From: Chloroflexi bacterium OLB15
Lineage (GTDB): Bacteria; Chloroflexota; Anaerolineae; Aggregatilineales; Phototrophicaceae
NCBI GenBank assembly: GCA_001567085.1
Contig: LMZS01000072.1
Coordinates: 1-64,000 of the forward strand
Direction of reading: 5' to 3'
DNA: 64,000 nt
Shown here: positions 1 to 64,000 of the stretch, piece by piece
Layout: every line of letters begins with the position of its first letter
Position numbering within the stretch: position 1 is the stretch's first letter
Program-made: the position numbers and the translations under genes
The notes under the pieces: model-generated
Told to the model about the DNA's origin: nothing
What the model saw: only the letters and a program-made list of their open reading frames with translations
Database searches by the model: none

Positions 1-2
1 GC

Positions 3-557
3 ACCTATGCCACATGGTGGATTCGCCAGGCTATCACGCGGGCGTTAGCGCAAAAAACCCGCACCATTCGCATTCCGCTGCATATGACCGAACGCATTCG
101 CCAGATGTACCGCACCGCCCAGCACCTTGAACAATCTCTGGGTCGCCGCCCCAGCCCCGAAGAAATCGCTATGGAAATGGATTTGCCCGCTGAAACCATC
201 CGCGCAATGATGGATGCCAGCCAGCACGCCATTGCCCTTGAGCGACCGGTTGGCGACGACGGAGACAGCGAATTTGGTGATTTCATTGAAGATCAAGACT
301 CGCCGAGTCCTGTTGAATCGGCAACACAACATCTGCTTCAGGAAACGATTGAAGACGTGCTTTCCGAGCTAACTCCGCGCCAGAGCCACATTCTGCGCCT
401 GCGCTTCGGCTTGGGCGGGGGTGAGCCGCACACACTTGAAGAAATTGCCAATAAGTTTGGCTTAAGCCGTGAGCGTATTCGCCAGCTTGAAAAAGAAGCG
501 CTGCGCCGCCTGCGTCACCCGCGTTTAGCGCATAACCTGCGCGATTATCTGGGCTAG
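3..557 (+). CDS. RNA polymerase sigma-70 family factor, C-terminal part (5' end outside window)
   Basis: The reading frame is open from base 3. It encodes the end of a primary-type sigma factor that directs RNA polymerase to -10/-35 promoters. The first visible residues, TYATWWIRQAITRA, are the region 2.4 helix that reads the -10 element. Region 3 follows (about residues 30-100 of the visible part). Region 4.2 is at the C-terminus, with the helix-turn-helix EEIANKFGLSRERIRQLEKE that contacts the -35 element. About 184 codons are in view; the start and regions 1-2.3 lie upstream. The ATG at 84 is internal. A strong terminator follows. Family assignment is certain; whether it is the housekeeping SigA or a close paralogue cannot be decided from the fragment. 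Confidence 0.95.
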   Translation, partial: TYATWWIRQAITRALAQKTRTIRIPLHMTERIRQMYRTAQHLEQSLGRRPSPEEIAMEMDLPAETIRAMMDASQHAIALERPVGDDGDSEFGDFIEDQDSPSPVESATQHLLQETIEDVLSELTPRQSHILRLRFGLGGGEPHTLEEIANKFGLSRERIRQLEKEALRRLRHPRLAHNLRDYLG

Positions 558-607
558 GGTCAACGCTTCCAACCCTGTAGTAGGCTATACAATAAAATAG
601 GCTGTCC

Positions 608-632
608 AAAGCCGGGCATAACCCGGCTTTTT
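608..632 (+). terminator. Rho-independent terminator after the sigma factor gene
   Basis: A perfect 9-bp stem (AAAGCCGGG, 608-616, with CCCGGCTTT, 622-630), loop CATAA, then Ts. It separates the sigma gene from the membrane protein that follows. Confidence 0.85.
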
Positions 633-650
633 GTTGCTTAGGATAACCTG

Positions 651-1754
651 ATGCCTTCACGCCCGTTCGTTATCGCAGCAGCATTCACTTTCATCTTTTG
701 TGCTGCGCTCTGCGGCCTGGTTCTGATCACGCGCAGTGGTGACCCTATAGCGTTTGCGGTCACTGGAACGCGATTCACAAATCGAACGGCTGAAATCCCC
801 GATCCCAATATCACTGTCGGCTATGATGGTCAGTTCGCCTATTACATCGCCCGTGATGGACTGGCCTCGCTTCCATTGTTAGATGGCCCCAGTTTCCGCC
901 TACAGCGTATCCTCTATCCGTTAGCAGGCCGTATAGTGGCCTTAGGTCAGCCTGCGCTTGTGCCCTGGGCGCTGCTGCTGATCAATATCGTGGCGCAAAG
1001 CATTGGCGCGGGCTTGATGTCAGCGCTGCTTTCCGCATACGCCCGCACGCCGGCCATTCTCGGCGGGATTACCTATGGCCTTTGGGTCGGGCTGATCTTC
1101 GCACTCAGGCTAACGCTCACCGAAATTCTTTGTTTCGCGCTAGTGCTAGGCGCAATACTGGCTTACCGCAAACAGCATCTTCGAACAACCGTCATTCTCT
1201 TGATGCTTTCTGCCATCACCAAGGAACTGGGGCTGGTCTTTGCCGCAGGGCTAGCGCTGCATGCTTTCACCCGGAAACGCTATGGTTGGGCGCTGCTGAT
1301 CTTTGGCGCGCCTTTGTTACTGCTTATGGTGTGGTGGGGCATTTTGCGCCTCATGTTTGGCGATATTCCCACGCAGTATCCTGCGGCTCGCTTCGAATTG
1401 ATCCCTCTGCGCGGCATGTTCGCCGGAAACACTGACGCTGTAGAACTGGTCATGCTCACGCTCTGGATTACCGCACCCACGCTCATTCTATTCTCGCTGG
1501 CGCTGCTAACCATCTGGCGCAAACGCATACTCTCTATGTCTACCGCGCTTGTGCTAACAGCATCCGGCTTTGTGTTCATCATGCCCGCAGTAAGCTGGGA
1601 AGACCCGCTGGCAGCGTACCGTGTCGCGACTCCCATCGTGATCGCAGGTTTGTTATTTTTAGGAGAGCATTTCCCCAAACAGGTCAAGTGGTTTTGTATT
1701 CTTTGGCTTTCAGGCTTAGCCTTAGCTGCGCTCTTGCCTGCCTTGTGGGTTTAG
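651..1754 (+). CDS. Multi-pass membrane protein of unknown function, possibly GT-C-like
   Basis: A 367-residue, very hydrophobic protein with roughly 9-10 predicted membrane segments. The N-terminus (about residues 7-27) is a membrane segment. It is followed by an outside loop with GYDGQFAYYIARDGL (about residues 57-71). An acidic YDGQ-type loop after the first helix is seen in several integral-membrane glycosyltransferase-like (GT-C) families, but no family is certain. ATG 651 is preceded by AGGA at a suitable distance. Antisense frames in this stretch show no recognisable product. It lies between a terminator and the ilvE promoter, so it is probably its own transcription unit. Function is not assigned. 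Confidence 0.75.
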   Translation: MPSRPFVIAAAFTFIFCAALCGLVLITRSGDPIAFAVTGTRFTNRTAEIPDPNITVGYDGQFAYYIARDGLASLPLLDGPSFRLQRILYPLAGRIVALGQPALVPWALLLINIVAQSIGAGLMSALLSAYARTPAILGGITYGLWVGLIFALRLTLTEILCFALVLGAILAYRKQHLRTTVILLMLSAITKELGLVFAAGLALHAFTRKRYGWALLIFGAPLLLLMVWWGILRLMFGDIPTQYPAARFELIPLRGMFAGNTDAVELVMLTLWITAPTLILFSLALLTIWRKRILSMSTALVLTASGFVFIMPAVSWEDPLAAYRVATPIVIAGLLFLGEHFPKQVKWFCILWLSGLALAALLPALWV

Positions 1755-1792
1755 CCAGCAAACAATTCTCGGCATTTGGCTTCATGGACTTA

Positions 1793-1822
1793 TTGCCGCT
1801 AAAGATTTCACACCCCTATAAT
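1793..1822 (+). promoter_or_regulatory. Sigma-70 promoter for ilvE
   Basis: TTGCCG (1793-1798), 18-base spacer, TATAAT (1817-1822). Transcription would begin near 1829. This fits the GTG start at 1856 and argues against the longer open frame from 1688, whose first codons lie upstream of this promoter and inside the preceding gene. Confidence 0.75.
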
Positions 1823-1855
1823 GCTCATACACCAAACATCAGGAGTCAGCACATC

Positions 1856-2806
1856 GTGGCCGGACAGCAGCAGAAACCTAAATTCGCATTTTTTGAGGGT
1901 CAGATCGTTCCGTTTGCAGACGCTAAAATTAGCGTTATGACCCATGCCCTTAATTATGGCACAGGCGTATTCGGCGGCATTCGCGCATATTGGAATGAGG
2001 AAGAGGAGCAGCTTTTCATCTTCCGCCCGCAGGATCACTTTGAACGCTTTATCCAGTCTGCCAGCTTAATGCGTATCAGCCTGCCCTATTCCGTCGAAAA
2101 CCTTGTAGACATGCTGGCTGAACTGCTGCGAGCAGAAGGCTTCCGCGAAAACTGCTACATTCGCCCCTTAGCTTACAAATCAACCGAGATGATCGGCGTT
2201 CGCCTGCACGATGTGGATGACGAATTCACTATGTTTGGCGTGCCGTTCGGCGCATATATCCCGAATGAAGATGGCGCGCATGTTTGTTTCTCCGCATGGC
2301 GGCGGGTAGACGACAACGCCATCCCCGCCAGAGGCAAGATTGTTGGCGCATACGCCAATTCAGCGTTGATCAAATCGGATGCTATTCTCGCCGGCTTTGA
2401 CGAAGCGCTCGTGCTGAACCAGGAAGGCCACGTTACAGAAGCCAGCGCCGCTAATATTTTTGTGGTGCGTAAAGGTGTGGTCTATACCCCGCCTGTTCAA
2501 TCTGATGTGCTGGAAGGTATCGTGCGCCGTACCATCATTGACCTGCTGCGTAACGATCTGGGCATGGAAGTGATTGAGCGCGATATTGACCGCACTGAAA
2601 TTTACATCGCTGATGAAATCATGCTTTGTGGCACCGGCGTGCAGGTAGCAGCTATCACCAAAGTTGAGCATCGTCCGATTGGTTCCGGGCGCATGGGGCA
2701 GGTTACGCGCCGCGTCCGTGACCTGTTCTTCGATGTGGTTACAGGCCGTGTTGAAAAATATCGCGATTGGCTCACGCCTGTTTATATGCCTGAAGCCGTG
2801 CGCTAA
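1856..2806 (+). CDS. ilvE: Branched-chain amino acid aminotransferase
   Basis: A PLP-dependent fold-type IV aminotransferase of 316 residues that makes Leu, Ile and Val from their 2-oxo acids with glutamate as donor (cytosolic). The N-terminal motif THALNYGTGVFGGIRAY (29-45) is diagnostic. The PLP lysine is expected in GKIVGAYANSALIKSD (K161). The motif EASAANIFVV follows, and GTGVQVAAI near the C-terminus lies in the substrate/PLP phosphate region. The start is taken at GTG 1856 because AGGAG lies at 1841-1845 and a consensus promoter sits just upstream. The frame is open back to 1688 but that extension is hydrophobic, unconserved in character and inside the upstream gene. A terminator follows at 2825. 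Confidence 0.95.
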   Translation: MAGQQQKPKFAFFEGQIVPFADAKISVMTHALNYGTGVFGGIRAYWNEEEEQLFIFRPQDHFERFIQSASLMRISLPYSVENLVDMLAELLRAEGFRENCYIRPLAYKSTEMIGVRLHDVDDEFTMFGVPFGAYIPNEDGAHVCFSAWRRVDDNAIPARGKIVGAYANSALIKSDAILAGFDEALVLNQEGHVTEASAANIFVVRKGVVYTPPVQSDVLEGIVRRTIIDLLRNDLGMEVIERDIDRTEIYIADEIMLCGTGVQVAAITKVEHRPIGSGRMGQVTRRVRDLFFDVVTGRVEKYRDWLTPVYMPEAVR

Positions 2807-2824
2807 GTTCAATCAGGCATCGCC

Positions 2825-2861
2825 AAAGCGCCGTTGTCCACCCGCAGCGGCGCTTTTTATT
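2825..2861 (+). terminator. Rho-independent terminator after ilvE
   Basis: AAAGCGCCG (2825-2833) pairs with CGGCGCTTT (2848-2856), then TTATTT. Confidence 0.8.
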
Positions 2862-2956
2862 TCGCCGCATAGCTGGCGCATTCCTGACGGATCGCAACTT
2901 TTAGCCACAAATCGCGTAGAATAAACCTGTGCTGTCCACGCCTCAGGAGAGTTTTT

Positions 2957-3694
2957 ATGTACAATGCCGATTCAACACGTCCGGTCATCCAAACGCGCGG
3001 TGTCACCCGCAATCTGCCGCTTGGCAGTACTGTCGTTCATGCCCTGCGTGGCGTTGACATGGATATTTTCGCCGGCGAATTGGTAGGCATCATCGGGCCT
3101 TCCGGCAGCGGAAAAAGCACGCTGCTTGGTCTTATCGGCGGGCTTGACCGGCCATCCAGCGGCGAAATCGCGATTGATGGCGTGAATATCTCTCGTATGG
3201 GCGAAGATCAGCTTACCGAAATTCGTAATGAGAAGATCGGGTTTATTTTTCAGTTCTTCAATCTGATCCCGACTTTAACGGCGCTGGAAAATGTGATGCT
3301 TCCCATCCAGTTTGCCCGTAAAAAAAGCTTCAAGCCCGAACAGCGCGCCCGTGAATTGCTTAAATCACTGGGACTAGGTGATCGCCTCAAGCATCGTCCC
3401 GCCGAACTATCCGGCGGGCAGCAGCAGCGCGTCGCCATTGCCCGCGCGCTTGCGAATAACCCCCCGCTGTTATTGTGCGATGAACCCACCGGCAATCTGG
3501 ATCAGGAAGCTGGCGCGCTGGTTTTACAAACGCTTCGCGATATTCGCGCCCAAAATGGCACAACAGTCGTGATCGTGACCCACGATCCAAATTTAGCCAA
3601 TCAGGCTGACCGTGTAATGACGCTGGTAGACGGGCGCATCGTCAACGGGCATCAGGGGCAGCAGTCACCGGTGATGAACGCTTACCCTCTTTAA
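2957..3694 (+). CDS. ABC transporter ATP-binding protein, LolD/MacB-like, without permease partner
   Basis: A 245-residue nucleotide-binding subunit. Walker [10 protein letters not shown] (47-55), Q-loop QFFN (near 99), signature LSGGQQQR (151-158), Walker B/D-loop DEPTGNLD (175-182) and switch His (H209) are all intact, so ATP hydrolysis is expected. Spacing and the PTGNLD D-loop resemble the LolD/MacB/FtsE class, which works with FtsX/MacB-type permeases in lipoprotein or peptide export, lipid handling or cell division. No permease gene lies next to it; the neighbours are ilvE and a phosphoribosyltransferase. The start at ATG 2957 follows CAGGAGAG. A TAGAAT hexamer at 2917-2922 could be the -10 element. 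The cargo cannot be inferred from this context. Confidence 0.9.
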
Positions 3695-3744
3695 GAGTGC
3701 GTGTTAAACTATGGGGTGTTCAGCCGTAGGAGAATATCCCCATA

Positions 3745-4299
3745 ATGAACTCCACAAAAGAAACCTATCCGGTAGAAGTTGCCGGGGTTAAGCGTGAACT
3801 CCCATTATTTTCAATTAAGCCGGGCGTGCGCATCGCCATTCTAAACATTCTGGGCGATACCGAATTGGTGCAGGCAGCCGCCAAGGAATTAGCCGCAAAG
3901 CTTAAAGATCGCGATTTTGATATTCTAGTGACAGCAGAAGCGAAGTCTATTCCTTTGGGTCACGCGCTTTCAGCCGAAATGCACCGCCCCTATGTCGTCC
4001 TGCGCAAATCCTATAAGCCCTACATGGGTGATGCCTTGCGCAGCGAAACCCTGTCAATCACCACCGGCACGCCGCAAACCCTGTTTCTGGATGAAAAGGA
4101 TCGCGAAATCATCGCCGGGAAAAAGGTGTGCGTTCTCGATGACGTGATCTCTACAGGCAGCACGCTTCAAGGGATGCGCCTGATCATGGATAAAGCTGGC
4201 GCTAAGGTGACTACGGAAGCAGCGATCTTTACCGAAGGTGACCGCGCCAAGTGGATTGATATTGTCGCGCTAGGGCATCTGCCTGTATTTGTGGACTAA
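3745..4299 (+). CDS. Phosphoribosyltransferase, adenine PRTase-like
   Basis: A 184-residue type I phosphoribosyltransferase, the size of adenine or xanthine PRTases that salvage purine bases with PRPP. The PRPP-binding signature VLDDVISTGST is at 130-140. The pre-hinge TAEAKSIPLGHALS (about 63-76) and RKSYKPYMGDALRSE (88-101) match the segments that carry the catalytic loop in APRTases. The start follows AGGAG at 3728-3732. No purine gene is adjacent. Base preference (adenine, xanthine or other) cannot be read with certainty, so no symbol is given. Confidence 0.85.
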   Translation: MNSTKETYPVEVAGVKRELPLFSIKPGVRIAILNILGDTELVQAAAKELAAKLKDRDFDILVTAEAKSIPLGHALSAEMHRPYVVLRKSYKPYMGDALRSETLSITTGTPQTLFLDEKDREIIAGKKVCVLDDVISTGSTLQGMRLIMDKAGAKVTTEAAIFTEGDRAKWIDIVALGHLPVFVD

Positions 4300-4333
4300 A
4301 AAATGGCGGGTGAGCCGTCAGCTCATCCGCCAT
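4298..4333 (-). terminator. Terminator of the methyltransferase/histidine kinase operon
   Basis: A 13-bp stem with one G.T pair (4303-4315 with 4321-4333), loop CGTCA. On the minus strand it is followed by six Us (4298-4303), so it serves the minus-strand gene ending at 4355. It also blocks read-through from the + strand gene ending at 4299, though with a poorer U-run. Confidence 0.8.
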
Positions 4334-4354
4334 CTTCATTCCATCAAGCTGCTC

Positions 4355-5095
4355 TTAAACTGCTTCTGCGGTCTTCTCGACCACCAGCAAATGCGATAAT
4401 CCAAACGTGTCCAGCGGCGTGCCTTCAAAACGGTACAGTGTATCCCGCATCATCCGGCCGGGATTGCCCATTCGCGCAATGATATTGTCATAACCGCCAT
4501 AGATACGCCGGTGCGTCACCAGCTTGATCGGGCAGCCTGCAAAGAGTCTAAGCAAGCTCCGCCGCGTATAAGCGCGAACATGCGGCGCAAGGCGATTGCG
4601 CGCGGCATTCGGCAGGTAATTGATCAGCGGCGTATTGCCAAAATGATACTTTCCACGCCAGTAATGCCCGTGTGTCTCAAACGGATACCAGCGGTTTGGC
4701 ACAAAGATAACCAGCCGTCCACCAACCTTTAACACCCGCACCATCTCACTCACTGAGGTCAAATCATTCTCAACGTGTTCCAGAACCTCATGCGAAATGA
4801 TGGTATCGAAAATATTGCTGGCATAAGGCAGCGCCTCCGCCGCCGCTACCAATGCGTGCGGGGTATCTTTGCTGGCCTCAAGCGAGCGCTCTAGCTCAAT
4901 ATCAAAGCATTCAACATCGGGGGTATAGCGGCGGCGAATTTGCGAAGCATACATTCCAATGCCCGCCCCCGCCTCCAATACGCGCGCGTTTTCCAGTTTC
5001 GTCCAACGGGCAATCATCTGTAAACGGCGTTCTTGCCCGGCACGCCAAACATAGCTTGGCTCGCCCCGCAGCGCCGCTAATCCTGAATGTGTCAA
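4355..5095 (-). CDS. Class I SAM-dependent methyltransferase
   Basis: A 246-residue cytosolic methyltransferase with the Rossmann core. Motif I VLEAGAGIGMYA is at 39-50, the acidic end of strand 2 at FDIE (about 64-67), and motif IV-like ISHEVLEHVEN near 110. The EVLEH motif is typical of Methyltransf_11 enzymes such as UbiE and small-molecule or sugar methyltransferases. The substrate is not evident. It begins only 3 bases after the stop of the histidine kinase gene, so the two are translationally linked. The C-terminal third (residues 150-240) holds many Arg/Tyr residues and no further domain that I recognise. Confidence 0.85.
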   Translation of the reverse strand: MTHSGLAALRGEPSYVWRAGQERRLQMIARWTKLENARVLEAGAGIGMYASQIRRRYTPDVECFDIELERSLEASKDTPHALVAAAEALPYASNIFDTIISHEVLEHVENDLTSVSEMVRVLKVGGRLVIFVPNRWYPFETHGHYWRGKYHFGNTPLINYLPNAARNRLAPHVRAYTRRSLLRLFAGCPIKLVTHRRIYGGYDNIIARMGNPGRMMRDTLYRFEGTPLDTFGLSHLLVVEKTAEAV

Positions 5096-5098
5096 AAA

Positions 5099-6691
5099 TT
5101 ACCACCTGCCGTGTTGTTCTGCGCCTAAATCGTTAACTCGCTCAGAAGCAGCTATCGCCAGCTTAGTCATGCCCATGCTGCTGTGCGCTGATAACGACTC
5201 GCCTGCTTCATCCGTAGAGCTTATAGGTACCAGCATGGTGATAATCGTGCCGGTGCCGGGTTTGCTTTCCACCTTCAGCGTGGCGTCAATCAGCTCCGCG
5301 CGTTCACGCATGTTAATCATGCCAAGACTGCCGCGATTCTCATAGCCCGCTGCTATTGCCTCGCTGTTGAAGCCGACCCCATTATCCATGATCTGCACGA
5401 TGATGTATGTACCCTGCTTGAAAATGGAAACCTTGATAATCTGGGCGCGCGCATGTTTGCGCGCATTGTTGATAGCCTCTTCAACAATATAGAAAATCAC
5501 GCCCTGCTGATGGTTATTGAGCAGGCTTTCAACTTCAGGATTCACCATCATCACCACGCCTTGACCGTGCGTTTCCTGAATTTTTTCGGCAAGCTGTGCC
5601 ATCGCCACGCGCATACCGTGCGTTTCCAGCACCAGCGGGCGCAGCGTAAACAGCATATGGCGAATTTCGCGCGTCGTCTTGCGTGCGAGATCCTCAACTT
5701 TGCGCAGTTCTTCTGGCACTTGCTGGGGAGCTTTTTCAATCAGCCGGTTGATGTAGCCCATCCGCATCGCAATCGCCGCGATGCTCTGCGTTGGCCCATC
5801 ATGCAAATCCCGCGCCAGCTTCTTACGGGCTTCTTCTTCCAGTTCAACGATCTTGTCTTTTTCATCACGCAGCCTGCCATAAAGCAGCGCGTTTTGCAGC
5901 GCGATTGTGGTCTGAATACCAATTGCGGTGAGCAGATCGGTTTGATCCTCGCTGAAAGCCTGCGCCTGATCGCTGGCGTAAATCAACACGCCAAAGTTAT
6001 CAAAGCCTGTACGCAGCGGGATGCAGAGGATGGATTTGCAATTTTGTACAGAGAGAAAGTATTGCAGTTCAGGGTCTTTACGCGGGTTTTCACCGATAAT
6101 CGGCTCAGAGCCTTGCAGCGCCTCGCCAATAATGCCGGTCTTTCCGGGAACGGTGTTCTGCTCATCAGCACGTATCAAGCGGCGTGACGATACCACGTGC
6201 AGCATATTATCGTCAGAATGGAACAGCAGCACCATCGCCAGCAGATTTTCATCATCTGCCCCGCTTCGTTTTAATCCCAGTCGCCCCGCTTCCAAAGCAG
6301 CTTCGATGATCTTTTCATAATTGAGCGTGGAACCCATCAGGAAGGCGAGTTCATATAAACTGCGTGAACGTTCCTGCCCCGTTTGCATCACCGCCCGCCG
6401 GTCAGTTTCAACGCTGGCAACCTGCCGCCTTAAAGCGCTTAGCCGGCTGAACATCCCCAGTGCGCCAAACAATGCCAGCCCGCCCCCAATCGCCGCGACG
6501 ATAACCCCGGAGTGATCCGGCGAATTACCATTTACAAGCGTCCGCGAGATGAGCAGGATGATGGCAATACCCAGCGCAGCCAGCCCAACGAGCAGCAGGA
6601 CAAAAAATAACGCCACTGTCCAGCCGCCGTTTCGCCAATTGCTGGTTTCTTGTGATGCAGTTCGGGATTTAGTTGGTGATTGCGCGCGCAT
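5099..6691 (-). CDS. Membrane sensor histidine kinase with GAF domain (HisKA_3/NarL-partner class)
   Basis: A 530-residue kinase. Two membrane segments (about 25-50 and 60-82) are followed by a GAF domain (about 110-270) and the dimerisation/phosphoacceptor helix KLARDLHDGPTQ with H297. The ATPase domain shows the N-box EEAINNARKHA (404-414) and the G-box IMDNGVGF. The HDG(P/x)xQ signature belongs to the NarX/DegS/LiaS type, which normally phosphorylates NarL-family response regulators. No such regulator lies beside it; instead a methyltransferase gene follows 3 bases later. The last about 40 residues are a low-complexity tail. The loop between the two helices is short (about ten residues), so sensing is more likely by the GAF domain or within the membrane. 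Confidence 0.92.
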   Translation of the reverse strand: MRAQSPTKSRTASQETSNWRNGGWTVALFFVLLLVGLAALGIAIILLISRTLVNGNSPDHSGVIVAAIGGGLALFGALGMFSRLSALRRQVASVETDRRAVMQTGQERSRSLYELAFLMGSTLNYEKIIEAALEAGRLGLKRSGADDENLLAMVLLFHSDDNMLHVVSSRRLIRADEQNTVPGKTGIIGEALQGSEPIIGENPRKDPELQYFLSVQNCKSILCIPLRTGFDNFGVLIYASDQAQAFSEDQTDLLTAIGIQTTIALQNALLYGRLRDEKDKIVELEEEARKKLARDLHDGPTQSIAAIAMRMGYINRLIEKAPQQVPEELRKVEDLARKTTREIRHMLFTLRPLVLETHGMRVAMAQLAEKIQETHGQGVVMMVNPEVESLLNNHQQGVIFYIVEEAINNARKHARAQIIKVSIFKQGTYIIVQIMDNGVGFNSEAIAAGYENRGSLGMINMRERAELIDATLKVESKPGTGTIITMLVPISSTDEAGESLSAHSSMGMTKLAIAASERVNDLGAEQHGRW

Positions 6692-6722
6692 CTGTCAGCA
6701 TTTTACTGGCAAAAATGATATA

Positions 6723-6739
6723 CCTATCCATTGTATAGG
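6723..6739. promoter_or_regulatory. Inverted repeat overlapping a possible -10 element upstream of the histidine kinase
   Basis: CCTAT (6723-6727), 7-base spacer, ATAGG (6735-6739). On the minus strand the spacer plus flank contains TACAAT, a plausible -10 element for the kinase gene starting at 6691. This could be an operator, but the half-sites are only 5 bp and no convincing -35 is seen. Confidence 0.3.
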
Positions 6740-6796
6740 CATTTTACCGGCTTATTCCATCATTTCTCGTGAAATTTTCGCGTCAGCCAGCGAAAT

Positions 6797-6826
6797 AAAA
6801 AAGCGAAGCCTTAAGACTCCGCTTTT
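6797..6826 (-). terminator. Terminator of tRNA-Val
   Basis: On the minus strand, immediately after the tRNA, a 10-bp stem with two G.U pairs (6817-6826 with 6803-6812, approximately) and loop TTAA is followed by a run of six Us. Confidence 0.75.
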
Positions 6827-6827
6827 G

Positions 6828-6901
6828 TGGGCGCACAGGGGCTCGAACCCCGGACCTTACGGATGTGAACCGTACGCTCTAACCAACTGAGCTATGCGCC
6901 C
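6828..6901 (-). tRNA. tRNA-Val, anticodon CAC
   Basis: Reading the minus strand gives a full cloverleaf. The acceptor stem is GGGCGCA/TGCGCCC and the D-arm GCTC...GAGC. The anticodon stem TACGG/CCGTA carries loop TTCACAT (anticodon CAC, decoding GUG), and the T-arm carries TTCGAGC. The discriminator base is A; CCA is not encoded. It has its own promoter (6928-6956) and terminator (6797-6826), so it is a single-gene unit. Confidence 0.97.
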
Positions 6902-6927
6902 GTGCTGTTGTGTAAATGTTAGGGTAC

Positions 6928-6956
6928 AGTATAGCAGTTGGGTTATTCACGTTCAA
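6928..6956 (-). promoter_or_regulatory. Promoter of tRNA-Val
   Basis: Minus strand: TTGAAC (6956-6951), 17-base spacer, TATACT (6933-6928). The start point would fall about 20 bases before the mature tRNA 5' end. Confidence 0.8.
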
Positions 6957-6965
6957 GGGCAGGTC

Positions 6966-7832
6966 GTGCAGTTCAAGCCACCATTAAAAGCATCATCATC
7001 CAGTATCCTTTCTCTTAAGCGATTCCGCCTCTCATCCATCATTACCGCCATATCTCTTTTAGCGGGATGTCTGGCTTCAGCGCCGATCAACCCCTCTATT
7101 AGCCAGCCTTCCGAGCTGCAAAATATTGATTCTGCGCCTCAGCAGCAAAGCGACTGGGAACAGCTTGCCCCCGGGCTTGAACGCCGTTATTACCGTCCCG
7201 GCAGTAACTATGGGCTAACCAGTTTCCTTGCCTTACGCGTAGACCCGAATTATTTCTACTTCCGCGTTCATTATAGCCCCGCCAATTCTCTCACCCTCAA
7301 TCAGTGGCGAACCCAGCTTCCAGATTCAGCCGGGTTTATCAACGCCAATTTTTTTGACACGCAGGGCTATGCGTTGGGCTTGCTCGTCAGTGATAATAAT
7401 GCTTACGGCGCATCGTTCTCCGGCTTCGGCGGTATGTTTCAGGTTGCGTCCGATGGCTTCACCCGCGTCCGCTCGCTCATTTATGAGCCTTATCAGGGAG
7501 AGGCATTGCAGCAAGCGGCGCAAGCATTCCCGATGTTAATCGTGAATGGCGAGCCAAGTTACGAGCGTGCGGATGGCGACCGCGCTTCCCGCCGCACCAT
7601 CATCGGGCAGGATAGCGCCGGGCGCATTATCCTTATGGTCACGAATGGGTTATTCGGCATGCGGCTTGCCGATCTAAGCGCTTATCTTTACTCAACCGAT
7701 CTGGATTTACGGGCGGCGCTCAATCTGGACGGCGGCGGGTCAACCCTGCTGTCCTTACAAACCGGCGCTTCGATAATGGTTCCCTCATTTGATGCTGTGC
7801 CGGCAGTCATCGCCTTTTACCCACGTCAATGA
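6966..7832 (+). CDS. Lipoprotein with phosphodiester glycosidase (NAGPA/DUF2233) domain
   Basis: A 288-residue exported protein. The N-terminus has basic residues, a hydrophobic stretch and a lipobox LLAGC (C35), so it is probably a lipoprotein anchored outside the membrane. The body matches the phosphodiester glycosidase family: INANFFDTQG, a central hydrophobic strand region, and the conserved LNLDGGGSTLLS near the C-terminus. Members cleave sugar phosphodiester linkages, as in mammalian N-acetylglucosamine-1-phosphodiester alpha-N-acetylglucosaminidase; the bacterial substrates are mostly unknown. The start is uncertain. The frame is open from 6894, but that would overlap the tRNA, so GTG 6966 (after AGG) is preferred; a later start is possible. 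The promoter is not evident. Confidence 0.8.
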   Translation: MQFKPPLKASSSSILSLKRFRLSSIITAISLLAGCLASAPINPSISQPSELQNIDSAPQQQSDWEQLAPGLERRYYRPGSNYGLTSFLALRVDPNYFYFRVHYSPANSLTLNQWRTQLPDSAGFINANFFDTQGYALGLLVSDNNAYGASFSGFGGMFQVASDGFTRVRSLIYEPYQGEALQQAAQAFPMLIVNGEPSYERADGDRASRRTIIGQDSAGRIILMVTNGLFGMRLADLSAYLYSTDLDLRAALNLDGGGSTLLSLQTGASIMVPSFDAVPAVIAFYPRQ

Positions 7833-7848
7833 CTTTGGAAGCTCTCGT

Positions 7849-8469
7849 ATGACGGCTACAACGCGCGATACCTTCAGCCTGCATCCCGGCGGCATGACTT
7901 TTGGCGCTAATATCACCCTTGATCAAGTGTTGGAAGTTGAGCGATTGCCCCGCGCATTAGGCCGCGCGATTGAACACTGGTTGCCGCCAGTTCAATTTTC
8001 CTCAACAACTGTTGGCAAAAGCCTTGAAAGTGACGCCCCCGCGCAATTCTGGGAGTGGCAGGCTGTGCTAGCCGCGCATGACATCGGCATTTACGTATCT
8101 ACGCAAACCAGCCCAGACCCCCTGTGGATTAACGCCGATATGTACTGGCGTGATTCCCGTTTTTCAGAATGCCAGATTGAAGCCATCTTCATCCCCGATT
8201 TAGCCGAAAATCAGGCGTTGGCGGCCGCCGTTGAAGGCAGCCCACCCCAAAGGATTGCAGCGATATTCCTGAGCGTAAATACAGAAAATACAGTTGATGT
8301 GGCCTATGGCGTCATGACGACTTCAGATTTGCATCTGGAGGAAATAGATCTGCGCGCGTTAGTAGGCCATCCCCTGGATGAACAGGGGCGATTCGCGCTT
8401 GCTGTACCCGATGCTGATTTAATCCATCAGGTGTTGGCTGATTGCCAAGTAGCGCTTCTGCAAAATTGA
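7849..8469 (+). CDS. Protein of unknown function
   Basis: A 206-residue soluble-looking protein that I do not recognise. No signal peptide or membrane helix is seen. It has an acidic, Trp-containing middle (FWEWQAV, PDPLWINADMYWRDS) and ends with a hydrophobic helix-like segment. ATG 7849 has GGAAG at 7837-7841. The frame is open upstream to 7789 inside the previous gene, but no ribosome site supports that. It lies 16 bases after the glycosidase-like lipoprotein gene and is probably co-transcribed with it. A hairpin follows the stop. Confidence 0.6.
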   Translation: MTATTRDTFSLHPGGMTFGANITLDQVLEVERLPRALGRAIEHWLPPVQFSSTTVGKSLESDAPAQFWEWQAVLAAHDIGIYVSTQTSPDPLWINADMYWRDSRFSECQIEAIFIPDLAENQALAAAVEGSPPQRIAAIFLSVNTENTVDVAYGVMTTSDLHLEEIDLRALVGHPLDEQGRFALAVPDADLIHQVLADCQVALLQN

Positions 8470-8472
8470 TAA

Positions 8473-8500
8473 CGGGCGAGCCAGCGACTCGCCCGATTTC
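8473..8500. terminator. Hairpin between convergent genes
   Basis: CGGGCGAG (8473-8480) pairs with CTCGCCCG (8488-8495), an 8-bp perfect stem with a 7-base loop. It is followed by ATTTCT on the + strand. It lies between the convergent ends at 8469 and 8525 and may act in both directions, although the U-runs are weak. Confidence 0.6.
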
Positions 8501-8524
8501 TAACGTTCACGCACCTGTTGCGGC

Positions 8525-9940
8525 TTATGCCGTTACTGCTTCCAATGCCAGATCGTGCAGCGCCACCACTGCCCGCTTCAGGTCAACTTCGCTAACCACA
8601 AACGAGATGCTCACTTCAGACGCGCCTTGTGCAATCGCGATCACATTGACGCCGGCATCGCCCATCGTTGTAAATACTCGCCCTGCCACGCCCGGCGTCC
8701 CTGCCATACCTGCGCCAACCGCTGTGAGGATGGCAACTTCTGCCATTACGTTCACGCTGTCCACATCGCCGCGCTCAATATCCCCGGCCAATTCACGTTC
8801 AATGGACTGCTTGGCGTAATCAGCGCGATCATCGGTGACGACGAAGCAGAAATTCTGCTCAGACGACGCCTGTGAAATCATCAGAATATTCGCGCCTACG
8901 TTCGCCGTCGCCAGAAATGTACGCCCTGCGATGCCCGGCACGCCCATCATGCCGCGTCCGCTAACCGTAAGTAGCGCCACGTTTCGCACTGCCGTCACAG
9001 CTTTTACAACCGTTGTGCTAGGTTCAGAATCAGGGCCGATCAGCGTGCCCAGATGCGTAGGGTTGAAGGTGTTGCGAACGCGGAGAGGAATACGCTTGTT
9101 CAGGATTGGCTGTACCGTTTTGGGATGCAGCACCTTCGCGCCGTAAAAAGCAAGCTCGCCCACTTCCTGATAACTGACATAAGGGAGCACCCGCGCCCGT
9201 TTATCCACACGCGGATCGGTGGTCATCACGCCGTTAACATCTGTCCATACGACCAGCTCATCGCTGTCAACACACGCCGCAAAAATCGCCGCCGAATAAT
9301 CGCCGCCGCCGCGTCCTAGCGTGGTCACATGACCATCAGGCGTTGCGCCGATAAAGCCAGTGATCACCGGCACAATCCCCTTTTCTATAGCCGGCAGCAG
9401 CGTGCGCCGAATATTAGCTTCCGTTTCATCCCATCTGACGGTGGCGCTGGTAAAGCGATCATCCGTCAACACCATCTTTGAAGCGTCGTAAGCTCTGGCC
9501 TCAACCCCTTGATTGCGTAGTGCTGCCGCAACCATACGCGCCGACATACGCTCACCCGCAGAAACAATAGCATCGGTGATGCGCGGCGTGGCTTCGCCCA
9601 GTATATTGACCGCCTGGCACAATTCCGAATGCTGCTTGAGGATGCCATCAATTTCATGCAGCGTGTTTTCGCGATCCACGCCCGGCGCGGTGAACATATT
9701 AACCGTCTCTTCGTGGCGGTCACGCAGCTTTTGCGCCGCCGAAAGATACGCCCACTTGTTGCCCGCTGCGGCTTCCTTCACACAGCCTAGCAAAATATCA
9801 GTAACGCCAGACATGGCCGAAACCACGACCACGATGTTATCGCCTCGTCCTACCGCGTCAGCGACAATTGAAACGACGTTCTGAATCGCTTCAGGACTGC
9901 CCACCGAGGTTCCGCCAAATTTCATTGTAATTGTTGCCAT
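8525..9940 (-). CDS. lysC: Aspartokinase (monofunctional)
   Basis: A 471-residue aspartate kinase that makes aspartyl-4-phosphate, the first step toward Lys, Thr, Met and Ile. The N-terminal signature KFGGTSVGS (7-15) and the glycine-rich TTLGRGGGDYSA in the middle form the amino-acid-kinase ATP/aspartate site. Two C-terminal ACT-type regions (about residues 310-465) with LLTVSGRGMMG and ILTAVGAGMAG bind the feedback effector. No homoserine dehydrogenase domain is fused. ATG 9940 is chosen because AAGGAGAG lies just upstream; the frame is open to 9967 but that would leave no ribosome site and would run into the leader terminator. Expression appears to be controlled by the Thr/Met leader immediately upstream. 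Confidence 0.96.
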   Translation of the reverse strand: MATITMKFGGTSVGSPEAIQNVVSIVADAVGRGDNIVVVVSAMSGVTDILLGCVKEAAAGNKWAYLSAAQKLRDRHEETVNMFTAPGVDRENTLHEIDGILKQHSELCQAVNILGEATPRITDAIVSAGERMSARMVAAALRNQGVEARAYDASKMVLTDDRFTSATVRWDETEANIRRTLLPAIEKGIVPVITGFIGATPDGHVTTLGRGGGDYSAAIFAACVDSDELVVWTDVNGVMTTDPRVDKRARVLPYVSYQEVGELAFYGAKVLHPKTVQPILNKRIPLRVRNTFNPTHLGTLIGPDSEPSTTVVKAVTAVRNVALLTVSGRGMMGVPGIAGRTFLATANVGANILMISQASSEQNFCFVVTDDRADYAKQSIERELAGDIERGDVDSVNVMAEVAILTAVGAGMAGTPGVAGRVFTTMGDAGVNVIAIAQGASEVSISFVVSEVDLKRAVVALHDLALEAVTA

Positions 9941-9964
9941 GCCTGGCTCTCCTTGATCGAAACA

Positions 9965-9995
9965 CAAAAAAGCGCGTGGGGGTGTCCCACGCGCT
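9965..9995 (-). terminator. Attenuator terminator in the aspartokinase leader
   Basis: Minus strand: AGCGCGTGGG (9995-9986) pairs perfectly with CCCACGCGCT (9980-9971), loop of five bases, then a run of five or six Us. It lies between the leader peptide stop (10028) and the aspartokinase ribosome-binding site, so it must be bypassed for the gene to be transcribed. Its 5' arm overlaps a segment (9997-9991) that can pair instead with 10023-10017. Confidence 0.85.
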
Positions 9996-10027
9996 CGATT
10001 TACTGACCAGTTACAACGTGCGCTCCA

Positions 10028-10099
10028 CTACCCCCGCATCACCCGATGTGGCGTCATAGTCATCATAGTAGTGGTAGTGCTAATCGAATAGCCGCGCAT
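10028..10099 (-). CDS. Thr/Met-rich leader peptide of aspartokinase
   Basis: A 23-codon frame on the minus strand that starts ATG CGC GGC and stops at TAG. Residues 8-16 read T-T-T-T-M-M-T-M-T; the codons for residues 8-13 are ACT ACC ACT ACT ATG ATG. Nine regulatory residues in a row, all products of the aspartate pathway, are far beyond chance for so short a frame. It lies 37 bases downstream of a TTGACA promoter and just before a strong terminator, the layout of ribosome-stalling leader peptides such as thrL. GAAGG lies 14 bases before the ATG, a longer gap than usual. A TTG at 10120 is in frame and would add 7 residues, but it would sit close to the transcription start. The peptide itself probably has no other role. 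Confidence 0.75.
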   Translation of the reverse strand: MRGYSISTTTTMMTMTPHRVMRG

Positions 10100-10135
10100 T
10101 GTGTTGAAAATTGCCTTCAAATCAATACTTCCGGT

Positions 10136-10165
10136 AGCATAGCGCGAGACAATAGCGTTTGTCAA
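10136..10165 (-). promoter_or_regulatory. Promoter of the aspartokinase leader
   Basis: Minus strand: perfect TTGACA (10165-10160), 18-base spacer, TATGCT (10141-10136). Transcription would start near 10129, giving a leader of about 190 bases before the aspartokinase start. On the + strand the same bases read TTGTCA (10159-10164), 17 bases before CATAGT (10182-10187), a weaker candidate promoter for the divergent aminotransferase gene. Confidence 0.85.
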
Positions 10166-10177
10166 GCGGGACGATTC

Positions 10178-10200
10178 ACGTCATAGTAGATTCGTGACGT
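10178..10200. promoter_or_regulatory. Inverted repeat between divergent aspartokinase and aminotransferase genes
   Basis: ACGTCA (10178-10183) and TGACGT (10195-10200), a perfect 6-bp inverted repeat with an 11-base spacer, just upstream of the aspartokinase -35 box and across the possible -10 of the divergent gene. The half-site spacing, two helical turns centre to centre or slightly less, would suit a dimeric regulator. The regulator is unknown. Confidence 0.35.
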
Positions 10201-10234
10201 TCATCATCCCTGCTCATCAAATCGGACGAGCTTC

Positions 10235-11065
10235 ATGCCCTGCATTATCCAATTCTTGACCCCCAGTGGCCTTGAGCCAGCGCCTTACACCGCCAATTCA
10301 CTCGCTGATGCTGCCCAGTACGAACCCCGCGATGGCGTTTATACCATCACCAATACTTTCCACATGACGCAGGTTTTGAATTTCGACGCCCATCTTGACC
10401 GCATGGAAAATTCAGCGCGTATTGCCGGTGTTTCGCTGCAACTAGACCGTGCGCGGGTGCGTTCGGCGCTTCGCGAGCTGATCAAGGCAGCGAATTTTGG
10501 CGATGTACGCTTTCGTATTACCGCTGCGCCCTCGCTGGGCAGCGCCCTAATTCTGTCCATTGAGCCGTTTATGCCGCTCGCGCCGAAAGTATATGAAAAT
10601 GGGGTTCGCGTGGTTACGCTGCCTCACGCATCCCGCGCCACGCCAAACGCTAAAACCACCGGTTGGATGCTTGACCGCCGCCAGATTGAAGAAAGCCTGC
10701 CGTCCGGCATCTTCACAGGCCTTCTGGTGAGCGAATCGAACGAAATCCTTGAAGGCGTAAGCAGCAACTTCTACGCGGTATTCAATGGCGAGCTGCGAAC
10801 AGCGGGGGAAGGTGTTCTGCCGGGCATGGCGCAAAAAGTGGTATTTGAGATCGCAGAAAAGGTCTTACCACTCGTAAAAACGCCTGTTCACGTCAGCGAT
10901 ATTCCGCAGTTAAGTGAGGCTTTTATCACCAGCGCCAGCCGGGGCATCGTGCCTGTAGTCGAAATTGATGGGTATGTGTTAGGCGATGGCCGCCCCGGAG
11001 AAAAGACACAGGCGCTGCAAGGGTATTATCGGGGCTGGGTGAATTTACATCTCGAAGAACTCTAA
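10235..11065 (+). CDS. Class IV (fold-type IV) PLP aminotransferase
   Basis: A 276-residue relative of branched-chain aminotransferases, D-amino-acid aminotransferases and aminodeoxychorismate lyase. The candidate PLP lysine is in TPNAKTTGWMLDRR (K140). The motif EILEGVSSNFYAV (about 166-178) corresponds to the conserved E(G)xxSNxF segment of the family, and TSASRGIVPV near residue 230 to the phosphate-binding loop. The N-terminus lacks the YGxGxFE-type motif and instead reads EPRDGVYTITNTF. The exact reaction cannot be decided. It is divergent from aspartokinase and may share its control region. The ATG at 10235 follows GGACGAG, an imperfect ribosome site. Confidence 0.85.
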   Translation: MPCIIQFLTPSGLEPAPYTANSLADAAQYEPRDGVYTITNTFHMTQVLNFDAHLDRMENSARIAGVSLQLDRARVRSALRELIKAANFGDVRFRITAAPSLGSALILSIEPFMPLAPKVYENGVRVVTLPHASRATPNAKTTGWMLDRRQIEESLPSGIFTGLLVSESNEILEGVSSNFYAVFNGELRTAGEGVLPGMAQKVVFEIAEKVLPLVKTPVHVSDIPQLSEAFITSASRGIVPVVEIDGYVLGDGRPGEKTQALQGYYRGWVNLHLEEL

Positions 11066-11078
11066 AAGCGCGTTTCCC

Positions 11079-11981
11079 TTATTCATCCTCAATTGGCGCT
11101 TTGAAGTCATAAATGCCATCACGCACCGCCCAGCGCCGGTGATCACGGTGGCAGATCATCTCTTCCCCGCTTCGCTCAAGGCTGCCGCCGCAATCCGGGC
11201 AGGCAAAAATCGAAGCCGCGTTCAGGTTGGCGACGCCATGTTTTCCCGCTGCCGCCTTCACAAAAACGCTTGGCGCATATAACGCGCCGGTCATCTGCAT
11301 CAGCCCATCCATGCCCGCAAGCACCGATGCGCCAATCCTCTGTTTGAGTGAATTCAGGCGGAAAAACGACACTGGCATGCGGCGCCCTACCGAAAAATCC
11401 GCCGCCTGCAATTCCTGTCGTATATATTCAGGGTGAAAGTCAAAGTTCAGCTCAACAAATTCAACTGGCTCCAAAGTATTCGGATTCCAGTTCTGCTTTT
11501 TAGTTGAATAACGCACTAAGGCCTTCAAATTACGCTTGTTGGCATGTTCAAGAATGAAAACTGCTTCCGGCGAAAGCACCCGCCGCACCTGTGCCAGCAC
11601 AGTACGCACGCTCGCCATATGATGAATCACGCGAATCATGGTTGCGCCGTCAAACACGCCCGGCTGGAAGGGAAGTTTATAGGCATCTGCTGCTACGTAA
11701 ATGTAGCGGCCTGAACGCCCTAGCCTATCCTGCGCGTATTGAAGCTGTGACAGTGAGTAGTCAAGCAGCACAACCTGTTCATAGGCATGGTATTCTTCCG
11801 TCAGCCGCCCAAAGCCTGCGCCAATCTCAAGCAGGCGCTTGCCCTGTTTCGGCAGCAGCCGGCGCAGCGCAATTCGCTCGGCGCGATCTTCGTAATCGCG
11901 CCCTTTGTTTTCCCAGAATTCGGTTCGGTAATCAGAGCCTTCGTAGTCACAAATACGCGGCGCTGGTTCAGGTTTTGTCAT
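11079..11981 (-). CDS. SAM-dependent methyltransferase with C-terminal zinc-ribbon-like segment
   Basis: A 300-residue class I methyltransferase. Motif I LLEIGAGFGRLTE (about 50-62) and LLDYSLSQ (strand 2) are clear, as is the region around VIRVIHHM near residue 115. The last about 45 residues hold CPDCGG and then C-H-R-D-H-R-R-W, followed by AVRDGIYDF. This resembles the Trm112-like or RlmA-type zinc-binding piece that some methyltransferases carry at one end. The substrate is unknown. The convergent neighbour ends 13 bases away with no clear terminator between. Confidence 0.8.
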   Translation of the reverse strand: MTKPEPAPRICDYEGSDYRTEFWENKGRDYEDRAERIALRRLLPKQGKRLLEIGAGFGRLTEEYHAYEQVVLLDYSLSQLQYAQDRLGRSGRYIYVAADAYKLPFQPGVFDGATMIRVIHHMASVRTVLAQVRRVLSPEAVFILEHANKRNLKALVRYSTKKQNWNPNTLEPVEFVELNFDFHPEYIRQELQAADFSVGRRMPVSFFRLNSLKQRIGASVLAGMDGLMQMTGALYAPSVFVKAAAGKHGVANLNAASIFACPDCGGSLERSGEEMICHRDHRRWAVRDGIYDFKAPIEDE

Positions 11982-12134
11982 CTAAATTCCAAAGGGGGCG
12001 CTTGCAGCATAGCACGCAAACGAAGCGCGCATCCCTCACTAACAAGGCCATCAGGCGTATCACAAATATTGTAAATCAAGCAGCAATCATGTGACAACCG
12101 CTGTCTCTGATCAGTTTGCAATATCTGCGGGGGG

Positions 12135-13133
12135 CTAACTTCCTGCCCCCTGCCCTGTTTCTGGAATCACAATCGCTGTAGGCACTACTGTAGGCGGTAG
12201 TTGTGCCGAACCAGACGGATCAGTTGGCGGTTCAGTATTCGGCTGTTCAACCTCAACCGGCTGCCCCTCAGCATATGAGCCGTCATACGCGCGGCGGCTG
12301 ATACCCAGCGCATCCAGATGGGCAATCGCTGCCTCGTTAGCCGCCTGCGGGTTGGCATTATTCTCGTAAAGCTCTGGCCGCAGCACCTGATCCATCGCCG
12401 GAATACCGCCCAATGGCACGATGCCGGTCACCAGCGGTTGGTTAGCAATCGGCACTGGCTCGCCCGCCAGTGTATATCCCACGCCTGCCGTCTGGCTGTA
12501 ACCCGGCCAAGGATCTTCACTATAAGCATTAGCAGCCAGCAAATTCGCCCGTCCAGCCAGCGCCTCGCCTATCAGCGAAATGGTATCGCCCAGCCCATCA
12601 GGCAAGTTATACAGCGCGCGGGCAATTGGCTCAAATGTCAGGCGCAGATTCTCAATCGGATCGTGAAGTTGGGTATCCGCAATCGGTATGACCGCGCGCA
12701 CATCCAGCGATACATCAAGCTGTTCATCCACTGGCACATTCAAATCTAAAGCGACTGGCAGTTCTAACCCTTGCGGCAGCGTTAGGTTGACGGTTGCGCT
12801 CAAGTTGCCGCCGCCGCCGGGCAAAGTGATATTCGCGTTCACAAACAGCGGCACGTTTTCAGTCAGCACAACAGTGGTTTCGGTTTGCAGGGGAATATCC
12901 ATCACCACAGGAATGCTGTCACGAACCGGGATCGTCCAGTCAATCGTCGCTTCATCCAGCCCGACAAAACTGCTGTGCAAGCCGCTGACCAGCGGAGTCA
13001 CGATATTGTTTTTGATGTCAAAGATCATGAAAACCAGCGCTAAGATAATCACGACCAGCACAAGATTGACGATGAACGAGAATAGGATGAAGAAATTCTT
13101 CAATCCTGTGCCAATCGCCTTTAACATACGCAT
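12135..13133 (-). CDS. Membrane-anchored protein of unknown function
   Basis: A 332-residue protein with one strong membrane helix near the N-terminus (about residues 13-36). The rest is probably extracytoplasmic. It contains repeated beta-rich segments of the form (V/I)PLxTETTVVLTENVPLFVNANITLP and PVDEQLDVSLDVRAVIPI, suggestive of an LEA/immunoglobulin-like or tube-forming lipid-binding beta sheet; this is inference. The tail (about 290-332) is Pro/Glu/Thr-rich and disordered. ATG 13133 follows AGGGG with correct spacing; the frame is open to 13160. I do not recognise a named family. Confidence 0.65.
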   Translation of the reverse strand: MRMLKAIGTGLKNFFILFSFIVNLVLVVIILALVFMIFDIKNNIVTPLVSGLHSSFVGLDEATIDWTIPVRDSIPVVMDIPLQTETTVVLTENVPLFVNANITLPGGGGNLSATVNLTLPQGLELPVALDLNVPVDEQLDVSLDVRAVIPIADTQLHDPIENLRLTFEPIARALYNLPDGLGDTISLIGEALAGRANLLAANAYSEDPWPGYSQTAGVGYTLAGEPVPIANQPLVTGIVPLGGIPAMDQVLRPELYENNANPQAANEAAIAHLDALGISRRAYDGSYAEGQPVEVEQPNTEPPTDPSGSAQLPPTVVPTAIVIPETGQGAGS

Positions 13134-13221
13134 CGCCAATTCCCCTATCCCGCAATTCACCGCCTGACTTCACTATACAGATCGGCAAATGACTGTGGCA
13201 TAAAGATTGGCAGATAGCACG

Positions 13222-13557
13222 CTAAGGTTCGATGATTGTAATCTCGCTGCTGTTAGTTACTTGGGGGGAACGCCGAGAAGCCACCGCGAATATCGCCGCC
13301 AGAATCAGCCCGTAGATGATCGGCGCTCCAAGTGCCGTTGTTGCTAACGAAGTGTTCTGGCTGAAGAAAGCCGCCCATGCGACCAGTACTGTTACGATAA
13401 TGACTATGGGAAATGCCAGTACCAGCCCAAGCGCCAGCTTGGGATTCATTTTCCCCATGAAAACTGCCGGTGATAAGAAAGCGAAACCGGCTGCGCCCAG
13501 CCCGATAATCCCCCAGATGCAGGTACAGGCGATTAGGCCAGTCAATTCAAGCAGCAT
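13222..13557 (-). CDS. Small multi-pass membrane protein of unknown function
   Basis: A 111-residue protein with three predicted membrane helices (about 5-25, 42-66, 78-96) and a short hydrophilic tail. ATG 13557 is preceded by AGAAGGTGAT; the frame is open to 13644 but lies in the metK terminator there. No homology recognised. It is transcribed in the same direction as metK but after metK's terminator, so it is probably expressed separately with the membrane-anchored gene downstream. Confidence 0.6.
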   Translation of the reverse strand: MLLELTGLIACTCIWGIIGLGAAGFAFLSPAVFMGKMNPKLALGLVLAFPIVIIVTVLVAWAAFFSQNTSLATTALGAPIIYGLILAAIFAVASRRSPQVTNSSEITIIEP

Positions 13558-13623
13558 GAGATCACCTTCTACCTCAGTTGTCGCCCTCAAAGTATATCGC
13601 TGTTGGCGGTGATAGATATAGAA

Positions 13624-13650
13624 ATAAAAAGGGCGCTCAAACAAGCGCCC
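13624..13650 (-). terminator. Terminator of metK
   Basis: Minus strand: GGGCGCT (13650-13644) pairs with AGCGCCC (13637-13631), loop TGTTTG, then TTTTTATTT. It lies 24 bases after the expected metK stop (13674) and so supports the frameshift-corrected end of that gene. Confidence 0.9.
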
Positions 13651-13673
13651 AGTTCATTCAGCCAACGAATAGG

Positions 13674-14908
13674 TTAAAGCCCCGCCGAAGCCCGCAGCGC
13701 ATCGGCCTTGTCAGTGCGTTCCCACGGCACATCCAGATCAATACGCCCAAAGTGCCCGTAAGCAGCCACCTGCTTATAGATCGGGCGGCGCAGGTCAAGA
13801 TCACGGATGATGGCCGCCGGGCGCATATCGAAATGCTGGCGAATAAGCGCCTCAAGCTGCTCGTCAGAAATGACGCCAGTACCGAAGGTTCTACGGCCAG
13901 CGACGTAGGGTGTGACACGCCAATCGCATAAGACACCTGAAGCTCGAAGCGCGTCGCCAAACCTGCCGCAACCACGTTCTTGGCGATATAACGCGCCATG
14001 TAAGCCGCGCTGCGGTCTACTTTGGTCGGGTCTTTGCCGCTGAACGCGCCGCCGCCATGCCGGGCAACGCCGCCGTAAGTATCCACAATGATCTTACGCC
14101 CGGTCAGACCAGCATCACCCATCGGGCCACCAGTCACGAAACGTCCGGTTGGGTTTACGAAAATGCGGGTTGCATCGTCAACCAGATTAGCCGGCACAAC
14201 CGGGCGAATAATCTCGCGGATCACCGTCTCACGAATCTCTTCAGGAGACACTTCCGGCGCGTGCTGGGTAGAAATCACGATAGTGTCCACCCGCTTCGGC
14301 TTGCCAAATTCATACTCAATCGTGACCTGGCTCTTGGCGTCCGGGCGAAGCCATGTAATATCGCCTGCTTTACGTATCTCAGCCAGGCGGCGAGTCAATT
14401 GATGCGCCAGTGAAATGGTCATCGGCATGAGTTCGGGGGTTTCATCGCAGGCAAACCCGATCATCATCCCCTGATCGCCCGCGCCAGTCGCCTCAATTTC
14501 CGCGTCCGTCATCAAACCTTCGCGCGCTTCAAGCGCGTTATCTACCCCCAGCGCAATATCCGATGATTGTTCCTTAATAGATACCATCACGCCGCAGGTA
14601 TCCGCGTCAAAGCCATATTTCCCGCGCGTATACCCGATATTGGTCACGGTTTCGCGAACAATCTTTTCAATGTCTACATACGTGCTGGTGGTTATCTCGC
14701 CAAACACGAAGACCACGCCAGTGGTGGTTGAACATTCACAGGCCACGCGGGCATTAGGATCGCGCGAAAGTATTTCGTCGAGAACGGCATCCGAAATCTG
14801 ATCGCACATTTTATCTGGATGCCCCTCAGAAACTGACTCTGAGGTGAAGAAATAGCGCGGCGAAGTCATAAACGTGGTTGCTGGCTTTACTTGCTGTCGC
14901 TCTAACAT
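13674..14908 (-). pseudogene. metK: S-adenosylmethionine synthetase, one-base frameshift near 13889
   Basis: MetK joins ATP and methionine to make SAM. The start ATG 14908 follows AGGGAGAG. Family motifs are clear from [20 protein letters not shown] through GAGDQG(M)MIG and [19 protein letters not shown] to [16 protein letters not shown]. After that the frame turns to nonsense. Reading one base over restores the rest of the family: [43 protein letters not shown], with a stop at 13676-13674 just before the terminator. The expected GTAGAAACCTTC is GTAGAACCTTC, one A short of a run of three. The last about 70 residues, including active-site and dimer residues, are lost if the deletion is real. 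An assembly error is as likely. The gene is essential in most bacteria and is under a SAM riboswitch here. Confidence 0.9.
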
Positions 14909-14958
14909 AGAACTCTCCCTTGATGGTGTTTTGATTAGCAACTTCGCGCACCGGAAAT

Positions 14959-14989
14959 AAAAAAAGCCTCGCGCACAGACGAGGCTTTT
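14959..14989 (-). terminator. Expression-platform terminator of the SAM riboswitch
   Basis: Minus strand: AAAAGCCTC (14989-14981) pairs with GAGGCTTTT (14970-14962), loop of 10 bases, then a run of seven Us. It sits between the SAM aptamer and metK; when SAM is bound this stem would form and stop transcription. Confidence 0.88.
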
Positions 14990-15016
14990 GACGTATACAT
15001 TGCTTGCGTACACGTT

Positions 15017-15118
15017 CTCATCTATCAGAGATTCCCTCTGCCGGACTTGGCACCGTCCCGGGGCTCCGGGGGTTGCCGCGGTTTCATAGGGCGCGTTCCC
15101 TCCACCGCTCGTGATGAG
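15017..15118 (-). promoter_or_regulatory. SAM-I riboswitch (S-box) upstream of metK
   Basis: Minus strand: P1 is GATGAG-complement CTCATC (15118-15113) with GATGAG (15022-15017). Inside are the class-defining segments GGTGGAGGGA, GCCCTATGAAACC, GGCAACC and GGTGCCAA, all in the usual order (P2 with kink-turn, P3, P4). These match the SAM-I consensus closely. SAM binding is expected to favour the terminator at 14959-14989, giving feedback repression of SAM synthesis. Confidence 0.95.
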
Positions 15119-15133
15119 TTCAGTTGTAGAAAA

Positions 15134-15162
15134 ACTATAGCATCCGATGTTTTACTGTGCAA
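15134..15162 (-). promoter_or_regulatory. Promoter of the metK riboswitch transcript
   Basis: Minus strand: TTGCAC (15162-15157), 17-base spacer, TATAGT (15139-15134). The start point would be about 10 bases before the aptamer. Confidence 0.8.
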
Positions 15163-15289
15163 TGCCGAACCAGTAATTTTTATGGATTATTTAGGGAGTC
15201 AATCGCTTGAACGGGTTTCCCTATACCAGAAATTCAGGGAACAGCGCCCACCATTCAAAATCTCATTATTTAAACGATGGGCGCAGCTT

Positions 15290-15973
15290 TTAGCCCCGCT
15301 TCAAGTGCTCCATAAACTCCATGCGCGTAGATATATTCTCCCTGAAACTGCCCAGCATTGAGCTGGTGGTCATACTGGCGTCAGCCTTTTTTACGCCGCG
15401 CATCATCGCACACATATGAACCCCTTCAGCCACCACCGCTACGCCCTGCGGTTGCAGCACTTCCTGAACGAATTCAGCAATCTGATGGGTCATGCGTTCC
15501 TGTACCTGCAAGCGGCGTGCAAACAGATCGACAATGCGCGGGATTTTAGAAAGCCCGATCACCTTACCATCGGGAATATAGGCCACATTCACATGCCCGT
15601 AAAATGGCAGCATATGATGCTCGCACAGGCTGTAAAACTCGATGTTTTTTACGATAACCATATCGCTGTAATCAACATCAAACAGCGCCCCGTTAATCAG
15701 CTTCAAGGGATCCGTGCGATAGCCCGCCAGCAGTTCATCATACATTTTCGCCACGCGATGCGGGGTTTTGAGCAGCCCTTCCCGGCCAGGGTCTTCCCCT
15801 ATCGCTTCCAAAATCTCAGCCGTCGCAGACTCAATAGCGCCGCGTTTAACAGGCAGAAAATCAAGCTCAAACGCGCGTTTAAATTCAGGTGAATTAAGTT
15901 TGCGATCCATCTCTATCAACGCGAAGTTTTGGCCTTCTTCCACAGTCTCTAGATTATCTGCGAAATTGTCCAT
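15290..15973 (-). CDS. folE: GTP cyclohydrolase I
   Basis: A 227-residue enzyme that converts GTP to 7,8-dihydroneopterin triphosphate, the first step to folate. Zinc ligands C117, H120 and C188 are spaced as in E. coli FolE (SLCEHH and HMCAMMRG). The substrate-loop segments TPHRVAKMY (70-78), [18 protein letters not shown] and [16 protein letters not shown] are all present, so the enzyme is expected to be active. The N-terminal about 40 residues are an acidic extension. ATG 15973 has GGAAG nearby. No other folate genes are adjacent. Imperfect hairpins lie between the stop and the metK promoter (15219-15290), but without U-runs. Confidence 0.95.
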
Positions 15974-16186
15974 AATCGCCTACTTCCAATCAACTCATCT
16001 TCATTTTGTAAGTGCAGCAGGCCTTACCTTACATGTAATCTGTGAGTGGCTTGTGAATGCGCCGCCCTGTCCCATCGCCTGCCAACAAACCCCCGCGCAG
16101 TCCAATCGTTGCAAAATCGCCCTGCGCCTGAGTTAATAGATAGAGTAGAATGATGCCGTTTCGGCATGGATTCTTACGGAGGGTGG

Positions 16187-16843
16187 ATGAGCCTATATGA
16201 TTATGGGCGCATTCTGCTGCGTCGCGGTTGGATTGTCGTGCTGCTGGCAGTGCTCGCTGCTGGCGCCGCGTTTTTCTTCAGCCGCCAAATTACACCGATC
16301 TACCGCGCCTCGCAGGTGATCTTAATTCAACCGGCGCGTAATGACCTTGGCCTTACTGAAGCTGCTACTCGTCTGATGAATTCATATCAGATCTATCTGA
16401 ATAGCTCGCGAATCGCCCAACAGGTCATTGATAACCTTCAACTGGATATGACCCCCACCGATTTGCTCGGTGATGTCACCATCCAATCTAATCGCGATTT
16501 CCTCACCGTCCAAATTGACGTGGAATTACAGGATTGCGCCATCGCCAGCGATGTTGCCCGTGTATGGGGCGATCAACTGGTGGTATACCGCAACACTGAA
16601 AACCAGCGTTCGCGTCTTGAGGATCGTATCGAAGCGATTCCTGTAGATAACCCCAAATGCCCGACCAGCACCACGCCTAACGTGCTGATCAACACCATCG
16701 CAGGCGGCATTTTAGGGGCGTTACTAGGCGTAATTCTGGTATTCGTTCTGGAATATCTTGAGAGCAGCACGGTACGCCGCCGCGATGACGTAGAACGCGC
16801 GCTCGATTTACCAGTATTAGCCAGTATTCCCCACAAAGATTGA
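16187..16843 (+). CDS. Wzz-like polysaccharide co-polymerase / chain-length protein
   Basis: A 218-residue inner-membrane protein with two helices (about 14-34 and 165-188) flanking an extracytoplasmic Wzz domain; the C-terminus (RRRDDVERALDLPVLASIPHKD) is cytosolic and typical of the YveK/CapA class that works with a separate BY-kinase-like ATPase. That ATPase is the next gene, 8 bases on. ATG 16187 follows GGAGGG, though with only three bases between; ATG 16166 in the same frame has no ribosome site. It opens the exopolysaccharide locus. A TAGAAT at 16146-16151 may be its -10 element. Confidence 0.85.
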   Translation: MSLYDYGRILLRRGWIVVLLAVLAAGAAFFFSRQITPIYRASQVILIQPARNDLGLTEAATRLMNSYQIYLNSSRIAQQVIDNLQLDMTPTDLLGDVTIQSNRDFLTVQIDVELQDCAIASDVARVWGDQLVVYRNTENQRSRLEDRIEAIPVDNPKCPTSTTPNVLINTIAGGILGALLGVILVFVLEYLESSTVRRRDDVERALDLPVLASIPHKD

Positions 16844-16851
16844 GGATTTTC

Positions 16852-17499
16852 ATGGCGAACGCAAAGCTCATTACCCTGACAGATCCCCGTTCCTCTGCTG
16901 CCGAAGCATTCCGCACGCTGCGTACAAACCTGATCTTCAGCGGCGTTGAACGTACCCTGACCACCCTGGTGATCACGTCCGCAAAAAACGACGACGACAA
17001 AAGCGAAACGATTGCGAACCTTGCCGTCACCTTCGCCCAGTCTGGCAGCAAAACAATCCTTGTGGATGGCGATCTGCGTAACCCCGCCCAGCATACTGTT
17101 TGGGGGGTTAAGAATGATCGCGGGCTAACCACTATGATGCTTGAGCCTGAAGCGATGGCTAATCCGCCGCTGGTACAAACTGAAGTTGAGAATTTAGCGC
17201 TGCTGCCTAGCGGGGCGCTTCCCCCTGTGCCTTCAGATTTGTTTAGCAGCCAGCGCATGAGCGAAGTTTTAGGCGTTTTGAAAGCGCGCGCAAATTACGT
17301 CATTTTCGATGCCCCGCCGGTGTTGAGCGCCAGCGATGCCGCGCTGCTGGCTTCAAGGCTGGATGGCATCTTGCTGGTGGTCAAAACAGGAAGCACACGG
17401 CGCGATCAGGTTGCGAGAGCGCGCGATGAACTCAACCGTATTCATGCCCGCTTGCTGGGTGCCGTGCTGACCAACGCTTCACGCGCAGATATGCGCTAG
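16852..17499 (+). CDS. CpsD/CapB-type P-loop ATPase with degenerate Walker A
   Basis: A 215-residue MinD/Mrp-superfamily protein of the exopolysaccharide BY-kinase group, partner of the preceding Wzz-like membrane protein. AAEAFRTLRTNLIFS (16-30) is the family's N-terminal motif, ILVDGDLRNP (69-78) is Walker A-prime, and YVIFDAPPVL is Walker B. The Walker A segment reads SAKNDDDKSET (43-53) where the family usually has SxxPGEGKST(T). The Lys and Ser remain but both glycines are replaced by Asp. No Tyr cluster ends the protein. It may bind nucleotide weakly or act without tyrosine phosphorylation. ATG 16852 follows TGAGG; a TTG at 16840 overlaps the upstream stop. Confidence 0.82.
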   Translation: MANAKLITLTDPRSSAAEAFRTLRTNLIFSGVERTLTTLVITSAKNDDDKSETIANLAVTFAQSGSKTILVDGDLRNPAQHTVWGVKNDRGLTTMMLEPEAMANPPLVQTEVENLALLPSGALPPVPSDLFSSQRMSEVLGVLKARANYVIFDAPPVLSASDAALLASRLDGILLVVKTGSTRRDQVARARDELNRIHARLLGAVLTNASRADMR

Positions 17500-17558
17500 G
17501 CTAGCCAGCAGTATCATCTTTCGTATTTGTAATTGTGGCGCACATGGAGAGAGTGGCG

Positions 17559-18632
17559 ATGAAAGGGCTGATCCTCAGCGGTGGTAAAGGCACACGACTC
17601 TATCCTCTCACCTATACACTGGCAAAACAGCTCGTCCCCGTCGCCAATAAACCGGTACTCGTCCGTGTGATTGAGTTGATCCGCGATGCTGGCGTCAATG
17701 AAATTGGGATCATCATCGCGCCGAATACAGGGGACGAAATTCGCGCGGCAGTTGGGGATGGTTCGCGTTGGGGTGTCCACATCGAATACATCTTGCAAGC
17801 CTCACCCGATGGCCTCGCCCACGCTGTCAAGATCGCTCAGCCGTTCATCGGCGATGACCGCTTTGTGATGTTTCTTGGCGATAACGTGATTCAAGGTGGC
17901 ATCAAAACCTTAATCGCTGACTTTGCCAACCATGAGTGGAACAGCCAGATTGTGCTGAAACAGGTAGACAACCCGCGATCCTTCGGCGTTGCGAAACTAC
18001 GCGCAGACGGCTCGATTGAGAAGCTCATCGAAAAGCCGCAAAACCCGCCCAGCAATCTGGCTTTAGTGGGCATTTACATGTTCGACCACCATGTTTTTGA
18101 AGCCGTGAACAGCATTCAACCATCCCAGCGGGGTGAATATGAGATCACAGATGCGATCCAGTGGCTAATAGATCATGGCTATGTGGTGCAGCCCCACGTA
18201 CATCAGGGATGGTGGATTGATACCGGCAAGGCCGCCGATATGCTGGAAGCCAATGCCAGCGTACTTGATGAAACAACGCCAGCCATTGCGCCGGATGCGG
18301 TGATTGAAAATTCGCAGGTAGACCGGCGGGTGACGATCCAATCTGGCGCGCAAATTATCAACAGCATTGTGCGCGGGCCATCTATCATCGGCGAAGGGAC
18401 GATTATCCGCGATAGTTATATCGGGCCGCACACCAGCATTTATCATCATGTCGTCGTTGATCGATGCGAAATAGACCGCTGTATCGTGCTGGAGCACAGC
18501 GAAATTCGCCACCTTCCGGCTAGATTGCATGACAGCCTGATCGGTCGCTATGCTAAAGTCTTACGCCGTGAAACGCGCCCACTTGCCCTGACCATGAATC
18601 TTGGCGATCACAGCAGCGTAGAAATTATCTGA
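17559..18632 (+). CDS. rmlA: Glucose-1-phosphate thymidylyltransferase, long form
   Basis: A 357-residue nucleotidyltransferase that makes dTDP-glucose from dTTP and glucose-1-phosphate. The pyrophosphorylase signature LSGGKGTRLYPLT is at 6-18, with LGDNV and the sugar-binding region (EKP, WWIDTGK) following. After about residue 235 comes a left-handed beta-helix (hexapeptide) domain (IAPDAVIENSQVDRRVTIQ, GPSIIGEGTIIRDSYIGP) that distinguishes the long actinobacterial/archaeal-type enzymes from E. coli RmlA. ATG 17559 has GGAGAG about 7 bases upstream; upstream in-frame starts lack one. It feeds rmlB two genes on. Confidence 0.9.
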   Translation: MKGLILSGGKGTRLYPLTYTLAKQLVPVANKPVLVRVIELIRDAGVNEIGIIIAPNTGDEIRAAVGDGSRWGVHIEYILQASPDGLAHAVKIAQPFIGDDRFVMFLGDNVIQGGIKTLIADFANHEWNSQIVLKQVDNPRSFGVAKLRADGSIEKLIEKPQNPPSNLALVGIYMFDHHVFEAVNSIQPSQRGEYEITDAIQWLIDHGYVVQPHVHQGWWIDTGKAADMLEANASVLDETTPAIAPDAVIENSQVDRRVTIQSGAQIINSIVRGPSIIGEGTIIRDSYIGPHTSIYHHVVVDRCEIDRCIVLEHSEIRHLPARLHDSLIGRYAKVLRRETRPLALTMNLGDHSSVEII

Positions 18633-18657
18633 ACAAATTGAAGGAAACCACTTACGA

Positions 18658-19560
18658 ATGAGCGAAATGACTATTCGAGCAATTGCGCTGGATATTGACG
18701 GTACGCTGCTCAATAGCAAGCACGAACTCACACCCGAAGTCGAAAAAGCGCTGCGTGATGCCGCAAATCAACATGTACAGATCATTCTGGCAACCGGCAA
18801 ATCACGTAATTCCGCTGTCCACCTGATCAAACATCTGAAGCTGGAAACTTACGGCATCTATTTGCAAGGCACCGCCATTTATGACGCTTCCGGCAAAATC
18901 ACGCATCAGAAAACGCTTGATCCAGATTTACTGCGCCGTGTAATCACCTATGTGGATGATCGCGATTTCTCGGTCATTGCTTACAGCGGCACCCGCATCC
19001 TGGCGCGCAGTGTGAATGCTGACATGAGTGAATCCACGACCAAATATCACGAGCCAGTTCCCGAAGCTATCGGCGCGCTGCAAAACGTCGTCGGAACGCT
19101 GCCAATCAACAAGATTATGATGATTGGCGAGCCTCGCGCGATCACGGCGCTGCGCTGGCAGTTGAATATTCAACTGGGTGGCGCTGCCCGGTTAGTGCAA
19201 GCCGGGTTAAGCAATATGCTGGAAATGCTGCCGCTGGGATCAGGAAAAGGCCCTGCGCTGGCTACCCTTCTCCAGGACTTGAAGATTTCGCCTGCTGAAG
19301 TGATGGCCGTTGGCGATGCTGAAAATGACATCGAAATGCTTCAACTGGTGGGCGTCGGGGTCGCAATGGGGCAAGCCGAGCAGATCGTGAAAGATGCTGC
19401 CGTTCATGTCACAGCCTCAAATGACGATCATGGCGTTGCCCGCGCCATTGAAAAATTCGTCATCAGGCAGCAGCCATCACCAGCGCCAGCAGTTGAAGAT
19501 GCAGCAACAACCGTCATTCGCCTTACGCCACCGGCAAACGCCAGCGGAGAGCATTCATGA
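18658..19560 (+). CDS. Cof-type HAD phosphatase
   Basis: A 300-residue haloacid-dehalogenase hydrolase of the Cof/type IIB class (sugar phosphate or cofactor phosphatases). Motif 1 is ALDIDGTLL with nucleophile D12 and acid D14. The type II cap lies about residues 85-190, and motif 4 is AVGDAENDIEML near 225. The C-terminal about 35 residues are Ala/Pro-rich and probably disordered. It lies between rmlA and rmlB and overlaps rmlB by 4 bases (ATGA), so it is part of the operon. A role in sugar-phosphate turnover is inferred from position only. The start follows GAAGGAAA. Confidence 0.88.
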   Translation: MSEMTIRAIALDIDGTLLNSKHELTPEVEKALRDAANQHVQIILATGKSRNSAVHLIKHLKLETYGIYLQGTAIYDASGKITHQKTLDPDLLRRVITYVDDRDFSVIAYSGTRILARSVNADMSESTTKYHEPVPEAIGALQNVVGTLPINKIMMIGEPRAITALRWQLNIQLGGAARLVQAGLSNMLEMLPLGSGKGPALATLLQDLKISPAEVMAVGDAENDIEMLQLVGVGVAMGQAEQIVKDAAVHVTASNDDHGVARAIEKFVIRQQPSPAPAVEDAATTVIRLTPPANASGEHS

Positions 19561-20582
19561 AAAATATTCTCGTCACCGGCGCGGCAGGTTTTATCGGCAG
19601 CGCTTTTGCCCGCTACATGGTGCACGCCTATCCGCAGTACAACATCATCGTTTACGACAAGCTGACGTATGCCGGCAATCTTGAGAACCTGCTGCCAATC
19701 TCCGATGAGCCGAATTATCGTTTCGTACAGGGCGATATTGCGGATCGTGCCGTTGTGCAGCGATCTTTCAACGAATATGAAATCGATACTGTCGTCAATT
19801 TCGCCGCCGAAAGCCATGTAGACCGCAGTATTTTGCAGGCAGATGCGTTCATCCATACCGATGTTGTCGGCGTCTACATCCTGCTGGATACCGCGAAGCA
19901 GCATGGCATTGAACGTTTCCTGCACGTCTCTACCGATGAGGTCTATGGCGACATCCACGCCGGTTTCTCGGTGGAAACCGATGGTTTCGCGCCCAACAGC
20001 CCCTATGCTGCCAGCAAAGCAGGCGGCGAAATGATGGTGCGCGCCTATCACATCACACACGGCATGAATACAGTGGTTACGCGCGGCAGCAACACCTACG
20101 GGCCGTATCAGTATCCCGAAAAGCTGCTCCCCTTCTTCATCACTGAAGCCATTGATGATCACCGGCTTCCCGTATACGGCGATGGCAAACAGGTACGCGA
20201 TTGGCTGTTTGTTGAGGATCACGTAACCGGCATTGATACCGCGTTGCATCACGGCAAAGCTGGCGAAGCCTATAACATCGCAGGGGAAGACTTACATGAA
20301 AATATTGATGTCACCCATAGGCTGCTATCGCTTTTAGGCAAATCCGAAAACCTGATCAAGCATGTGCCTGACCGCGAAGGCCATGATCGCCGTTACGCCA
20401 TGAACTGCGACAAGCTGCGCGCGCTGGGCTGGAAGCAGCAGTTTAATTTCACCGACGGGTTAGAAGCCACCGTAAATTGGTATCGCGATAATGCCTGGTG
20501 GTGGCGCAAAATCAAGACGGGCGATTATCTCGAATACTACCGCCAGCAGTATGCGGCGCGTTTAGCCGCATCTGAAGGATAA
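19557..20582 (+). CDS. rmlB: dTDP-glucose 4,6-dehydratase
   Basis: A 341-residue short-chain dehydrogenase-type enzyme that converts dTDP-glucose to dTDP-4-keto-6-deoxyglucose using bound NAD. The NAD motif GAAGFIGS is at 8-15. The T126-D127-E128 motif of dehydratases (HVSTDEVYGD) and Y150xxxK154 are intact, and NTYGPYQYPEKLLP follows. It is the hub of the cluster. Its product can go to rhamnose via RmlC/RmlD or to 4-aminosugars via a WecE-type transaminase, one of which is encoded at 43.5 kb. Confidence 0.95.
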   Translation: MKNILVTGAAGFIGSAFARYMVHAYPQYNIIVYDKLTYAGNLENLLPISDEPNYRFVQGDIADRAVVQRSFNEYEIDTVVNFAAESHVDRSILQADAFIHTDVVGVYILLDTAKQHGIERFLHVSTDEVYGDIHAGFSVETDGFAPNSPYAASKAGGEMMVRAYHITHGMNTVVTRGSNTYGPYQYPEKLLPFFITEAIDDHRLPVYGDGKQVRDWLFVEDHVTGIDTALHHGKAGEAYNIAGEDLHENIDVTHRLLSLLGKSENLIKHVPDREGHDRRYAMNCDKLRALGWKQQFNFTDGLEATVNWYRDNAWWWRKIKTGDYLEYYRQQYAARLAASEG

Positions 20583-20589
20583 TCACACC

Positions 20590-20958
20590 ATGCGTGCGGC
20601 AAAATACAAGCTCACCACCGCTGAAAAGGCGACCGCTAAAGAAGAAATGCGCGCCGCCCTCATTGATGCCGCCCGCAAGCGCGAACTTATCACCTATTCG
20701 GAATTATGCCTGCGCATCCCTGGCGTAGGCTTATACCCACACTCGTTTATCTTCACCCAACTGCTGCGCGAAGTATGCCATGAAGAATACGCCAAAGGGC
20801 ATCGCCAGCTCTGTGCGCTGGTCGTCAGGAAAGCAACCGGCATGCCCGGCGGCGGCTACTTTTCCGATACCGCCCCCCTCAAGCGTGACTTTGGCGATTT
20901 GGTTGCGGAATGGCGTGCCGATGTTGAAGATGTTTTTGAATACTGGAGTACCCACTAA
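20590..20958 (+). CDS. Small conserved-looking protein of unknown function
   Basis: A 122-residue protein, soluble, with a helical basic N-terminus (residues 1-45). Then comes LITYSELCLRIPGVGLYPHSFIFTQ in pieces resembling a winged-helix fold, a central ALVVRKATGMPGGGYF (about 77-92) and an acidic C-terminus (DLVAEWRADVEDVFEYW). I have a vague memory of ALVV-K-TG-PG-GFF motifs in small proteins near DNA-modification genes, but cannot name a family. It starts 7 bases after rmlB and its stop shares one base with the rmlD start, so it is fully embedded in the sugar operon. It is too short and lacks the motifs to be the missing RmlC epimerase. Confidence 0.7.
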   Translation: MRAAKYKLTTAEKATAKEEMRAALIDAARKRELITYSELCLRIPGVGLYPHSFIFTQLLREVCHEEYAKGHRQLCALVVRKATGMPGGGYFSDTAPLKRDFGDLVAEWRADVEDVFEYWSTH

Positions 20959-21812
20959 TGCGTGTCCTGATCACTGGCGCGCGCGGCAGGCTGGGTAGTG
21001 CGCTGCTCGCACAGCTCGCCGGCAAAAACCATGCTTTGACCGGCATTGATATTCAAGAACTCGATGTCACCAATTTCAACGCCACCCGCGATCTGATCAA
21101 GGAAATCGCGCCAGAAATGATCATTCATGCAGCAGCCTGGACGGATGTTGACGGCTGCGCGAAAGAGCCTGACCGCGCCATCGTACAAAATGGCTTTGGC
21201 GCGGGGCATGTCGCTCAGGCCGCCGCAGCCATAAACGCCCGCGTGATCTACATTAGCAGTAACGAAGTGTTTGACGGCAAATTGAGCCGCCCCTATCGCG
21301 AATATGACATCACCAACCCCGTCAATCCCTATGGCTACAGCAAGTGGGTGGGCGAACAGATGGTACGGGAAGCATCTCCCCGTCATCAGATTGTGCGTAC
21401 TTCATGGCTATTCGCGCATGGCGGGAAAAACTTCATCCAATCTATCCTCCGTGCCGCCGCCGAAGGAAAGCCGCTCAAAGTGGTCACGGATGAGGTCGCC
21501 AGCCCAACATACACGGATGATCTGGCTGCTGCTTTAACCCAACTAGTAGATATAGAGCGCTGTGGCACTTACCACCTCGTGAATCAAGGCTGCTGCTCGC
21601 GCTACGAATTTGCCCGCTATGTGCTGGATAACGCCGGATTCAACCACGTTGCTATCGAGCCTATCCTGTCCGCCAGTTGGCAGCGCGCATCCACCCCGCC
21701 CCCATTCTCGCCGTTAGAAAATCTCGCCGGAACAGTGGTTGGCATTACATTACGCTCATGGCAGGACGCTGTAGCCGCGTTTCTGGATCGTGAAGGCTTG
21801 CTGCGTTCATGA
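20958..21812 (+). CDS. rmlD: dTDP-4-dehydrorhamnose reductase family protein
   Basis: A 284-residue SDR enzyme that reduces dTDP-4-keto-rhamnose with NADPH. GARGRLGS (7-14) is the cofactor loop, and the catalytic Y125xxxK129 lies in NPYGYSKWVGE. IIHAAAWTDVDGCAKEP, ISSNEVFDG and RTSWLFAHGGKNF are hallmark RmlD segments. The final 60 residues are less typical. No rmlC (3,5-epimerase) is seen in the window, so rhamnose synthesis would need one elsewhere. The start codon overlaps the previous stop (TAATG), a sign of coupling. Confidence 0.9.
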   Translation: MRVLITGARGRLGSALLAQLAGKNHALTGIDIQELDVTNFNATRDLIKEIAPEMIIHAAAWTDVDGCAKEPDRAIVQNGFGAGHVAQAAAAINARVIYISSNEVFDGKLSRPYREYDITNPVNPYGYSKWVGEQMVREASPRHQIVRTSWLFAHGGKNFIQSILRAAAEGKPLKVVTDEVASPTYTDDLAAALTQLVDIERCGTYHLVNQGCCSRYEFARYVLDNAGFNHVAIEPILSASWQRASTPPPFSPLENLAGTVVGITLRSWQDAVAAFLDREGLLRS

Positions 21813-22768
21813 TCGATTCCCCGCTGTTCTCAGTGATCATTCCAAACTGGAATGGGCGTGAATATCTAAAAACCTGTTTGGACGCGCTTTTGCGACAGAA
21901 CTATTCGCCTTTAGAAATCATCGTCGTGGATAACGCCTCAACCGACGGATCGCAGGCTTATATCAAGCAGCATTATCCGCAGGTAATCTTGCTTGAACTG
22001 CCCGTAAATCGTGGGTTTACAGGCGCTTGTAATGCTGGCATAGCCATCGCTGGCGGTGAATATCTATCGCTGCTCAACAATGACACTGAAGCTGATGATA
22101 ACTGGGCAGCGGCGGTGATGGACGCTTTTAACCGCCATCCCGAAATCGGCAGCGTAGCCAGCAAAATGCTGTTGTTTGACCAGCGTGATCGCATCCACAC
22201 GGCTGGCGATTTTTTCACAACCGATGGTCGTGCGGGTAATCGCGGGGTCTGGCAGCAGGATCATGCCGATTTCGATCATGAACAATTTGTCTTTAGCGCG
22301 TGCGGCGGTTCCAGCGCCTACCGGCGTGCCATGTTGGATCAGATCGGGGTGCTGGACGACGATTTCTTCTTCCTGCTGGAAGATGTTGATCTAGGTTGGC
22401 GCGCGCAGTTGGCAGGTTGGCGCTGTCTTTACACACCGCTAGCGGTCGTTTATCATCATCTTTCGGCTACAGGGGGCGGCGCCACCGCCAGTTATTATGA
22501 TGGGCGCAACAGCCTGTGGCTGCTGGTCAAGAATTATCCGGCTGAGCTGTGGCGTAAATATTTCCGCCAGATAATGCGCAGGCAGGCAAAAATAGCTTTT
22601 GCCGCGCTGCGGGCATGGCGCGGAAAAGAAGCGCGCGCGCATTTGCGCGGTATGATTGCCGGATGGCTGGGGGTGCCAAAGCAGTTAGGCAAGCGCCGGC
22701 AGGTGCAGCATCTGCGGCAGGTTTCCGTCGCAGAGTTGGAATCGCAGCTTTCGCCGCCTCAGGATTAG
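21809..22768 (+). CDS. Family 2 glycosyltransferase (rhamnosyltransferase-like)
   Basis: A 319-residue GT-A fold enzyme. SVIIPNWNGREYLKTC (8-23) and VVDNASTDGS (about 40-49) form the nucleotide-sugar site; LLNNDTEADDNW carries the metal-binding acidic pair. CGGSSAYRR and FFFLLEDVDLGWRAQLAG are typical of the WcaA/WbbL-like group that often adds rhamnose. No membrane helix; a basic C-terminus (residues 250-319) may bind the membrane. It overlaps rmlD by 4 bases (ATGA). Donor sugar dTDP-rhamnose is likely from context but not proven. Confidence 0.88.
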   Translation: MIDSPLFSVIIPNWNGREYLKTCLDALLRQNYSPLEIIVVDNASTDGSQAYIKQHYPQVILLELPVNRGFTGACNAGIAIAGGEYLSLLNNDTEADDNWAAAVMDAFNRHPEIGSVASKMLLFDQRDRIHTAGDFFTTDGRAGNRGVWQQDHADFDHEQFVFSACGGSSAYRRAMLDQIGVLDDDFFFLLEDVDLGWRAQLAGWRCLYTPLAVVYHHLSATGGGATASYYDGRNSLWLLVKNYPAELWRKYFRQIMRRQAKIAFAALRAWRGKEARAHLRGMIAGWLGVPKQLGKRRQVQHLRQVSVAELESQLSPPQD

Positions 22769-22825
22769 TTTCGTAACTGCCGGCCATGCGCTGGCTTACG
22801 GGCAATCGAAACAGGAGTTTCCAAT

Positions 22826-23602
22826 TTGTCGTCTCAGGAACGCCCGGCAGCCTTGCCGCTGCTCTCAATCATCATCCCTGCGCTGAATGAAGAGCTGCGG
22901 CTTCCGCCTAGCCTTGAGAAAATTGATTCTTTTCTCCAAACGCAAAATTATTCAGCAGAAGTGATCGTCGTTGATAATGGCAGCAAAGACCGCACCGCCG
23001 AAATTGTGCAGGCGTATGCGGCAACCCATCCCTATGTGCGCCTGATTCAACTTAAAGAGCGTGGCAAAGGGCGCGCTGTTAAAGCCGGTATGCTGGCAGC
23101 GCATGGCGATTACCGCTTCATCTGCGATACCGATCTCTCCATGCCCATTGAAGAAGTGGTTAAATTTTTGCCGCCCGCCGTTGGCGATTACGATATCAGT
23201 ATCGCCACCCGTGAAGGCAAAGGCGCGCAGCGTATCGGCGAGCCAGAATACCGCCACCTGATGGGACGTGTGAACAACCTGATCATCAAAGTGATGGCTA
23301 TCCGCGAATTTGAGGACACCCAATGCGGCTTCAAAATGTTTAACCGCCGCAGCGCCGAAGATCTATTCTCTGTGCAGCAAATGAACGGCATCGGTTTTGA
23401 CGTAGAAATCCTGTTCATCGCCCTCAAACGCGGTTACAAAATTCGTGAAGTGCCGATCACCTGGTATTTCGATCCTGACAGCCGCATGCGTTTAGTGCAA
23501 GACTCGCTGAATATGCTGCGCGAAATCTGGCAAATTCGCCAGAACTGGCGAAAAGGCGTCTATGCCCCCACAACCGCCGAAAACAGCCCCGCTGGAATTT
23601 GA
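22826..23602 (+). CDS. Family 2 glycosyltransferase, polyprenyl-phosphate glucosyltransferase (ALG5)-like
   Basis: A 258-residue GT2 enzyme of the DPG-synthase type. SIIIPALNEELRLPPSL and VVDNGSKDRT are the N-terminal nucleotide-sugar motifs, and CDTDLSMPIEEV carries the DxD. TQCGFKMFNRR is the hallmark of dolichyl- and undecaprenyl-phosphate glycosyltransferases of this subgroup. The enzyme lacks a membrane segment. The start is TTG 22826, because AGGAG at 22812-22816 is correctly placed and no ATG is. Its last 41 bases overlap the rnhB gene in another frame. Confidence 0.88.
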   Translation: MSSQERPAALPLLSIIIPALNEELRLPPSLEKIDSFLQTQNYSAEVIVVDNGSKDRTAEIVQAYAATHPYVRLIQLKERGKGRAVKAGMLAAHGDYRFICDTDLSMPIEEVVKFLPPAVGDYDISIATREGKGAQRIGEPEYRHLMGRVNNLIIKVMAIREFEDTQCGFKMFNRRSAEDLFSVQQMNGIGFDVEILFIALKRGYKIREVPITWYFDPDSRMRLVQDSLNMLREIWQIRQNWRKGVYAPTTAENSPAGI

Positions 23603-24212
23603 AACAGCGCTCTGGGAACAGGGATGCCTGCGCGTGTTCGGCATTGATGAAGCCGGGCGCGGCGCATGGGCTGGCCCGGTAGTCGCGGCTGCCGTTTGCC
23701 TTCCTCACGATCATGCTGATCTGCATCATCTCTTTCGCGGCGTAAATGATAGCAAGCAGCTAACCCCGCCATTGCGCGAGTCTCTGGCGCTGCAAGTGCA
23801 GGCACACACCGCGCATTGGGCAGTTGGCGAAGCCTCAAACGAAGAAATTGATGCGCTTGGCATCGTTCCAGCGACGATGCTGGCAATGCGCCGGGCTATG
23901 GATGCAATTTGCCATGATGGCTGCGCGCCTGATCATCTGCTGCTTGATGCGCTGCGTTGGAATTATCACAACACACCGTTTACGCCGCTGATCAAGGGCG
24001 ACAGCCGCTCGTTAAGTATCGCTGCTGCCAGCATTCTCGCCAAAGTGCATCGTGACCATCTGATGATCGCCCTCAATGAGCAGTATCCCGGTTACAGTTT
24101 TGCCGAACACAAAGGCTATGGCACCGGGCAGCATCAGCAGGCATTGGATCATCTTGGCCCCTCGCCAGTACATCGTCGCTCTTTTGCGCCCATCCGCGCG
24201 CGGCTTTTTTAA
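23562..24212 (+). CDS. rnhB: Ribonuclease HII
   Basis: A 216-residue RNase H2 that removes ribonucleotides and RNA primers from DNA. GIDEAGRGAWAGPVVAAAV supplies D29 and E30 of the active site; LLLDAL and KGDSRSLSIAAASILAKVHRD hold the remaining acidic residues and the basic surface. EHKGYGTGQHQQAL closes the domain. It is a housekeeping gene inserted in the polysaccharide operon, overlapping the previous glycosyltransferase gene by 41 bases. The ATG at 23562 is the first start; a later start would remove only the divergent N-terminal 20 residues. Confidence 0.94.
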   Translation: MPPQPPKTAPLEFETALWEQGCLRVFGIDEAGRGAWAGPVVAAAVCLPHDHADLHHLFRGVNDSKQLTPPLRESLALQVQAHTAHWAVGEASNEEIDALGIVPATMLAMRRAMDAICHDGCAPDHLLLDALRWNYHNTPFTPLIKGDSRSLSIAAASILAKVHRDHLMIALNEQYPGYSFAEHKGYGTGQHQQALDHLGPSPVHRRSFAPIRARLF

Positions 24213-24214
24213 TC

Positions 24215-25309
24215 ATGAAGCTGGCACTCGTTCATGACTGGCTGAACCAACGTGGCGGCGCTGAAGACGTGCTGGAAGTGTTGGTGGGCATGTACCCTGA
24301 ATCGCCAGTCTACACCAGCATTTATGCGCCGGAAAAGATGCCTGATTTTTACCGTCAGTGGGATATTCGCACATTGTGGATTGATCGCTTACCCGGCATC
24401 CATCATAAGCATCAGCGTTTTTTGCCGTTTTACCCCGCCGCGTGGGGTGGCCTTGATCTTTCTGAATACGATGTTGTATTCAGCAACAAAAGCGGCTTCT
24501 GTCATGGTCTGCATCATGGAAACCGCACCCTGCATATTTGCTACTGCCTCGCGCCTACGCGGTATGTGTGGGATTTAGACAGCTATATCGCCCGTGAGGG
24601 GTTAGGTAAAAGCAGCGAGATCGTGTTGCGCCCGCTCATCGCTGGCCTCAAAAAATGGGATTTTGCAGCCGCAAAACGTGTAGATCACTTCATCGCTATT
24701 TCCACTGAGATTCAGGCGCGTATTCAAAAATACTACCAGCGCGACTCCACTATCATTTATCCGCCTGTAGACACTACCCGCTTTCAGCCAATGGCAGAGC
24801 ATGATGATTACTTCCTAATCGTCTCGCGGTTGATCCCCTACAAGCGCATTGATCTGGCTGTGCAAGCCTGCACACGCTTAAACCTACCGCTCAAAATTGG
24901 CGGCAAGGGGCGCGATCTTGAACGTCTAAAGTCAATGGCTGGCCCTACAGTCGAGTTTCTTGGCTATGTGCCTGATGATCAACTGCCCGCATTGATGGCG
25001 CGCTGCCGGGCATTCATCTTTCCGGGGCTGGAAGATTTCGGCATCACGCCAGTTCAGGTGCAGGCGGCAGGTCGCCCGGTGATCGCCTATGCAGGCGGCG
25101 GCGCACTAGATACGGTCATTCCCGGCAAAACAGGCGTGCTGTTCAATGAAATGACGGTGGATAGCCTTGTAAAAGCGCTGTCTGAATTTAATGCAAACGA
25201 TTACAGCACCGGAGCATTACGCGCACATGCCCTCCAGTTTGATACTCAGGTCTATGATCGGCAGATCAGCTCATATATTGAAAATGCTTGGCGCAGCTTC
25301 ACAAAATAA
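24215..25309 (+). CDS. Family 4 glycosyltransferase
   Basis: A 364-residue GT-B enzyme. The N-terminal domain has LVHDWLNQRGGAEDVLEVL, in which HDW and the following GG lie at the acceptor and nucleotide sites. The C-terminal domain has YPPVDTTRF, ISRLIPYKR-type VSRLIPYKRID and the donor-binding LEDFGITPVQVQAAGRPVIAYAGGG in shorter conserved blocks (EDFGI is the E(x7)E-like motif). It starts 2 bases after rnhB. Retaining transfer of a sugar to a growing polysaccharide is likely; the donor is unknown. WbaZ/mannosyltransferase-like members share this pattern. Confidence 0.9.
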   Translation: MKLALVHDWLNQRGGAEDVLEVLVGMYPESPVYTSIYAPEKMPDFYRQWDIRTLWIDRLPGIHHKHQRFLPFYPAAWGGLDLSEYDVVFSNKSGFCHGLHHGNRTLHICYCLAPTRYVWDLDSYIAREGLGKSSEIVLRPLIAGLKKWDFAAAKRVDHFIAISTEIQARIQKYYQRDSTIIYPPVDTTRFQPMAEHDDYFLIVSRLIPYKRIDLAVQACTRLNLPLKIGGKGRDLERLKSMAGPTVEFLGYVPDDQLPALMARCRAFIFPGLEDFGITPVQVQAAGRPVIAYAGGGALDTVIPGKTGVLFNEMTVDSLVKALSEFNANDYSTGALRAHALQFDTQVYDRQISSYIENAWRSFTK

Positions 25310-25328
25310 GACTTTCTTCCTGATTAAC

Positions 25329-25356
25329 GTGCAACCCGCGCCTTCACAGCTATAAT
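25329..25356 (+). promoter_or_regulatory. Possible internal promoter in the polysaccharide locus
   Basis: TATAAT (25351-25356) with GTGCAA (25329-25334) 16 bases upstream. It would drive the second Wzz-like gene and the secreted PPC protein separately. The -35 match is only partial. Confidence 0.5.
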
Positions 25357-25388
25357 AACCGTGACCTTATACATCTGAGGTTAGTCCT

Positions 25389-26057
25389 TTGGAATTACGT
25401 ACCATTCTGAGCATCTTTTTAGGGCGCTGGTGGCTTGTGCTAATTCCCGCCATCATTGCCGCAGTTTTTGCCGCGCCAGACATTTTTAATCGCACCGCAG
25501 TTTCTGGCGGTTACGCCGCGCAAATCAGTTACACTGCTTTTCAGGATATGGAAGCTATTCCCCGCGAAACTGGCGATTATCAAGACCTGTGGCTTTCCTC
25601 TGAACTGGTGGTAAATGCCTTCACCGATTGGGTACGCAGCAGCAGCTTTAAGGCGGAAATTGCTGAAGCCACCGGTGACGCGGTAGATGTCAACGCATTG
25701 GGCATTCAGGCAGATAACGAACGCAGCGTCGGGCAGATATTTCTATCTCATCCAGATGCATCCGCGCTGAATACCGCCGTCGAAGCCGCAATGATTACCC
25801 TGGAAACCGCCAGCGCTGATTATTTCCCGCAGTTAGGCGGCGTTCCCGCCTCAGTGCGCGTGCTGAACCACAGCGAAGCGTCGGCTTCTGCGCCCTCGCT
25901 GCCCAATCGTTTTGCGCCCTTCCTCAAAATCGGGCTTGGGCTGCTGGCAGGACTGGGTTTAGCGGCATTAGCTTACTATCTTGATCCTTTCGTCCGGCGG
26001 CGCAGTGAAATTGAACAGATGGGACTGCCGGTTCTTGCCACGCTCTCGAAACGGTGA
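25389..26057 (+). CDS. Second Wzz-like membrane protein
   Basis: A 222-residue protein with a membrane helix at about 12-32 and another at about 179-200, enclosing an acidic extracytoplasmic domain. The end RRRSEIEQMGLPVLATLSKR matches the end of the first Wzz-like protein at 16.2-16.8 kb (RRRDDVERALDLPVLASIPHKD), so the two are paralogues bracketing the locus. The start is TTG 25389 after a GAGG at 25377. No second CpsD-like gene follows it. It could regulate chain length of a second polymer or form a hetero-oligomer with the first. Confidence 0.8.
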   Translation: MELRTILSIFLGRWWLVLIPAIIAAVFAAPDIFNRTAVSGGYAAQISYTAFQDMEAIPRETGDYQDLWLSSELVVNAFTDWVRSSSFKAEIAEATGDAVDVNALGIQADNERSVGQIFLSHPDASALNTAVEAAMITLETASADYFPQLGGVPASVRVLNHSEASASAPSLPNRFAPFLKIGLGLLAGLGLAALAYYLDPFVRRRSEIEQMGLPVLATLSKR

Positions 26058-26060
26058 TCC

Positions 26061-28067
26061 ATGCGCTTTGCGAAACTATTCCTTCCCCTCGTACTGTTCA
26101 CCTTTGCTGCTGGCATTTTCGCTCAGGAAACCACTCCCGAAGCCACTGAAGTTGTGGAACAGTCCACCAGTTCAGCTTACGCCTGGGCAAACGCCAATCT
26201 TGGCATACTTCTGCCCGCCGGATGGGCAGCGCAGGAAGAAGCGAGTGGCGATAATCTCGTCTTATCGCTTGCCCCACAAGATGTATCTTCAAATGCCTTC
26301 TTCCAGATGATCGTCACCCCGGCGGATGTATATCCACCTTCGCAGTTAACCATACTTGATGATGCGCTGGCGGCGCGCAACCTGTTTGGTTATTCAACCG
26401 CAAACAGCGAGTGGTTTGGCGATAATGCACTGGCGATCACCTTGCGGAACACGCTCAATGGTATTCCTGTACAGGCGCGGGTTGGCAGGCTCCCGGATCA
26501 TCGCATTGTCTACGCATTCGGCACCGCGCCAGACTTTTCCCTGATTGCGAATAACATCACCCTTGATGATGCCTATTTGCCCGAAACAGCGGGCTACTCG
26601 CTGGCGTGGGCTGTCCCCATTCCTGAATTTGGCGTGGTTATAGATACTTTGCAGCCCCGCGTTGCCGGGATCACAGCCAGTGCAGATCGTATCTATGCTG
26701 TCACCCAGCAGGGCGTTATCGAGTTTGACCTCAACGGCGGGCTGATCGGCGCGTACCCATTTCTCAACCCCTCAACCCCCACAGGGATCGCCATCGGCAG
26801 CGACGGCAATATTTACGTCGGCGATAGCGTCTGCCGCTGTTTGCAGGTGCTTGGGCGAGATCGTCGTTGGGCATCGTCTGTTGGCAGCTTCGGCGCAAAC
26901 GCACCTGAATCGGTCTTTGCGACTCAGGACGGCACCATTTATGCGGTAGATCACGCTGAAAACGCTTATATGCTGCGAACTGTCGGCGTCAGCCGTGAAC
27001 GCACCTTCCCGCTCAATTTCAACGCCGCCGCCACCCCGATTGCTGGCGCTTCAAACAGCGAGATCGTTGTTGTGGAATGGCTCCAGTCGCTAATAGACAG
27101 CAGCGTGTCAGGGGCGGTGTCCATGCTCAACAGCCAGGACATCTTGCCTGAACTCAAATTCTGGCTTCCATATTCGCCAGATCAGGTCATTGATGCCGCC
27201 GTCCATCCTGATGGCTGGCTGGCGGTTGCGCTTCAGGATGGCATTATCGTCCGCGCCGCTGCAAATGGCACAATTACCCCCATAACTGCTGGCTTAGCGG
27301 GCATTTCTACGCTGGACTTTGCGCCATCTGGCGACCTGATGATCGGCTGGAGCGATGGTCATATCGGCCTGCTCACAACTTCGGCTTCTCCAAATCGCGT
27401 AGGCAGCACCACTATCGTGCCTTTTGCCCCTGTGCTTGGCACCCTCAGCGAACGCATTTCCAGCCAGCAATGGCAGTTTGCAGGCGAAGCAGGTCAGGTG
27501 ATCACGCTCGCCGCAGCAGATTTGCTGCGGCGGGACACGCTGGATATGGTGTTGACCCTAATCTCCCCTTCTGGCGCGGTGATCGCGGAAAATGACGACC
27601 AGCAGGGTATTGCCTTATGGGGGAATTACGACTCTTATATCCCCAGTTTCACCTTACCGGAATCGGGAACATACACCGTAAATGTCAGCCGTATTTCAGG
27701 AGAGGGCAGTTACGCATTGGCGCTTACCCTTGATCGCACGTTTGCGCTGGAAGAGCAGGCTATCACCTTAACCGGCGCTTTGAGCGATATCATGCCTGTG
27801 GATCGCTGGGTATTTCAAGGGCAGCGGGGGCAGATTATCACCGTCACCCTGCGTGCTGAAAGCGGTGACCTCGATCCGCTGCTGACCATCATGCTTTCAG
27901 ATGGGCGGCCATTAGCGCGCAACGATGATGCCGACGATCCAGAGCTAGGAATCAACGCCCAGCTTTTCCGCATTGAGCTTCCGCGCAACGACACTTACAT
28001 CCTGGAAGCATCGCGGTTTAATTTTACTGGCGCTGGAAATTACTCAATGCTGGTATTTTCTGGTTGA
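26061..28067 (+). CDS. Secreted beta-propeller protein with two PPC domains
   Basis: A 668-residue exported protein. Residues 1-21 are a signal peptide ending IFAQ. A short Glu/Thr-rich linker, a domain of unknown type (45-190) and NHL/SMP30-like propeller blades (about 200-450, for example PTGIAIGSDGNIYVGD) follow. Two bacterial pre-peptidase C-terminal (PPC) domains are at about 465-560 and 567-668, each with the pattern D-P-L/M..L.S..G...A.NDD and ending YxLxL or YSMLVF. PPC domains are usually found beside secreted proteases or at cell surfaces. No catalytic domain is evident. It lies 3 bases after the second Wzz-like gene. Its last 28 bases overlap the convergent gene at 28040. Confidence 0.82.
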   Translation: MRFAKLFLPLVLFTFAAGIFAQETTPEATEVVEQSTSSAYAWANANLGILLPAGWAAQEEASGDNLVLSLAPQDVSSNAFFQMIVTPADVYPPSQLTILDDALAARNLFGYSTANSEWFGDNALAITLRNTLNGIPVQARVGRLPDHRIVYAFGTAPDFSLIANNITLDDAYLPETAGYSLAWAVPIPEFGVVIDTLQPRVAGITASADRIYAVTQQGVIEFDLNGGLIGAYPFLNPSTPTGIAIGSDGNIYVGDSVCRCLQVLGRDRRWASSVGSFGANAPESVFATQDGTIYAVDHAENAYMLRTVGVSRERTFPLNFNAAATPIAGASNSEIVVVEWLQSLIDSSVSGAVSMLNSQDILPELKFWLPYSPDQVIDAAVHPDGWLAVALQDGIIVRAAANGTITPITAGLAGISTLDFAPSGDLMIGWSDGHIGLLTTSASPNRVGSTTIVPFAPVLGTLSERISSQQWQFAGEAGQVITLAAADLLRRDTLDMVLTLISPSGAVIAENDDQQGIALWGNYDSYIPSFTLPESGTYTVNVSRISGEGSYALALTLDRTFALEEQAITLTGALSDIMPVDRWVFQGQRGQIITVTLRAESGDLDPLLTIMLSDGRPLARNDDADDPELGINAQLFRIELPRNDTYILEASRFNFTGAGNYSMLVFSG

Positions 28068-28345
28068 GTAGACGCAAGTTTTCGCGCTTCTGCGCGTTGA
28101 AAGTACCAGGCAATAGAGGCGGTGATGCCGCTAAACACACCGCCAATACAAATGCCTATAAACGCCGCTTGAAAGATGCTGTTGCCAGAGGTCAGCGAAA
28201 CCAGAAACATGGCAGCGATGGAGCCGATCAGCATATAGGCAGCCACATAGCCTGTGCGCATGAATTTTCGGCGCATCGCCACGTAGCCAAACAGCAGCAC
28301 CAGCGCAAAAATGACAAATAAGAGGACTGACCAAAAACTTCCCAT
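28040..28345 (-). CDS. Small membrane protein of unknown function
   Basis: A 101-residue protein with three predicted helices (about 4-22, 31-52, 60-82) and a polar tail. It starts 8 bases after the stop of the KynB-like gene and is therefore probably in its operon. The end overlaps the convergent PPC-protein gene by 28 bases. No family recognised. Confidence 0.6.
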   Translation of the reverse strand: MGSFWSVLLFVIFALVLLFGYVAMRRKFMRTGYVAAYMLIGSIAAMFLVSLTSGNSIFQAAFIGICIGGVFSGITASIAWYFQRAEARKLASTQPENTSIE

Positions 28346-28353
28346 CTTTCCCC

Positions 28354-28980
28354 CTAAAGCGTTCGCAATATCGCGCGTACTGGCGAAGCGCAGGCCAAAT
28401 CCAGCTTCAACGGCAGCGCGATTAACTCATAATCTCCATCAGGTACCCCCGCCAGGCACAGCGTTTCAAGGTTGAATAGCCCGCAGCGCCGTAACGCATG
28501 ATGGCAGTGAAGCGCCTTGCTATCAAACGCATCTACCGACGGTGAATCAAGGCCGATGAGCAGCCCACCCTGTTCTGCAAATTGCTGTATCAATATCTCG
28601 CTCAGATAGGGAAATACATCCGGCCACCGTTCATCTGGTGAATCACTTACATGCGAATGAATCAGAAGGCGCTGCACCCCCTCCAGCGATCCTTCAGGGA
28701 AATCCGAAGGCAGCAGCGCCCCATCGCGCTTGCTGACGGTAACGACACGGGCAATCCCCAGAAAGGCATCCAGCTTTTCAGCAGCAGGATGTGTGCCGCC
28801 ATGTTCAGTATGGAAAGCCGCATCTGCATGTGAGCCTGTATGCGGGCTTAATACAAGCGTCGTCAAATTAACAGAATCGCCTTGCTCAAGGCTTGCAGAT
28901 AGCTTTACGCTGTAATGCTGATCGCCCGGCCAAACAGCAATTTCTGGCGTAACCGTCCGGGTAATGTCGTAGATGGTCAT
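28354..28980 (-). CDS. Cyclase-family hydrolase, KynB-like (arylformamidase-type)
   Basis: A 208-residue metal-dependent hydrolase of the bacterial cyclase/kynurenine formamidase family. The metal motif HTGSHADAAFH (47-57; H47, H51, D53) is complete, and IGLDSPSVDAFDSKALHCHHAL supplies the second conserved block with D and HH. Bacterial KynB hydrolyses N-formylkynurenine; other members act on isatin or cyclic amides, so the substrate is not fixed. No tryptophan-degradation genes are adjacent. AAAGAGG lies before ATG 28980. Confidence 0.85.
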   Translation of the reverse strand: MTIYDITRTVTPEIAVWPGDQHYSVKLSASLEQGDSVNLTTLVLSPHTGSHADAAFHTEHGGTHPAAEKLDAFLGIARVVTVSKRDGALLPSDFPEGSLEGVQRLLIHSHVSDSPDERWPDVFPYLSEILIQQFAEQGGLLIGLDSPSVDAFDSKALHCHHALRRCGLFNLETLCLAGVPDGDYELIALPLKLDLACASPVRAILRTL

Positions 28981-29088
28981 GAGCCAAACCTCTTTCCCGA
29001 TAAAAGTGTAGCAAAAAACCCGGCGCGCGCGCGTAAGGATAGGTTATAATCCCGACTACAAAAACAGCCTTATTACGGAGAAATTTCG

Positions 29089-29871
29089 ATGAGTTCTTCC
29101 GCATCGCCCATGTTTGATCTCGGCGGCAAAATTGCTATTGTCACTGGCGGCACGCGGGGTATTGGCCTCGCCATTGCCGCAGCCCTGGCTGGCGCCGGCG
29201 CAAAGGTGGTGATCACGGCGCGAAAGGCGGAAGGCCTTCAGGAAGCGGCAGAGGTGCTGCGCGCTAATGGCGCAGATGTGCTGGCGCTGCAAGCGCACAA
29301 TGGCGATAAAAGCCAGCTTCAGGCTGTAGTTGCGCAAACTGTCGAAGCCTATGGCGGGGTAGATATTCTGGTCAACAATGCCGCCACCAACCCCCACTTT
29401 GGGCCAATCCTCGAAGCTGAAGACAGCATGTGGCAGAAAACTGTCGAAGTGAATCTATTGGGCAATGTCTGGTTATGCCAGCAGGTTGTGCCTCTCATGC
29501 GTTCGCGCGGCGGCGGTAAAATCATCAACGTAGCCTCCATAAACGGCCTTCGCCCCGGCAGAATGCAAGGCGTCTATAGCACGACCAAAGCGGCGGTCAT
29601 CAACCTCACCCAAACGCTGGCAATGGAGCTTGCCTCAGACAACATCCAGTGTAACGCCATCGCGCCGGGGCTGGTGCAAACCAAGTTTGCCCGCGCCATC
29701 TGGGAAAATGAGATGCTTATGGACATGGTGCTTTCCCGAACGCCCGCGCAGCGCGTGGGGCAGCCAGAAGATATAGCAGGTATCGCGCTGTATCTGGCAT
29801 CGCCAGCATCAGCTTTCACCACCGGGCAGGTATTTGTAATTGATGGCGGCGTTTCTATCCCTATGATTTAG
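29089..29871 (+). CDS. Short-chain dehydrogenase/reductase, FabG-like
   Basis: A 260-residue NAD(P)-dependent classical [11 protein letters not shown] (19-26) is the cofactor loop, NNAA the stabilising motif (97-100), and S150, Y163 and K167 the catalytic set. The C-terminus [11 protein letters not shown] is typical of the FabG/gluconate-dehydrogenase group. Substrate unknown. GGAG precedes ATG 29089 and a TATAAT at 29045-29050 may be its -10. It is followed by a membrane protein and a PaaG-like enzyme in the same direction, with small gaps, so co-expression is likely. Confidence 0.88.
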
Positions 29872-29895
29872 TTGTTCTCAGCTTGAGGGTTGATT

Positions 29896-30456
29896 GTGCA
29901 AGTCACGTTGTACACCGAGAAAACGATCCCGCAGTCGCTAACGGCCATTTCTGAGCGCTTGCATCAGAAAGGAACCAGCACCCGTCTGGCAATGGACGGC
30001 TGGATCGAGAAAAGCGGCTCATTCGCGGTCAGCGTCACCACGCCGGTGATCGGGAAATTTAGCCGAACGACGCGCTTAAACGGTAAATTGGAACGTCAAT
30101 CTGGTATCACGGTACTGAATGGCACAGTGGCCGGCGGTGTTGATTCGCGTGGCAGAATGATCATTATCGGGGCGCTGATCATCATCGCAGTTGCCCTGAT
30201 CCTGAGCGGAAATCCCGTATTAGGCGCAGTCCTCATTCCGGCTTCATTCTGGGTGTATGTGCCGCTGAAAGGCGATTACCATAACAGCGCCGTACTTGTC
30301 GGTGAAATCCAAAAAGTTCTCAAAGCCCGCTCAACCCCGCCTAAACCTGCACGCGCGCAGTCTTCAGCTAAAGCCGCCTCTCGTAGTACAGCCGCCGCCA
30401 AAATGCCCGCGATGCTGTTTGAAAGTGACGATGACACCGAAGAAGATGAGGAGTGA
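29896..30456 (+). CDS. Membrane protein of unknown function
   Basis: A 186-residue protein. Residues 1-85 are soluble, with mixed strands. Two closely spaced membrane helices (about 88-125) follow, then a cytosolic or exposed tail that is Ala/Lys/Pro-rich (140-170) and ends in an acidic DDDTEEDEE-type run. GTG 29896 is chosen because GAGGG (29885-29889) is 6 bases upstream; the TTG at 29890 is too close to it. It lies 3 bases before the PaaG-like gene. No family recognised. Confidence 0.65.
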   Translation: MQVTLYTEKTIPQSLTAISERLHQKGTSTRLAMDGWIEKSGSFAVSVTTPVIGKFSRTTRLNGKLERQSGITVLNGTVAGGVDSRGRMIIIGALIIIAVALILSGNPVLGAVLIPASFWVYVPLKGDYHNSAVLVGEIQKVLKARSTPPKPARAQSSAKAASRSTAAAKMPAMLFESDDDTEEDEE

Positions 30457-30459
30457 AGT

Positions 30460-31239
30460 ATGGCCGTCTTAAATATTGATCGTTATGAAGCCGTCACCGT
30501 TCTCACCATGAACCGCCCTGAAGTACGCAACGCGGTTGATGACGAACTGATGAACGCGCTTCGTGCAGCCTTGCTGGCGTGTGAACACGACGGCACCCGC
30601 TGCATCGTTCTGACCGGCGCGAATGGTTCGTTCTCGTCCGGCGCAGATATTAAAAAAGCTATTGAAAATGGTTACACCCCTGAAAATACGTTTTATATGC
30701 TCACAGAAGTTTACGGCCCCACCCTTAAAACCATTCGCCTATCCTCTTGGCCTGTGATTGCCGCAGTAGATGGCTTCGCGGCTGGCATCGGCTGCGATAT
30801 GGCGCTGGCCTGTGATATTCGCCTCGTCAGCGAACGCGCAAAGTTTGCCGAGTTATTCATTCGCGTCGGGCTAATCCCCGATGGCGGCGGCACGTACCTG
30901 CTGCCTCGTCTGGTGGGGACAGGGCGCGCTATGGAAATGATGTTCACTGGCCGCGACGTTGCCGCGCAGGAAGCGGTACAGATCGGGCTAGCCAACCACT
31001 GCTATCCGGTTGAAACCTTCACGGATGAAGTGCTGAAATTTGCCGGTGTAATCAGCAGAAAATCGCCGCAGGCGCTGCGTCGGGGTAAAGCAGCCATGCT
31101 GGCGGCATTAGACAGCGATTACAGCTCGTCCTTAGCCCGTGAGGCAGAAAACCAGAAAGCGATCTTAAGCAGCGAAGATGGGCCTGAAGGCTTCCTTGCC
31201 TTTGCCCAAAAACGCGAGCCGGTGTGGACAGGCAAATAA
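30460..31239 (+). CDS. Enoyl-CoA hydratase/isomerase family protein, PaaG-like
   Basis: A 259-residue crotonase-fold enzyme. SSGADIK (about 60-66) and AAGIGCDMALACD (about 103-115) form the oxyanion hole. The two catalytic Glu of true hydratases are not conserved: the first is Asp (GCDM), the second position is Phe. Instead IPDGGGTYLLPRLVG carries the Asp that is catalytic in PaaG-type isomerases. An isomerase or related reaction on an acyl-CoA is thus more likely than hydration. It follows the membrane protein by 3 bases. A hairpin with its U-run on the opposite strand lies after its stop. Confidence 0.87.
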   Translation: MAVLNIDRYEAVTVLTMNRPEVRNAVDDELMNALRAALLACEHDGTRCIVLTGANGSFSSGADIKKAIENGYTPENTFYMLTEVYGPTLKTIRLSSWPVIAAVDGFAAGIGCDMALACDIRLVSERAKFAELFIRVGLIPDGGGTYLLPRLVGTGRAMEMMFTGRDVAAQEAVQIGLANHCYPVETFTDEVLKFAGVISRKSPQALRRGKAAMLAALDSDYSSSLAREAENQKAILSSEDGPEGFLAFAQKREPVWTGK

Positions 31240-31246
31240 GCTGGTC

Positions 31247-31270
31247 AAAAGGGCGGCTCGTAAACCGCCC
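31247..31270 (-). terminator. Terminator of the bactofilin/phosphatase operon
   Basis: Minus strand: GGGCGG (31270-31265) pairs with CCGCCC (31256-31251), 8-base loop, then TTTT. It overlaps the last base of the phosphatase stop. Confidence 0.65.
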
Positions 31271-31743
31271 TAAATCCCCCGTTCTGCGCGAATTCGCTTG
31301 AGCAGCGCGATGCTTCCAGCATTTGCCAGTTGAAAGACGATCTCGTACCGACCGTTATAGTATGGATCCGGCACTTCAACTTCTGAAACGCTGCCATCAA
31401 ACAGCGCGTCAGCCAGAAACATCGAGATCTCGGCGTAAGGCATGGCGGTGATCTGCCGCAAATTGCTCAGATTTTCGTTATCCATCGCCAGCACATAATC
31501 AAAATTGTCCAAATCTTGCCGGCTCACCTGCCTTGCGCGGCCATCATAGGCAATATTTGCGGCTTTCAAGATGGCGCGTGTATTAACATGCGCCTGTTCG
31601 CCTACGTGCCAACTGCCTGTGCCCGCCGAATCAATATAGAACTGGTCATCAAGCCCTTCTTTAGCAACCAGATCGCGAAAAACGGCTTCAACCATCGGCG
31701 AGCGGCAAATGTTGCCAGCGCACACGAACAAAACTTTGATCAT
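31270..31743 (-). CDS. Low-molecular-weight protein-tyrosine phosphatase
   Basis: A 157-residue cytosolic phosphatase. The P-loop CAGNICRS gives C8 (nucleophile) and R14; the general acid is D126 in EVPDPYYNG. Such enzymes (Wzb, YwlE) remove phosphate from tyrosine kinases of polysaccharide systems or from phosphoarginine. The first is plausible given the CpsD-like ATPase at 16.9 kb, but the genes are far apart and that ATPase has a defective P-loop. It overlaps the bactofilin gene by 4 bases (31740-31743). Confidence 0.93.
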   Translation of the reverse strand: MIKVLFVCAGNICRSPMVEAVFRDLVAKEGLDDQFYIDSAGTGSWHVGEQAHVNTRAILKAANIAYDGRARQVSRQDLDNFDYVLAMDNENLSNLRQITAMPYAEISMFLADALFDGSVSEVEVPDPYYNGRYEIVFQLANAGSIALLKRIRAERGI

Positions 31744-32387
31744 TCCTTCGTTTCCGCTGCCTCTTCCTCTGCCTCTATTGCCTCAAGAATCACTTCTTCC
31801 GGCGTATCTTCAGGAATTTCAGCAGCAGGCGCGCCTTCTTCAATCATGTTGGTTTCTTCTGGCGCAACTGGCGGCGTTTCAGGCGTCAACGCGGCAACAA
31901 CCCGCTCCGCGCCGCTCGGTTCGGGATGCGGCGTATCAAATGTTGGCACCCCGCCGTTACCTTCACCCCCCACCATCGTAATTTTGCCATCAATGAACGC
32001 GCCTTCTTCGGTGGTCAATGCCTGTGCCCGAATATCGCCCCAGATTCTGCCTGTACGCAAGAGCTGTACTTTTTTCCCGCTCACATTACCGCGTACTGCC
32101 CCCGCAATCGAGATGTTCTTAGCATTGATATCGGCCGTGATCTTGGCCGTTTCACCCACCAGCACATTTCCGCCAATTTCTAATTCACCGGTAAATGTGC
32201 CGTCCAAACGCACATTCGCATTGCTGCGCAGCGAGCCTTCAAGCACCGAGTTTGCGCCCAACACAGTTTCAAAGCCTACTGGTGCGGGCGGCGGCGCAAT
32301 ATGTGGCGCCTCTGATCGCGGGGTAATCGGATCCCCTGCAATACGTGGAAGCGACTCCGACTGCTTGCTCTTCCCAAAAAACGACAT
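31740..32387 (-). CDS. Bactofilin family protein
   Basis: A 215-residue polymer-forming cytoskeletal protein. Residues 1-45 form a disordered N-terminal tail. The bactofilin beta-helix runs about 48-150 with short repeats such as NVRLDGTFTGELEIGGNVLVG, ISIAGAVRGNVSG and GRIWGDIRA, the fold that polymerises without nucleotide. Residues 150-215 are an acidic Glu/Pro-rich tail. Bactofilins organise cell shape, stalks or polysaccharide machinery at the membrane. The next gene, overlapping by 4 bases, is a tyrosine phosphatase. The sequence in one field is kept short here; the repeats are about 6 residues per turn. Confidence 0.9.
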   Translation of the reverse strand: MSFFGKSKQSESLPRIAGDPITPRSEAPHIAPPPAPVGFETVLGANSVLEGSLRSNANVRLDGTFTGELEIGGNVLVGETAKITADINAKNISIAGAVRGNVSGKKVQLLRTGRIWGDIRAQALTTEEGAFIDGKITMVGGEGNGGVPTFDTPHPEPSGAERVVAALTPETPPVAPEETNMIEEGAPAAEIPEDTPEEVILEAIEAEEEAAETKE

Positions 32388-32490
32388 GACTTCCTCCCAA
32401 CGCCTGCCCTACGTTTCTCTGATTGGCACGTTATTCAGGCGGGCTTAAGCGTAAAATTGAGCGCGATCGCTTAGCTATCATAAGACCATC

Positions 32491-32514
32491 CAGTCCAAGT
32501 ATAAAGATGGACTG
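32491..32514. other. Hairpin in the divergent region between bactofilin and MFS genes
   Basis: CAGTCCA (32491-32497) and TGGACTG (32508-32514), a perfect 7-bp inverted repeat with a 10-base AT-rich spacer, flanked by CTATCA/TGATAG (32475-32480 and 32513-32518) as an outer, offset pair. It may be an operator or the 5' end of a transcript. The rest of 32388-32585 shows nothing else clear. Confidence 0.4.
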
Positions 32515-32585
32515 ATAGACGGCGAAAAATACTCTGACATACTCTATTGTAGCTTCAAAACGGGCTCCATCTCCAACGGAAAATC

Positions 32586-33824
32586 ATGTCCTTCCATCAC
32601 ACATCGTCGCAGTTCGAGCAAGCGAACTTTCGGCACCTGGTGTTCGATATTGCTTGGTTCGGCCTGGCGCTTGCAGCAACATCACGTTTTCTCTCTGTCT
32701 ATGCAATCAGGCTTGGCGCAAGTCCAACTGAAATCGGCCTCATTACCGCCCTACCTTCTTTGATCTTGTTATTCTCGTCAGGTCTGGGGGGCGTGTGGCA
32801 GCGGCGCTATACCACCCGCGAACGGGCGCTTTCATGGCCTGGGCTGGGCATGCGCCTGATGTTCATCCTGCCGGCTTTCGCGCCGCTGCTGCCTGAACAC
32901 CTGCGCCCACTGTGGCTGATCATTTCAATCTCGCTGCCTGCAATCCCGCAAGGAATCGCTGGCGTGGTGTTCATGGATATGATGCGTGGCTCAGTTTCGC
33001 AAAATACCATGCCCAGGCTGTTGAGCCACCGCGCGCTGTGGCTGAATATCATGCTGGCGCTTGGCGCGTTAGCCTTCGGTATTCTGCTGGAAAAAGCGCC
33101 CTACCCGCTAAATTATCAGATCATGTTCGGCGTTGCCTTTATCGCGGCCATGTTCAGCTTTAAGCATTGTAATGCGATTCGCACCGACCCCCTGCCCGCG
33201 AACAATACGTGCAAGAGCAGCCCTTTCAGCCCGTGGAAATCGCCAAAATTCCGTCAGGTGGCGCTGGTCACTTCGGTGGTTCAAATCACCTTCACCTTTC
33301 TGGTGTCGGTCACGCCAATCTTCCTGGTGGCAGAGCGCGGCGCAACCGAAGGCTTCATGGCCGTATTTGGCATGATTGAATTAGGTGCTGGTGCGTTGAT
33401 GGCCGTGTTAACCCCGCGTATCGTCCGTAAAATCGGCAATCGCGCGATGATCGCCATCATGATGTTTGGCACGGCGATTGCGGCTGTCATCTTTGCGCTT
33501 TCGCCAAACTTGTATCTGACGTTGATTGGCGCGGCAATTTCCGGCGGGTGCTGGGCAGCAGCGGCAATGATCGGGCTGTTCGGCTTTTTTACTGAAAACA
33601 CCCCGGTTGAAGATAGCGCGGCTTATGCCACTGCTTATCAGCAGGTGATAGGCTTTTCCGCCTTTTTGGGGCCAATGATCGGCAGCTTGCTGGTTTCAGG
33701 CGGCATTAGTCTGGTCACCGTGATGTTGGTTGGTGCGGTGCTGCGCGCTGGTTCGGCGCTGGTGGTTGAATATCCCCTGCTAACCCGCTATCGCCGCCAC
33801 GAATTAGCCGAAGTTCAGGCGTAA
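32586..33824 (+). CDS. Major facilitator superfamily transporter
   Basis: A 412-residue membrane protein with about 12 helices. The loop between helices 2 and 3 holds GGVWQRRYTTRER, the position of the MFS A-motif, although its GxxxDRxGRR pattern is not conserved. The second half begins near residue 215 after a polar loop. Hydrophobicity and length fit MFS efflux or sugar transporters; substrate unknown. Start ATG 32586 with ACGGAAAA upstream. It is a single-gene unit ended by a strong terminator. Confidence 0.8.
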   Translation: MSFHHTSSQFEQANFRHLVFDIAWFGLALAATSRFLSVYAIRLGASPTEIGLITALPSLILLFSSGLGGVWQRRYTTRERALSWPGLGMRLMFILPAFAPLLPEHLRPLWLIISISLPAIPQGIAGVVFMDMMRGSVSQNTMPRLLSHRALWLNIMLALGALAFGILLEKAPYPLNYQIMFGVAFIAAMFSFKHCNAIRTDPLPANNTCKSSPFSPWKSPKFRQVALVTSVVQITFTFLVSVTPIFLVAERGATEGFMAVFGMIELGAGALMAVLTPRIVRKIGNRAMIAIMMFGTAIAAVIFALSPNLYLTLIGAAISGGCWAAAAMIGLFGFFTENTPVEDSAAYATAYQQVIGFSAFLGPMIGSLLVSGGISLVTVMLVGAVLRAGSALVVEYPLLTRYRRHELAEVQA

Positions 33825-33851
33825 CAATCCGGTTTCAAGCAGTCAATCTTA

Positions 33852-33878
33852 CGGGCGAGCCAATGGTTCGCCCGTTTT
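33852..33878 (+). terminator. Terminator of the MFS gene
   Basis: CGGGCGAGCC (33852-33861) pairs with GGTTCGCCCG (33865-33874) with one G.T pair, loop AAT, then TTTT. Confidence 0.85.
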
Positions 33879-33903
33879 GCTTCCAGGCGCCGCTGCTCTC
33901 GCC

Positions 33904-34581
33904 TCATCCGTTTGCTTCGCTGATCGTTTCAGTTCCTTCAGGCGTAATTGTAGCCAGATTAGGCGCGCCGGGTATTGTAGGCCGGAAATCTGGCGGAAGC
34001 GTGTTTGAAGGTGTTGGCGTAGGCGTTGCTGATGGATTTTCGCTGGTGGGCGCAGGCGTTACCGATGGCATCGGGGTGCGCGTGTTTGAAGGCGTTGGCG
34101 TGGGGTTAACCGCGTCAATCACTTCCTCATGCATGAAGGCTTCTTCAATTCGTCGGGTGCGTGGGTTCTGATCAATTAAATACCATTCGCTATCCGGCGC
34201 TGCGCGGCTGATCACGCATACAACCGTTCCCTCAGGATAGCCTGTCACAATCGCCCCGGCGGAAGATGGCCCGCTGCGTACAACCGCGTTAGGCACAACC
34301 ACGCGAAAATCTATACATTCAGGCAGCGGCGTTCCCGTTGGCAGCAGTTGAATGCCGCCGCCCTGCTGCGTCGCCATCCGTGTAACGCGGTTTGCGGTAG
34401 CGCTGGCGACGATCTGCGCTCTGGCGGTGGCTTCATCAACGCCTAATCCCCCCGTAGCGACGAAATCCTGCGCGCCGCGAATCAGGTAATATGCGCCAAA
34501 CACCAGCGCCACTGCAACCAGAAAAATGAGCCATGCCGGAGGCCCCCCACCTCGTCGGGCATATCGCGATCCGTATCCCAT
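33904..34581 (-). CDS. Membrane-anchored SH3-like protein with Thr/Pro-rich tail
   Basis: A 225-residue protein. A single membrane helix at about 16-34 follows a basic, Gly-rich cytosolic end. Residues 85-145 look like a bacterial SH3 domain (FRVVVPNAVVRSGPSSAG is the typical start, with EWYLID near its end), which usually binds cell-wall peptide or other ligands outside the cell. Residues 150-215 are a low-complexity TPTPS-type tract, as in many Chloroflexota surface proteins. It is 16 bases downstream of the response regulator gene and probably co-transcribed. Ligand unknown. Confidence 0.75.
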   Translation of the reverse strand: MGYGSRYARRGGGPPAWLIFLVAVALVFGAYYLIRGAQDFVATGGLGVDEATARAQIVASATANRVTRMATQQGGGIQLLPTGTPLPECIDFRVVVPNAVVRSGPSSAGAIVTGYPEGTVVCVISRAAPDSEWYLIDQNPRTRRIEEAFMHEEVIDAVNPTPTPSNTRTPMPSVTPAPTSENPSATPTPTPSNTLPPDFRPTIPGAPNLATITPEGTETISEANG

Positions 34582-34597
34582 TACACCTGCGATACCT

Positions 34598-34972
34598 TCA
34601 TGAAATGAGGGTTTTTACACGCTCTAAGAGTACCTGCCATCCCCGCATCTTGGGGATAAAATCAGCGGCGCCCACATCCAGCGCCTTCTGCCGTTCCGCT
34701 TCATTCTCCAACGCGGTCAAAATAATAAACGGGATTGCGCTTGTCTCAGGCGATTGTTTAAGCGCCGCGCAAACTTCATATCCGCTCATAGCCCCCATAC
34801 GTACATCGCAAACGATCACGGTTGGCAGTTGTTCCTTTGCCATTGTGATCGCGGATGCCCCATTGCTGGTATAAAGCACCTTAAAACCACTGCGCTCAAA
34901 CACAGTTTGCAGCAGCTCCCGGTTGAGAATATCGTCATCCACGATGAGGACGCATGGCTTATCGTTAGTCAA
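34598..34972 (-). CDS. Single-domain response regulator (receiver only)
   Basis: A 124-residue CheY-like receiver. Acidic pocket DDD (12-14), phosphoacceptor D56 in VCDVRM, T86 and K108 are all present, so phosphorylation is expected. No output domain is attached. The start is TTG 34972, with GGGAG five bases before it. No kinase is adjacent; the nearest is the orphan GAF-HisKA_3 kinase at 5.1-6.7 kb, whose usual partners are NarL-type, not CheY-type. It probably relays phosphate to or from an unlinked protein. Confidence 0.9.
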   Translation of the reverse strand: MTNDKPCVLIVDDDILNRELLQTVFERSGFKVLYTSNGASAITMAKEQLPTVIVCDVRMGAMSGYEVCAALKQSPETSAIPFIILTALENEAERQKALDVGAADFIPKMRGWQVLLERVKTLIS

Positions 34973-35110
34973 GTAAACTCCCGGTCAAGCACCCTGTAAA
35001 CTCGTAATCACATCCCGATAATTGTAACAGACGCGGCCTATCCCTCATAAAGAAAATACAGGTTGCAGGGTTAGCATAGGATGATAGCGCGCCGGTAGTC
35101 CGGCAAAATC

Positions 35111-35140
35111 AAAAACGGGCGGCATTTTACGCGCCACCCG
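35111..35140 (-). terminator. Terminator of icd
   Basis: Minus strand: CGGGTGGC (35140-35133) pairs with GCCGCCCG (35123-35116) with one G.T pair, 9-base loop, then five Us. Confidence 0.8.
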
Positions 35141-35170
35141 TCTTGATCATACCGTCAATCCCCGAATGGG

Positions 35171-36412
35171 CTAGAAATTATTGATGATCGCCGTCGCGAA
35201 TTCGCTTGTCTTTACTTCTTTCGCGCCTTCCATCTGGCGGGCAAAGTCATAGGTCACAATTTTCTGATCCAGCGTCTTTTCATAGCCTGAGGTGATCAGA
35301 TTGGCGGCTTCATCCCATCCCAGATATTCCAGCATCATCACGCCGCTAAACAGCAGTGAGCCGGGGTTCACCTTGTCCAGATTTGAATACTTGGGCGCAG
35401 TGCCATGTGTCGCCTCAAACAAAGCGACGCCATCGCCAATATTCGCGCCGGGGGCAATGCCCACGCCGCCCACCTCAGCCGCAATTGCGTCGCTCAGATA
35501 GTCACCATTCAGGTTCGGCGTCGCCAGCACATCAAATTCACTGGGGCGCAGCAGCATCTTCTGAAAGCTAATATCAGCAATCACGTCCTGAATCAGGATT
35601 TTGCCTTCAGGCACTTTGCCGCCATGATTCTTTTCCACATCAGCCCATGAAATGGTCACGTCGCCAAATTCATTCTTAGCCACTTCATAGCCCCAGCGCA
35701 TAAACGCGCCTTCGGTGAATTTCTGAATATTGCCCTTATGCACCAGTGTCACGCTCTTACGCTTGCGATCAATCGCGTATTGAATCGCGGCGCGCACCAG
35801 GCGTTTGCTGCCAAACGCGCTGATCGGCTTAATGCCAATGCCCGCGCCATCAAAAAATTCTGCGCCCATTTCTTCGCGCAGGAAACGGGCAACCTTCTCG
35901 TTTTCAGGGGTGCCCGACTCATATTCAATACCAGCGTAAACGTCTTCCGTATTCTCGCGGAAGATAACCACGTCTACTTCCTCAGGGTGCTTTACCGGGC
36001 TGGGCACACCGCGATACCAGCGCACGGGGCGCACGCAGGAATATAAGTCCAGCACCTGCCGCAGCGTCACATTCAAACTGCGAAAGCCTTCGCCTACAGG
36101 CGTCGTTAGCGGGCCTTTTATGCCCACTACATATTGGCGCATCGCCTCAAAAGTTTCTTCTGGCATCGAAGTGCCGTAAAGTTCTTGCGCCTTTTCGCCG
36201 CAGTAAATTTCCATCCAGCTAATCTTGCGTTTGCCGCCATAGGCTTTTTCAACGGCAGCATCCCAGATACGCAAACTGGCGCGCATAATATCCGGGCCGA
36301 TGCCATCGCCTTCAATAAACGCCAGAATAGGTTGATCTGGAACGTGCAGCTTCCCATCGGTATAGGTGATCTTTTCACCCCACGATGGAACAATGATCTT
36401 GTCGAACGACAT
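35171..36412 (-). CDS. icd: Isocitrate dehydrogenase, NADP-type
   Basis: A 413-residue TCA-cycle enzyme that decarboxylates isocitrate to 2-oxoglutarate. RSLNVTLRQ holds the Ser at the isocitrate/phosphorylation site, [13 protein letters not shown] is the isocitrate loop, and HGTAPKY carries the Lys-Tyr pair that favours NADP in the E. coli enzyme. Metal-binding Asp residues are in the [10 protein letters not shown] region. ATG 36412 has GGGAGA six bases upstream; the frame is open to 36436. A TATAAT lies on the minus strand at 36459-36454, a probable -10. A strong terminator follows. Confidence 0.95.
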
Positions 36413-36453
36413 GAAGCTTCTCCCTGAATTCATCAAAGCACTGTGTACGCTGA

Positions 36454-36459
36454 ATTATA
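36454..36459 (-). promoter_or_regulatory. Possible -10 element of icd
   Basis: Minus strand TATAAT at 36459-36454, 42 bases before the icd start. No convincing -35 is seen 16-18 bases upstream, so an activator may be needed or the call may be wrong. Confidence 0.4.
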
Positions 36460-36514
36460 CCCGCATCAAACTTTCGTGCTACACTAGCCAGAGCGCAGCT
36501 TATGGAGACGCCCT

Positions 36515-37855
36515 ATGCTGGACTCGCCAATTTTCCAGGTCATTATTGGCCTGACCTTCATCTTCAGCATCTTTAGCGTCATGGTCACTCAGGTCAATAC
36601 CAGCGTCGCCTATCTCTTTCAATTGCGTGCCAGATCGCTTAAAGATGGCATTTGGGGCTTGCTAACAGACTCTGAAACACGCGCAAAGTTCATGGCGCAC
36701 CCGCTTATCCGCATGATCCCCTCGCTAGTTCAGCCCGATGCCAAAATCAGCGCGCAAGACGCAAATCAAATAGCTGAAGAAAAACCAACAGGCGTTTCCT
36801 GGGTAGAGCCAGAGCTGTTCTCCCAAACCCTGATAGACATTCTCGCGGCATACGCCAATGATCGCTTGTTTCGCTCGCTTTATGAAGCGACAGGAAAAGT
36901 CTTGGAGGGTGCTGAAAAGACCCAGATTATCGAGATGATCCGGCGCTTCCAGAACGGCGGCATCGGCGTCACTGAACTGCAAAACGCGATCAACAGCTTG
37001 ACTGATCCTGAGGATCGCGGCGTTTTGCTGATCCAGTTTGAGCAGGTCAATGAAATGCGGCGGCAGCTTCAGGCAAATAATGAGGAAAGCAAACTCATCC
37101 CCCTGCTGGCCGGCGTTCAGGAAGTAGCCGATCCTGGTATGCGCAAGGCATTGGAAACCCTGCTGGCATCTGCCAAAACGGTAGATGAAGCACAGATGAA
37201 GCTGGAAACATGGTTCAATGCGCGCATGAGCCTTGTCACCGAATTCTACAAACGCAATATGACCCGCATTTCTTATATCGTGGGCATAGTGCTCGTCGTG
37301 ACGCTCAATATTGATACGCTGCAAATTTCACGCACATTATGGAATGACCCCATAGTCCGTGAAACAGTAGCTGCGGCAGCGCAGATCGCGCTCAATGATG
37401 GATCGCTGGAGCAGCAGCTAGCGCGATCTCAGGCCGAGCTTCAAGCCGCGCTGGATCGCCTGAATGAATCCGGCATCCCCCCCGCTGAAGCCACCGCCGA
37501 AGCGCAGGCGCTGCCCGAAGTACAAACAATCGAGATTTTGCCGGAAACCGAAATCGCAGCCTCAACCCCGTCGGTTCCCAGAGATGTATTTACCGATTTG
37601 CTCTCGCTGCGTCTGCCCATTGGCTGGGAATACCAACCCGTTGAGGGTGGCTGTCCTCAGAGCGAAATCATCCCCGATCCATGCAGCAACGGGCGCAATA
37701 CCTGGCTGCTGATGCCAGGAAACAATCCGTCATGGTTCGGCTTTATACTCGCTAAGCTGGCTGGCTGGGCGCTGACTGTGCTGGCAATTGCGCAGGGTGC
37801 GCCGTTCTGGTTCGATTTGCTCAACCGTATTGCGCGTCCGCGTTCAGAAAGCTAG
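36515..37855 (+). CDS. Membrane protein of unknown function
   Basis: A 446-residue protein. One helix lies near the N-terminus (about 5-28), a second near 250-268, and a third near 407-430. A coiled-coil-prone acidic segment lies between them (about 285-345). The end AQGAPFWFDLLNRIARPRSES resembles the end of many uncharacterised bacterial membrane proteins that finish with APFWFDLL. Function unknown. The stop codon overlaps that of the convergent phosphohexomutase in the palindrome CTAG (37852-37855), with no terminator between the two genes. Confidence 0.75.
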   Translation: MLDSPIFQVIIGLTFIFSIFSVMVTQVNTSVAYLFQLRARSLKDGIWGLLTDSETRAKFMAHPLIRMIPSLVQPDAKISAQDANQIAEEKPTGVSWVEPELFSQTLIDILAAYANDRLFRSLYEATGKVLEGAEKTQIIEMIRRFQNGGIGVTELQNAINSLTDPEDRGVLLIQFEQVNEMRRQLQANNEESKLIPLLAGVQEVADPGMRKALETLLASAKTVDEAQMKLETWFNARMSLVTEFYKRNMTRISYIVGIVLVVTLNIDTLQISRTLWNDPIVRETVAAAAQIALNDGSLEQQLARSQAELQAALDRLNESGIPPAEATAEAQALPEVQTIEILPETEIAASTPSVPRDVFTDLLSLRLPIGWEYQPVEGGCPQSEIIPDPCSNGRNTWLLMPGNNPSWFGFILAKLAGWALTVLAIAQGAPFWFDLLNRIARPRSES

Positions 37856-39291
37856 TTAGCGGCGACCTTTTCGCCTAGTTCGCTGCCTTCTGCCAGAAGC
37901 TGCTTAACCATTTCTGGCGAACGCGCTTCTGCGTACACCCGCAGCACAGGCTCGGTGCCGCTGGGGCGTATGAGCAGCCAGCTTCGGTCTGCAAACTGGT
38001 ATTTCACGCCATCGAGCGTGCTAATTGAAGCCACCGTCTCCCCCGCAAATATCGCTGGGGCTTGCTCGGAAAGCCGTCTCATCATCTCTTTTTTCGGGCA
38101 AAGATGCGCAAGGTGTGCGTCTATCCGGCCGTAATGCGCAGGCCCATGTTCCGCCTGCATATCTTCGATAATTTCATGCAGCGGCGCGCGGTGGTAGGCC
38201 ATAATCTCCAGCAGCAGCAGCCCCATCAGGATGCCATCGCCTTCAGGAATGTGATTGCGGATAGAGATGCCGCCGCTTTCCTCCCCGCCGATCAAAATAT
38301 CATCACGCATCATCAAATCGGCGATATGGTTAAACCCGACTGGCGTTTCATGCAGGGTCAGCCCGTGTTTCGCGGCAATACTGTCAATCATGGTCGTGGT
38401 CGAAACCGTCTTAACAACCGATCCGCGCTGGTTTTTCACCTCAACCAGATAACGCAGCGCCAGCGCCATGATATGATGCGGATCGACAAATCTTCCACGC
38501 GCATCTATCGCCCCGATACGATCTGCGTCGCCATCGGTTGCCAGCCCAACATCGGCTTGCTCGCGCTGTACTGCCGCTACCAGATCGTTCAGGTTGCGCA
38601 TAATCGGCTCAGGATGAATGCCGCCAAAACCTGGGTTAAGCGTGCCGCGAATCTCACTCACATGCGTTCGCCCACGCGTCAAAATCCCCAAAAATGCGCC
38701 GCGCCCTGCCCCCCACATCGCATCTGAAACGACTTTTAATTCGCCAGATGAAATGCGATCCAAATCAATGAGCGTGCCAAGATGCTCATAATATGCCCAT
38801 GAGGGATCGAATCGCCGGATGAGCTTCGCCTCAACAGATTGATCATAATCAGCTAGCTTAACGGGCGCGCCTTCTTGCTGAATAGCCTCCAGATGCGCTT
38901 CCACCTGGGCGCAGTCTTCGGCCACCGCGCTTCCGCCGTAGCTTGCCTTCAGTTTGAAGCCGTTATAACGTGGCGGGTTGTGGCTGGCGGTGATCACCAC
39001 GCCTGCATCAGCACCCTTCTCTTTAACGTTATAGGAAATCGCCGGGGTTGGGGCATCCGAGCGTGTCAGCCAGGTCACAATGCCATTAGCCGCCAGCACC
39101 CGCGCCGTCTCCATCGCGAAGCGATCGCTCAAGAAACGGGTGTCATAACCAACGACCACTTGCGCGGGTTCAGTGCCCTTGTGCTTATCCAGCACGAAAT
39201 TGGCAACAGACTGAGAAATCAGCCTCAAGTTCCCAAACGTGAAATCTTCTGCTATTACGGCACGCCAGCCATCAGTTCCAAAGCGAATCAT
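37852..39291 (-). CDS. Phosphoglucomutase/phosphomannomutase family enzyme
   Basis: A 479-residue alpha-D-phosphohexomutase. The catalytic serine is S103 in ITASHNP; the metal loop is DGDADR (near 255), the sugar-recognition loop GEESGG (near 330), and the phosphate loop RPSGTEP near the C-terminus. It interconverts hexose 1- and 6-phosphates, feeding glucose-1-phosphate to RmlA or mannose-1-phosphate to GDP-mannose. Which hexose is preferred cannot be fixed. FGTDGWR at the N-terminus is also typical of the family. A terminator of the preceding gene lies between it and its neighbour. Confidence 0.93.
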   Translation of the reverse strand: MIRFGTDGWRAVIAEDFTFGNLRLISQSVANFVLDKHKGTEPAQVVVGYDTRFLSDRFAMETARVLAANGIVTWLTRSDAPTPAISYNVKEKGADAGVVITASHNPPRYNGFKLKASYGGSAVAEDCAQVEAHLEAIQQEGAPVKLADYDQSVEAKLIRRFDPSWAYYEHLGTLIDLDRISSGELKVVSDAMWGAGRGAFLGILTRGRTHVSEIRGTLNPGFGGIHPEPIMRNLNDLVAAVQREQADVGLATDGDADRIGAIDARGRFVDPHHIMALALRYLVEVKNQRGSVVKTVSTTTMIDSIAAKHGLTLHETPVGFNHIADLMMRDDILIGGEESGGISIRNHIPEGDGILMGLLLLEIMAYHRAPLHEIIEDMQAEHGPAHYGRIDAHLAHLCPKKEMMRRLSEQAPAIFAGETVASISTLDGVKYQFADRSWLLIRPSGTEPVLRVYAEARSPEMVKQLLAEGSELGEKVAAN

Positions 39292-39317
39292 CTATGTCCT
39301 CACATGCCGTTAGCAAT

Positions 39318-39354
39318 ATTAAAAGCGAGTGAACACAATTTATTCACCCGCTTT
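39318..39354 (-). terminator. Terminator of the G1P-dehydrogenase-like gene
   Basis: Minus strand: 12-bp stem with one G.T pair (39354-39343 with 39333-39322), 9-base loop, then TAATATT. The U-run is short. Confidence 0.65.
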
Positions 39355-39410
39355 ATTCAAAATCAAATTTGGCCTTCTGCAAAGGGCTAAACTGTGCGAT
39401 TTTGCGGCGC

Positions 39411-40442
39411 TTAGGATGATGCTCCAGCAGAAGCGTCCAATCCGGTCTCGCTCATAATTTCCTCAACGCGCTCTGAAGTCAGGTCAAGATCATTAAGGAT
39501 AGTGAACGGCAAATCGTGCTTGCGCACATATTCAGGCAAAATTTTCAGAGTATCGCGAATATTATTCGCTGGTAGCTGATCCAGACGAATGCCCGCTGAA
39601 GCCAGCGTTTCACGAATCGGGCCAACATCCTGCCCGTGCAGCGCCGCTGCAATCAATAGCCCCGGCCCAACGCGATCTGCATACGGAAGCGGGCGGCTGC
39701 GCGGGAATTTTTGTTCATAGGCATACGCGAACAACTGCTCACTGCCCTCTTGAGGGCGATTGTGGCCTAGCTGGTTGGTCAATTGCACTTCCAAACACAT
39801 CAAGTCAAGCAGGTTGCGCAGCGGCTCAACATTTCCCTTGCCAACGCCGCTTGCAATCTTGAACGCTTGCTGGGCTATGCCCGCCATAATTCCAGCAGCC
39901 CAGGGTTGGAAACGGGTATCAACGGTCGTCTTGTTATGCTCCGCCGCATAACGCCAGTCCAGCAGGCCAGTGACAATAGTGAGCAGTTCGATTATCCCCG
40001 CCCCACGAACGTTAGGTGGCGCTGTGCGAATCACATCCCAGTTAACAATCAGCTTGCTGACCGGGCCGGTCTCTACATAATGTGTTGTGCCACCTTGCCG
40101 CGCCGCAACAAGCGCTGTCAAGAAACCGTCCTGGCTAAGCACCGTTGGGATAACCACGACCGGGATATTTTTCTTCCAGCCCAGATATTTAGCAACATCG
40201 GATACCAACCCGCCGCCCACGCCATAAACGACTTCTACTTGCGGGGGAACAGCATCCGCCAGCGTATCCAGATAGCTTACATCGACGCGATCTGGTTCTG
40301 CCTGAACGACAATCGGCAGTTCCACCAACGCGCTCACCGAATTCCAACTACGTGAACCCGTGACAAGCGCCACCGGGCGGCGCTCGGTTAGGCTTCCTAG
40401 ATCGCGAATTTCCACTTCAGGAACAGGAAAAATCGTGGGCAT
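39411..40442 (-). CDS. Glycerol-1-phosphate dehydrogenase (AraM/EgsA)-like protein, altered metal site
   Basis: A 343-residue protein of the iron-containing alcohol dehydrogenase/dehydroquinate synthase-like fold. The cofactor loop GVGGGLVSDVAKYLGW (about 90-105) and VIPTVLSQDGFLTA match G1P dehydrogenases. The expected metal-binding residues look changed: the usual GxGDxxS reads GIIELLT, and the first His motif GSEHLFxH reads GSEQLFAYA; only LHGQDVG retains its His. So it may have lost the metal or bind it differently. Alignments are from memory. ATG 40442 is preferred because GGAG is upstream; the frame is open to 40553 with an atypical basic extension. Confidence 0.75.
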   Translation of the reverse strand: MPTIFPVPEVEIRDLGSLTERRPVALVTGSRSWNSVSALVELPIVVQAEPDRVDVSYLDTLADAVPPQVEVVYGVGGGLVSDVAKYLGWKKNIPVVVIPTVLSQDGFLTALVAARQGGTTHYVETGPVSKLIVNWDVIRTAPPNVRGAGIIELLTIVTGLLDWRYAAEHNKTTVDTRFQPWAAGIMAGIAQQAFKIASGVGKGNVEPLRNLLDLMCLEVQLTNQLGHNRPQEGSEQLFAYAYEQKFPRSRPLPYADRVGPGLLIAAALHGQDVGPIRETLASAGIRLDQLPANNIRDTLKILPEYVRKHDLPFTILNDLDLTSERVEEIMSETGLDASAGASS

Positions 40443-40763
40443 GCGTTTACAGCTCCGTGAGCAGCGGGTCAGGCTAGCATATGGTCTAATAATCTGCGTT
40501 ATGGATAAGCGCTCTGAGCGAGAAATACTGCCTTTGCGGCTCTCACCTGCCACCCCCGCTTAACCATCGGGTCGGCATGAGGGGCAAGAATCCAACTTAT
40601 CCCTAACTGATGTCTAATAATAGTCGCAAAGAGGTTGATTTTGCAATTTCATTAGGTTAGAACATCACTCAAGTTCCAACTTGTAGGAAATCACCCTATC
40701 ATTCAAAATTAGGGGCGCAAGCATACCAGCAGCACTATATCAGCTTTACACGAGAATAAGCCT
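40443..40763. other. Divergent intergenic region, 321 bases
   Basis: This stretch lies between the divergent genes at 40442 (minus) and 40764 (plus). The minus-strand frame stays open to 40553 but is not thought to be coding. Candidate -10 elements (TATGCT on the minus strand near 40480, TATATC on the plus strand near 40737) lack good -35 partners. No RNA gene, repeat or terminator is seen. Confidence 0.6.
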
Positions 40764-42560
40764 ATGTCGCTTCCTTCCAACGACACGTTGATCGAATTTA
40801 GCAGCGCCATTTCCTGGCAAGAAATCGAACGCGCCAAGCGCCAGTTTAACCGTGCACTTGAAACCCTCGCAACTGACTCGCAAAGCGATCAACTTTTGCT
40901 GGATGACCTTTCCGAAGCCACTGGCATGCCGATCACCTCTTATTATGACCCTGCGCTGCATGACAGCGGAAACGTGCTGCTAGCCAAACAAAACGGGCAT
41001 CAGTTCATTCTTGGCAGCGTCGTCAGCGCGCGCTATCGCAGCGGGCACGGCCTGCTCGAATGTATCACCCCTTACAATCTGAATCCTAGCGTTAATCATC
41101 TCAACATTCAGGAAACTGAAGACCCGAATGCGCGTATGCGGGTATTGGGTGCCGAAATCGAATTGGGGCTGGTTCATGCCGACGGCCATTCGCCCTCTGA
41201 AGAAGAGATGCAGGGCTACATGCGTGCCTATTACAACCATGCGCTGCGTATTGGCATCTACCCCCGTCTTGACCGTGAAGCCTGCCAGTATCAGGTGGAA
41301 GCCCACATCGCCCCAAGCATTGGCTACAACAAAGCGCGTAATGCCCTCACCGGCATCATGACGGCATTAGCCGCCGCCAGCGCCGAAACCGGATTGCTTA
41401 CGGCGATCATGTCTTGCTATCCCACCGATTCCGATTTCAAGATGACTGATCACCCGAAAGTTGCTACTGCTGTAGACCTGATGCTTGAGGTCAATGATTT
41501 ATTCCCGCAGTATGCGGATCGGTTGGCAGAAACTGAAGCACGCTATCACATCAATTTCCCCGGCAGCCATTACGTCAATATGTTCCGTATTCAAGGCTGC
41601 CACATTCATATTGATCTTGCCGGACGTTCAGAAGCGTTGGGGCTGCTCACCTTCCACACCATGTTAAAAAGCGCGACCGCCATCGCCAACGCGGCGGTGT
41701 TGAAGGGCGGCCCCTTCGTCAATGGCACCTGTGACGCCGAACTGCTGTGCGCGCGTGAATATGTGCGCGGGGCAACCGTAACCGGGCGCTATCTGGATTT
41801 GCCGATCAGCCCTCATTTGATGGCAGATGGTCTGGAGAAATATGCTGCGCTGCTCAAACTGGAACGTGCGAACGCCGTTGGCAGAGCCATGCTGTACGAT
41901 GACAGCCTTGGGCAGCCAATCAGCATCATGCACAATCCCGTTGGTCGGGTTCGCCCCGATCTTTCCACTTCAAAGCGCGTCTGCACGGTTGAAAGTACCG
42001 GCATGCCCGCCAATATCAGCGCCTCGCGCATGGCCGCCGTACTCACCGATTTTGAGTTCAGCCACGCCTTAATGGAGCTTTATTTCCGCAAACACGGGCT
42101 TGATCTGGAACCCATGCATGAAGACAAGACCTTGTGGGCAATCCTTGGCCCCCTTGATCATGATGCTTTCGTCGCCAATCATGATCGTTCGGATCGTGAA
42201 GGCACAGATACCGTCATCACCACCGCCGCCGGCACTGAAATGACGCTGGCAGAATTTTACGAGATGAAGCGCCGCTATATGCACCGCGCCTTATCCAACA
42301 TTGATGAAATTACCCCGCGCGATATTGATGAGGTCTATACCAGCTTGCAGCGTATGCTGGAGCCCCCTAGCGGGCTGGTTGCGCAAACAGTTCACCAGTT
42401 CATTGTAGATCCCAAACTGCGCAGCACCGGCAACTGGGGCAAAATCTTGCAAAATGCCTATGTCGAAGCGGGCGGTGTGTTGGGCAAACACAGCCCCGAT
42501 GCGGTGCTAAAAGTGGTGAATGACGTGCATCGCGCCTTAGCCACCCGCTATCTGGAATAG
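40764..42560 (+). CDS. Glutamate-cysteine ligase (GCS2)-like carboxylate-amine ligase
   Basis: A 598-residue soluble protein. RVLGAEIELGLVHADG (about 125-140), CQYQVEAHIAPS (about 173-184) and FRIQGCHIHIDL (about 270-281) resemble the three acidic/His blocks that form the metal-ATP and substrate sites of GCS2/YbdK-type ligases, with the conserved E-x-E and the GCHxHI(D/G) motif. The protein is about 200 residues longer than YbdK. It would join an amine to an ATP-activated carboxylate; substrates unknown. It starts an operon with a glycosyltransferase and an aminosugar transaminase (gaps 23 and overlap 4 bases). A different glutamine-synthetase-fold reaction remains possible. Confidence 0.55.
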   Translation: MSLPSNDTLIEFSSAISWQEIERAKRQFNRALETLATDSQSDQLLLDDLSEATGMPITSYYDPALHDSGNVLLAKQNGHQFILGSVVSARYRSGHGLLECITPYNLNPSVNHLNIQETEDPNARMRVLGAEIELGLVHADGHSPSEEEMQGYMRAYYNHALRIGIYPRLDREACQYQVEAHIAPSIGYNKARNALTGIMTALAAASAETGLLTAIMSCYPTDSDFKMTDHPKVATAVDLMLEVNDLFPQYADRLAETEARYHINFPGSHYVNMFRIQGCHIHIDLAGRSEALGLLTFHTMLKSATAIANAAVLKGGPFVNGTCDAELLCAREYVRGATVTGRYLDLPISPHLMADGLEKYAALLKLERANAVGRAMLYDDSLGQPISIMHNPVGRVRPDLSTSKRVCTVESTGMPANISASRMAAVLTDFEFSHALMELYFRKHGLDLEPMHEDKTLWAILGPLDHDAFVANHDRSDREGTDTVITTAAGTEMTLAEFYEMKRRYMHRALSNIDEITPRDIDEVYTSLQRMLEPPSGLVAQTVHQFIVDPKLRSTGNWGKILQNAYVEAGGVLGKHSPDAVLKVVNDVHRALATRYLE

Positions 42561-42583
42561 CCCATGTCGCAATCTGCACAGCC

Positions 42584-43552
42584 ATGAGCGCTGATTTGCC
42601 ATCTATCTCAGTTGTCGTCCCTGTTTATCGAAGCGCCGAAAGCCTGCCTGAACTGGTCGCTACGGCATCCCCTGTTCTGGCAAATCTAGCGGATCAGTAC
42701 GAAATCATTTTTGTGAACGACGGCAGTCCGGATAATAGCTGGGCGGTCATCGAAGCGCTGGCGCAGCAGTATCAGCAGGTTCGCGGCATCAACCTGATGC
42801 GTAATTATGGGCAGCACAGCGCCCTGCTCTGCGGCATCCGCGCCGCGCGCTATGAGCTGATCATCACTATGGATGATGATCTTCAGCACCCGCCAGAAGC
42901 GATACCCTTATTATTAGCCACGCTCAACAAAGGCAGCTTTGATGTGGTCTATGGCTCGCCCGAAGACGAAACCCATTCCCTGCTCAGGAATTTAGCCTCT
43001 CAGATCACCAAGTGGGCGCTGCAAAGCAGCATGGGTGTAACTACCGCCCGCAAAGTAAGCGCCTTTCGCATCTTCCGCACCAATCTGCGCGATGCCTTCG
43101 CCGAATATCGCAGCCCCTATGTCTCTATTGATGTGCTGCTGACGTGGGGAACGACTCGCTTCACCGCAGTTCATGTCGCCCATCGCGCTCGTAAATACGG
43201 TCAATCAAATTACACCCTGCGTAAGCTGGTCACCCACGCCTTTAATATGATCACTGGTTTCACTGTCGTCCCGCTGCAAATTGCCAGCTTACTCGGCTTC
43301 AGCCTGGCGCTGTTCGGCATCCTCATCCTCATTTACGTGATCGGGCGTTACCTGATTGAAGGCGGAAGCGTTCCCGGATTCCCATTCCTGGCGGCGATCA
43401 TCGCCATTTTTTCAGGCGCACAGCTTTTCGGGCTAGGCATGATCGGCGAGTATCTGGCGCGTATCCACTTCCGCAGCATGGAAAAGCCTTCGTATACTGT
43501 GCGCAATACAATTGGGTCTGTACAGCGTGATACAGAACAGGATAGACCTTGA
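42584..43552 (+). CDS. Polyprenyl-phosphate glycosyltransferase, GtrB/ArnC-like
   Basis: A 322-residue GT2 enzyme with two C-terminal membrane helices (about 229-252 and 264-288). The catalytic domain has SVVVPVYRSAESL, IIFVNDGSPDNSW and MDDDLQHPPEA, the DxD-type site of polyprenyl-phosphate transferases. It would move a sugar from a nucleotide to undecaprenyl phosphate on the cytosolic face. The next gene makes a 4-aminosugar nucleotide, so that sugar is a possible donor. The stop overlaps the next start (TTGA). Confidence 0.9.
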   Translation: MSADLPSISVVVPVYRSAESLPELVATASPVLANLADQYEIIFVNDGSPDNSWAVIEALAQQYQQVRGINLMRNYGQHSALLCGIRAARYELIITMDDDLQHPPEAIPLLLATLNKGSFDVVYGSPEDETHSLLRNLASQITKWALQSSMGVTTARKVSAFRIFRTNLRDAFAEYRSPYVSIDVLLTWGTTRFTAVHVAHRARKYGQSNYTLRKLVTHAFNMITGFTVVPLQIASLLGFSLALFGILILIYVIGRYLIEGGSVPGFPFLAAIIAIFSGAQLFGLGMIGEYLARIHFRSMEKPSYTVRNTIGSVQRDTEQDRP

Positions 43553-44688
43553 GCTATCGCATTCCCTTCAACAAACCCGCACTGATCGGCCCGGAACTCG
43601 GCTATATTGCTGATTCAGTACGCAGCGGGCATATCTCTGGCGATGGAAAATACACCAAACTGTGCCATCAGCAGCTTGAAACCTGGTTCGGCGTAAAGAA
43701 GGCGCTGCTCACAACCAATTGCACCCACGCGCTTGAAATGTCCGCCATTTTGCTCGATTTGCAGCCCGGCGACGAAGTGATCGTGCCTTCGTTCACCTTT
43801 GTTTCAACCGTCAACGCTTTCGTGCTGCGCGGGGCAAAGCCAGTTTTTGCCGATATTCGCCCCGACACATTGAATATTGATGAAACCCTGCTGCCCGGTT
43901 TGATCACTGAACGCACCAGAGCAATTGTGCCTGTACACTATGCTGGCGTCGGCTGCGTGATGGACGCGATCATGCCTTTGGCACAGCGGCATAACCTCAC
44001 GGTGATTGAAGACAATGCGCACGGTCTGTTCGGCAGATACAACGATCAATGGCTAGGCACGTTCGGGGCTTTGGCTACCCAGAGCTTCCACGAAACCAAG
44101 AACTTTTCCTGCGGCGAAGGCGGCGCGCTGCTGATCAACGATGAAGCGCTGGTTGAGCGCGCAGAGATCATTCGGGAGAAAGGCACTAACCGCAGCCGCT
44201 TTTTCAGAGGCATGGTTGATAAATATACGTGGGTGGATGTGGGCTCCAGCTATCTGCCCTCAGAGGTACTGGCGGCATATCTATACGCGCAGTTTGAAGC
44301 CAGTGAAGCCATCCAAAACAAACGCGCGCAAATTTGGAATCGGTATCAGCAGCATCTTAGCGAGTGGGCACAGTCTCATGATGTTCGCCTGCCAACCGTG
44401 CCCGAAAACTGTGAGCAGGCCTATCACATGTTCTATATGCTGCTTCCCTCGCTGGAAATTCGCACCCAGTTGATCAACCACCTGAAAGAACGTGGCATCC
44501 TGGCCGTTTTTCACTATCTGCCGCTGCACCTTTCCGACATGGGGCAGCAGTTTGGCGGCAGTCCTGGCGACTGCCCGGTAACGGAAGAGATGAGTGACCG
44601 TTTGCTGCGTTTGCCCTTCTTCTACGATCTCTCTGAGCAAGACCAGATGGAAGTGATCCACGCCCTCTGGTCATTTGAAGAAGGTTAA
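43549..44688 (+). CDS. wecE: dTDP-4-amino-4,6-dideoxygalactose transaminase (WecE/RffA type)
   Basis: A 379-residue PLP enzyme of the DegT/DnrJ/EryC1/StrS family. It is very close in sequence pattern to E. coli WecE: IPFNKP, SGxxSGDG, PGDEVIVPSFTFVST, VPVHYAGVGCVMD, REKGTNRSRFFRGMVDKYTW, MAVFHYxPLH-like LAVFHYLPLH. The PLP lysine is K184 in SFHETKN. It converts dTDP-4-keto-6-deoxyglucose, the RmlB product, to the 4-amino sugar. The start is TTG 43549, overlapping the previous stop, with AGGA upstream. No wecD (N-acetyltransferase) follows; the GCS2-like ligase may instead act on the amine. Confidence 0.9.
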   Translation: MSYRIPFNKPALIGPELGYIADSVRSGHISGDGKYTKLCHQQLETWFGVKKALLTTNCTHALEMSAILLDLQPGDEVIVPSFTFVSTVNAFVLRGAKPVFADIRPDTLNIDETLLPGLITERTRAIVPVHYAGVGCVMDAIMPLAQRHNLTVIEDNAHGLFGRYNDQWLGTFGALATQSFHETKNFSCGEGGALLINDEALVERAEIIREKGTNRSRFFRGMVDKYTWVDVGSSYLPSEVLAAYLYAQFEASEAIQNKRAQIWNRYQQHLSEWAQSHDVRLPTVPENCEQAYHMFYMLLPSLEIRTQLINHLKERGILAVFHYLPLHLSDMGQQFGGSPGDCPVTEEMSDRLLRLPFFYDLSEQDQMEVIHALWSFEEG

Positions 44689-44703
44689 ATTTCTTCAGTA
44701 CCA

Positions 44704-44732
44704 TTCAAATGCGTCAAAAGCTGTGATATAAT
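44704..44732 (+). promoter_or_regulatory. Promoter of the RNase J gene
   Basis: TTCAAA (44704-44709), 17-base spacer ending in TG at 44724-44725, and a perfect TATAAT (44727-44732). The TGn before it makes an extended -10. Confidence 0.75.
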
Positions 44733-44815
44733 CGCTTTAATATTGATAAATACATCTTTCTGTTTCTAATTTTTCTTCCTGAAACTTTAATGACAAAAGA
44801 AAGGAAATACCTGAC

Positions 44816-46534
44816 GTGCTGGGACACAAATTTTTGTGTTTCCAGACAGCGTTGAATCACGTTATGTCCAAACAACAACCCAAACTGCGAATCGTCCCGC
44901 TCGGTGGCGCCGGTGAAATCGGCAAGAATATGACGGTCATCGAAATGGACGATGACGCAATTATCATCGACACGGGCGTCATGTTCCCGGCCAACGATAT
45001 GCTTGGCGTCGATCTGATTATCCCCGATTTTCGCTATCTCACCGAACGTAACAAAAACCTGAAAATTCACGGCATTTTGTACACTCATGGTCACGAAGAT
45101 CACACTGGCGCGGCGGCTTATGTCGTTGATGCGCTGCGTGGTGTTCCCCTCTATGCAACCCCGCTCACGGCGGCGCTGCTGGAGGTGAAACTTCGTGATG
45201 CGCATTTGCTGAATGAAACATCAATCAATGTCTTTCATCCGGGCGATAAGCTGGAGGTCGGGCCATTCAGGATCGAAAGTTTCCACATGACCCACAGCAT
45301 CCCCGACTGCGTGGGCTTTGGTATCACGACGCCCTACGGCATGATCATCCACAGTGGCGACTACAAATTTGACAACACGCCAATAGATGGCAAGAAGCCA
45401 GATTACGCCAAACTAGGCGAGCTATCGCGGCGCGGCGTCCTCTTGCTGCTGGGCGATAGCACCAATGCTGAACGTCCCGGCTGGACGGCATCTGAACAGG
45501 TGGTGCTCAAAGGCTTTGACGACATCTTCCGCCAGTCAAAAGAACGCATCATCGTAGCCACTTTCGCTTCGCACATTTCGCGCATCCAGATGATCGCAGA
45601 CATGGCGGCGAAGTATAAACGCAAGGTCGCAATTGCCGGGCACAGCATGACCGAAAACGTCAAAACCGCCCGAAAAATCGGCCTGTTGAATATCCCCGAT
45701 GATATTCTGGTAGATTTGAACCGCATCAATCACATCATGCCTAACCAACTGGTGATCGTTGCTACAGGTTCGCAGGGTGAGCCTTCAGCCGTCCTGAGCC
45801 GTCTGGCAACAGGGCAGCATCGCAGCCTTGATGTGATGGCCGGAGATACGATTGTCGTCTCGGCGCATACCATTCCGGGCAACGAAGAAATGGTCAGCCG
45901 TACAATTAACCAGTTGTTCCGGCGTGGCGCGGAAGTTATCTATGATCCGATTGCGCCGGTTCATGTCTCTGGTCACGCTTCGCAGGAAGAAATGAAACTG
46001 CTGATCAACCTGACCACCCCGCGATACTTCGTGCCTATTCACGGCGAACTGCGCCATTTGAAGGCCCATGCTCGGCTGGCTGCGTTAAGCGGCATTGAGC
46101 CGAAGAATATCTTCGTGATCGAAAACGGCATGGTGCTGGAAGCCGATAAGAACGGCGTGCGCGCCACCAACGAGCGCGTTCCCGGCGGCTATGTGTTCGT
46201 GGATGGCAGCGGCGTTGGCGATGTTGGCCGCGCCGTCATTCGTGACCGCGAAGTGCTGGCGCGTGACGGCTTCATGATGGTCGTCGTGAATGTTGACCCT
46301 GATAGCGGCAAGGTGCTTGGCGAGCCAGAAATCATCACGCGCGGATTTGTATATCTGCGTGATGCCGACGACCTGATCGAGAATATCAAGCGCACCGTGT
46401 ATGACGTGATGGATCAATCACGGGCGCTGCGCAACGGCCAGCGCCGCGAACGCCTGCAAGAATCCCTCAGCCGTATGCTGTTCAATGAAACGAAGCGTCG
46501 TCCGATGGTCTTCAGCGTAATTAACGAGAACTAA
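44816..46534 (+). CDS. rnj: Ribonuclease J
   Basis: A 572-residue metallo-beta-lactamase/beta-CASP nuclease with 5'-3' exo- and endonuclease activity on RNA. The metal motif YTHGHEDHTGA gives H91, H93, D95 and H96; HSGDYK, GDSTNAERPG, SHISRIQ, IAGHSMTEN and VHVSGHAS are the beta-CASP and J-specific blocks. GTG 44816 has AAGGAAA eight bases upstream and is taken as the start; ATG 44864 (16 codons later) lacks a good ribosome site but fits the usual N-terminus. A hairpin-prone segment (44821-44843) falls right after the GTG. A strong terminator follows. Confidence 0.95.
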   Translation: MLGHKFLCFQTALNHVMSKQQPKLRIVPLGGAGEIGKNMTVIEMDDDAIIIDTGVMFPANDMLGVDLIIPDFRYLTERNKNLKIHGILYTHGHEDHTGAAAYVVDALRGVPLYATPLTAALLEVKLRDAHLLNETSINVFHPGDKLEVGPFRIESFHMTHSIPDCVGFGITTPYGMIIHSGDYKFDNTPIDGKKPDYAKLGELSRRGVLLLLGDSTNAERPGWTASEQVVLKGFDDIFRQSKERIIVATFASHISRIQMIADMAAKYKRKVAIAGHSMTENVKTARKIGLLNIPDDILVDLNRINHIMPNQLVIVATGSQGEPSAVLSRLATGQHRSLDVMAGDTIVVSAHTIPGNEEMVSRTINQLFRRGAEVIYDPIAPVHVSGHASQEEMKLLINLTTPRYFVPIHGELRHLKAHARLAALSGIEPKNIFVIENGMVLEADKNGVRATNERVPGGYVFVDGSGVGDVGRAVIRDREVLARDGFMMVVVNVDPDSGKVLGEPEIITRGFVYLRDADDLIENIKRTVYDVMDQSRALRNGQRRERLQESLSRMLFNETKRRPMVFSVINEN

Positions 46535-46571
46535 CGACCTGCAGGCGGTTCCTGAAGGTCATCATAAAATC

Positions 46572-46598
46572 GGGTGCAGCGTGCTGCGCCCTTTTTTG
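46572..46598. terminator. Bidirectional terminator between RNase J and transglutaminase genes
   Basis: GGGTGCAG (46572-46579) pairs with CTGCGCCC (46584-46591) with one G.T, loop CGTG. It is followed by six Ts on the + strand and by GATTTTATG on the minus strand, so it can serve both convergent genes. Confidence 0.85.
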
Positions 46599-46607
46599 TT
46601 TCACAGC

Positions 46608-49046
46608 TTAGGGTTTGCCGCGCTTCCAGGGCATGAACAGGCGTCGCAGGAAGCGCCCAATAATCCCTTCGCGGGCATCTGCCCAGGCGTCGTTAGCGAC
46701 ATCAGTCACGGCTTTCGCTTCGGCTTCATCACGCGGGGGGCCGTAGCGCTCAGATGAATAGAGCGTGGTGATAGCGCTCACCGGCGGCTCAATGACTGGC
46801 AGCTTAGTGACCACAGTGCGGCGGCGCTCTTCTGGCGTTTGTTGTGGGCGCGGATGGATGCCTATCAACGGCACATAGCGTTCAAGCCGTGCATAGGCGC
46901 GTGAAACGGCGCTCAACCCGCGCATGCCCCGCCATTCCCACCACCAGTAAACGATGAACAGCGCCAGCACCAGCCCGACAATCACCAGCAGACCAAGCAA
47001 GCCCGCTTGCAGCGCATCGGCAATAAATGAGAAGGGATCGCGGCGCTGTGGGCGCTCAGGTGGCGGCTGTGTTGGCACAATCGCCGGCTCTGGCGTGGGT
47101 GATGGCGTGGGCGAAGGAGTGAGCGTGGGCGGCGGCGCGGCATTCTCGCTGCTAGCTTCCTCATCCTCAGCGGTTGGCGTGACCGTCGGCTCTTCCTGTG
47201 TCGGCGGCGGCGTTGGCGAAGGCACCGGCGTCGGCGTGTTGCTAGGCGTAGATGTCGGCTGAAGCGCTGGTGGGATAGGCACAGGCGGCGTATCGCCACG
47301 ATTCAGCGGCAGTTGCGCGGCGGTTGGCTCAAATTCTACCCAGCCATAACCGGGAAAATAGACTTCTACCCACGTATGGGCATCGCGCTCGCGTACAATG
47401 AAGGCGCTCTGTGCTGGATCGTAAGTGCCCTGCGCGAAGCCTGCCGCCATACGTGCCGGAATGCCCAAACTGCGCAGCATCACAATCATCGCCGAAGCGT
47501 AGTAATTGCAATAACCGCGTTGAATATCAAATAACAGCCAGTCTACCGGGTCTTGCCCTTGCGGCGGCTGTGAAATACGCTCGTCATAAACGATATGAGT
47601 ACGCAGCCACGTTTCAATCGCCTTAGCCGTATCGTAGGGCGTAGTTGCGCCTGCTTCCGTCTGAATTTGCTGCGCCAGTTGAATGGTGCGTGCGGTGGCG
47701 GAAGGCACGTATGATGGATACAGGTCAAGAATATACTGCGGGTAATCCGTGCTGGCTGCGCGCAGTTGCTCAGCAGTAGCGATACTAAGCAGGCTGGTGG
47801 CGCGGTAGCTATCGCCATGATTTAATATCTGCGCCGGGCGAATCACCGATACCATCATGCCCTCATCAGGGGTGTAGCGCATGTCGGTGCGGGTATCCAG
47901 ATCAACCGAAAGTGGCTGCGGCGCGGTATAAACCAGCCGTGACGCATTCAGTCCAATGGTAAATTCCTGCGTAACTTCGGTGCGCCCCTGAACATCCTGC
48001 GGGCTAAACTGTAAAGACAGTGGCGGATATTCATCGGTCAGGCGGGTATCAGCAGCCGATGTCCAGCGCCCCATGTCGTAATTGTCGAACACCCGCGAAC
48101 GCCAGTAGTAGCGATGTTCCGGCGGCGCGTGTACATACAACGCGATCTCATCCCCTAACCGAATCGCCCCGCCCAATTGCAGCGAATCGCCCCCGTAATA
48201 ATCCGAAGTGGCTGGCCCCTGCGTTTCAGCGCTGGAGAACAATCGCAGCCAGGCCTCGCTCAACTGCTGAATGGGTTCGCTGGCTAGAAATTCCTGAAAG
48301 TTTTGCAGGCGATCTTCAATATCCGAAGTGGGAATCAGCCACGCCGCCAGCACGAACAGCGCCAGCCCCGCCCCAACCACATACAAATAGCGGCGCAAAT
48401 TCGCTGGCATATGCACCCGTAAATCGCGCCAGAGTTCAGCCCGCCCCTCAATGTTGGAACGGGCAACCAGTATCAGCGATAAGAACACAAAGCCGATCAG
48501 ATACGCTTCCAGGTTGGCCGCGCCAATGTAATAAACGCCGTTGATGATCAGAATGAGGCCAGGCGGCAGAATAGCGCGCCAGATGCGGTTGACGCGGAAC
48601 AAATACCACGCCAGGTTGAAGCCAAGAAACCAGAATAAACCGCAGATGATCAGCGTGAAGATCAGATCATCCTGATTGATACCCCCGCTGAAGGCATCTA
48701 TTAACCATTGCAGGGTGCGGGCGAATAGGTCATATAACCCCTGCGCGAAACCGCCAGGCTGCGCCAGCGCCCCAAAAAGCACGATAATACATGCGCCGTA
48801 AATGGTAGACATGAGCAGCGCATATAATTCGTTGTATTTGCTGCGCGACACCAGAAAGCCGACCAGCAGGCTGGCGAATATGGTCGGCGTCAGAATTGAC
48901 ATTTGCAAATTCCAGCCCGCAGCCCGCAGCGACAGCGCGGGCATAAGCAGCAGCACAAAGGCGATCACAAACGTGACAATATCGCCTGGATAAAGCACCT
49001 GGCGTTTGGTGCGCTCTTTGTGTGCTGGTGGTGCAATTGCGGTCAT
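46608..49046 (-). CDS. TgpA-like membrane transglutaminase with DUF4129
   Basis: An 812-residue protein. About six membrane helices lie in the first 230 residues (DUF3488/TgpA_N), followed by an extracytoplasmic region (about 240-480). The transglutaminase-like core has nucleophile C513 in RGYCNYYAS and H557 in DAHTWVE; the usual third acidic residue (DPT) is Glu in VEFEPTA. A Thr/Pro-rich tract (about 590-660), a last helix (about 680-705) and a DUF4129-like cytosolic end finish it. Such proteins may crosslink or hydrolyse surface proteins or peptides. ATG 49046 is chosen over TTG 49067; its ribosome site is weak. Confidence 0.9.
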   Translation of the reverse strand: MTAIAPPAHKERTKRQVLYPGDIVTFVIAFVLLLMPALSLRAAGWNLQMSILTPTIFASLLVGFLVSRSKYNELYALLMSTIYGACIIVLFGALAQPGGFAQGLYDLFARTLQWLIDAFSGGINQDDLIFTLIICGLFWFLGFNLAWYLFRVNRIWRAILPPGLILIINGVYYIGAANLEAYLIGFVFLSLILVARSNIEGRAELWRDLRVHMPANLRRYLYVVGAGLALFVLAAWLIPTSDIEDRLQNFQEFLASEPIQQLSEAWLRLFSSAETQGPATSDYYGGDSLQLGGAIRLGDEIALYVHAPPEHRYYWRSRVFDNYDMGRWTSAADTRLTDEYPPLSLQFSPQDVQGRTEVTQEFTIGLNASRLVYTAPQPLSVDLDTRTDMRYTPDEGMMVSVIRPAQILNHGDSYRATSLLSIATAEQLRAASTDYPQYILDLYPSYVPSATARTIQLAQQIQTEAGATTPYDTAKAIETWLRTHIVYDERISQPPQGQDPVDWLLFDIQRGYCNYYASAMIVMLRSLGIPARMAAGFAQGTYDPAQSAFIVRERDAHTWVEVYFPGYGWVEFEPTAAQLPLNRGDTPPVPIPPALQPTSTPSNTPTPVPSPTPPPTQEEPTVTPTAEDEEASSENAAPPPTLTPSPTPSPTPEPAIVPTQPPPERPQRRDPFSFIADALQAGLLGLLVIVGLVLALFIVYWWWEWRGMRGLSAVSRAYARLERYVPLIGIHPRPQQTPEERRRTVVTKLPVIEPPVSAITTLYSSERYGPPRDEAEAKAVTDVANDAWADAREGIIGRFLRRLFMPWKRGKP

Positions 49047-49203
49047 AGCATCAATTCTAGCCTTCAATCACGGTCATTCTATAGGTGGCGCGGTATACCG
49101 GCAACCCGCGTTCGCCCAACGGCAAGCACGTGCTGAATAGAAAGATCAAACCATTCCCCCCCTGTTGCGCGTATATTATCTGCACACCGATGAAGGAAAT
49201 TTC

Positions 49204-50670
49204 ATGAAACTGCTGCGTATTTTCTTAGTGTTTATCGCCAGCCTGTTTATCGCTATTCCTATGATCGCGCAGGAAACGCCAGCACTCGATCTTTCCGGCG
49301 CGGGTGATTCGCTGTATCCCGATTTAGGCAACAGCGGCTATGACGTGCAGCATTACACAATTCGCCTGCAAACGCCAATGAACGAAAACACCATCACTGC
49401 TGAGGCGGTGATCACGGCGCTAGCCACTGCCGATCTTGAGCAGTTCAATCTCGATTTTTCGCGGCTCAACATTGATAGCCTGTCAGTTAACGGGGAAGCC
49501 GCCGAATTTTCGCGCTCTGGCTCTGAACTGATGATTTTGCCACCGCAGCCGCTTGCGGAAGGCGATACCTTTGAGGTTGTGATCGCCTATCATGGCACGC
49601 CTTCTTCCTCAGTGAATCCCAGCTTAGGCGCGGCGCTTGGCTGGAATTATGCCAGTAGGATTGTATATGTCGTCAGCGAGCCGGATGGCGCGCAAACGTG
49701 GTTCCCTGCCAACGATCACCCATCGGATAAGGCAACTTTCACGCTGGAAATCACGGTGCCAGAGGGGTTTGTTGTGGCTGCGAACGGCGTGCTTGAAGAG
49801 ACTGTAACCCGGGATGGGCAGACCACTTTCCGCTGGGAGATGCGCCAGCCGATGGCGGCCTATCTTGCCACTGTGAACATTGATCGCTACATTGAATTTT
49901 CCGGTGAATCGCCTGACGGGGTTCCGATTCGCAATTACCTGCCAGCGCGTTACGAGAATTTCAATGATCGTGTCTTTGGCCTTCAGGGTGAAATGTTGGA
50001 TTATTTCGCCAGCATCTTTGGGGAATATCCTTTTGATGTTTACGGCGCGGTGGTGGTTGATCAGTCGCTGGGGTTTGCGTTGGAAACCCAAACGATTTCC
50101 CTGTTTGACAATACCATTTTTGTAGGCGACAGCGAGAATGTAGTTGCTCATGAACTGGCGCATCAGTGGTTTGGTGACAGTGTATCGCTGTCAGATTGGT
50201 CGGATATCTGGCTGAATGAAGGGTTTGCCAGCTATGCCGAATGGCTGTGGCTTGAATATTCGCGGGGCGTGCAGTCGCGTGATGCCGCGATTGCCGATGC
50301 CTATGATTTTATGAGCGGCCGCGCATTTCAGGAATTTGGCTATTCTGACCGTGAGATTCGCGCAGAGCTTGCGTACTTTGGCCTGACTGGTGAGCCAAAC
50401 GCAAATGATTTATTCAACGCGGCGGTCTATTATCGCGGCGGGCTTACGCTTCATGCGCTGCGGCTGACGGTAGGCGATGAAACATTCTTCGAGATTATCC
50501 GCGCCTATGCCGATCAGTATCGTTACGGGAACGCCACAACAGATGACTTTTTCGCAATTGCCGAAGAAATGAGCGGCTTAAATCTGGGCAAATTCAAACA
50601 GGATTGGCTGTATTCGCTGGCTATCCCGCCCATTCCGTCAATGGGCTTGTTCCCGCCGAATTTAGATTAG
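49204..50670 (+). CDS. Secreted M1-family metallopeptidase
   Basis: A 488-residue exported aminopeptidase-like enzyme. Residues 1-21 are a signal peptide (MKLLRIF...IPMIAQE). The zinc site is complete: HELAH (H316, E317, H320) with E339 in LNEGFASY. The substrate-recognition exopeptidase motif GxMEN is GFALETQT, as in a subset of M1 peptidases. The N-terminal M1 beta-domain is about residues 40-210; the C-terminal helical domain of large M1 enzymes is absent, so this is a short form. ATG 49204 follows GAAGGAAA. Probably acts outside the cell. Confidence 0.92.
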   Translation: MKLLRIFLVFIASLFIAIPMIAQETPALDLSGAGDSLYPDLGNSGYDVQHYTIRLQTPMNENTITAEAVITALATADLEQFNLDFSRLNIDSLSVNGEAAEFSRSGSELMILPPQPLAEGDTFEVVIAYHGTPSSSVNPSLGAALGWNYASRIVYVVSEPDGAQTWFPANDHPSDKATFTLEITVPEGFVVAANGVLEETVTRDGQTTFRWEMRQPMAAYLATVNIDRYIEFSGESPDGVPIRNYLPARYENFNDRVFGLQGEMLDYFASIFGEYPFDVYGAVVVDQSLGFALETQTISLFDNTIFVGDSENVVAHELAHQWFGDSVSLSDWSDIWLNEGFASYAEWLWLEYSRGVQSRDAAIADAYDFMSGRAFQEFGYSDREIRAELAYFGLTGEPNANDLFNAAVYYRGGLTLHALRLTVGDETFFEIIRAYADQYRYGNATTDDFFAIAEEMSGLNLGKFKQDWLYSLAIPPIPSMGLFPPNLD

Positions 50671-50675
50671 CCTGA

Positions 50676-50712
50676 ACGGGGCGGAAGATTATCCGATCCT
50701 CTGCCCCGTCTT
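50676..50712 (+). terminator. Hairpin between convergent M1 peptidase and ABC ATPase genes
   Basis: ACGGGGC (50676-50682) pairs with GCCCCGT (50703-50709), followed by CTTTA. The right half lies inside the end of the minus-strand gene. The U-run is weak. Confidence 0.5.
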
Positions 50713-51771
50713 TACGTCGAAGTAGAAAATACCTTCGCGATCAAAGCTGCACCACACAGTTTCACCTTTGCTGATGCGAATATCTGGCGCTGCCGAAAGC
50801 AGCCAGCTTTCTTTGCCTGCTGCAGCTTCGATCAGTTGGAAGCGTTCTGCGTAAAACGGCGTGACGGCGCTTACAATTCCCGCAGTTGCGCCGTCCGCGT
50901 TTTCACTCGTCAGCTTCACAAATTCAGGGCGAATGCCCAAAATAACCTTGGTATCCTGCGCCAGATCGCTTCGCAGCGGAAGGCCGCTGAAATGCGCGCC
51001 ATGCCATTGGCCTTCCCTTGCCCGCCCTTCAAACAGATTGATCGGCGGGGTGCCGATAAAAGTGGCAACAAAGAGATTTGTGGGGTTGTGATACAGGGTC
51101 TGGTAGTTCCCCATTTGCTCAATTTTGCCCGCCCGCATCACCGCTACCCGCTTTGCCAGCGCCACCGCTTCGATCTGGTCATGGGTTACATATACAGAGG
51201 TGACCGGAAACGCATCGAGCAGGCGCTTAAGTTCAATTCGCGCTGCGCCGCGCAGTTTGGCATCCAGATTAGAAAACGGCTCATCAAACAGAAACACGCG
51301 CGGATCGCGGGTCAGCGCTCTGGCGATGGAAACGCGCTGTTTTTCGCCTCCAGAAAGATGCCCCGGACGGCGGCTAAGCAGCTTTTCCAGCCCGAAGCCC
51401 GTGATCTTGGAAATTTCGCTCACGCGTGACGGCACTTCCTGCTCGCGGTGACGCAGGCGGTAGAAAAAGCTGACAGATTTTTCCGCTTCCCAGTGAGGAA
51501 CCAGCGCCCCTTCCTGAAACACCATCCCTACGCCGCGTTCGGTAAGGGGGATATCGCTCAGGGGAACATTATCATACAAAATATGGCCGCTGTCTGGTTC
51601 AGCCAGCCCCGCGATCAGCCGCAGTAATGTAGATTTGCCGCACCCCGAAGGCCCCACCACCGCGATCACTTCGCCAGAAGTAATTTTGAGCGAAAGGTTG
51701 TCTATCGCCTGTACCGGTTGTGCGTTCGTCCCCAGTCGCTTTGAGACGTGCGCGACGGTGATTGTGGTCAT
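50689..51771 (-). CDS. ABC transporter ATP-binding protein, MalK/PotA-like, without permease partner
   Basis: A 360-residue ATPase. GPSGCGKST (40-48), QEGA (Q-loop near 86), LSGGEKQR (139-146), DEPFSNLD (163-170) and the switch His in THDQIEA are intact. The C-terminal third (about 245-355) forms an OB-type regulatory domain (TOBE), as in sugar, polyamine and iron importers. No binding protein or permease is adjacent. Its start overlaps the stop of the kinase-AAA-TPR gene by 4 bases (51768-51771), which implies translational coupling with a signalling protein. Confidence 0.92.
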   Translation of the reverse strand: MTTITVAHVSKRLGTNAQPVQAIDNLSLKITSGEVIAVVGPSGCGKSTLLRLIAGLAEPDSGHILYDNVPLSDIPLTERGVGMVFQEGALVPHWEAEKSVSFFYRLRHREQEVPSRVSEISKITGFGLEKLLSRRPGHLSGGEKQRVSIARALTRDPRVFLFDEPFSNLDAKLRGAARIELKRLLDAFPVTSVYVTHDQIEAVALAKRVAVMRAGKIEQMGNYQTLYHNPTNLFVATFIGTPPINLFEGRAREGQWHGAHFSGLPLRSDLAQDTKVILGIRPEFVKLTSENADGATAGIVSAVTPFYAERFQLIEAAAGKESWLLSAAPDIRISKGETVWCSFDREGIFYFDVKTGQRIG

Positions 51772-54440
51772 GATGATGCCGAGATAAGCTGATTCACCAG
51801 TTCCTTAAATTCAATCGTCTGCCCGCGTTGAACCGCCGCCTCCATGTCTTCCGGCGATAGTTTAACTTGCAGGCTGTTCAGCAATCGCTCAGCTAGATAG
51901 TGGGTTTGCCCGTCACTTGCCAGATGGTTTAAGGCGACGGTTGCATATTCAACAGCCAGCGCCGGTTGGTCGTTTTTTGCGATCAGGCTTGCCAGCGCCA
52001 CCAGCGAACGCAGCGCCACCGTTTGCGCGCGCGCTTCGATGGCCGTCCGCAGCGCCTCATTCAGTTGCTGTTCAGCGCTGGCGTTAAAGCCGTTTTCAAC
52101 CGAAATTTCGCCAAGCCTGTTCAAACATGCGGCCACCCCCCAGCGGTAGCCAATCTCACGGCAAATTTCGACGCTTTGCCGATAATAATCCTGCGCCACT
52201 TCCAGTCGATTCATGCCCCGATAGGCATCACCAAGTTGTTGCAGCAGTTGGGCGGTCTTGCGCTTTGAAGTTTCTATTTGCCCGTTAAGGTCAAGCGCCC
52301 GCCTCAGGTAATCCGCCGCCGCGCGATAAGCGCCATTCTTCAGCGCCTGTTCACCGGCAATCGCTGCATACTGTTCTTCTTTTTCAGCGTCTCCAGCGTT
52401 GCCCCAATAATAGGCAAGAAGCTCAGCATTGTGTTTGGTAGATACTTCGTAAACAGACTCCACCGCCAGCGCCAGTTCTTTGCTCAAACGTCGAAGCGTT
52501 TCCTGATCCAGTTCTGCCAGCGCGCCATCACGTAGTTTGTTATGGGCGAAACGCCACTGCCCGCCTTCCACTTCAAACACGGCAGCATCCGCGCAGTCAT
52601 TTAACCAGGTGTCAATATACTTTTGCTGGTCGCCCAAAATATGCCGGATCACCGCCAGATCGAGCTGCCTGCCGCCCACCGCTGCCCACTGCAACAACGG
52701 TCGTGCAGTCAATGGCACACGGTTTAAGCGGCGCTGCACAATGCCTTGCACACCGCCGGTAAGCACAGACATGGGTAACGGGGCAGCGCCTACCGCCGAA
52801 AGTTGGCCGGCTTCTTCAGCCAGCGCGCGCACCATTTCCACCAGAAAGAAGGTGTTGCCTTCGGTTTCCCGCTGAAGCAAATTCAGTAAATCAGGGTTTG
52901 CGCCTGTTTGCCCTAAAATAGCCTGCGTCAGTTCAGCCGTCTGCTTTGCGTTCAGTCGCGGCAAACGCAGCACATCCATATCAGGCAGCATACGTGGCAA
53001 ATCCGGCAGTTCATCATCGCGGTAGCTCGCCACAATCATCAAAGGCATATTTGAAACTTCGCGGCTTAGCTGGGCAAGCAGGTTCATACTTTCGCCGTCT
53101 GCCCAGTGTAAGTCTTCCAGGATGACGAGCACCGGCTGTTGTCGGGCTTGTGCCTGAAAAAGCTGTTCCATGAACTTCAGCAGGCGTGCCTGCGCGGCCT
53201 GAGGGGTTAGTTCTGGCGCATCTGGTACTGCGCGGCCTAACAGCCGGTCAATATCTGAGACCAGCGGCTTGAGTATGGAAGCCTGTTTCTCGTCAAGATT
53301 TCCCAGCAGCGCCAGCCACCGCGCGGCGCCACGCCAAAGCGTGTATGGCGCGGTAATGTTGTCAATCGCCTGCCCGCGCAGCACCAAAGCCCCCTGTACC
53401 AGCGCCAGCGTTCGCAATTCCTCAACCAGGCGCGATTTGCCGACGCCGCTTTCACCGGCAATCAGCAGCGCGCTGCCGTTTCCCTGAATCGCGCGGTCAA
53501 GCATTTCGCTCATCAGGCTAAGCTCACGTTCCCGCCCGATGAACGTTGCGGCTTGCAGAAAGCTTTCGCGGGTTGCCGCCGATTCGAGCGGAACTTCATG
53601 CCCAATGGCGCGCAAAAGCTGTGCGGCCACCTCGCCAGCATCTGAATACCGATCCGCAGGGTCTTTTGCCAGCAATCGCGCGGTGATCGCGCGGATTGCG
53701 TCATTAGTTTTCATCAAACTGAAGTCAGGCGTTTTGTTGCGAACTTCAACAAACAGTTGTTTCAGGTTTGAGGTTTCAAATGGCGGCACATCCGCAAACA
53801 ACCGGAAAGCCATCACCCCCACCGCGAACATATCCGATTGGCGGCTGGGGCGGCCGCCGATCCACAATTCCGGCGCCATATAGCTGGGTGTGCCGGCAAC
53901 TTCCCCCTCTTTTGCCTGCTCACTGGGGATAGATAATCCAAAATCCAGCAGCTTGACCAGCTTGTGATCAACCAGCACATTTTTGGGTTTCAAATCGCGG
54001 TGCAAAATGCCGCGCCGGTGCAAATACATCAACGCCTGAAGCATCTTGACCAGCAAGCCAACCTTTTCATCGTGGCTTACAGTTGCGCCGTACTCAATGA
54101 ATGAATCCGCTTGCTTCAGCAGTTCCATCGTGATGTACGGCGCGTGCCGGCCATTCACGCTGTCAAAGCCGTAATCCAGCACGCTGATGATATTTGGATG
54201 CCGAAGTGAGGCGAGAATGCGAAATTCCTGCGCCAGCGCAACGTTCAGATCATCGGCGGGATTAGAATGTGAGCCATATTCAAGTTGATCTGCCGAAAGC
54301 CGCATTTCTTTGAGGGCGATATACTGCCCGCTTAATTGGTCAATGACCTCAAACACCGCGCCCATATTGCCCGCGCCAATTTCACGGACGATCCGATACC
54401 GCCGCCCGATTACGCGCGGCGTTTGTTCAATAGCTGCCAT
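51768..54440 (-). CDS. Ser/Thr protein kinase - AAA ATPase - TPR regulator (PknK-like)
   Basis: An 890-residue signalling protein with three parts. The kinase domain (about 15-280) has K44, HRDLKPKN with D149, DFG (166-168) and an APE-like APEL. The AAA/STAND-type ATPase (about 300-600) has GESGVGKS (329-336) and ILEDLHWAD as Walker B. TPR-like helices (about 640-880) resemble the regulatory half of LuxR-type or MalT-like proteins, but no DNA-binding domain ends it. It would sense ligand or partner binding via the TPRs and phosphorylate unknown targets. It is first in an operon with the ABC ATPase, whose start overlaps its stop by 4 bases. A promoter lies at 54506-54535. Confidence 0.92.
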   Translation of the reverse strand: MAAIEQTPRVIGRRYRIVREIGAGNMGAVFEVIDQLSGQYIALKEMRLSADQLEYGSHSNPADDLNVALAQEFRILASLRHPNIISVLDYGFDSVNGRHAPYITMELLKQADSFIEYGATVSHDEKVGLLVKMLQALMYLHRRGILHRDLKPKNVLVDHKLVKLLDFGLSIPSEQAKEGEVAGTPSYMAPELWIGGRPSRQSDMFAVGVMAFRLFADVPPFETSNLKQLFVEVRNKTPDFSLMKTNDAIRAITARLLAKDPADRYSDAGEVAAQLLRAIGHEVPLESAATRESFLQAATFIGRERELSLMSEMLDRAIQGNGSALLIAGESGVGKSRLVEELRTLALVQGALVLRGQAIDNITAPYTLWRGAARWLALLGNLDEKQASILKPLVSDIDRLLGRAVPDAPELTPQAAQARLLKFMEQLFQAQARQQPVLVILEDLHWADGESMNLLAQLSREVSNMPLMIVASYRDDELPDLPRMLPDMDVLRLPRLNAKQTAELTQAILGQTGANPDLLNLLQRETEGNTFFLVEMVRALAEEAGQLSAVGAAPLPMSVLTGGVQGIVQRRLNRVPLTARPLLQWAAVGGRQLDLAVIRHILGDQQKYIDTWLNDCADAAVFEVEGGQWRFAHNKLRDGALAELDQETLRRLSKELALAVESVYEVSTKHNAELLAYYWGNAGDAEKEEQYAAIAGEQALKNGAYRAAADYLRRALDLNGQIETSKRKTAQLLQQLGDAYRGMNRLEVAQDYYRQSVEICREIGYRWGVAACLNRLGEISVENGFNASAEQQLNEALRTAIEARAQTVALRSLVALASLIAKNDQPALAVEYATVALNHLASDGQTHYLAERLLNSLQVKLSPEDMEAAVQRGQTIEFKELVNQLISASS

Positions 54441-54505
54441 TCACGTTCCCTGGTTACCTGGAATCGCGCTTTTACAGCGCATAAAGAAAGGAGATGTTAC
54501 CCTTG

Positions 54506-54535
54506 ATTATAGTGAAAAGCCCCGTTCTATGTCGT
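54506..54535 (-). promoter_or_regulatory. Promoter of the kinase/ABC operon
   Basis: Minus strand: ACGACA (54535-54530), 18-base spacer, TATAAT (54511-54506), about 65 bases before the kinase start. The -35 matches four of six consensus bases. Confidence 0.6.
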
Positions 54536-54645
54536 TGAGATTAGGCAAAAACAGCCTGTTTATTAAGATTTTTCACCTGCTGGCGTTATATTTGTCCAGT
54601 ACATTATCCGTTTTTTAGCCGCCATCCGCCGGAGACAAAGCGACA

Positions 54646-55977
54646 ATGACCCGATTGTTAATTCAAAACTGCAACGTGCTGTCGGTGCCAGATGCAAACA
54701 CCGTTGCTGTGCGTGAAAATCAGGATATCGTGATAGAAGGCGCGCAGATTGCGGCACTTTTGCCCTCAGGGCAAGCAGATGTCGGGCATTTTGATGAGAT
54801 CATTCCGGCTGATGGGCTGCTGGCGATGCCCGGCCTGATCAATACCCATGCCCATACGCCAATGGTCTTGTTTCGCGGCCTCGCCGAAGATGTGCCGCTG
54901 GCGGTGTGGTTCAATGAGTACATCTGGCCGCTGGAAAACAACCTGATAGAAGAAGACGTGTTCTGGGGGATGTCGCTGGGCATCGCCGAGATGCTGCGCG
55001 CGGGTGTTACCACGGTCAACGATCATTATTTTCATATGCATCAGGCGGCAGAGGCGGTGAAACAGGCCGGAAGCCGCGCGCTCTTGGGTTGGGCAGTTTT
55101 CAGCAGCGGCGGCACCGATTTGCTGGAGCGTTCAGCGGCCTTTGTTGAGGAATGGCAGGATTCCGCAGAGGGGCGTATTCACACCATCTTAGCGCCCCAC
55201 GCGCCGTATACTTGCAGCGATGAATTTCTACGGATGTGCGCCGACCTTGCAACCAGCCTGAATACAGGCATTCATATCCACGCTTCTGAAAATCACGAGC
55301 AAACGCGCGTTAGCCTTGCCAAATATGGAAAGACGCCGGTGCAGGTGCTGGAAGCAGCAGGCATCCTTGATCGCCCGACAATCCTTGCCCACGCCTGCGG
55401 GGTCACGCCCGAAGATATATCGCTGATCGCCAATTACGGTGCAACGGTGGCACACTGCCCGAAAACCTACATGAAGCTGGCGATGGATATTGCCCCGGTA
55501 GCCGCTCTGCGCGCCGCTGGCGTGCCTGTTGGCATCGGCACGGATGGCGCAGTCAGCAATAACACCATGAATCTGTGGGAAGTGCTGCGCATCATGGCGC
55601 TGGCGCAAAAAGAAATCACCCGCGAAGCCGAAGCCCTTCCACTGGCAGAAACGCTGTATATCGCTACGCGTGGCAGCGCCAAAACGTTGGGCATGGAAAA
55701 CGAGATCGGCGCGCTGGAGCCGGGCTATCTTGCAGACATCGCGCTGCTCGATCTTTCAGGTATGCATCATCAGCCCGTGCATAATGTGGCGGCCAATCTG
55801 GTCTATAACATGGAAATGGCGGACGTTCGTACCGTCTTGGTGAACGGAAAAGTATTGATGCGAGATCGCCAACTGCTGACCATCAATGAGCGCGATGTTG
55901 TCGCTTACGCGGCATCCGCCCGCGAGCGTCTGTCGCGCCGTTTGCCGCAGCACCGTATTCAGACTTACGCGCCTTGA
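54646..55977 (+). CDS. mtaD: 5-methylthioadenosine/S-adenosylhomocysteine deaminase-type amidohydrolase
   Basis: A 443-residue metal-dependent deaminase of the TRZ/ATZ/MtaD group. NTHAHTPMVLFRGLAED (about 65-81) gives two metal His residues and the family's LFRGLAED signature. IHASENHEQT, ILAHACGVT and GIGTDGAVSNN supply the remaining metal and catalytic His, Glu and Asp residues. It would deaminate MTA or SAH to the inosyl compounds, clearing by-products of SAM use. ATG 54646 has GGAG about 12 bases upstream. Its TGA is immediately followed by the complement of the next gene's TGA (TGATCA, 55975-55980). Confidence 0.9.
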   Translation: MTRLLIQNCNVLSVPDANTVAVRENQDIVIEGAQIAALLPSGQADVGHFDEIIPADGLLAMPGLINTHAHTPMVLFRGLAEDVPLAVWFNEYIWPLENNLIEEDVFWGMSLGIAEMLRAGVTTVNDHYFHMHQAAEAVKQAGSRALLGWAVFSSGGTDLLERSAAFVEEWQDSAEGRIHTILAPHAPYTCSDEFLRMCADLATSLNTGIHIHASENHEQTRVSLAKYGKTPVQVLEAAGILDRPTILAHACGVTPEDISLIANYGATVAHCPKTYMKLAMDIAPVAALRAAGVPVGIGTDGAVSNNTMNLWEVLRIMALAQKEITREAEALPLAETLYIATRGSAKTLGMENEIGALEPGYLADIALLDLSGMHHQPVHNVAANLVYNMEMADVRTVLVNGKVLMRDRQLLTINERDVVAYAASARERLSRRLPQHRIQTYAP

Positions 55978-56790
55978 TCACCCGCCCAGATACGGAATGA
56001 GCAGGATCAGCAGATTGACCACAATCTGGCACAGCCACGCTGCCGCCATTCCGTTACGGCGGCAAACATAGCTGTACATCATGTTCACCAGCACCAGCGC
56101 CGTGCCGATCATGAAGGCAATCAGCGGGTAGCGCTGCATCTCGATCATCGGCATGAAAAGTAATATTGACCATGCTGAGGCCAGTGCCCCCGCAAGCCAC
56201 CATGCGCGATCCGTTTGCACCAGCCCGCGAAAGAAAAGGGTTTCGCCTAAGGGCAGCACAAAAACAACCAGCGCCAGCACCGCGCCCACCGGCAGTTGTA
56301 TCAGGCTGTCGCCGCTGCCCGTTCTGAACACCAGTTCAACCGTGGTGTGCAGGGTGCTGCCGCCAACCACCAGCAGCGGCGCGCCGATGATGATGCCGAA
56401 AACCACGCCCCAAACCAGATTTTCCGGCGTTTCCTTCTTGATACGGGTTGTATCGCCCAGCAGCCACGCGCCCACCCCAAAGGCAGCCAACAGGGCAGAG
56501 GTGATCACCATGCGTAAATCGCCATAAGACGGCCCCAGCGCCGCCAGCCCGATATTCAGCGCAAAGCCGATCAGCAGCCCGAAAGTTGGATCCGTCACGC
56601 TGGATCGCGGCGCAACCCGCACCGGAGGAGGAAGGGCTTCTTCTTCCTCATCTTCTTCGTAGGCAGGGTAAGGGGCATGACGGATGCGCCGGATGACCGG
56701 CATATCGTCTTTGCGCCCATAAACCGGTTGATCTTCGGCGTCCTCAGGATCGTCGTCAAATGGTGAAGGCGAATAAGGCGGCGTGCTCAA
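55978..56790 (-). CDS. CPBP-like intramembrane protein with degenerate protease motifs
   Basis: A 270-residue membrane protein. Residues 1-65 form an acidic, Pro-rich cytosolic tail. About seven helices follow. The CPBP/CAAX-protease motif EExxxR appears as GETLFFRG, keeping one Glu and the Arg, and the C-terminal HxxxN/B motif appears as QIVVN, losing the His. Protease activity is thus doubtful; the family also includes non-proteolytic scaffold or bacteriocin-immunity members. It overlaps the threonine aldolase start-direction gene by 4 bases (56787-56790) and is second in that operon. Confidence 0.75.
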   Translation of the reverse strand: MSTPPYSPSPFDDDPEDAEDQPVYGRKDDMPVIRRIRHAPYPAYEEDEEEEALPPPVRVAPRSSVTDPTFGLLIGFALNIGLAALGPSYGDLRMVITSALLAAFGVGAWLLGDTTRIKKETPENLVWGVVFGIIIGAPLLVVGGSTLHTTVELVFRTGSGDSLIQLPVGAVLALVVFVLPLGETLFFRGLVQTDRAWWLAGALASAWSILLFMPMIEMQRYPLIAFMIGTALVLVNMMYSYVCRRNGMAAAWLCQIVVNLLILLIPYLGG

Positions 56791-57866
56791 TCTGCTGCGC
56801 CTTCAATCGGCTTCACGGCCACGCCCAGCAGGGAACGCACGGCATTGAGCACCGTATATACATCCTGCTGCTTGATCCAGTAGTGGGTAACCACCCTGAA
56901 CTCGCCGCGCTCGGCGTTATAGGGGCGAATGATAATGTTGTGTTCCGCCTGCAAGCGGGCGATCAGGTCACTCACCGTGATCGGCGCATCGGGTTTGAGG
57001 GTGAAGAAAAACATATTGGTGCGCACTTGTTCCAGCTTCACCGCGATATACGGCGTTGCCGCCAGCCCTTCGGCTAGCAAGCGTGCGTTCGTATGATCTT
57101 CCGCGAGGCGCGTAGACATCTCACGCAGCGAGATCAGCCCCGCCGCCGCCAGAATACCAGCCTGCCGCATGCCGCCTCCCAAACTTTTACGTATGCGATG
57201 CGCGCGCTTGATGAAATCTTTGGAGCCAACAATCACCGAGCCAACTGGCGCGCACAAGCCTTTTGACAGGCAGACCGAAACGCTGTCGGCAGGCGCGGTG
57301 AGGGTCTTAACGTCGGTGTTCAGGGCAGTGGCGGCGTTGAAAATGCGCGCGCCATCAATGTGCAGCTTCAGGTTGTGTTCGCGGGCAATCTCTGCGACCT
57401 GCTCAATATAAGCCAGAGGCACCGGCGCGCCGCTGGCGCCACCGTGTGTGTTTTCAAGGCAAATAAGCCGCGTCACCGGTTCATGCGGGTTGTCCCAGCG
57501 AATCGCCCCGCGAATCTGCTCCAGAATCAGCGTGCCATCGGGTTGCACTTCAAGCGTGTTGGGTTGCAACCCGCCATACATCGCTGCGCTTCCGGCTTCA
57601 TAGCGGAAAATGTGCGACTGCTTGCCGAGAATGAATTCATCTCCGCGCTGGCAGTGGGTAAGCACGCTGGTCAGGTTGCCCATCGTCCCGCTAACGACAA
57701 ACAATCCGGCCTCTTTGCCGAACATTTCAGCCGCAGTCGCTTCCAATTCGTTAATGGTTGGGTCTTCGCCATACACGTCATCGCCAACGGCGGCATTAGC
57801 CATTGCTTCGCGCATGGCTGGGGTCGGCACCGTCACCGTGTCGCTGCGCAAATCAATTACATTCAT
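56787..57866 (-). CDS. ltaE: Low-specificity L-threonine aldolase
   Basis: A 359-residue PLP enzyme that splits threonine or allo-threonine into glycine and acetaldehyde. DLRSDTVTVPT at the N-terminus, VSGTMGNLTS, the PLP-binding HIDGARIFNAA (Asp) and SVCLSKGLCAPVGS with the Schiff-base Lys are hallmarks. ALD_beta features continue to GGGMRQAG. ATG 57866 lies about 35 bases after a TATAAT on the minus strand (57906-57901). It may serve glycine and one-carbon supply. The downstream CPBP-like gene overlaps by 4 bases. Confidence 0.94.
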   Translation of the reverse strand: MNVIDLRSDTVTVPTPAMREAMANAAVGDDVYGEDPTINELEATAAEMFGKEAGLFVVSGTMGNLTSVLTHCQRGDEFILGKQSHIFRYEAGSAAMYGGLQPNTLEVQPDGTLILEQIRGAIRWDNPHEPVTRLICLENTHGGASGAPVPLAYIEQVAEIAREHNLKLHIDGARIFNAATALNTDVKTLTAPADSVSVCLSKGLCAPVGSVIVGSKDFIKRAHRIRKSLGGGMRQAGILAAAGLISLREMSTRLAEDHTNARLLAEGLAATPYIAVKLEQVRTNMFFFTLKPDAPITVSDLIARLQAEHNIIIRPYNAERGEFRVVTHYWIKQQDVYTVLNAVRSLLGVAVKPIEGAAD

Positions 57867-57950
57867 TTGCAGATGTCCTGTCGTGGTTCAATCGTCGCTC
57901 ATTATACGCCGCAGGCCTCAATATATCAGCATTTGGGTCAGAATCGGCAT

Positions 57951-57976
57951 GAAAAGAATCGCCAGCGTGCTGGCGA
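57951..57976 (-). terminator. Possible terminator downstream of the C11 protease gene
   Basis: Minus strand: CGCCAGC (57975-57969) pairs with GCTGGCG (57966-57960), very short loop, then ATTCTTTTC. It is about 120 bases after the protease stop. A second hairpin (57995-58029; AGCCGC/GCGGCT with an inner CTCTC/GAGAG) lies between and lacks a U-run. The remainder of 57867-58097 holds the threonine aldolase -10 element. Confidence 0.45.
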
Positions 57977-58097
57977 GCGAAAAATGCGACCTTCAGCCGC
58001 CCCCTCTCATGTCACGAGAGAGAGCGGCTGTCTAAGTCTCGAAGGCAGTTTAAGGTTATATCAGGGCGAACCACCTGTCCGCCCTGCCCGTCCAGTC

Positions 58098-61000
58098 CTA
58101 TTCAATCGTGAAACCGTCAATGGTGACGAAGAACGCATTAACCAATTGCGAAATCGCGCTGTCAGGTGCCTGGAACCAGATCACATGGGCATTCCCATTG
58201 TTTAGCGTAACGTAGATGCCGCCAGTATATGTGCCCGTTTCATCCTGTATGTGGAAGATCACATACTCCCAGGTATTTTCCTCGCCATAATAGGTAGATT
58301 GTGGCTCAGTTTGCACGGTCGGGTCGTTGCTGAAATATTCCACCATCAGGTCGCCAATGACATCGCTGGCGTTGGTCGCGCGGCGTTCGGTCACTCCGAT
58401 ATAGGTATTGCTCCCCTGAACGCCATCTTCATAGTAAATTGACCAATCTCCAGCGGAAAATCCAGGCGCCCAATCTTCCAGAATCGGGAAGTTGGCGTCA
58501 TCAGAGTGGGTGTCATAAGTCCATTTGCCCGCGTCGCGCCCGCTCAGTTCAACCGGATTGAAGAACGAGATGTTATTGCGTAACATATCGAAAACAGGGG
58601 TCGGATCGCTGCCATCAGTAGTTTCTGAGGCGATCACGAAACCAAGCTCAAGCGCAGGCTCGTAGTATGCAAAAGCGCGTCCATTAAATACCGCGTTGTT
58701 GACAGCCCATTCATACGAGAAGCTCACGGCGACGCGCCCGCCAACCGCTATCGGTTGCAGGCTGGCAAGATTAATATCTACGCCATATTGAGCCATCGCT
58801 TCTTGAGCGATCACTACCGGATCGGTAGACGACGGCGAAACCGGGTATATGTAAACAAACCGGTTACCAGTCGGATCGTTGGCGCTTTCCCAGCCCTGAA
58901 TTGGGTAATAAACAATGCTCGACCAGTCTGCTGGGAACTGTACAATGAAGCCCCACTCATCATCTACATAACCTTGCCGGGAAAGATCAAGATTATCGTG
59001 ATTGACCGATACCGCCGTTGAATTGAACCCGATGCTGCCATCAAAACCCTGCACCAGAAAGCCCAGGTTATAGCGCCCTGTCGGAGCAGGACGGTTTTCC
59101 CAGGTTAACCCTGCTTCAGGCCAAACGTAGGTATTGCCTAACTCAGTTACAGCTTCGCCATTAGCGCTCACTGACGAGCGGTACGCCTGAAAAATGCCGC
59201 CTGCTTCCGGGCGAATAGTGGCAAAGCCAGAAGTTTCACGCTGGCGAGCGATCATGGTGCTGAATGCGCCAGTATTATCAAAGACCACATCCACATCAAT
59301 GGACTGTTCGCTGCCGGGATATTGATAAAGCCCTGCAAGCGTGGAAACTTCTCCAGCGCCGACCACCATTTCCGCATTCACTGAACTGCCATCGCTCACG
59401 AACGGCACCTGTACTGACCAGGTGAAATCGAAGTCATCTACCCCCGGATGCCAGAAGTTGATGTATTCAACCGAACCATCATCGCGAACATTTTCAGTGA
59501 CGATGCGGCGTTGGGTCAGGCGAATCAGCGAGCCATCCGGTTGAATTTGATCCACCGTGAAATCGCCGTGAGATACGTTGTTGCCAACCACTTCCATCGA
59601 AATCGTCACTGGCGCTTGAACGCTGGTGAGTGCCGGGAAAATATTGGCGATATTCACCTGAGGCACAGTATTCAGCACGTCTGAGCCAAACGCGCCATCT
59701 TCGCTGTCCAGGCTGTTGAAATACACGCGCAGCATATCGCGCCAGCCAGCCAGCGGGGATTGCTGTAAGTAGCGGGGATTGAAATTCTCGCTCCCCTGAG
59801 GAAAGAAAATGTTGTAGAAGCTGGTTTCCTGCGCCAGCAAATCGCCAGCAGTGCTGTAAACCAGCGCAACATCCAAAGAGTCCAGCACATTTTGCGCGGC
59901 CAGGCGCAATTCGCTGTCGGTTGCCGCCGAAACCACGCGCCCCATAAAGTCGCCAAGGTCAATGCTATCGTAGCTGCCCGCCCAGGTGGAGTAAGTGTAG
60001 GTATTAGCGCGGGCGCGTCCTAAAAGCTGGGTGTAAGTTTCTGGCTTTTCGCCAATTAGGGCGGTGAAGGCGCTTAACGAATCAAGCAGTCGGGGGAACT
60101 CGCGCAGGTCAGTGATGCCCACGCCCATATAAGTTGCCGTGCCGGGCATGCTGATATTCATGTCCTGCATGTAGCGATCAGCCAGAATTTGTCCGAGCTG
60201 CGGCACTTCAATATTCGGCTGCTGGTTCAGGGTTTCAACCAGAGTGGTCATGTTAAAGCCGGGGTTGTTCATGATCTCCGGTGAACTGAACGCATAGTTG
60301 AAATACGGCGCAAGGCCCGCAAAATTTTCCATGCTGCTCATCAAACAAGAGTCATTAATCAGCAGGTCAAAACGGCTGCGCCCGACTTCTTGCAGCGCCC
60401 GGCTAAAAACGGAGGCCATTTCTGGAATTGTCAGGTTGTTATGAACAGCCGAAGAATCATCCCATACTGTGCCCGCCCATGCCCCGCCGTGATTATTCAG
60501 CGAGATCGCGTAATGCTGGGCGGGGTACATCGTCATGCCCCAAACCAGGAAGTTAAGAAGGTTTACCTCGTCGCCCATGTCAATCTCGCCGAGATACGCC
60601 AGCGGATCGGAGTCCAGGGTTGGGGGGTAGGCGGTGGTGACATCGTTTGATTTATCAGCGCTGATTTCATACAGGCGCGCGTCCGTCCAATTGCCGTTGG
60701 AAGTGTCGTAATCTACAGAGCGATCTAGAAGGGTGATCAGGCGCACTGTCTCGGTGCTGCCGCCGCCGCGCTCAAATTCGTCCATGTCGTACATGATGCC
60801 GCTTTCAAGGTTATTATCGGCATCGTAATATGCGAGAATCGTCCACTCGGCCATCGGGGCGGGGGTGTTTGCCGGGTATCCGGCGGCTTCCCAGTCAACA
60901 ATAGTTTCAGGGGTTACCGTAGTCAGCGTGACCGGGCCACCCGCTTTAATATCCACAGTGACCCGAAATTCGCCGGTAGTTGATCCCTGATCAAAGCCAT

Positions 61001-61331
61001 AGCGAGTGACAATCGCGCGGTAATTTCCGCCTGGCGCGTTTTCATAGGTCAGGTATGGGTTTGGGTTTCCTGGCGCTCTATCGTCACTCTCAGCGGCATA
61101 AATGCCATTCTCATATATCAGAACAATCATAAGATCGAGATCGCCGCTGGTCGCCTGGGCGTCAATGGTGATGCTCGATCCTTCAGCAATCGTAGAGAGA
61201 TCAATAGGCACGGCATATTCAGCATTGTCAATCACGCCAGTGAACACACTGCTGCCCTGCGCCGTAATAGTTGCAAAGGGGACGAGCATGATGAGAAGGA
61301 TAAGAAGCAGCTTGATTGCGCGACGTAACAT
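58098..61331 (-). CDS. Large secreted C11 (clostripain-type) cysteine protease with PPC domain
   Basis: A 1077-residue exported protein. A signal peptide (about 1-24, ending TITAQG) is followed by a PPC domain (about 27-125, with TSGDLDLMIVL and YRAIVTRYG). The clostripain catalytic domain starts near 160 (MAEWTILAYYDADNNLE). Its His is H281 in ISLNNHGGAW and its Cys is C329 in INDSCLMSS, matching the family's HG and DxCLM motifs. The C-terminal half (about 600-1077) has beta-rich regions without known names. ATG 61331 has GGAGG five bases before it. Function: extracellular protein cleavage, likely after Arg or Lys, with an unknown target. Confidence 0.9.
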   Translation of the reverse strand: MLRRAIKLLLILLIMLVPFATITAQGSSVFTGVIDNAEYAVPIDLSTIAEGSSITIDAQATSGDLDLMIVLIYENGIYAAESDDRAPGNPNPYLTYENAPGGNYRAIVTRYGFDQGSTTGEFRVTVDIKAGGPVTLTTVTPETIVDWEAAGYPANTPAPMAEWTILAYYDADNNLESGIMYDMDEFERGGGSTETVRLITLLDRSVDYDTSNGNWTDARLYEISADKSNDVTTAYPPTLDSDPLAYLGEIDMGDEVNLLNFLVWGMTMYPAQHYAISLNNHGGAWAGTVWDDSSAVHNNLTIPEMASVFSRALQEVGRSRFDLLINDSCLMSSMENFAGLAPYFNYAFSSPEIMNNPGFNMTTLVETLNQQPNIEVPQLGQILADRYMQDMNISMPGTATYMGVGITDLREFPRLLDSLSAFTALIGEKPETYTQLLGRARANTYTYSTWAGSYDSIDLGDFMGRVVSAATDSELRLAAQNVLDSLDVALVYSTAGDLLAQETSFYNIFFPQGSENFNPRYLQQSPLAGWRDMLRVYFNSLDSEDGAFGSDVLNTVPQVNIANIFPALTSVQAPVTISMEVVGNNVSHGDFTVDQIQPDGSLIRLTQRRIVTENVRDDGSVEYINFWHPGVDDFDFTWSVQVPFVSDGSSVNAEMVVGAGEVSTLAGLYQYPGSEQSIDVDVVFDNTGAFSTMIARQRETSGFATIRPEAGGIFQAYRSSVSANGEAVTELGNTYVWPEAGLTWENRPAPTGRYNLGFLVQGFDGSIGFNSTAVSVNHDNLDLSRQGYVDDEWGFIVQFPADWSSIVYYPIQGWESANDPTGNRFVYIYPVSPSSTDPVVIAQEAMAQYGVDINLASLQPIAVGGRVAVSFSYEWAVNNAVFNGRAFAYYEPALELGFVIASETTDGSDPTPVFDMLRNNISFFNPVELSGRDAGKWTYDTHSDDANFPILEDWAPGFSAGDWSIYYEDGVQGSNTYIGVTERRATNASDVIGDLMVEYFSNDPTVQTEPQSTYYGEENTWEYVIFHIQDETGTYTGGIYVTLNNGNAHVIWFQAPDSAISQLVNAFFVTIDGFTIE

Positions 61332-61482
61332 GACGGCCTCCATGCGTAATCCTGAGATAATACCAAATATAGTCGCATTCTGAGTTCCGCACAGTACAAT
61401 TATCCATTCAGAAAGATTCAAGCGTGAACCATTATGAACCTTTAAAATCCGCCATAAATCTTTAAACTGAGATTTTGACCCC

Positions 61483-61509
61483 TTGACGATAGCCCAAGTG
61501 GTGTATAAT
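61483..61509 (+). promoter_or_regulatory. Promoter of the ABC exporter operon
   Basis: TTGACG (61483-61488) and TATAAT (61504-61509), both good matches, but the spacer is only 15 bases. The start point would be near 61516, about 50 bases before the TTG start codon. Confidence 0.6.
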
Positions 61510-61567
61510 CAGGAATGGCGGCGTTCATTACATACCACGCCGCTTTTGCATGTCGGGGAGCACTGAC

Positions 61568-63373
61568 TTGTCTGAATTAAATTATCTGGAATTGCGCGCA
61601 AAAATCGTCGCCAATCGCACGAGCGGTTTGTGGACGTTGATGGCCGGCTTTCACTTCAAATATCTGGCCGCGATGATCTTTCTGACCAGCGGCGCGATTG
61701 CCAAAACATCATCGTTCCTGCTGCTGGCCTACTTTGTGGATGAAGTCTTAGGGCAAGGCGGCCAGATCATCGGGGCAATTGCGCTGATCGCGCTGTCGTT
61801 CATCGTCCTGGCGTTGATCGAAGGCGCGTTTACCTTCCTCAGCGGGCGCTTCGCGGCGCAAACGGCTGAAGGCGTAACACGCCGCCTGCGCAACTTCATG
61901 TTTGACCATTTGCAGCGTCTGAGCTTCACCTTTCACGATAAATCTCAGACGGGTGACCTGATCCAACGGGTGACCAGCGATATTAGCGCGATTCAGCGCT
62001 TCTATTCGGAACAGGTTATTGAGTTTGGCCGCGTGATCTTGCTGTTCTCTGTGAACTTTGTCGCGCTGCTAACCATAAATGTTGAGCTTGCGCTGGTCAC
62101 CGTTATCGTCGTCCCGATCATCGCGGTTATCTCGTTATTCTTCTTCCGGCGCGTTTCTAAAGCATACGACGCCTATCAGGAAGCAGACGCGAAACTCTCG
62201 ACGGTGCTTCAGGAAAACCTTTCCGGCGTGCGCGTTGTAAAGGCCTTCGCTCGCCAGCCATATGAAAGCGATAAGTTTGAGGCTGCGAACTTTGGACGAT
62301 ATTCCAAGGGCACAAAGCTGACGCAGATGCACGCGATCTACTGGCCTTTTACCGATGTGCTGGCTTCAGTGCAAATGTTGGTCGGGTACGTCGTTGGCGC
62401 CATCATGGCGATCAACGGGCAGATCACGTTGGGCGATTACCTCGCATATGTCGGCATGGTGGTCTGGATCATTCACCCGATGCGCGGGCTTGGCAGGATC
62501 ATTGTGAATGCCTCAACCGGCCTCGTCTCGTTTGACCGTATCGCCGAACTGGTGAAAGAAGATCAGGAGCCGCTGACCGAAGGTGTGTATCAGCCGGAAA
62601 CGCCGTTAAAAGGTGAAGTCGCCTTCGATCATGTCAGTTTTGAATATGAAGAAGGTGTTCCTGTTCTTCACGACATCACCTTCAACGTGAAGCCCGGTCA
62701 GGTTGTGGCGCTGTTAGGCTCAACCGGCTCTGGTAAAACGACGTTAGTCAGCCTGCTGCCCCGCTTCTATGACTATACCGGCGGCCATATTATGCTGGAC
62801 GGCGTAGAACTGACGGATTACACCCGCGAGTATCTGCGGCGAAATATCGGCATTGTTGAGCAGGAACCTTTCCTGTTCTCGCGATCAATCCGCGAAAACA
62901 TCGCCTACGGGGTGGATCGTAATGTGACCGAAGAAGAGGTTATCGCAGCGGCTAAGGCGGCTGCCGTTCATGACGTAATCCTGTCATTCCCGGAGGGTTA
63001 CAACACAGTTGTAGGCGAACGCGGCGTGACCTTATCCGGCGGGCAAAAGCAGCGTGTGGTTATCGCCCGCACGATTTTGAAGAATCCGCGCATCTTATTA
63101 TTAGACGATGCCACCTCATCCGTAGACACGGAAACAGAGGCGGAAATTCGTTCGGCGCTGGAAAACCTGATGGAAGCGCGCACAACTTTCGTGATCGCGC
63201 ATCGCATTCAAACCGTGATGATAGCCGATCTGATTCTGGTGCTGGACAAAGGACGCATCGTACAGCGCGGCACCCATGACGAATTGATGGAACAAGCAGG
63301 TATTTACCGGCAGATTTACGATGTGCAAGCACGTATCGAAGATGAATTGGAAAAGGAAGTAAGCGGTGTCTGA
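61568..63373 (+). CDS. ABC exporter half-transporter (membrane plus ATPase domain)
   Basis: A 601-residue type IV exporter subunit. Six membrane helices lie in the first about 310 residues (a typical exporter pattern with ADAKLSTVLQENLSGVRVVKAF in the coupling region). The ATPase follows with GSTGSGKTT (384-392), Q-loop VEQEPFLFS, LSGGQKQR (489-496), DDATSSVD and the switch His in IAHRI. All catalytic residues are present. The start is TTG 61568 because GGGGAG (61555-61560) is seven bases upstream; the frame is open from ATG 61550, which lacks a ribosome site. It is paired with the next gene by an 8-base overlap, so the two probably form a heterodimer of the multidrug, lipid or peptide type. 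Confidence 0.94.
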   Translation: MSELNYLELRAKIVANRTSGLWTLMAGFHFKYLAAMIFLTSGAIAKTSSFLLLAYFVDEVLGQGGQIIGAIALIALSFIVLALIEGAFTFLSGRFAAQTAEGVTRRLRNFMFDHLQRLSFTFHDKSQTGDLIQRVTSDISAIQRFYSEQVIEFGRVILLFSVNFVALLTINVELALVTVIVVPIIAVISLFFFRRVSKAYDAYQEADAKLSTVLQENLSGVRVVKAFARQPYESDKFEAANFGRYSKGTKLTQMHAIYWPFTDVLASVQMLVGYVVGAIMAINGQITLGDYLAYVGMVVWIIHPMRGLGRIIVNASTGLVSFDRIAELVKEDQEPLTEGVYQPETPLKGEVAFDHVSFEYEEGVPVLHDITFNVKPGQVVALLGSTGSGKTTLVSLLPRFYDYTGGHIMLDGVELTDYTREYLRRNIGIVEQEPFLFSRSIRENIAYGVDRNVTEEEVIAAAKAAAVHDVILSFPEGYNTVVGERGVTLSGGQKQRVVIARTILKNPRILLLDDATSSVDTETEAEIRSALENLMEARTTFVIAHRIQTVMIADLILVLDKGRIVQRGTHDELMEQAGIYRQIYDVQARIEDELEKEVSGV

Positions 63374-64000
63374 AAGTTATATGGGATTCGAGGAGGAAGA
63401 GTTCGCGTCCAGCATGAGTGGGCGCGTCCTCGTTCGCATCTTAAAACAATTACGGCCGCATTGGAAATGGGTTGTCGGGTTTCTCGTGGCGGTGGGGGCA
63501 GTTTCGGCGCTGGATGCTTTCTTTACGTATCTCAGCAAGCAGATTATTGACGCCGCCATCGTCCCGCGCAATCTCGAAGAGCTCATCCCGATTGCGACTG
63601 CTTATATGGTGGCGTTGGGCTTCCTGATCGTCGGCGTCTGCATCTTCATTTACCTGTGCGGGGTGCTAGGCCATCGCGTGCAATATGACATGCGCCGCGC
63701 CATGTTCGATCATCTGCAAGAGCTGTCGCTCTCGTACTACAGCAAAACGCCAGTGGGCTGGATCATGTCCCGGCTCACCTCAGATACTGAGCGTATCGCT
63801 GACCTTGTGACGTGGGGCATGCTGGACATTACATGGGCGACGATGAACATCTGTACCGCGCTCGTCTTTATGTTCCTGATCAACTGGCAGCTTGCGCTGG
63901 TGGTATTGCTTCTTGTGCCGGTGCTGATCCGCGTAGCAATCTGGTTTGAAGCGCGCATCTTGCGTGAATACCGTGAAACCCGCCGCGTGAACTCAAAGAT
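63366..64000 (+). CDS. ABC exporter half-transporter, partner subunit (3' end outside window)
   Basis: The frame from GTG 63366 is open to the window end, 211 codons. GTG follows AAGGAAG and overlaps the previous stop by 8 bases (63366-63373), indicating translational coupling. The visible part has an acidic N-terminus (MGFEEEEF) then helices typical of an exporter membrane domain, with VQYDMRRAMFDHLQELSLSYYSKTPVGWIMSRLTSDTER in pieces matching the intracellular coupling helix of MsbA/BmrA-type proteins. The ATPase domain lies beyond the window. It was probably missed by a simple ORF search because it has no stop in the window. Confidence 0.92.
   Translation, partial: MSESYMGFEEEEFASSMSGRVLVRILKQLRPHWKWVVGFLVAVGAVSALDAFFTYLSKQIIDAAIVPRNLEELIPIATAYMVALGFLIVGVCIFIYLCGVLGHRVQYDMRRAMFDHLQELSLSYYSKTPVGWIMSRLTSDTERIADLVTWGMLDITWATMNICTALVFMFLINWQLALVVLLLVPVLIRVAIWFEARILREYRETRRVNSK

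Follow-up and report, generated by a model that had tools for sequence, protein, structure and literature searches.

On the minus strand of the DNA analysed here, a stretch of 64,000 nucleotides from Chloroflexi bacterium OLB15 (hereafter the window; the source genome comprises 3.8 Mb in 190 contigs), a short open frame rich in threonine and methionine codons and a terminator lie between a promoter and a gene for aspartate kinase, and the locus raises the question of whether transcription of this gene is governed by translation of that frame. The thrL leader of the E. coli thrABC operon is an arrangement of this type, in which Thr codons within a leader peptide, alternative hairpins and an intrinsic terminator precede a target that encodes aspartokinase. 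An initial annotation of the window had proposed leader-peptide attenuation that reads Thr and Met codons ahead of a monofunctional aspartokinase, and the comparative analysis described here supports that proposal. Judging from sequence comparison and folding models, we consider the region to be, with a probability of roughly 0.87, a ribosome-mediated transcription attenuator controlling aspartokinase.

The elements of the locus are collected in Table 1. The promoter and the 23-codon frame with its Thr/Met run were found exactly where they had first been placed, as was the terminator with its U-run, the stem of which had been given as a perfect 10 bp and is counted here as 11. Eight of these pairs are G-C, and the terminator heads the list of 14 obtained for the 8 kb scanned. 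The target is identified as an aspartate kinase (TIGR00657, 411 bits against a cut-off of 208.7), and its named relatives belong mostly to the Anaerolineae, phylum Chloroflexota. Because the upstream neighbour gene is divergent, we assign promoter, leader and terminator to the aspartokinase. Elsewhere in the window, a SAM riboswitch (RF00162, 85.8 bits) precedes a metK-like gene. A second aspartokinase (locus L002, G000 C181) is 37% identical, and the terminator, leader, attenuator and Rfam match are all absent from it.

Table 1. Positions of the features of the aspartokinase leader region and its surroundings in the window.
Feature	Position	Strand	Remarks
Upstream neighbour gene	10235-11065	+	divergent
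Promoter TTGACA-18-TATGCT	10136..10165	-	TTGACA 10165-10160, 18-nt spacer, TATGCT 10141-10136; drives leader and aspartokinase
Alternative in-frame TTG start of leader frame	10120	-	
Leader peptide frame MRGYSISTTTTMMTMTPHRVMRG	10028..10099	-	23 codons, ATG 10099 to TAG 10030-10028
Control codons T-T-T-T-M-M-T-M-T	10052..10078	-	modelled stall positions favouring the antiterminator
Possible outer extension of arm 1, CCACTACT	10074-10067	-	
Arm 1, CTATGACGCCACATC	10045..10059	-	predicted to pair with arm 2 (anti-antiterminator)
Arm 2, GATGCGGGGGTAGTGGAGCGC	10020..10040	-	at leader stop codon; predicted partner arm 1 or terminator
Core of 1:2 hairpin	10051-10045 with 10040-10034	-	CCACATC with GATGCGG; conserved
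Core of antiterminator	10037-10031 with 9982-9978	-	G-rich segment at leader end with C-run in terminator loop and 3' arm; conserved
Intrinsic terminator and U-run	9965..9996	-	11-bp stem, 5-nt loop; GAGCGCGTGGG-acacc-CCCACGCGCTT at 9996-9970, then T-run
Arm 3, predicted antiterminator partner	9978..9994	-	5' arm and loop of the terminator, together with the beginning of its 3' arm
Ribosome site of aspartokinase, AAGGAGAG	directly upstream of ATG 9940	-	
Aspartate kinase gene, putative regulated target	8525..9940	-	471 aa, ATG at 9940
SAM riboswitch RF00162	15015-15120	-	before metK-like gene 13658-15013

Whether this arrangement is peculiar to one contig was addressed with the upstream regions of 89 orthologous aspartokinases of the family. 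A Thr/Met-rich leader frame followed by a strong terminator was present in 85 of these 89 loci (one of the 85, L036, is counted although it scores only 4/12) and absent from the remaining four (L044, L062, L072 and L089). The relatives thus bear out what the initial annotation had looked to them for, with a retained Thr/Met run, compensating pairs and a conserved terminator, the stem columns of which are among the top covarying pairs of the family. Of 82 family loci, 80 have a sigma-70-like promoter at the matching position, against 3.8 expected from shuffles; it lies a median of 76 nt before the run. Beyond the family, the arrangement was found in 7 of 14 loci of a sister family of the order (f4) and in about 21 other Anaerolineae, including many Anaerolineales and the cultured species Pelolinea submarina (L243). 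Candidatus Thermoflexus sinensis (L259) has it too; among the loci read from Chloroflexota outside the Anaerolineae, no such leader precedes aspartokinase. The elements first noted are correct to the base, and their recurrence goes well past anything chance would give. Three loci of the sister family (L167, L168 and L169) carry a similar terminator-like hairpin before aspartokinase and a leader frame that has lost the Thr/Met run (for example MYELVSLPLVAVMTFICVAMPVLHSQTRLMLG...), and these leaders are possibly decaying or re-specified. In a record titled Bacteroidetes (L253), aspartokinase follows a thrL-like Thr/Ile leader (MKTITTTTIPTG...) and terminator. Two further loci (L107 and L108) share a GC-rich segment (GGGGGAGGTTGCGACGCCGGCGTCGCGGTG... 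and a variant) some 60-200 nt before aspartokinase, which has no Rfam match at gathering and is a possible unnamed regulator.

A terminator between promoter and gene could in principle act constitutively, with the leader frame never translated, and the weak ribosome site at the ATG of the window's leader might be taken to favour such a reading. However, as the upstream neighbour is divergent, the terminator has no upstream gene to serve, and the promoter is conserved along with the leader, the arms and the terminator. Furthermore, codon changes in the leader frame lean towards synonymous ones: among single-base codon changes in 23 disjoint close pairs, 48 of 106 (45%) were synonymous, against 27.5% expected (p=7e-5), and this bias is limited to the leader frame, both other frames being at expectation. 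This frame-specific bias supports the view that the frame is coding, and we regard an untranslated leader before a constitutive terminator as highly improbable. It is equally far-fetched, in our estimation, that the leader peptide itself is the active agent, through nascent-chain stalling or in trans, rather than the reading of its codons. Leader peptides of other species can reportedly work in trans (PMC7298713), but between clades the present peptide is barely conserved beyond its Thr/Met content, unlike arrest peptides. Leader peptides and RNA arms alike vary widely in sequence while the Thr/Met run is kept.

Attenuation by a translating ribosome further requires RNA segments with alternative partners, and these were sought around the end of the leader frame. 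The pairings first suggested for the window are located as claimed, yet neither constitutes the core of the structure it was meant to describe: GCGCACG with CGAGCGC is an outer extension of the predicted antiterminator, and CCACTACT with GGTAGTGG, which draws on the same arm 2, is a possible extension on the outside of the 1:2 core. Column-wise covariation gave no clear signal for the antiterminator, being hidden by register shifts in the loop, and for this reason a partner-swap permutation was chosen. With the arm region fixed beforehand, the predicted duplex of arm 2 and arm 3 averaged -27.0 kcal/mol with its own partner vs -22.2 kcal/mol with a swapped one (about 5 weaker), a difference reached in 0 of 5000 permutations, and the outcome was again 0 of 5000 with 16 dissimilar representatives. 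As the permutation does not model relatedness, the tests with dissimilar representatives and within groups weigh most; another version of the 2:3 test, which picked arm 2 by its own partner and is biased as a result, was not relied on. According to duplex prediction, clades with different sequences arrive at the same arm 2:arm 3 pairing, the window combining GCGGGGG and CCCCC, another genus GTGGAGGTTTC and GAAACCTCCAC, L162 CCGGTTGCTTCACG and CGTGGAGCAACCGG, and L199 CCGCGAGGCG and CGCCTCGCGG. On these sequence comparisons, arm 2 of the putative antiterminator co-varies with the terminator and its pairing would exclude it.

Support for the competing 1:2 hairpin is moderate within the family and less firm elsewhere. 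Compensating changes are seen between leaders (CCACATC/GATGCGG and CACATAG/CTATGCG), and a run-anchored comparison of own and swapped partners in the family gave z of about -3, with the anchor mis-set in some leaders. The first arm definition yielded no 1:2 signal, and in the Anaerolineales set the run anchor, which is mis-set there, yielded neither a 1:2 nor a 2:3 signal.

The position of the control codons relative to these arms was examined in a folding model in which the transcript ends within the 3' arm of the terminator and the ribosome covers 15 nt on the upstream side of its A site and 13 nt on the downstream side. For the window, the model predicts about 13 antiterminator pairs while the A site is on S-T-T-T-T-M-M-T and mostly 5-8 elsewhere. 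Over 112 leaders the mean was 12.3 pairs when the ribosome occupied Thr/Met codons, 6.5 when it had reached the stop and 8.1 in its absence. Modelled antitermination was strongest at codons -21 to -13 relative to the stop, where Thr and Met make up 58-87% of residues; over codons -20 to -13 their share is 0.70-0.87. As modelled, then, the control codons sit where a stalled ribosome would free arm 2. Folding of the full-length transcript at equilibrium, with the ribosome entered as a block, was dropped as a test of the switch, as the terminator prevailed in nearly all leaders and states and the procedure did not discriminate. In the folding under alternative constraints proposed at the outset, a ribosome on the Thr/Met codons thus favours the antiterminator in the partial transcript, but equilibrium keeps the terminator nearly everywhere. 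As such, the switch would have to be kinetic, decided during transcription of the terminator, and we have assumed this to be so.

Taken with the known thr and trp attenuators, this anatomy leads us to infer a response to Thr and Met supply as registered by tRNA charging. When charged tRNA-Thr and tRNA-Met are ample, the ribosome would reach the leader stop and cover arm 2, and it is proposed that the terminator consequently forms and halts transcription. Scarcity of either tRNA would leave the ribosome stalled within the Thr/Met run, where it would mask arm 1, and arm 2, thereby freed, could pair with the emerging top of the terminator (arm 3), such that the terminator would fail and aspartokinase would be transcribed. 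If there is no translation at all, the 1:2 hairpin is expected to form and leave the terminator functional.

That the leader senses threonine is near certain; sensing of methionine, argued from the sequences, is likely. In the family, the 12 codons of the run include on average 5.1 for Thr and 3.3 for Met, which corresponds to 43% Thr and 28% Met, with Ile at 3%, and all four kinds of Thr codon are used. One might postulate that the attenuator senses Thr alone, the Met codons being incidental and retained for RNA structure or by history. Thr is indeed found in every leader, while certain leaders of Anaerolineales contain little Met (with a minimum of 0 per run, and none besides the start in L279), and the T-boxes found at the same gene in relatives specify Thr. 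Nevertheless, Met accounts for 28-31% of the run in families f1 and f4, vs roughly 2-3% in ordinary proteins, and Met codons occupy the same sensitive positions as Thr codons (0.71 vs 0.75, compared with 0.44 for other residues). Many Met codons lie upstream of arm 1, and the aspartokinase of some relatives stands under SAM riboswitches. We consequently find a Thr-only sensor unlikely, and prefer a leader that reads both amino acids.

In its Thr codons, alternative hairpins, terminator and aspartokinase target, the element resembles thrL (Rfam Thr_leader). It differs in reading Thr and Met rather than Thr and Ile, and in preceding a monofunctional aspartokinase outside any thrABC operon and in a different phylum. 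The Rfam Thr_leader covariance model found no match in the window region at gathering, nor up to an E of 0.5, and no Rfam family, RF00230 (T-box) and RF00162 (SAM riboswitch) included, matched before the window's aspartokinase. Other Anaerolineae carry these two elements at the same gene. A T-box precedes aspartokinase in L112 and L118 (the latter under the family's gathering score), with a specifier that, as we read the alignment, aligns to ACC (Thr); like the present leader it would sense tRNA-Thr charging and control a terminator, but it binds the tRNA directly, without a leader peptide. A SAM (S-box) riboswitch occupies this place in L106, L132, L138, L144 and L149, and shares the Met-branch input and the downstream terminator, but binds SAM without translation. 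In the genomes of the family, scans found no Thr/Met leader with terminator upstream of hom, and no Trp leader upstream of trpE. T-boxes precede trpE in the window's genome (L298, C133, 1100-1363) and in L290, L300, L303 and L306; Trp control therefore uses an RNA system other than that of aspartokinase.

Attenuation by a reading ribosome has been described outside the Proteobacteria for the trp, ilvB and leuS leaders of Actinobacteria and a His leader of Firmicutes (PMC1262725, PMC2965389), which concern other amino acids and genes. No threonine or methionine operon attenuators were found in Actinobacteria (PMC1262725), and in 2010 leader-peptide systems had, to the knowledge of the authors who added the Firmicutes His leader, been shown only in Proteobacteria and Actinobacteria (PMC2965389). 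The earlier remark that no Thr and Met leader had been described before a monofunctional aspartokinase held for the open-access literature, in which we found neither such a leader nor any leader-peptide attenuator of Chloroflexota. The proposed mechanism is thus of a known kind, while the pairing of Thr with Met and the phylum Chloroflexota appear new for leader-peptide attenuation. On balance we think it probable, with less assurance than attaches to attenuation itself, that this dual-input leader, responding to the charging of tRNA-Thr and tRNA-Met, represents the first case of ribosome-mediated attenuation in Chloroflexota, and that leader peptide, Thr T-box and SAM riboswitch, three unrelated RNA sensors, have replaced each other at the aspartokinase of Anaerolineae with the Thr and Met inputs kept.

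Such an element would extend translation-coupled attenuation to a deep and mostly uncultured phylum, and would imply tight coupling of transcription and translation there. A response to scarcity of either Thr or Met fits the branches that aspartokinase feeds, and the locus may offer a natural case of RNA sensors interchanging at one gene. With about 112 diverse examples, these leaders could serve as a model set for the evolution of attenuators and as a candidate new RNA family.

Follow-up and report, generated by a model that had tools for sequence, protein, structure and literature searches.

A divergent carboxylate-amine ligase-like gene beside a putative lipid-linked 4-amino-sugar module in an uncultured Chloroflexota bacterium

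The locus analysed here lies in a 64,000-nucleotide stretch of DNA (hereafter the window) from an uncultured Chloroflexota bacterium. A gene for a divergent ligase-like protein (LIG) stands directly ahead of genes for a glycosyltransferase (GT2) and a sugar transaminase (WecE), which raises the question of whether the ligase acts on the aminosugar that its two neighbours would make or serves a purpose of its own. The relevant features of the window are as follows.

17535..18632, + strand: RmlA, long form (TIGR01208, 443 bits, cut-off 320)
19557..20582, + strand: RmlB, dTDP-glucose 4,6-dehydratase (TIGR01181, 451 bits, cut-off 365)
20958..21812, + strand: RmlD, dTDP-4-dehydrorhamnose reductase (TIGR01214, 274 bits, cut-off 224)
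39411..40553, - strand: glycerol-1-phosphate-dehydrogenase-like gene, divergent from LIG (NF002022, 87.9 bits, cut-off 413)
40764..42560, + strand: LIG, divergent carboxylate-amine ligase-like protein (GCS2 / glutamine-synthetase-fold-like), 598 aa, ATG open reading frame
42584..43552, + strand: GT2, ArnC-like polyprenyl-phosphate sugar transferase, 322 aa, ATG open reading frame, named from profile and solved relatives
43549..44688, + strand: WecE, dTDP-4-amino-4,6-dideoxygalactose transaminase, 379 aa, TTG start, named from NCBIfam score
44816..46534, + strand: RNase J, the frequent downstream end of the LIG locus (profile matches)

Gene layout and the predicted sugar route

The open reading frames and their coordinates bore out two statements of the first-pass annotation, namely that the three genes are closely coupled and that the operon in the window lacks an acetyltransferase. 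LIG and GT2 are separated by 23 bases, while GT2 and WecE overlap by 4 bases (TTGA), the start codon of WecE overlapping the stop codon of GT2, and all three genes are conserved at the protein level across related genomes. The LIG-GT2 gap is shorter than 120 bases in 19 of the 24 loci with GT2 downstream, which fits one operon. A sequence scan of the region for promoters and terminators around the operon gave site counts no higher than in shuffles, and the argument for co-transcription therefore comes from spacing and conserved order only; on these grounds, LIG, GT2 and WecE probably form one transcription unit. In relatives, RNase J follows LIG with or without intervening aminosugar genes, and the glycerol-1-phosphate-dehydrogenase-like gene lies divergently within 500 bases of LIG in 32 of 59 loci of the host family and in 0 of 11 outside it.

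The identity of WecE as a transaminase is secure, as it passed the cut-offs of both NCBIfam models (NF008687, 579 bits against 375; TIGR02379, 548 bits against 435) and matched the solved chains 4piw and 6blg with E values of about 1e-139. It differs from the WecE of the enterobacterial common antigen pathway in its setting, standing beside an ArnC-like transferase with no other Wec genes in the operon. GT2 carries a Glycos_transf_2 domain (PF00535, 106 bits) and, judged by eye from the translation, hydrophobic stretches at its C-terminus. Its closest solved relatives are chains of ArnC, the undecaprenyl-phosphate 4-deoxy-4-formamido-L-arabinose transferase (9hwj, E 6.6e-52 over 308 residues), followed by sll0501 (5ekp, E 2.5e-35), which we take to be of the GtrB type. 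The likeness to ArnC extends to the cassettes of some relatives, which also hold an ArnA-like formyltransferase. However, the best NCBIfam model, that of ArnC (PRK10714), scored 200 bits against an equivalog cut-off of 529, and the partner transaminase here is of the WecE type, which implies that the donor of GT2 is probably a derivative of dTDP-4-amino-4,6-dideoxygalactose (dTDP-Fuc4N) rather than UDP-Ara4FN.

The best reading of GT2 and WecE, taken without LIG, is an Arn/ECA-like module for a lipid-linked 4-amino-4,6-dideoxysugar. RmlA and RmlB, both above their cut-offs, are expected to supply the precursor dTDP-4-keto-6-deoxyglucose; WecE would convert this product to dTDP-Fuc4N, and GT2 would transfer the sugar onto undecaprenyl phosphate. 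The results supported the annotation's coherent lipid-linked route, with a transferase of the polyprenyl-phosphate-sugar type, and likewise its link to RmlA/B at 17.5-20.6 kb. In relatives, the 4-amine would be acetylated (WecD-like) or formylated (ArnA-like) before loading; a gene dedicated to N-acylation did not turn up in this strain.

N-acylation of the sugar and the distribution of LIG

The first-pass annotation had proposed that amide formation by LIG takes the place of acetylation by WecD. On this model, LIG would link the 4-amine of the sugar made by WecE to a carboxylate such as that of an amino acid, at least where the cassette lacks an N-acyltransferase. Several observations point in that direction. 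The cassettes of the window and of loci L051 and L064 combine LIG, GT2 and WecE without a GNAT or formyltransferase, and the rest of the window's genome gave no more than weak or partial hits for the formyltransferase and acetyltransferase of the cassette. LIG and WecE are also positively, if weakly, associated in the host family, WecE being present in 52 of 58 genomes with LIG and in 22 of 40 others (tree-aware p 0.019, likelihood ratio 11.8).

The comparison of loci nevertheless left the proposal unsupported. LIG, GT2 and WecE occur together at 19 host-family loci, one of them the window. A WecD-like acetyltransferase is present at 12 of these, an ArnA-like formyltransferase at 6, and one or both at 16. 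The formyltransferase of L009 is nearer to ArnA (E 2e-44) than to the best tRNA formyltransferase (3.6e-33), and among solved structures the GNAT of the L008 cassette comes closest to WecD, the dTDP-fucosamine acetyltransferase (2fs5, E 3.9e-11), although the three GNATs tested against the WecD model NF008212 scored 105, 114 and 79 bits, under its cut-off of 219. Moreover, each part exists without the other: in one other, LIG-less genus the cassette sits beside IDH and RNase J in all four loci read, while 13 of 42 host-family loci carry LIG with no GT2 or WecE downstream. Within the host family, LIG is also tied more closely to a lack of YbdK-type GCS2 (likelihood ratio 36.5) than to WecE. An aminosugar ligase replacing WecD was thus ruled out as the main reading, and we regard even its restricted form as very unlikely. 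A more specific version appears less probable still. In it, LIG would represent a novel amide ligase of the glutamine-synthetase fold, recruited in the few lineages with neither WecD nor a formyltransferase in the cassette (this strain, G424 and G432), where it would cap lipid-linked Fuc4N at its 4-amine, using an amino acid or glutamate.

The annotation had also named a finding that would count against it, namely that LIG homologues usually occur without aminosugar genes. This is not the case inside the host family, where WecE lies within 7 kb downstream of LIG in 29 of 42 loci, and it is the case outside, where no cassette gene was found near LIG in any of 11 loci (7 with 8 kb of downstream sequence, 4 truncated).

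LIG as a candidate GCS2-type ligase

The label "GCS2-like" given to LIG proved plausible but distant. In its favour, LIG contains a GhExE-like signature (G129-A130-E131-I132-E133), GhExE having been described as a signature of the carboxylate-amine ligase superfamily (PMC2588565). G129, E131 and E133 are present in 69 of 69 sequences, position 130 being Ala in 59, Val in 6, Thr in 3 and Gly in 1. E172, E179, H280, H282, R288, E290, R395, R397 and E410 are likewise invariant in all 69 and constitute a candidate active site, such His, Glu and Arg residues being those expected of glutamine-synthetase-fold carboxylate-amine ligases. Compared with E. coli YbdK (1r8g) and PRK13515-type proteins (PF04107, TIGR02050), LIG appears to share, besides the signature, collinear QVE, HxH and PF/PY-x-x-G motifs, as read from a weak profile alignment with GCS2 that is confined to residues 127-322 (hhalign, E 0.0029, probability 10.7%; reversed control, E 0.18).

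On the other side, LIG passes the cut-off of no family model: the window's protein has no Pfam match, it scored 19 bits against a cut-off of 176 for TIGR02050, and a PF04107 search of the window's own genome did not pick it up. At 598 aa, LIG is much longer than YbdK (372 aa) and its C-terminal half is not alignable, residues 330-470 being unaligned to GCS2; the global-mode profile alignment was empty and shallower profiles gave no meaningful alignment. The TLEIR motif of GCS2 corresponds, by position matched by eye, to TVEST in LIG. Solved structures yielded no match to the LIG sequence up to E 1 or to the LIG profile up to E 10, and AlphaFold models from 14 sequences reached a mean pLDDT of 53 for the whole protein and 40 for the core, too poor for a fold search. 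LIG was found only within one order of Chloroflexota; 49 pattern matches in viral contigs included zero relatives, and a narrow literature search of titles and abstract openings found no description of the family.

Alternation of LIG and YbdK-type GCS2 across genomes

Among the 98 host-family genomes, 58 carry LIG, 34 carry PF04107, 6 carry neither and none carries both. In a tree built from the RNase J of 88 genomes, those with GCS2 and no LIG belong to four lineages. A Pagel-type test gave a likelihood ratio of 36.5 with parameters at the boundary, and an overlap that small occurred in 0 of the 711 simulations retained (4000 run) under independence. These results suggested that the locus combines separate modules in one probable transcription unit: a lipid-linked 4-amino-sugar route, and a housekeeping LIG standing in for YbdK-type GCS2. 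We give this reading an even chance. LIG would then be a distant carboxylate-amine ligase that forms an acyl-phosphate at the expense of ATP and then an amide, with small housekeeping molecules as substrates, most probably glutamate and an amine such as cysteine; it would do the job done by YbdK-type GCS2 in other lineages of the host family, and would lie outside the sugar pathway. In this picture the identities of the genes, their order and conservation and the exclusivity inside the host family are observations, and the fold and substrate of LIG, the co-transcription and the products are inferred. Its product is presumably not ordinary glutathione, since the glutathione synthetase type PF02955 was not found in the window's genome and was found in only 7 of the 98 host-family genomes (six over the cut-off); glutathione synthesis was accordingly lowered as a candidate role. 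Evidence against a housekeeping stand-in includes the operon-like LIG-GT2 gaps, the association of LIG with WecE, the failed cut-offs, the low profile probability, the unaligned C-terminal half, the poor models and the scarcity of PF02955, together with the coexistence of PF04107 and LIG in 9 of the 11 LIG genomes outside the host family, which indicates that the two are not always interchangeable.

The same coexistence counts in favour of two other explanations. The exclusivity might reflect shared history, in which two enzymes with unrelated functions were gained and lost a few times at the level of lineages, as would suit about four switching lineages on a single-gene tree with one outgroup and several weak nodes (support for the placement of G440 is 0.36), as well as the boundary parameters. 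We consider this unlikely, because every lineage of the tree that lacks LIG has GCS2, except for three single genomes with neither, and because of the simulations. Alternatively, LIG might make an amide in the envelope or on a peptide, with a protein, a lipid head group or a cell-wall peptide as conceivable sites, as a separate but co-regulated product, the exclusivity with GCS2 being incidental. That LIG often heads an envelope-sugar cassette in the host family and is far longer than YbdK would agree with this, yet the tree-aware exclusivity would need another cause, and visual inspection of the five outside loci itemised gene by gene showed no recurring partner from the envelope; we likewise assign it a low probability. 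Inspection of 16 GCS2 neighbourhoods by eye also revealed no constant partner (the GCS2 gene itself was unflagged in L240, L241 and L243).

To our knowledge, the physiological substrate of YbdK-type GCS2 is not settled. As LIG appears to stand in for it within one family of Chloroflexota, identifying the products of LIG and GCS2 would answer a single question for both enzyme families. The cassettes, for their part, suggest two modifications of a single WecE sugar on its way to an ArnC-like transferase, acetylation of the WecD type and formylation of the ArnA type, which may be used together or in place of each other.

As a minor observation on the five itemised loci outside the host family, two have a GNAT-like gene upstream of LIG.

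Gene identities and the affiliation of LIG

The three genes described by the first-pass annotation were confirmed in position and strand, with a 23-base gap between the first two and a 4-base overlap (TTGA) between the last two:

40764-42560 (+), LIG, a ligase-like protein of 598 aa
42584-43552 (+), GT2, an ArnC-like glycosyltransferase
43549-44688 (+), WecE, a transaminase

WecE scored above both NCBIfam cut-offs and has solved WecE chains as very close relatives, and GT2 is a Glycos_transf_2 protein whose similarity to ArnC (9hwj, E 6.6e-52) exceeds that to the GtrB-type enzyme sll0501 (5ekp, E 2.5e-35). A Pfam scan gave no match for LIG of the window and only scattered matches, in one or two members each, for 15 homologues. 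Against TIGR02050, the model of YbdK-type carboxylate-amine ligases (GCS2; PF04107), LIG reached 19 bits with a cut-off of 176, and 13 of the 15 homologues matched equally weakly. According to PMC2588565, the GhExE signature is a mark of the carboxylate-amine ligase superfamily, and LIG carries a version of it, GAEIE, at residues 129-133. The residues G129, E131 and E133 are present in all 69 LIG sequences including that of the window, as are E172, Q177, E179, H280, H282, R288, E290, D324, R331, R335, H390, R395, R397, T408, E410 and R422. When the 69-sequence LIG profile was compared with 40 GCS2 sequences in hhalign, residues 127-322 aligned with four motifs collinear, at an E of 0.0029 versus 0.18 with the reversed profile and an hhalign probability of only 10.7%. 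Shallower LIG and GCS2 profiles gave no alignment, the C-terminal half of LIG did not align to GCS2, and AlphaFold returned no usable model of LIG. Since the signature and conserved residues are accompanied by a weak, partial alignment and no usable model, we conclude that LIG probably belongs to the superfamily, but distantly and outside GCS2 itself.

Distribution of LIG and GCS2

A single-sequence search of 400 genomes sampled across the phylum detected LIG in two, G240 and the genome of the window. The LIG profile recovered it in 58 of the 98 genomes of the window's family, covering 20 of 24 genera, and, elsewhere in the order, in 11 more, which brings the total to 69 of 154; the viral contigs searched held no relative. 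Of the 14 named relatives, 13 are metagenome-assembled genomes of Anaerolineae or Chloroflexi. One relative, L004, is labelled Pleurocapsa minor, a cyanobacterium, and has a gene order identical to Anaerolineae loci; it is probably a mislabelled metagenome bin. In genome G450, LIG is split over two frames with a stop codon within the match (L105), and the second piece, on the same contig (L016), starts next to a short run of unknown bases, so the split probably reflects an assembly gap.

Among the 98 family genomes, the 58 with LIG and the 34 with PF04107 do not overlap, and six have neither. On an RNase J tree of 88 genomes (87 of the family and one outgroup, after exclusion of those lacking a usable RNase J), the genomes that bear GCS2 but no LIG are G493, most of genus g245, G440 and two of genus g236, and parsimony required four changes for LIG and seven for GCS2. 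In a Pagel-type test on this single-gene tree, with weak nodes, one outgroup and boundary rates, the likelihood ratio was 36.5 (nominal p 2e-7), and overlap as low as observed arose in none of 711 retained simulations under independence. Against exclusivity, PF04107 is also present in 9 of the 11 genomes that have LIG outside the family, and the two can therefore coexist there. The finding that keeps its interest is that, within one bacterial family, this group of ligases tracks GCS2 absence.

Genes between LIG and RNase J

We compared the LIG loci of the 57 other family genomes that have LIG and of the window (59 loci; LIG of G444 is in two pieces), with downstream counts restricted to the 42 loci having at least 5 kb after LIG. 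WecE lies within 7 kb downstream in 29 of these, GT2 and WecE both follow in 19, and neither follows in 13. The 19 loci with both include a WecD-like GNAT in 12 and an ArnA-like formyltransferase in six, with at least one of the two in 16; the window, L051 (G424) and L064 (G432) have neither. WecD was nearest to the GNAT tested (L008) and ArnA to the formyltransferase tested (L009). In genus g227, a sugar-dehydrogenase-like beta-propeller gene (PF07995; 9797-10945) separates LIG from WecE in L068, and seemingly the same gene, judged by eye, occurs in L075 and L077; WecE starts less than 100 bases after LIG in L071, L078, L081, L094 and L098. The locus thus often has LIG at one end and RNase J at the other, with variable content in between.

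The cassette also occurs without LIG. In genus g245, 33 of 34 genomes are without LIG and 21 of those 33 have WecE; of these 21 loci four were read (L132-L135), and each of them has, beside IDH and without LIG, GT2, WecE, RNase J and a GNAT, a formyltransferase or both. Conversely, the 11 LIG loci outside the family have no GT2, WecE, GNAT or formyltransferase nearby, with little downstream sequence in four, and a close WecE (E <=1e-100) is found elsewhere in seven of these genomes. The proposal that LIG, GT2 and WecE jointly make an amide-decorated, lipid-linked aminosugar, with LIG replacing WecD acetylation, is not upheld as the leading reading; interest shifts to a cassette alternating WecD-type and ArnA-type N-acylation.

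Several loci hold further genes. A glycerol-1-phosphate-dehydrogenase-like gene (window 39411-40553, minus strand; 87.9 bits to NF002022, cut-off 413) lies divergent from LIG, less than 500 bases away, in 32 of the 59 loci. L082 has a tandem pair of WecD-like acetyltransferase matches (oriented coordinates 10761-12292) with GT2 on one side and WecE on the other. Apparently multi-span membrane proteins adjoin LIG in L003 (9801-11663, 620 aa, no Pfam match) and L020 (4961-6856, 631 aa, PMT_2 at 25.6 bits, cut-off 26.1), and could be ArnT-like transferases using the lipid-linked sugar.

Predicted roles of the cassette and of LIG

RmlA and RmlB lead to dTDP-4-keto-6-deoxyglucose and WecE to dTDP-Fuc4N, which WecD acetylates; 4-amino sugars are formylated by ArnA-type enzymes and loaded on undecaprenyl phosphate by ArnC-type enzymes. 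A Fuc4N derivative would be the substrate of the window's ArnC-like GT2. In the window's genome (91% complete), the formyltransferase query found one 33% match on a different contig, perhaps a tRNA enzyme, and the WecD query found partial matches of 30-33% only; on these weak or partial matches, the sugar of this strain may keep its free amine or be altered by an unrecognised or unassembled gene.

With gene identities, order, conservation and distribution as the established part of the mechanism, LIG would act on a small housekeeping substrate, presumably one common to YbdK-type GCS2, by phosphorylating a carboxylate and then forming an amide. Counting against this is a positive association of LIG with WecE in the family (WecE in 52 of 58 genomes with LIG versus 22 of 40 without; tree-aware p 0.019). 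For a housekeeping product of LIG, glutathione itself seems unlikely, since PF02955 was not found in the window's genome, and gamma-glutamylcysteine or another gamma-glutamyl amide is possible. In a 2004 paper, E. coli YbdK is reported to be a carboxylate-amine ligase that shows gamma-glutamyl:cysteine ligase activity.
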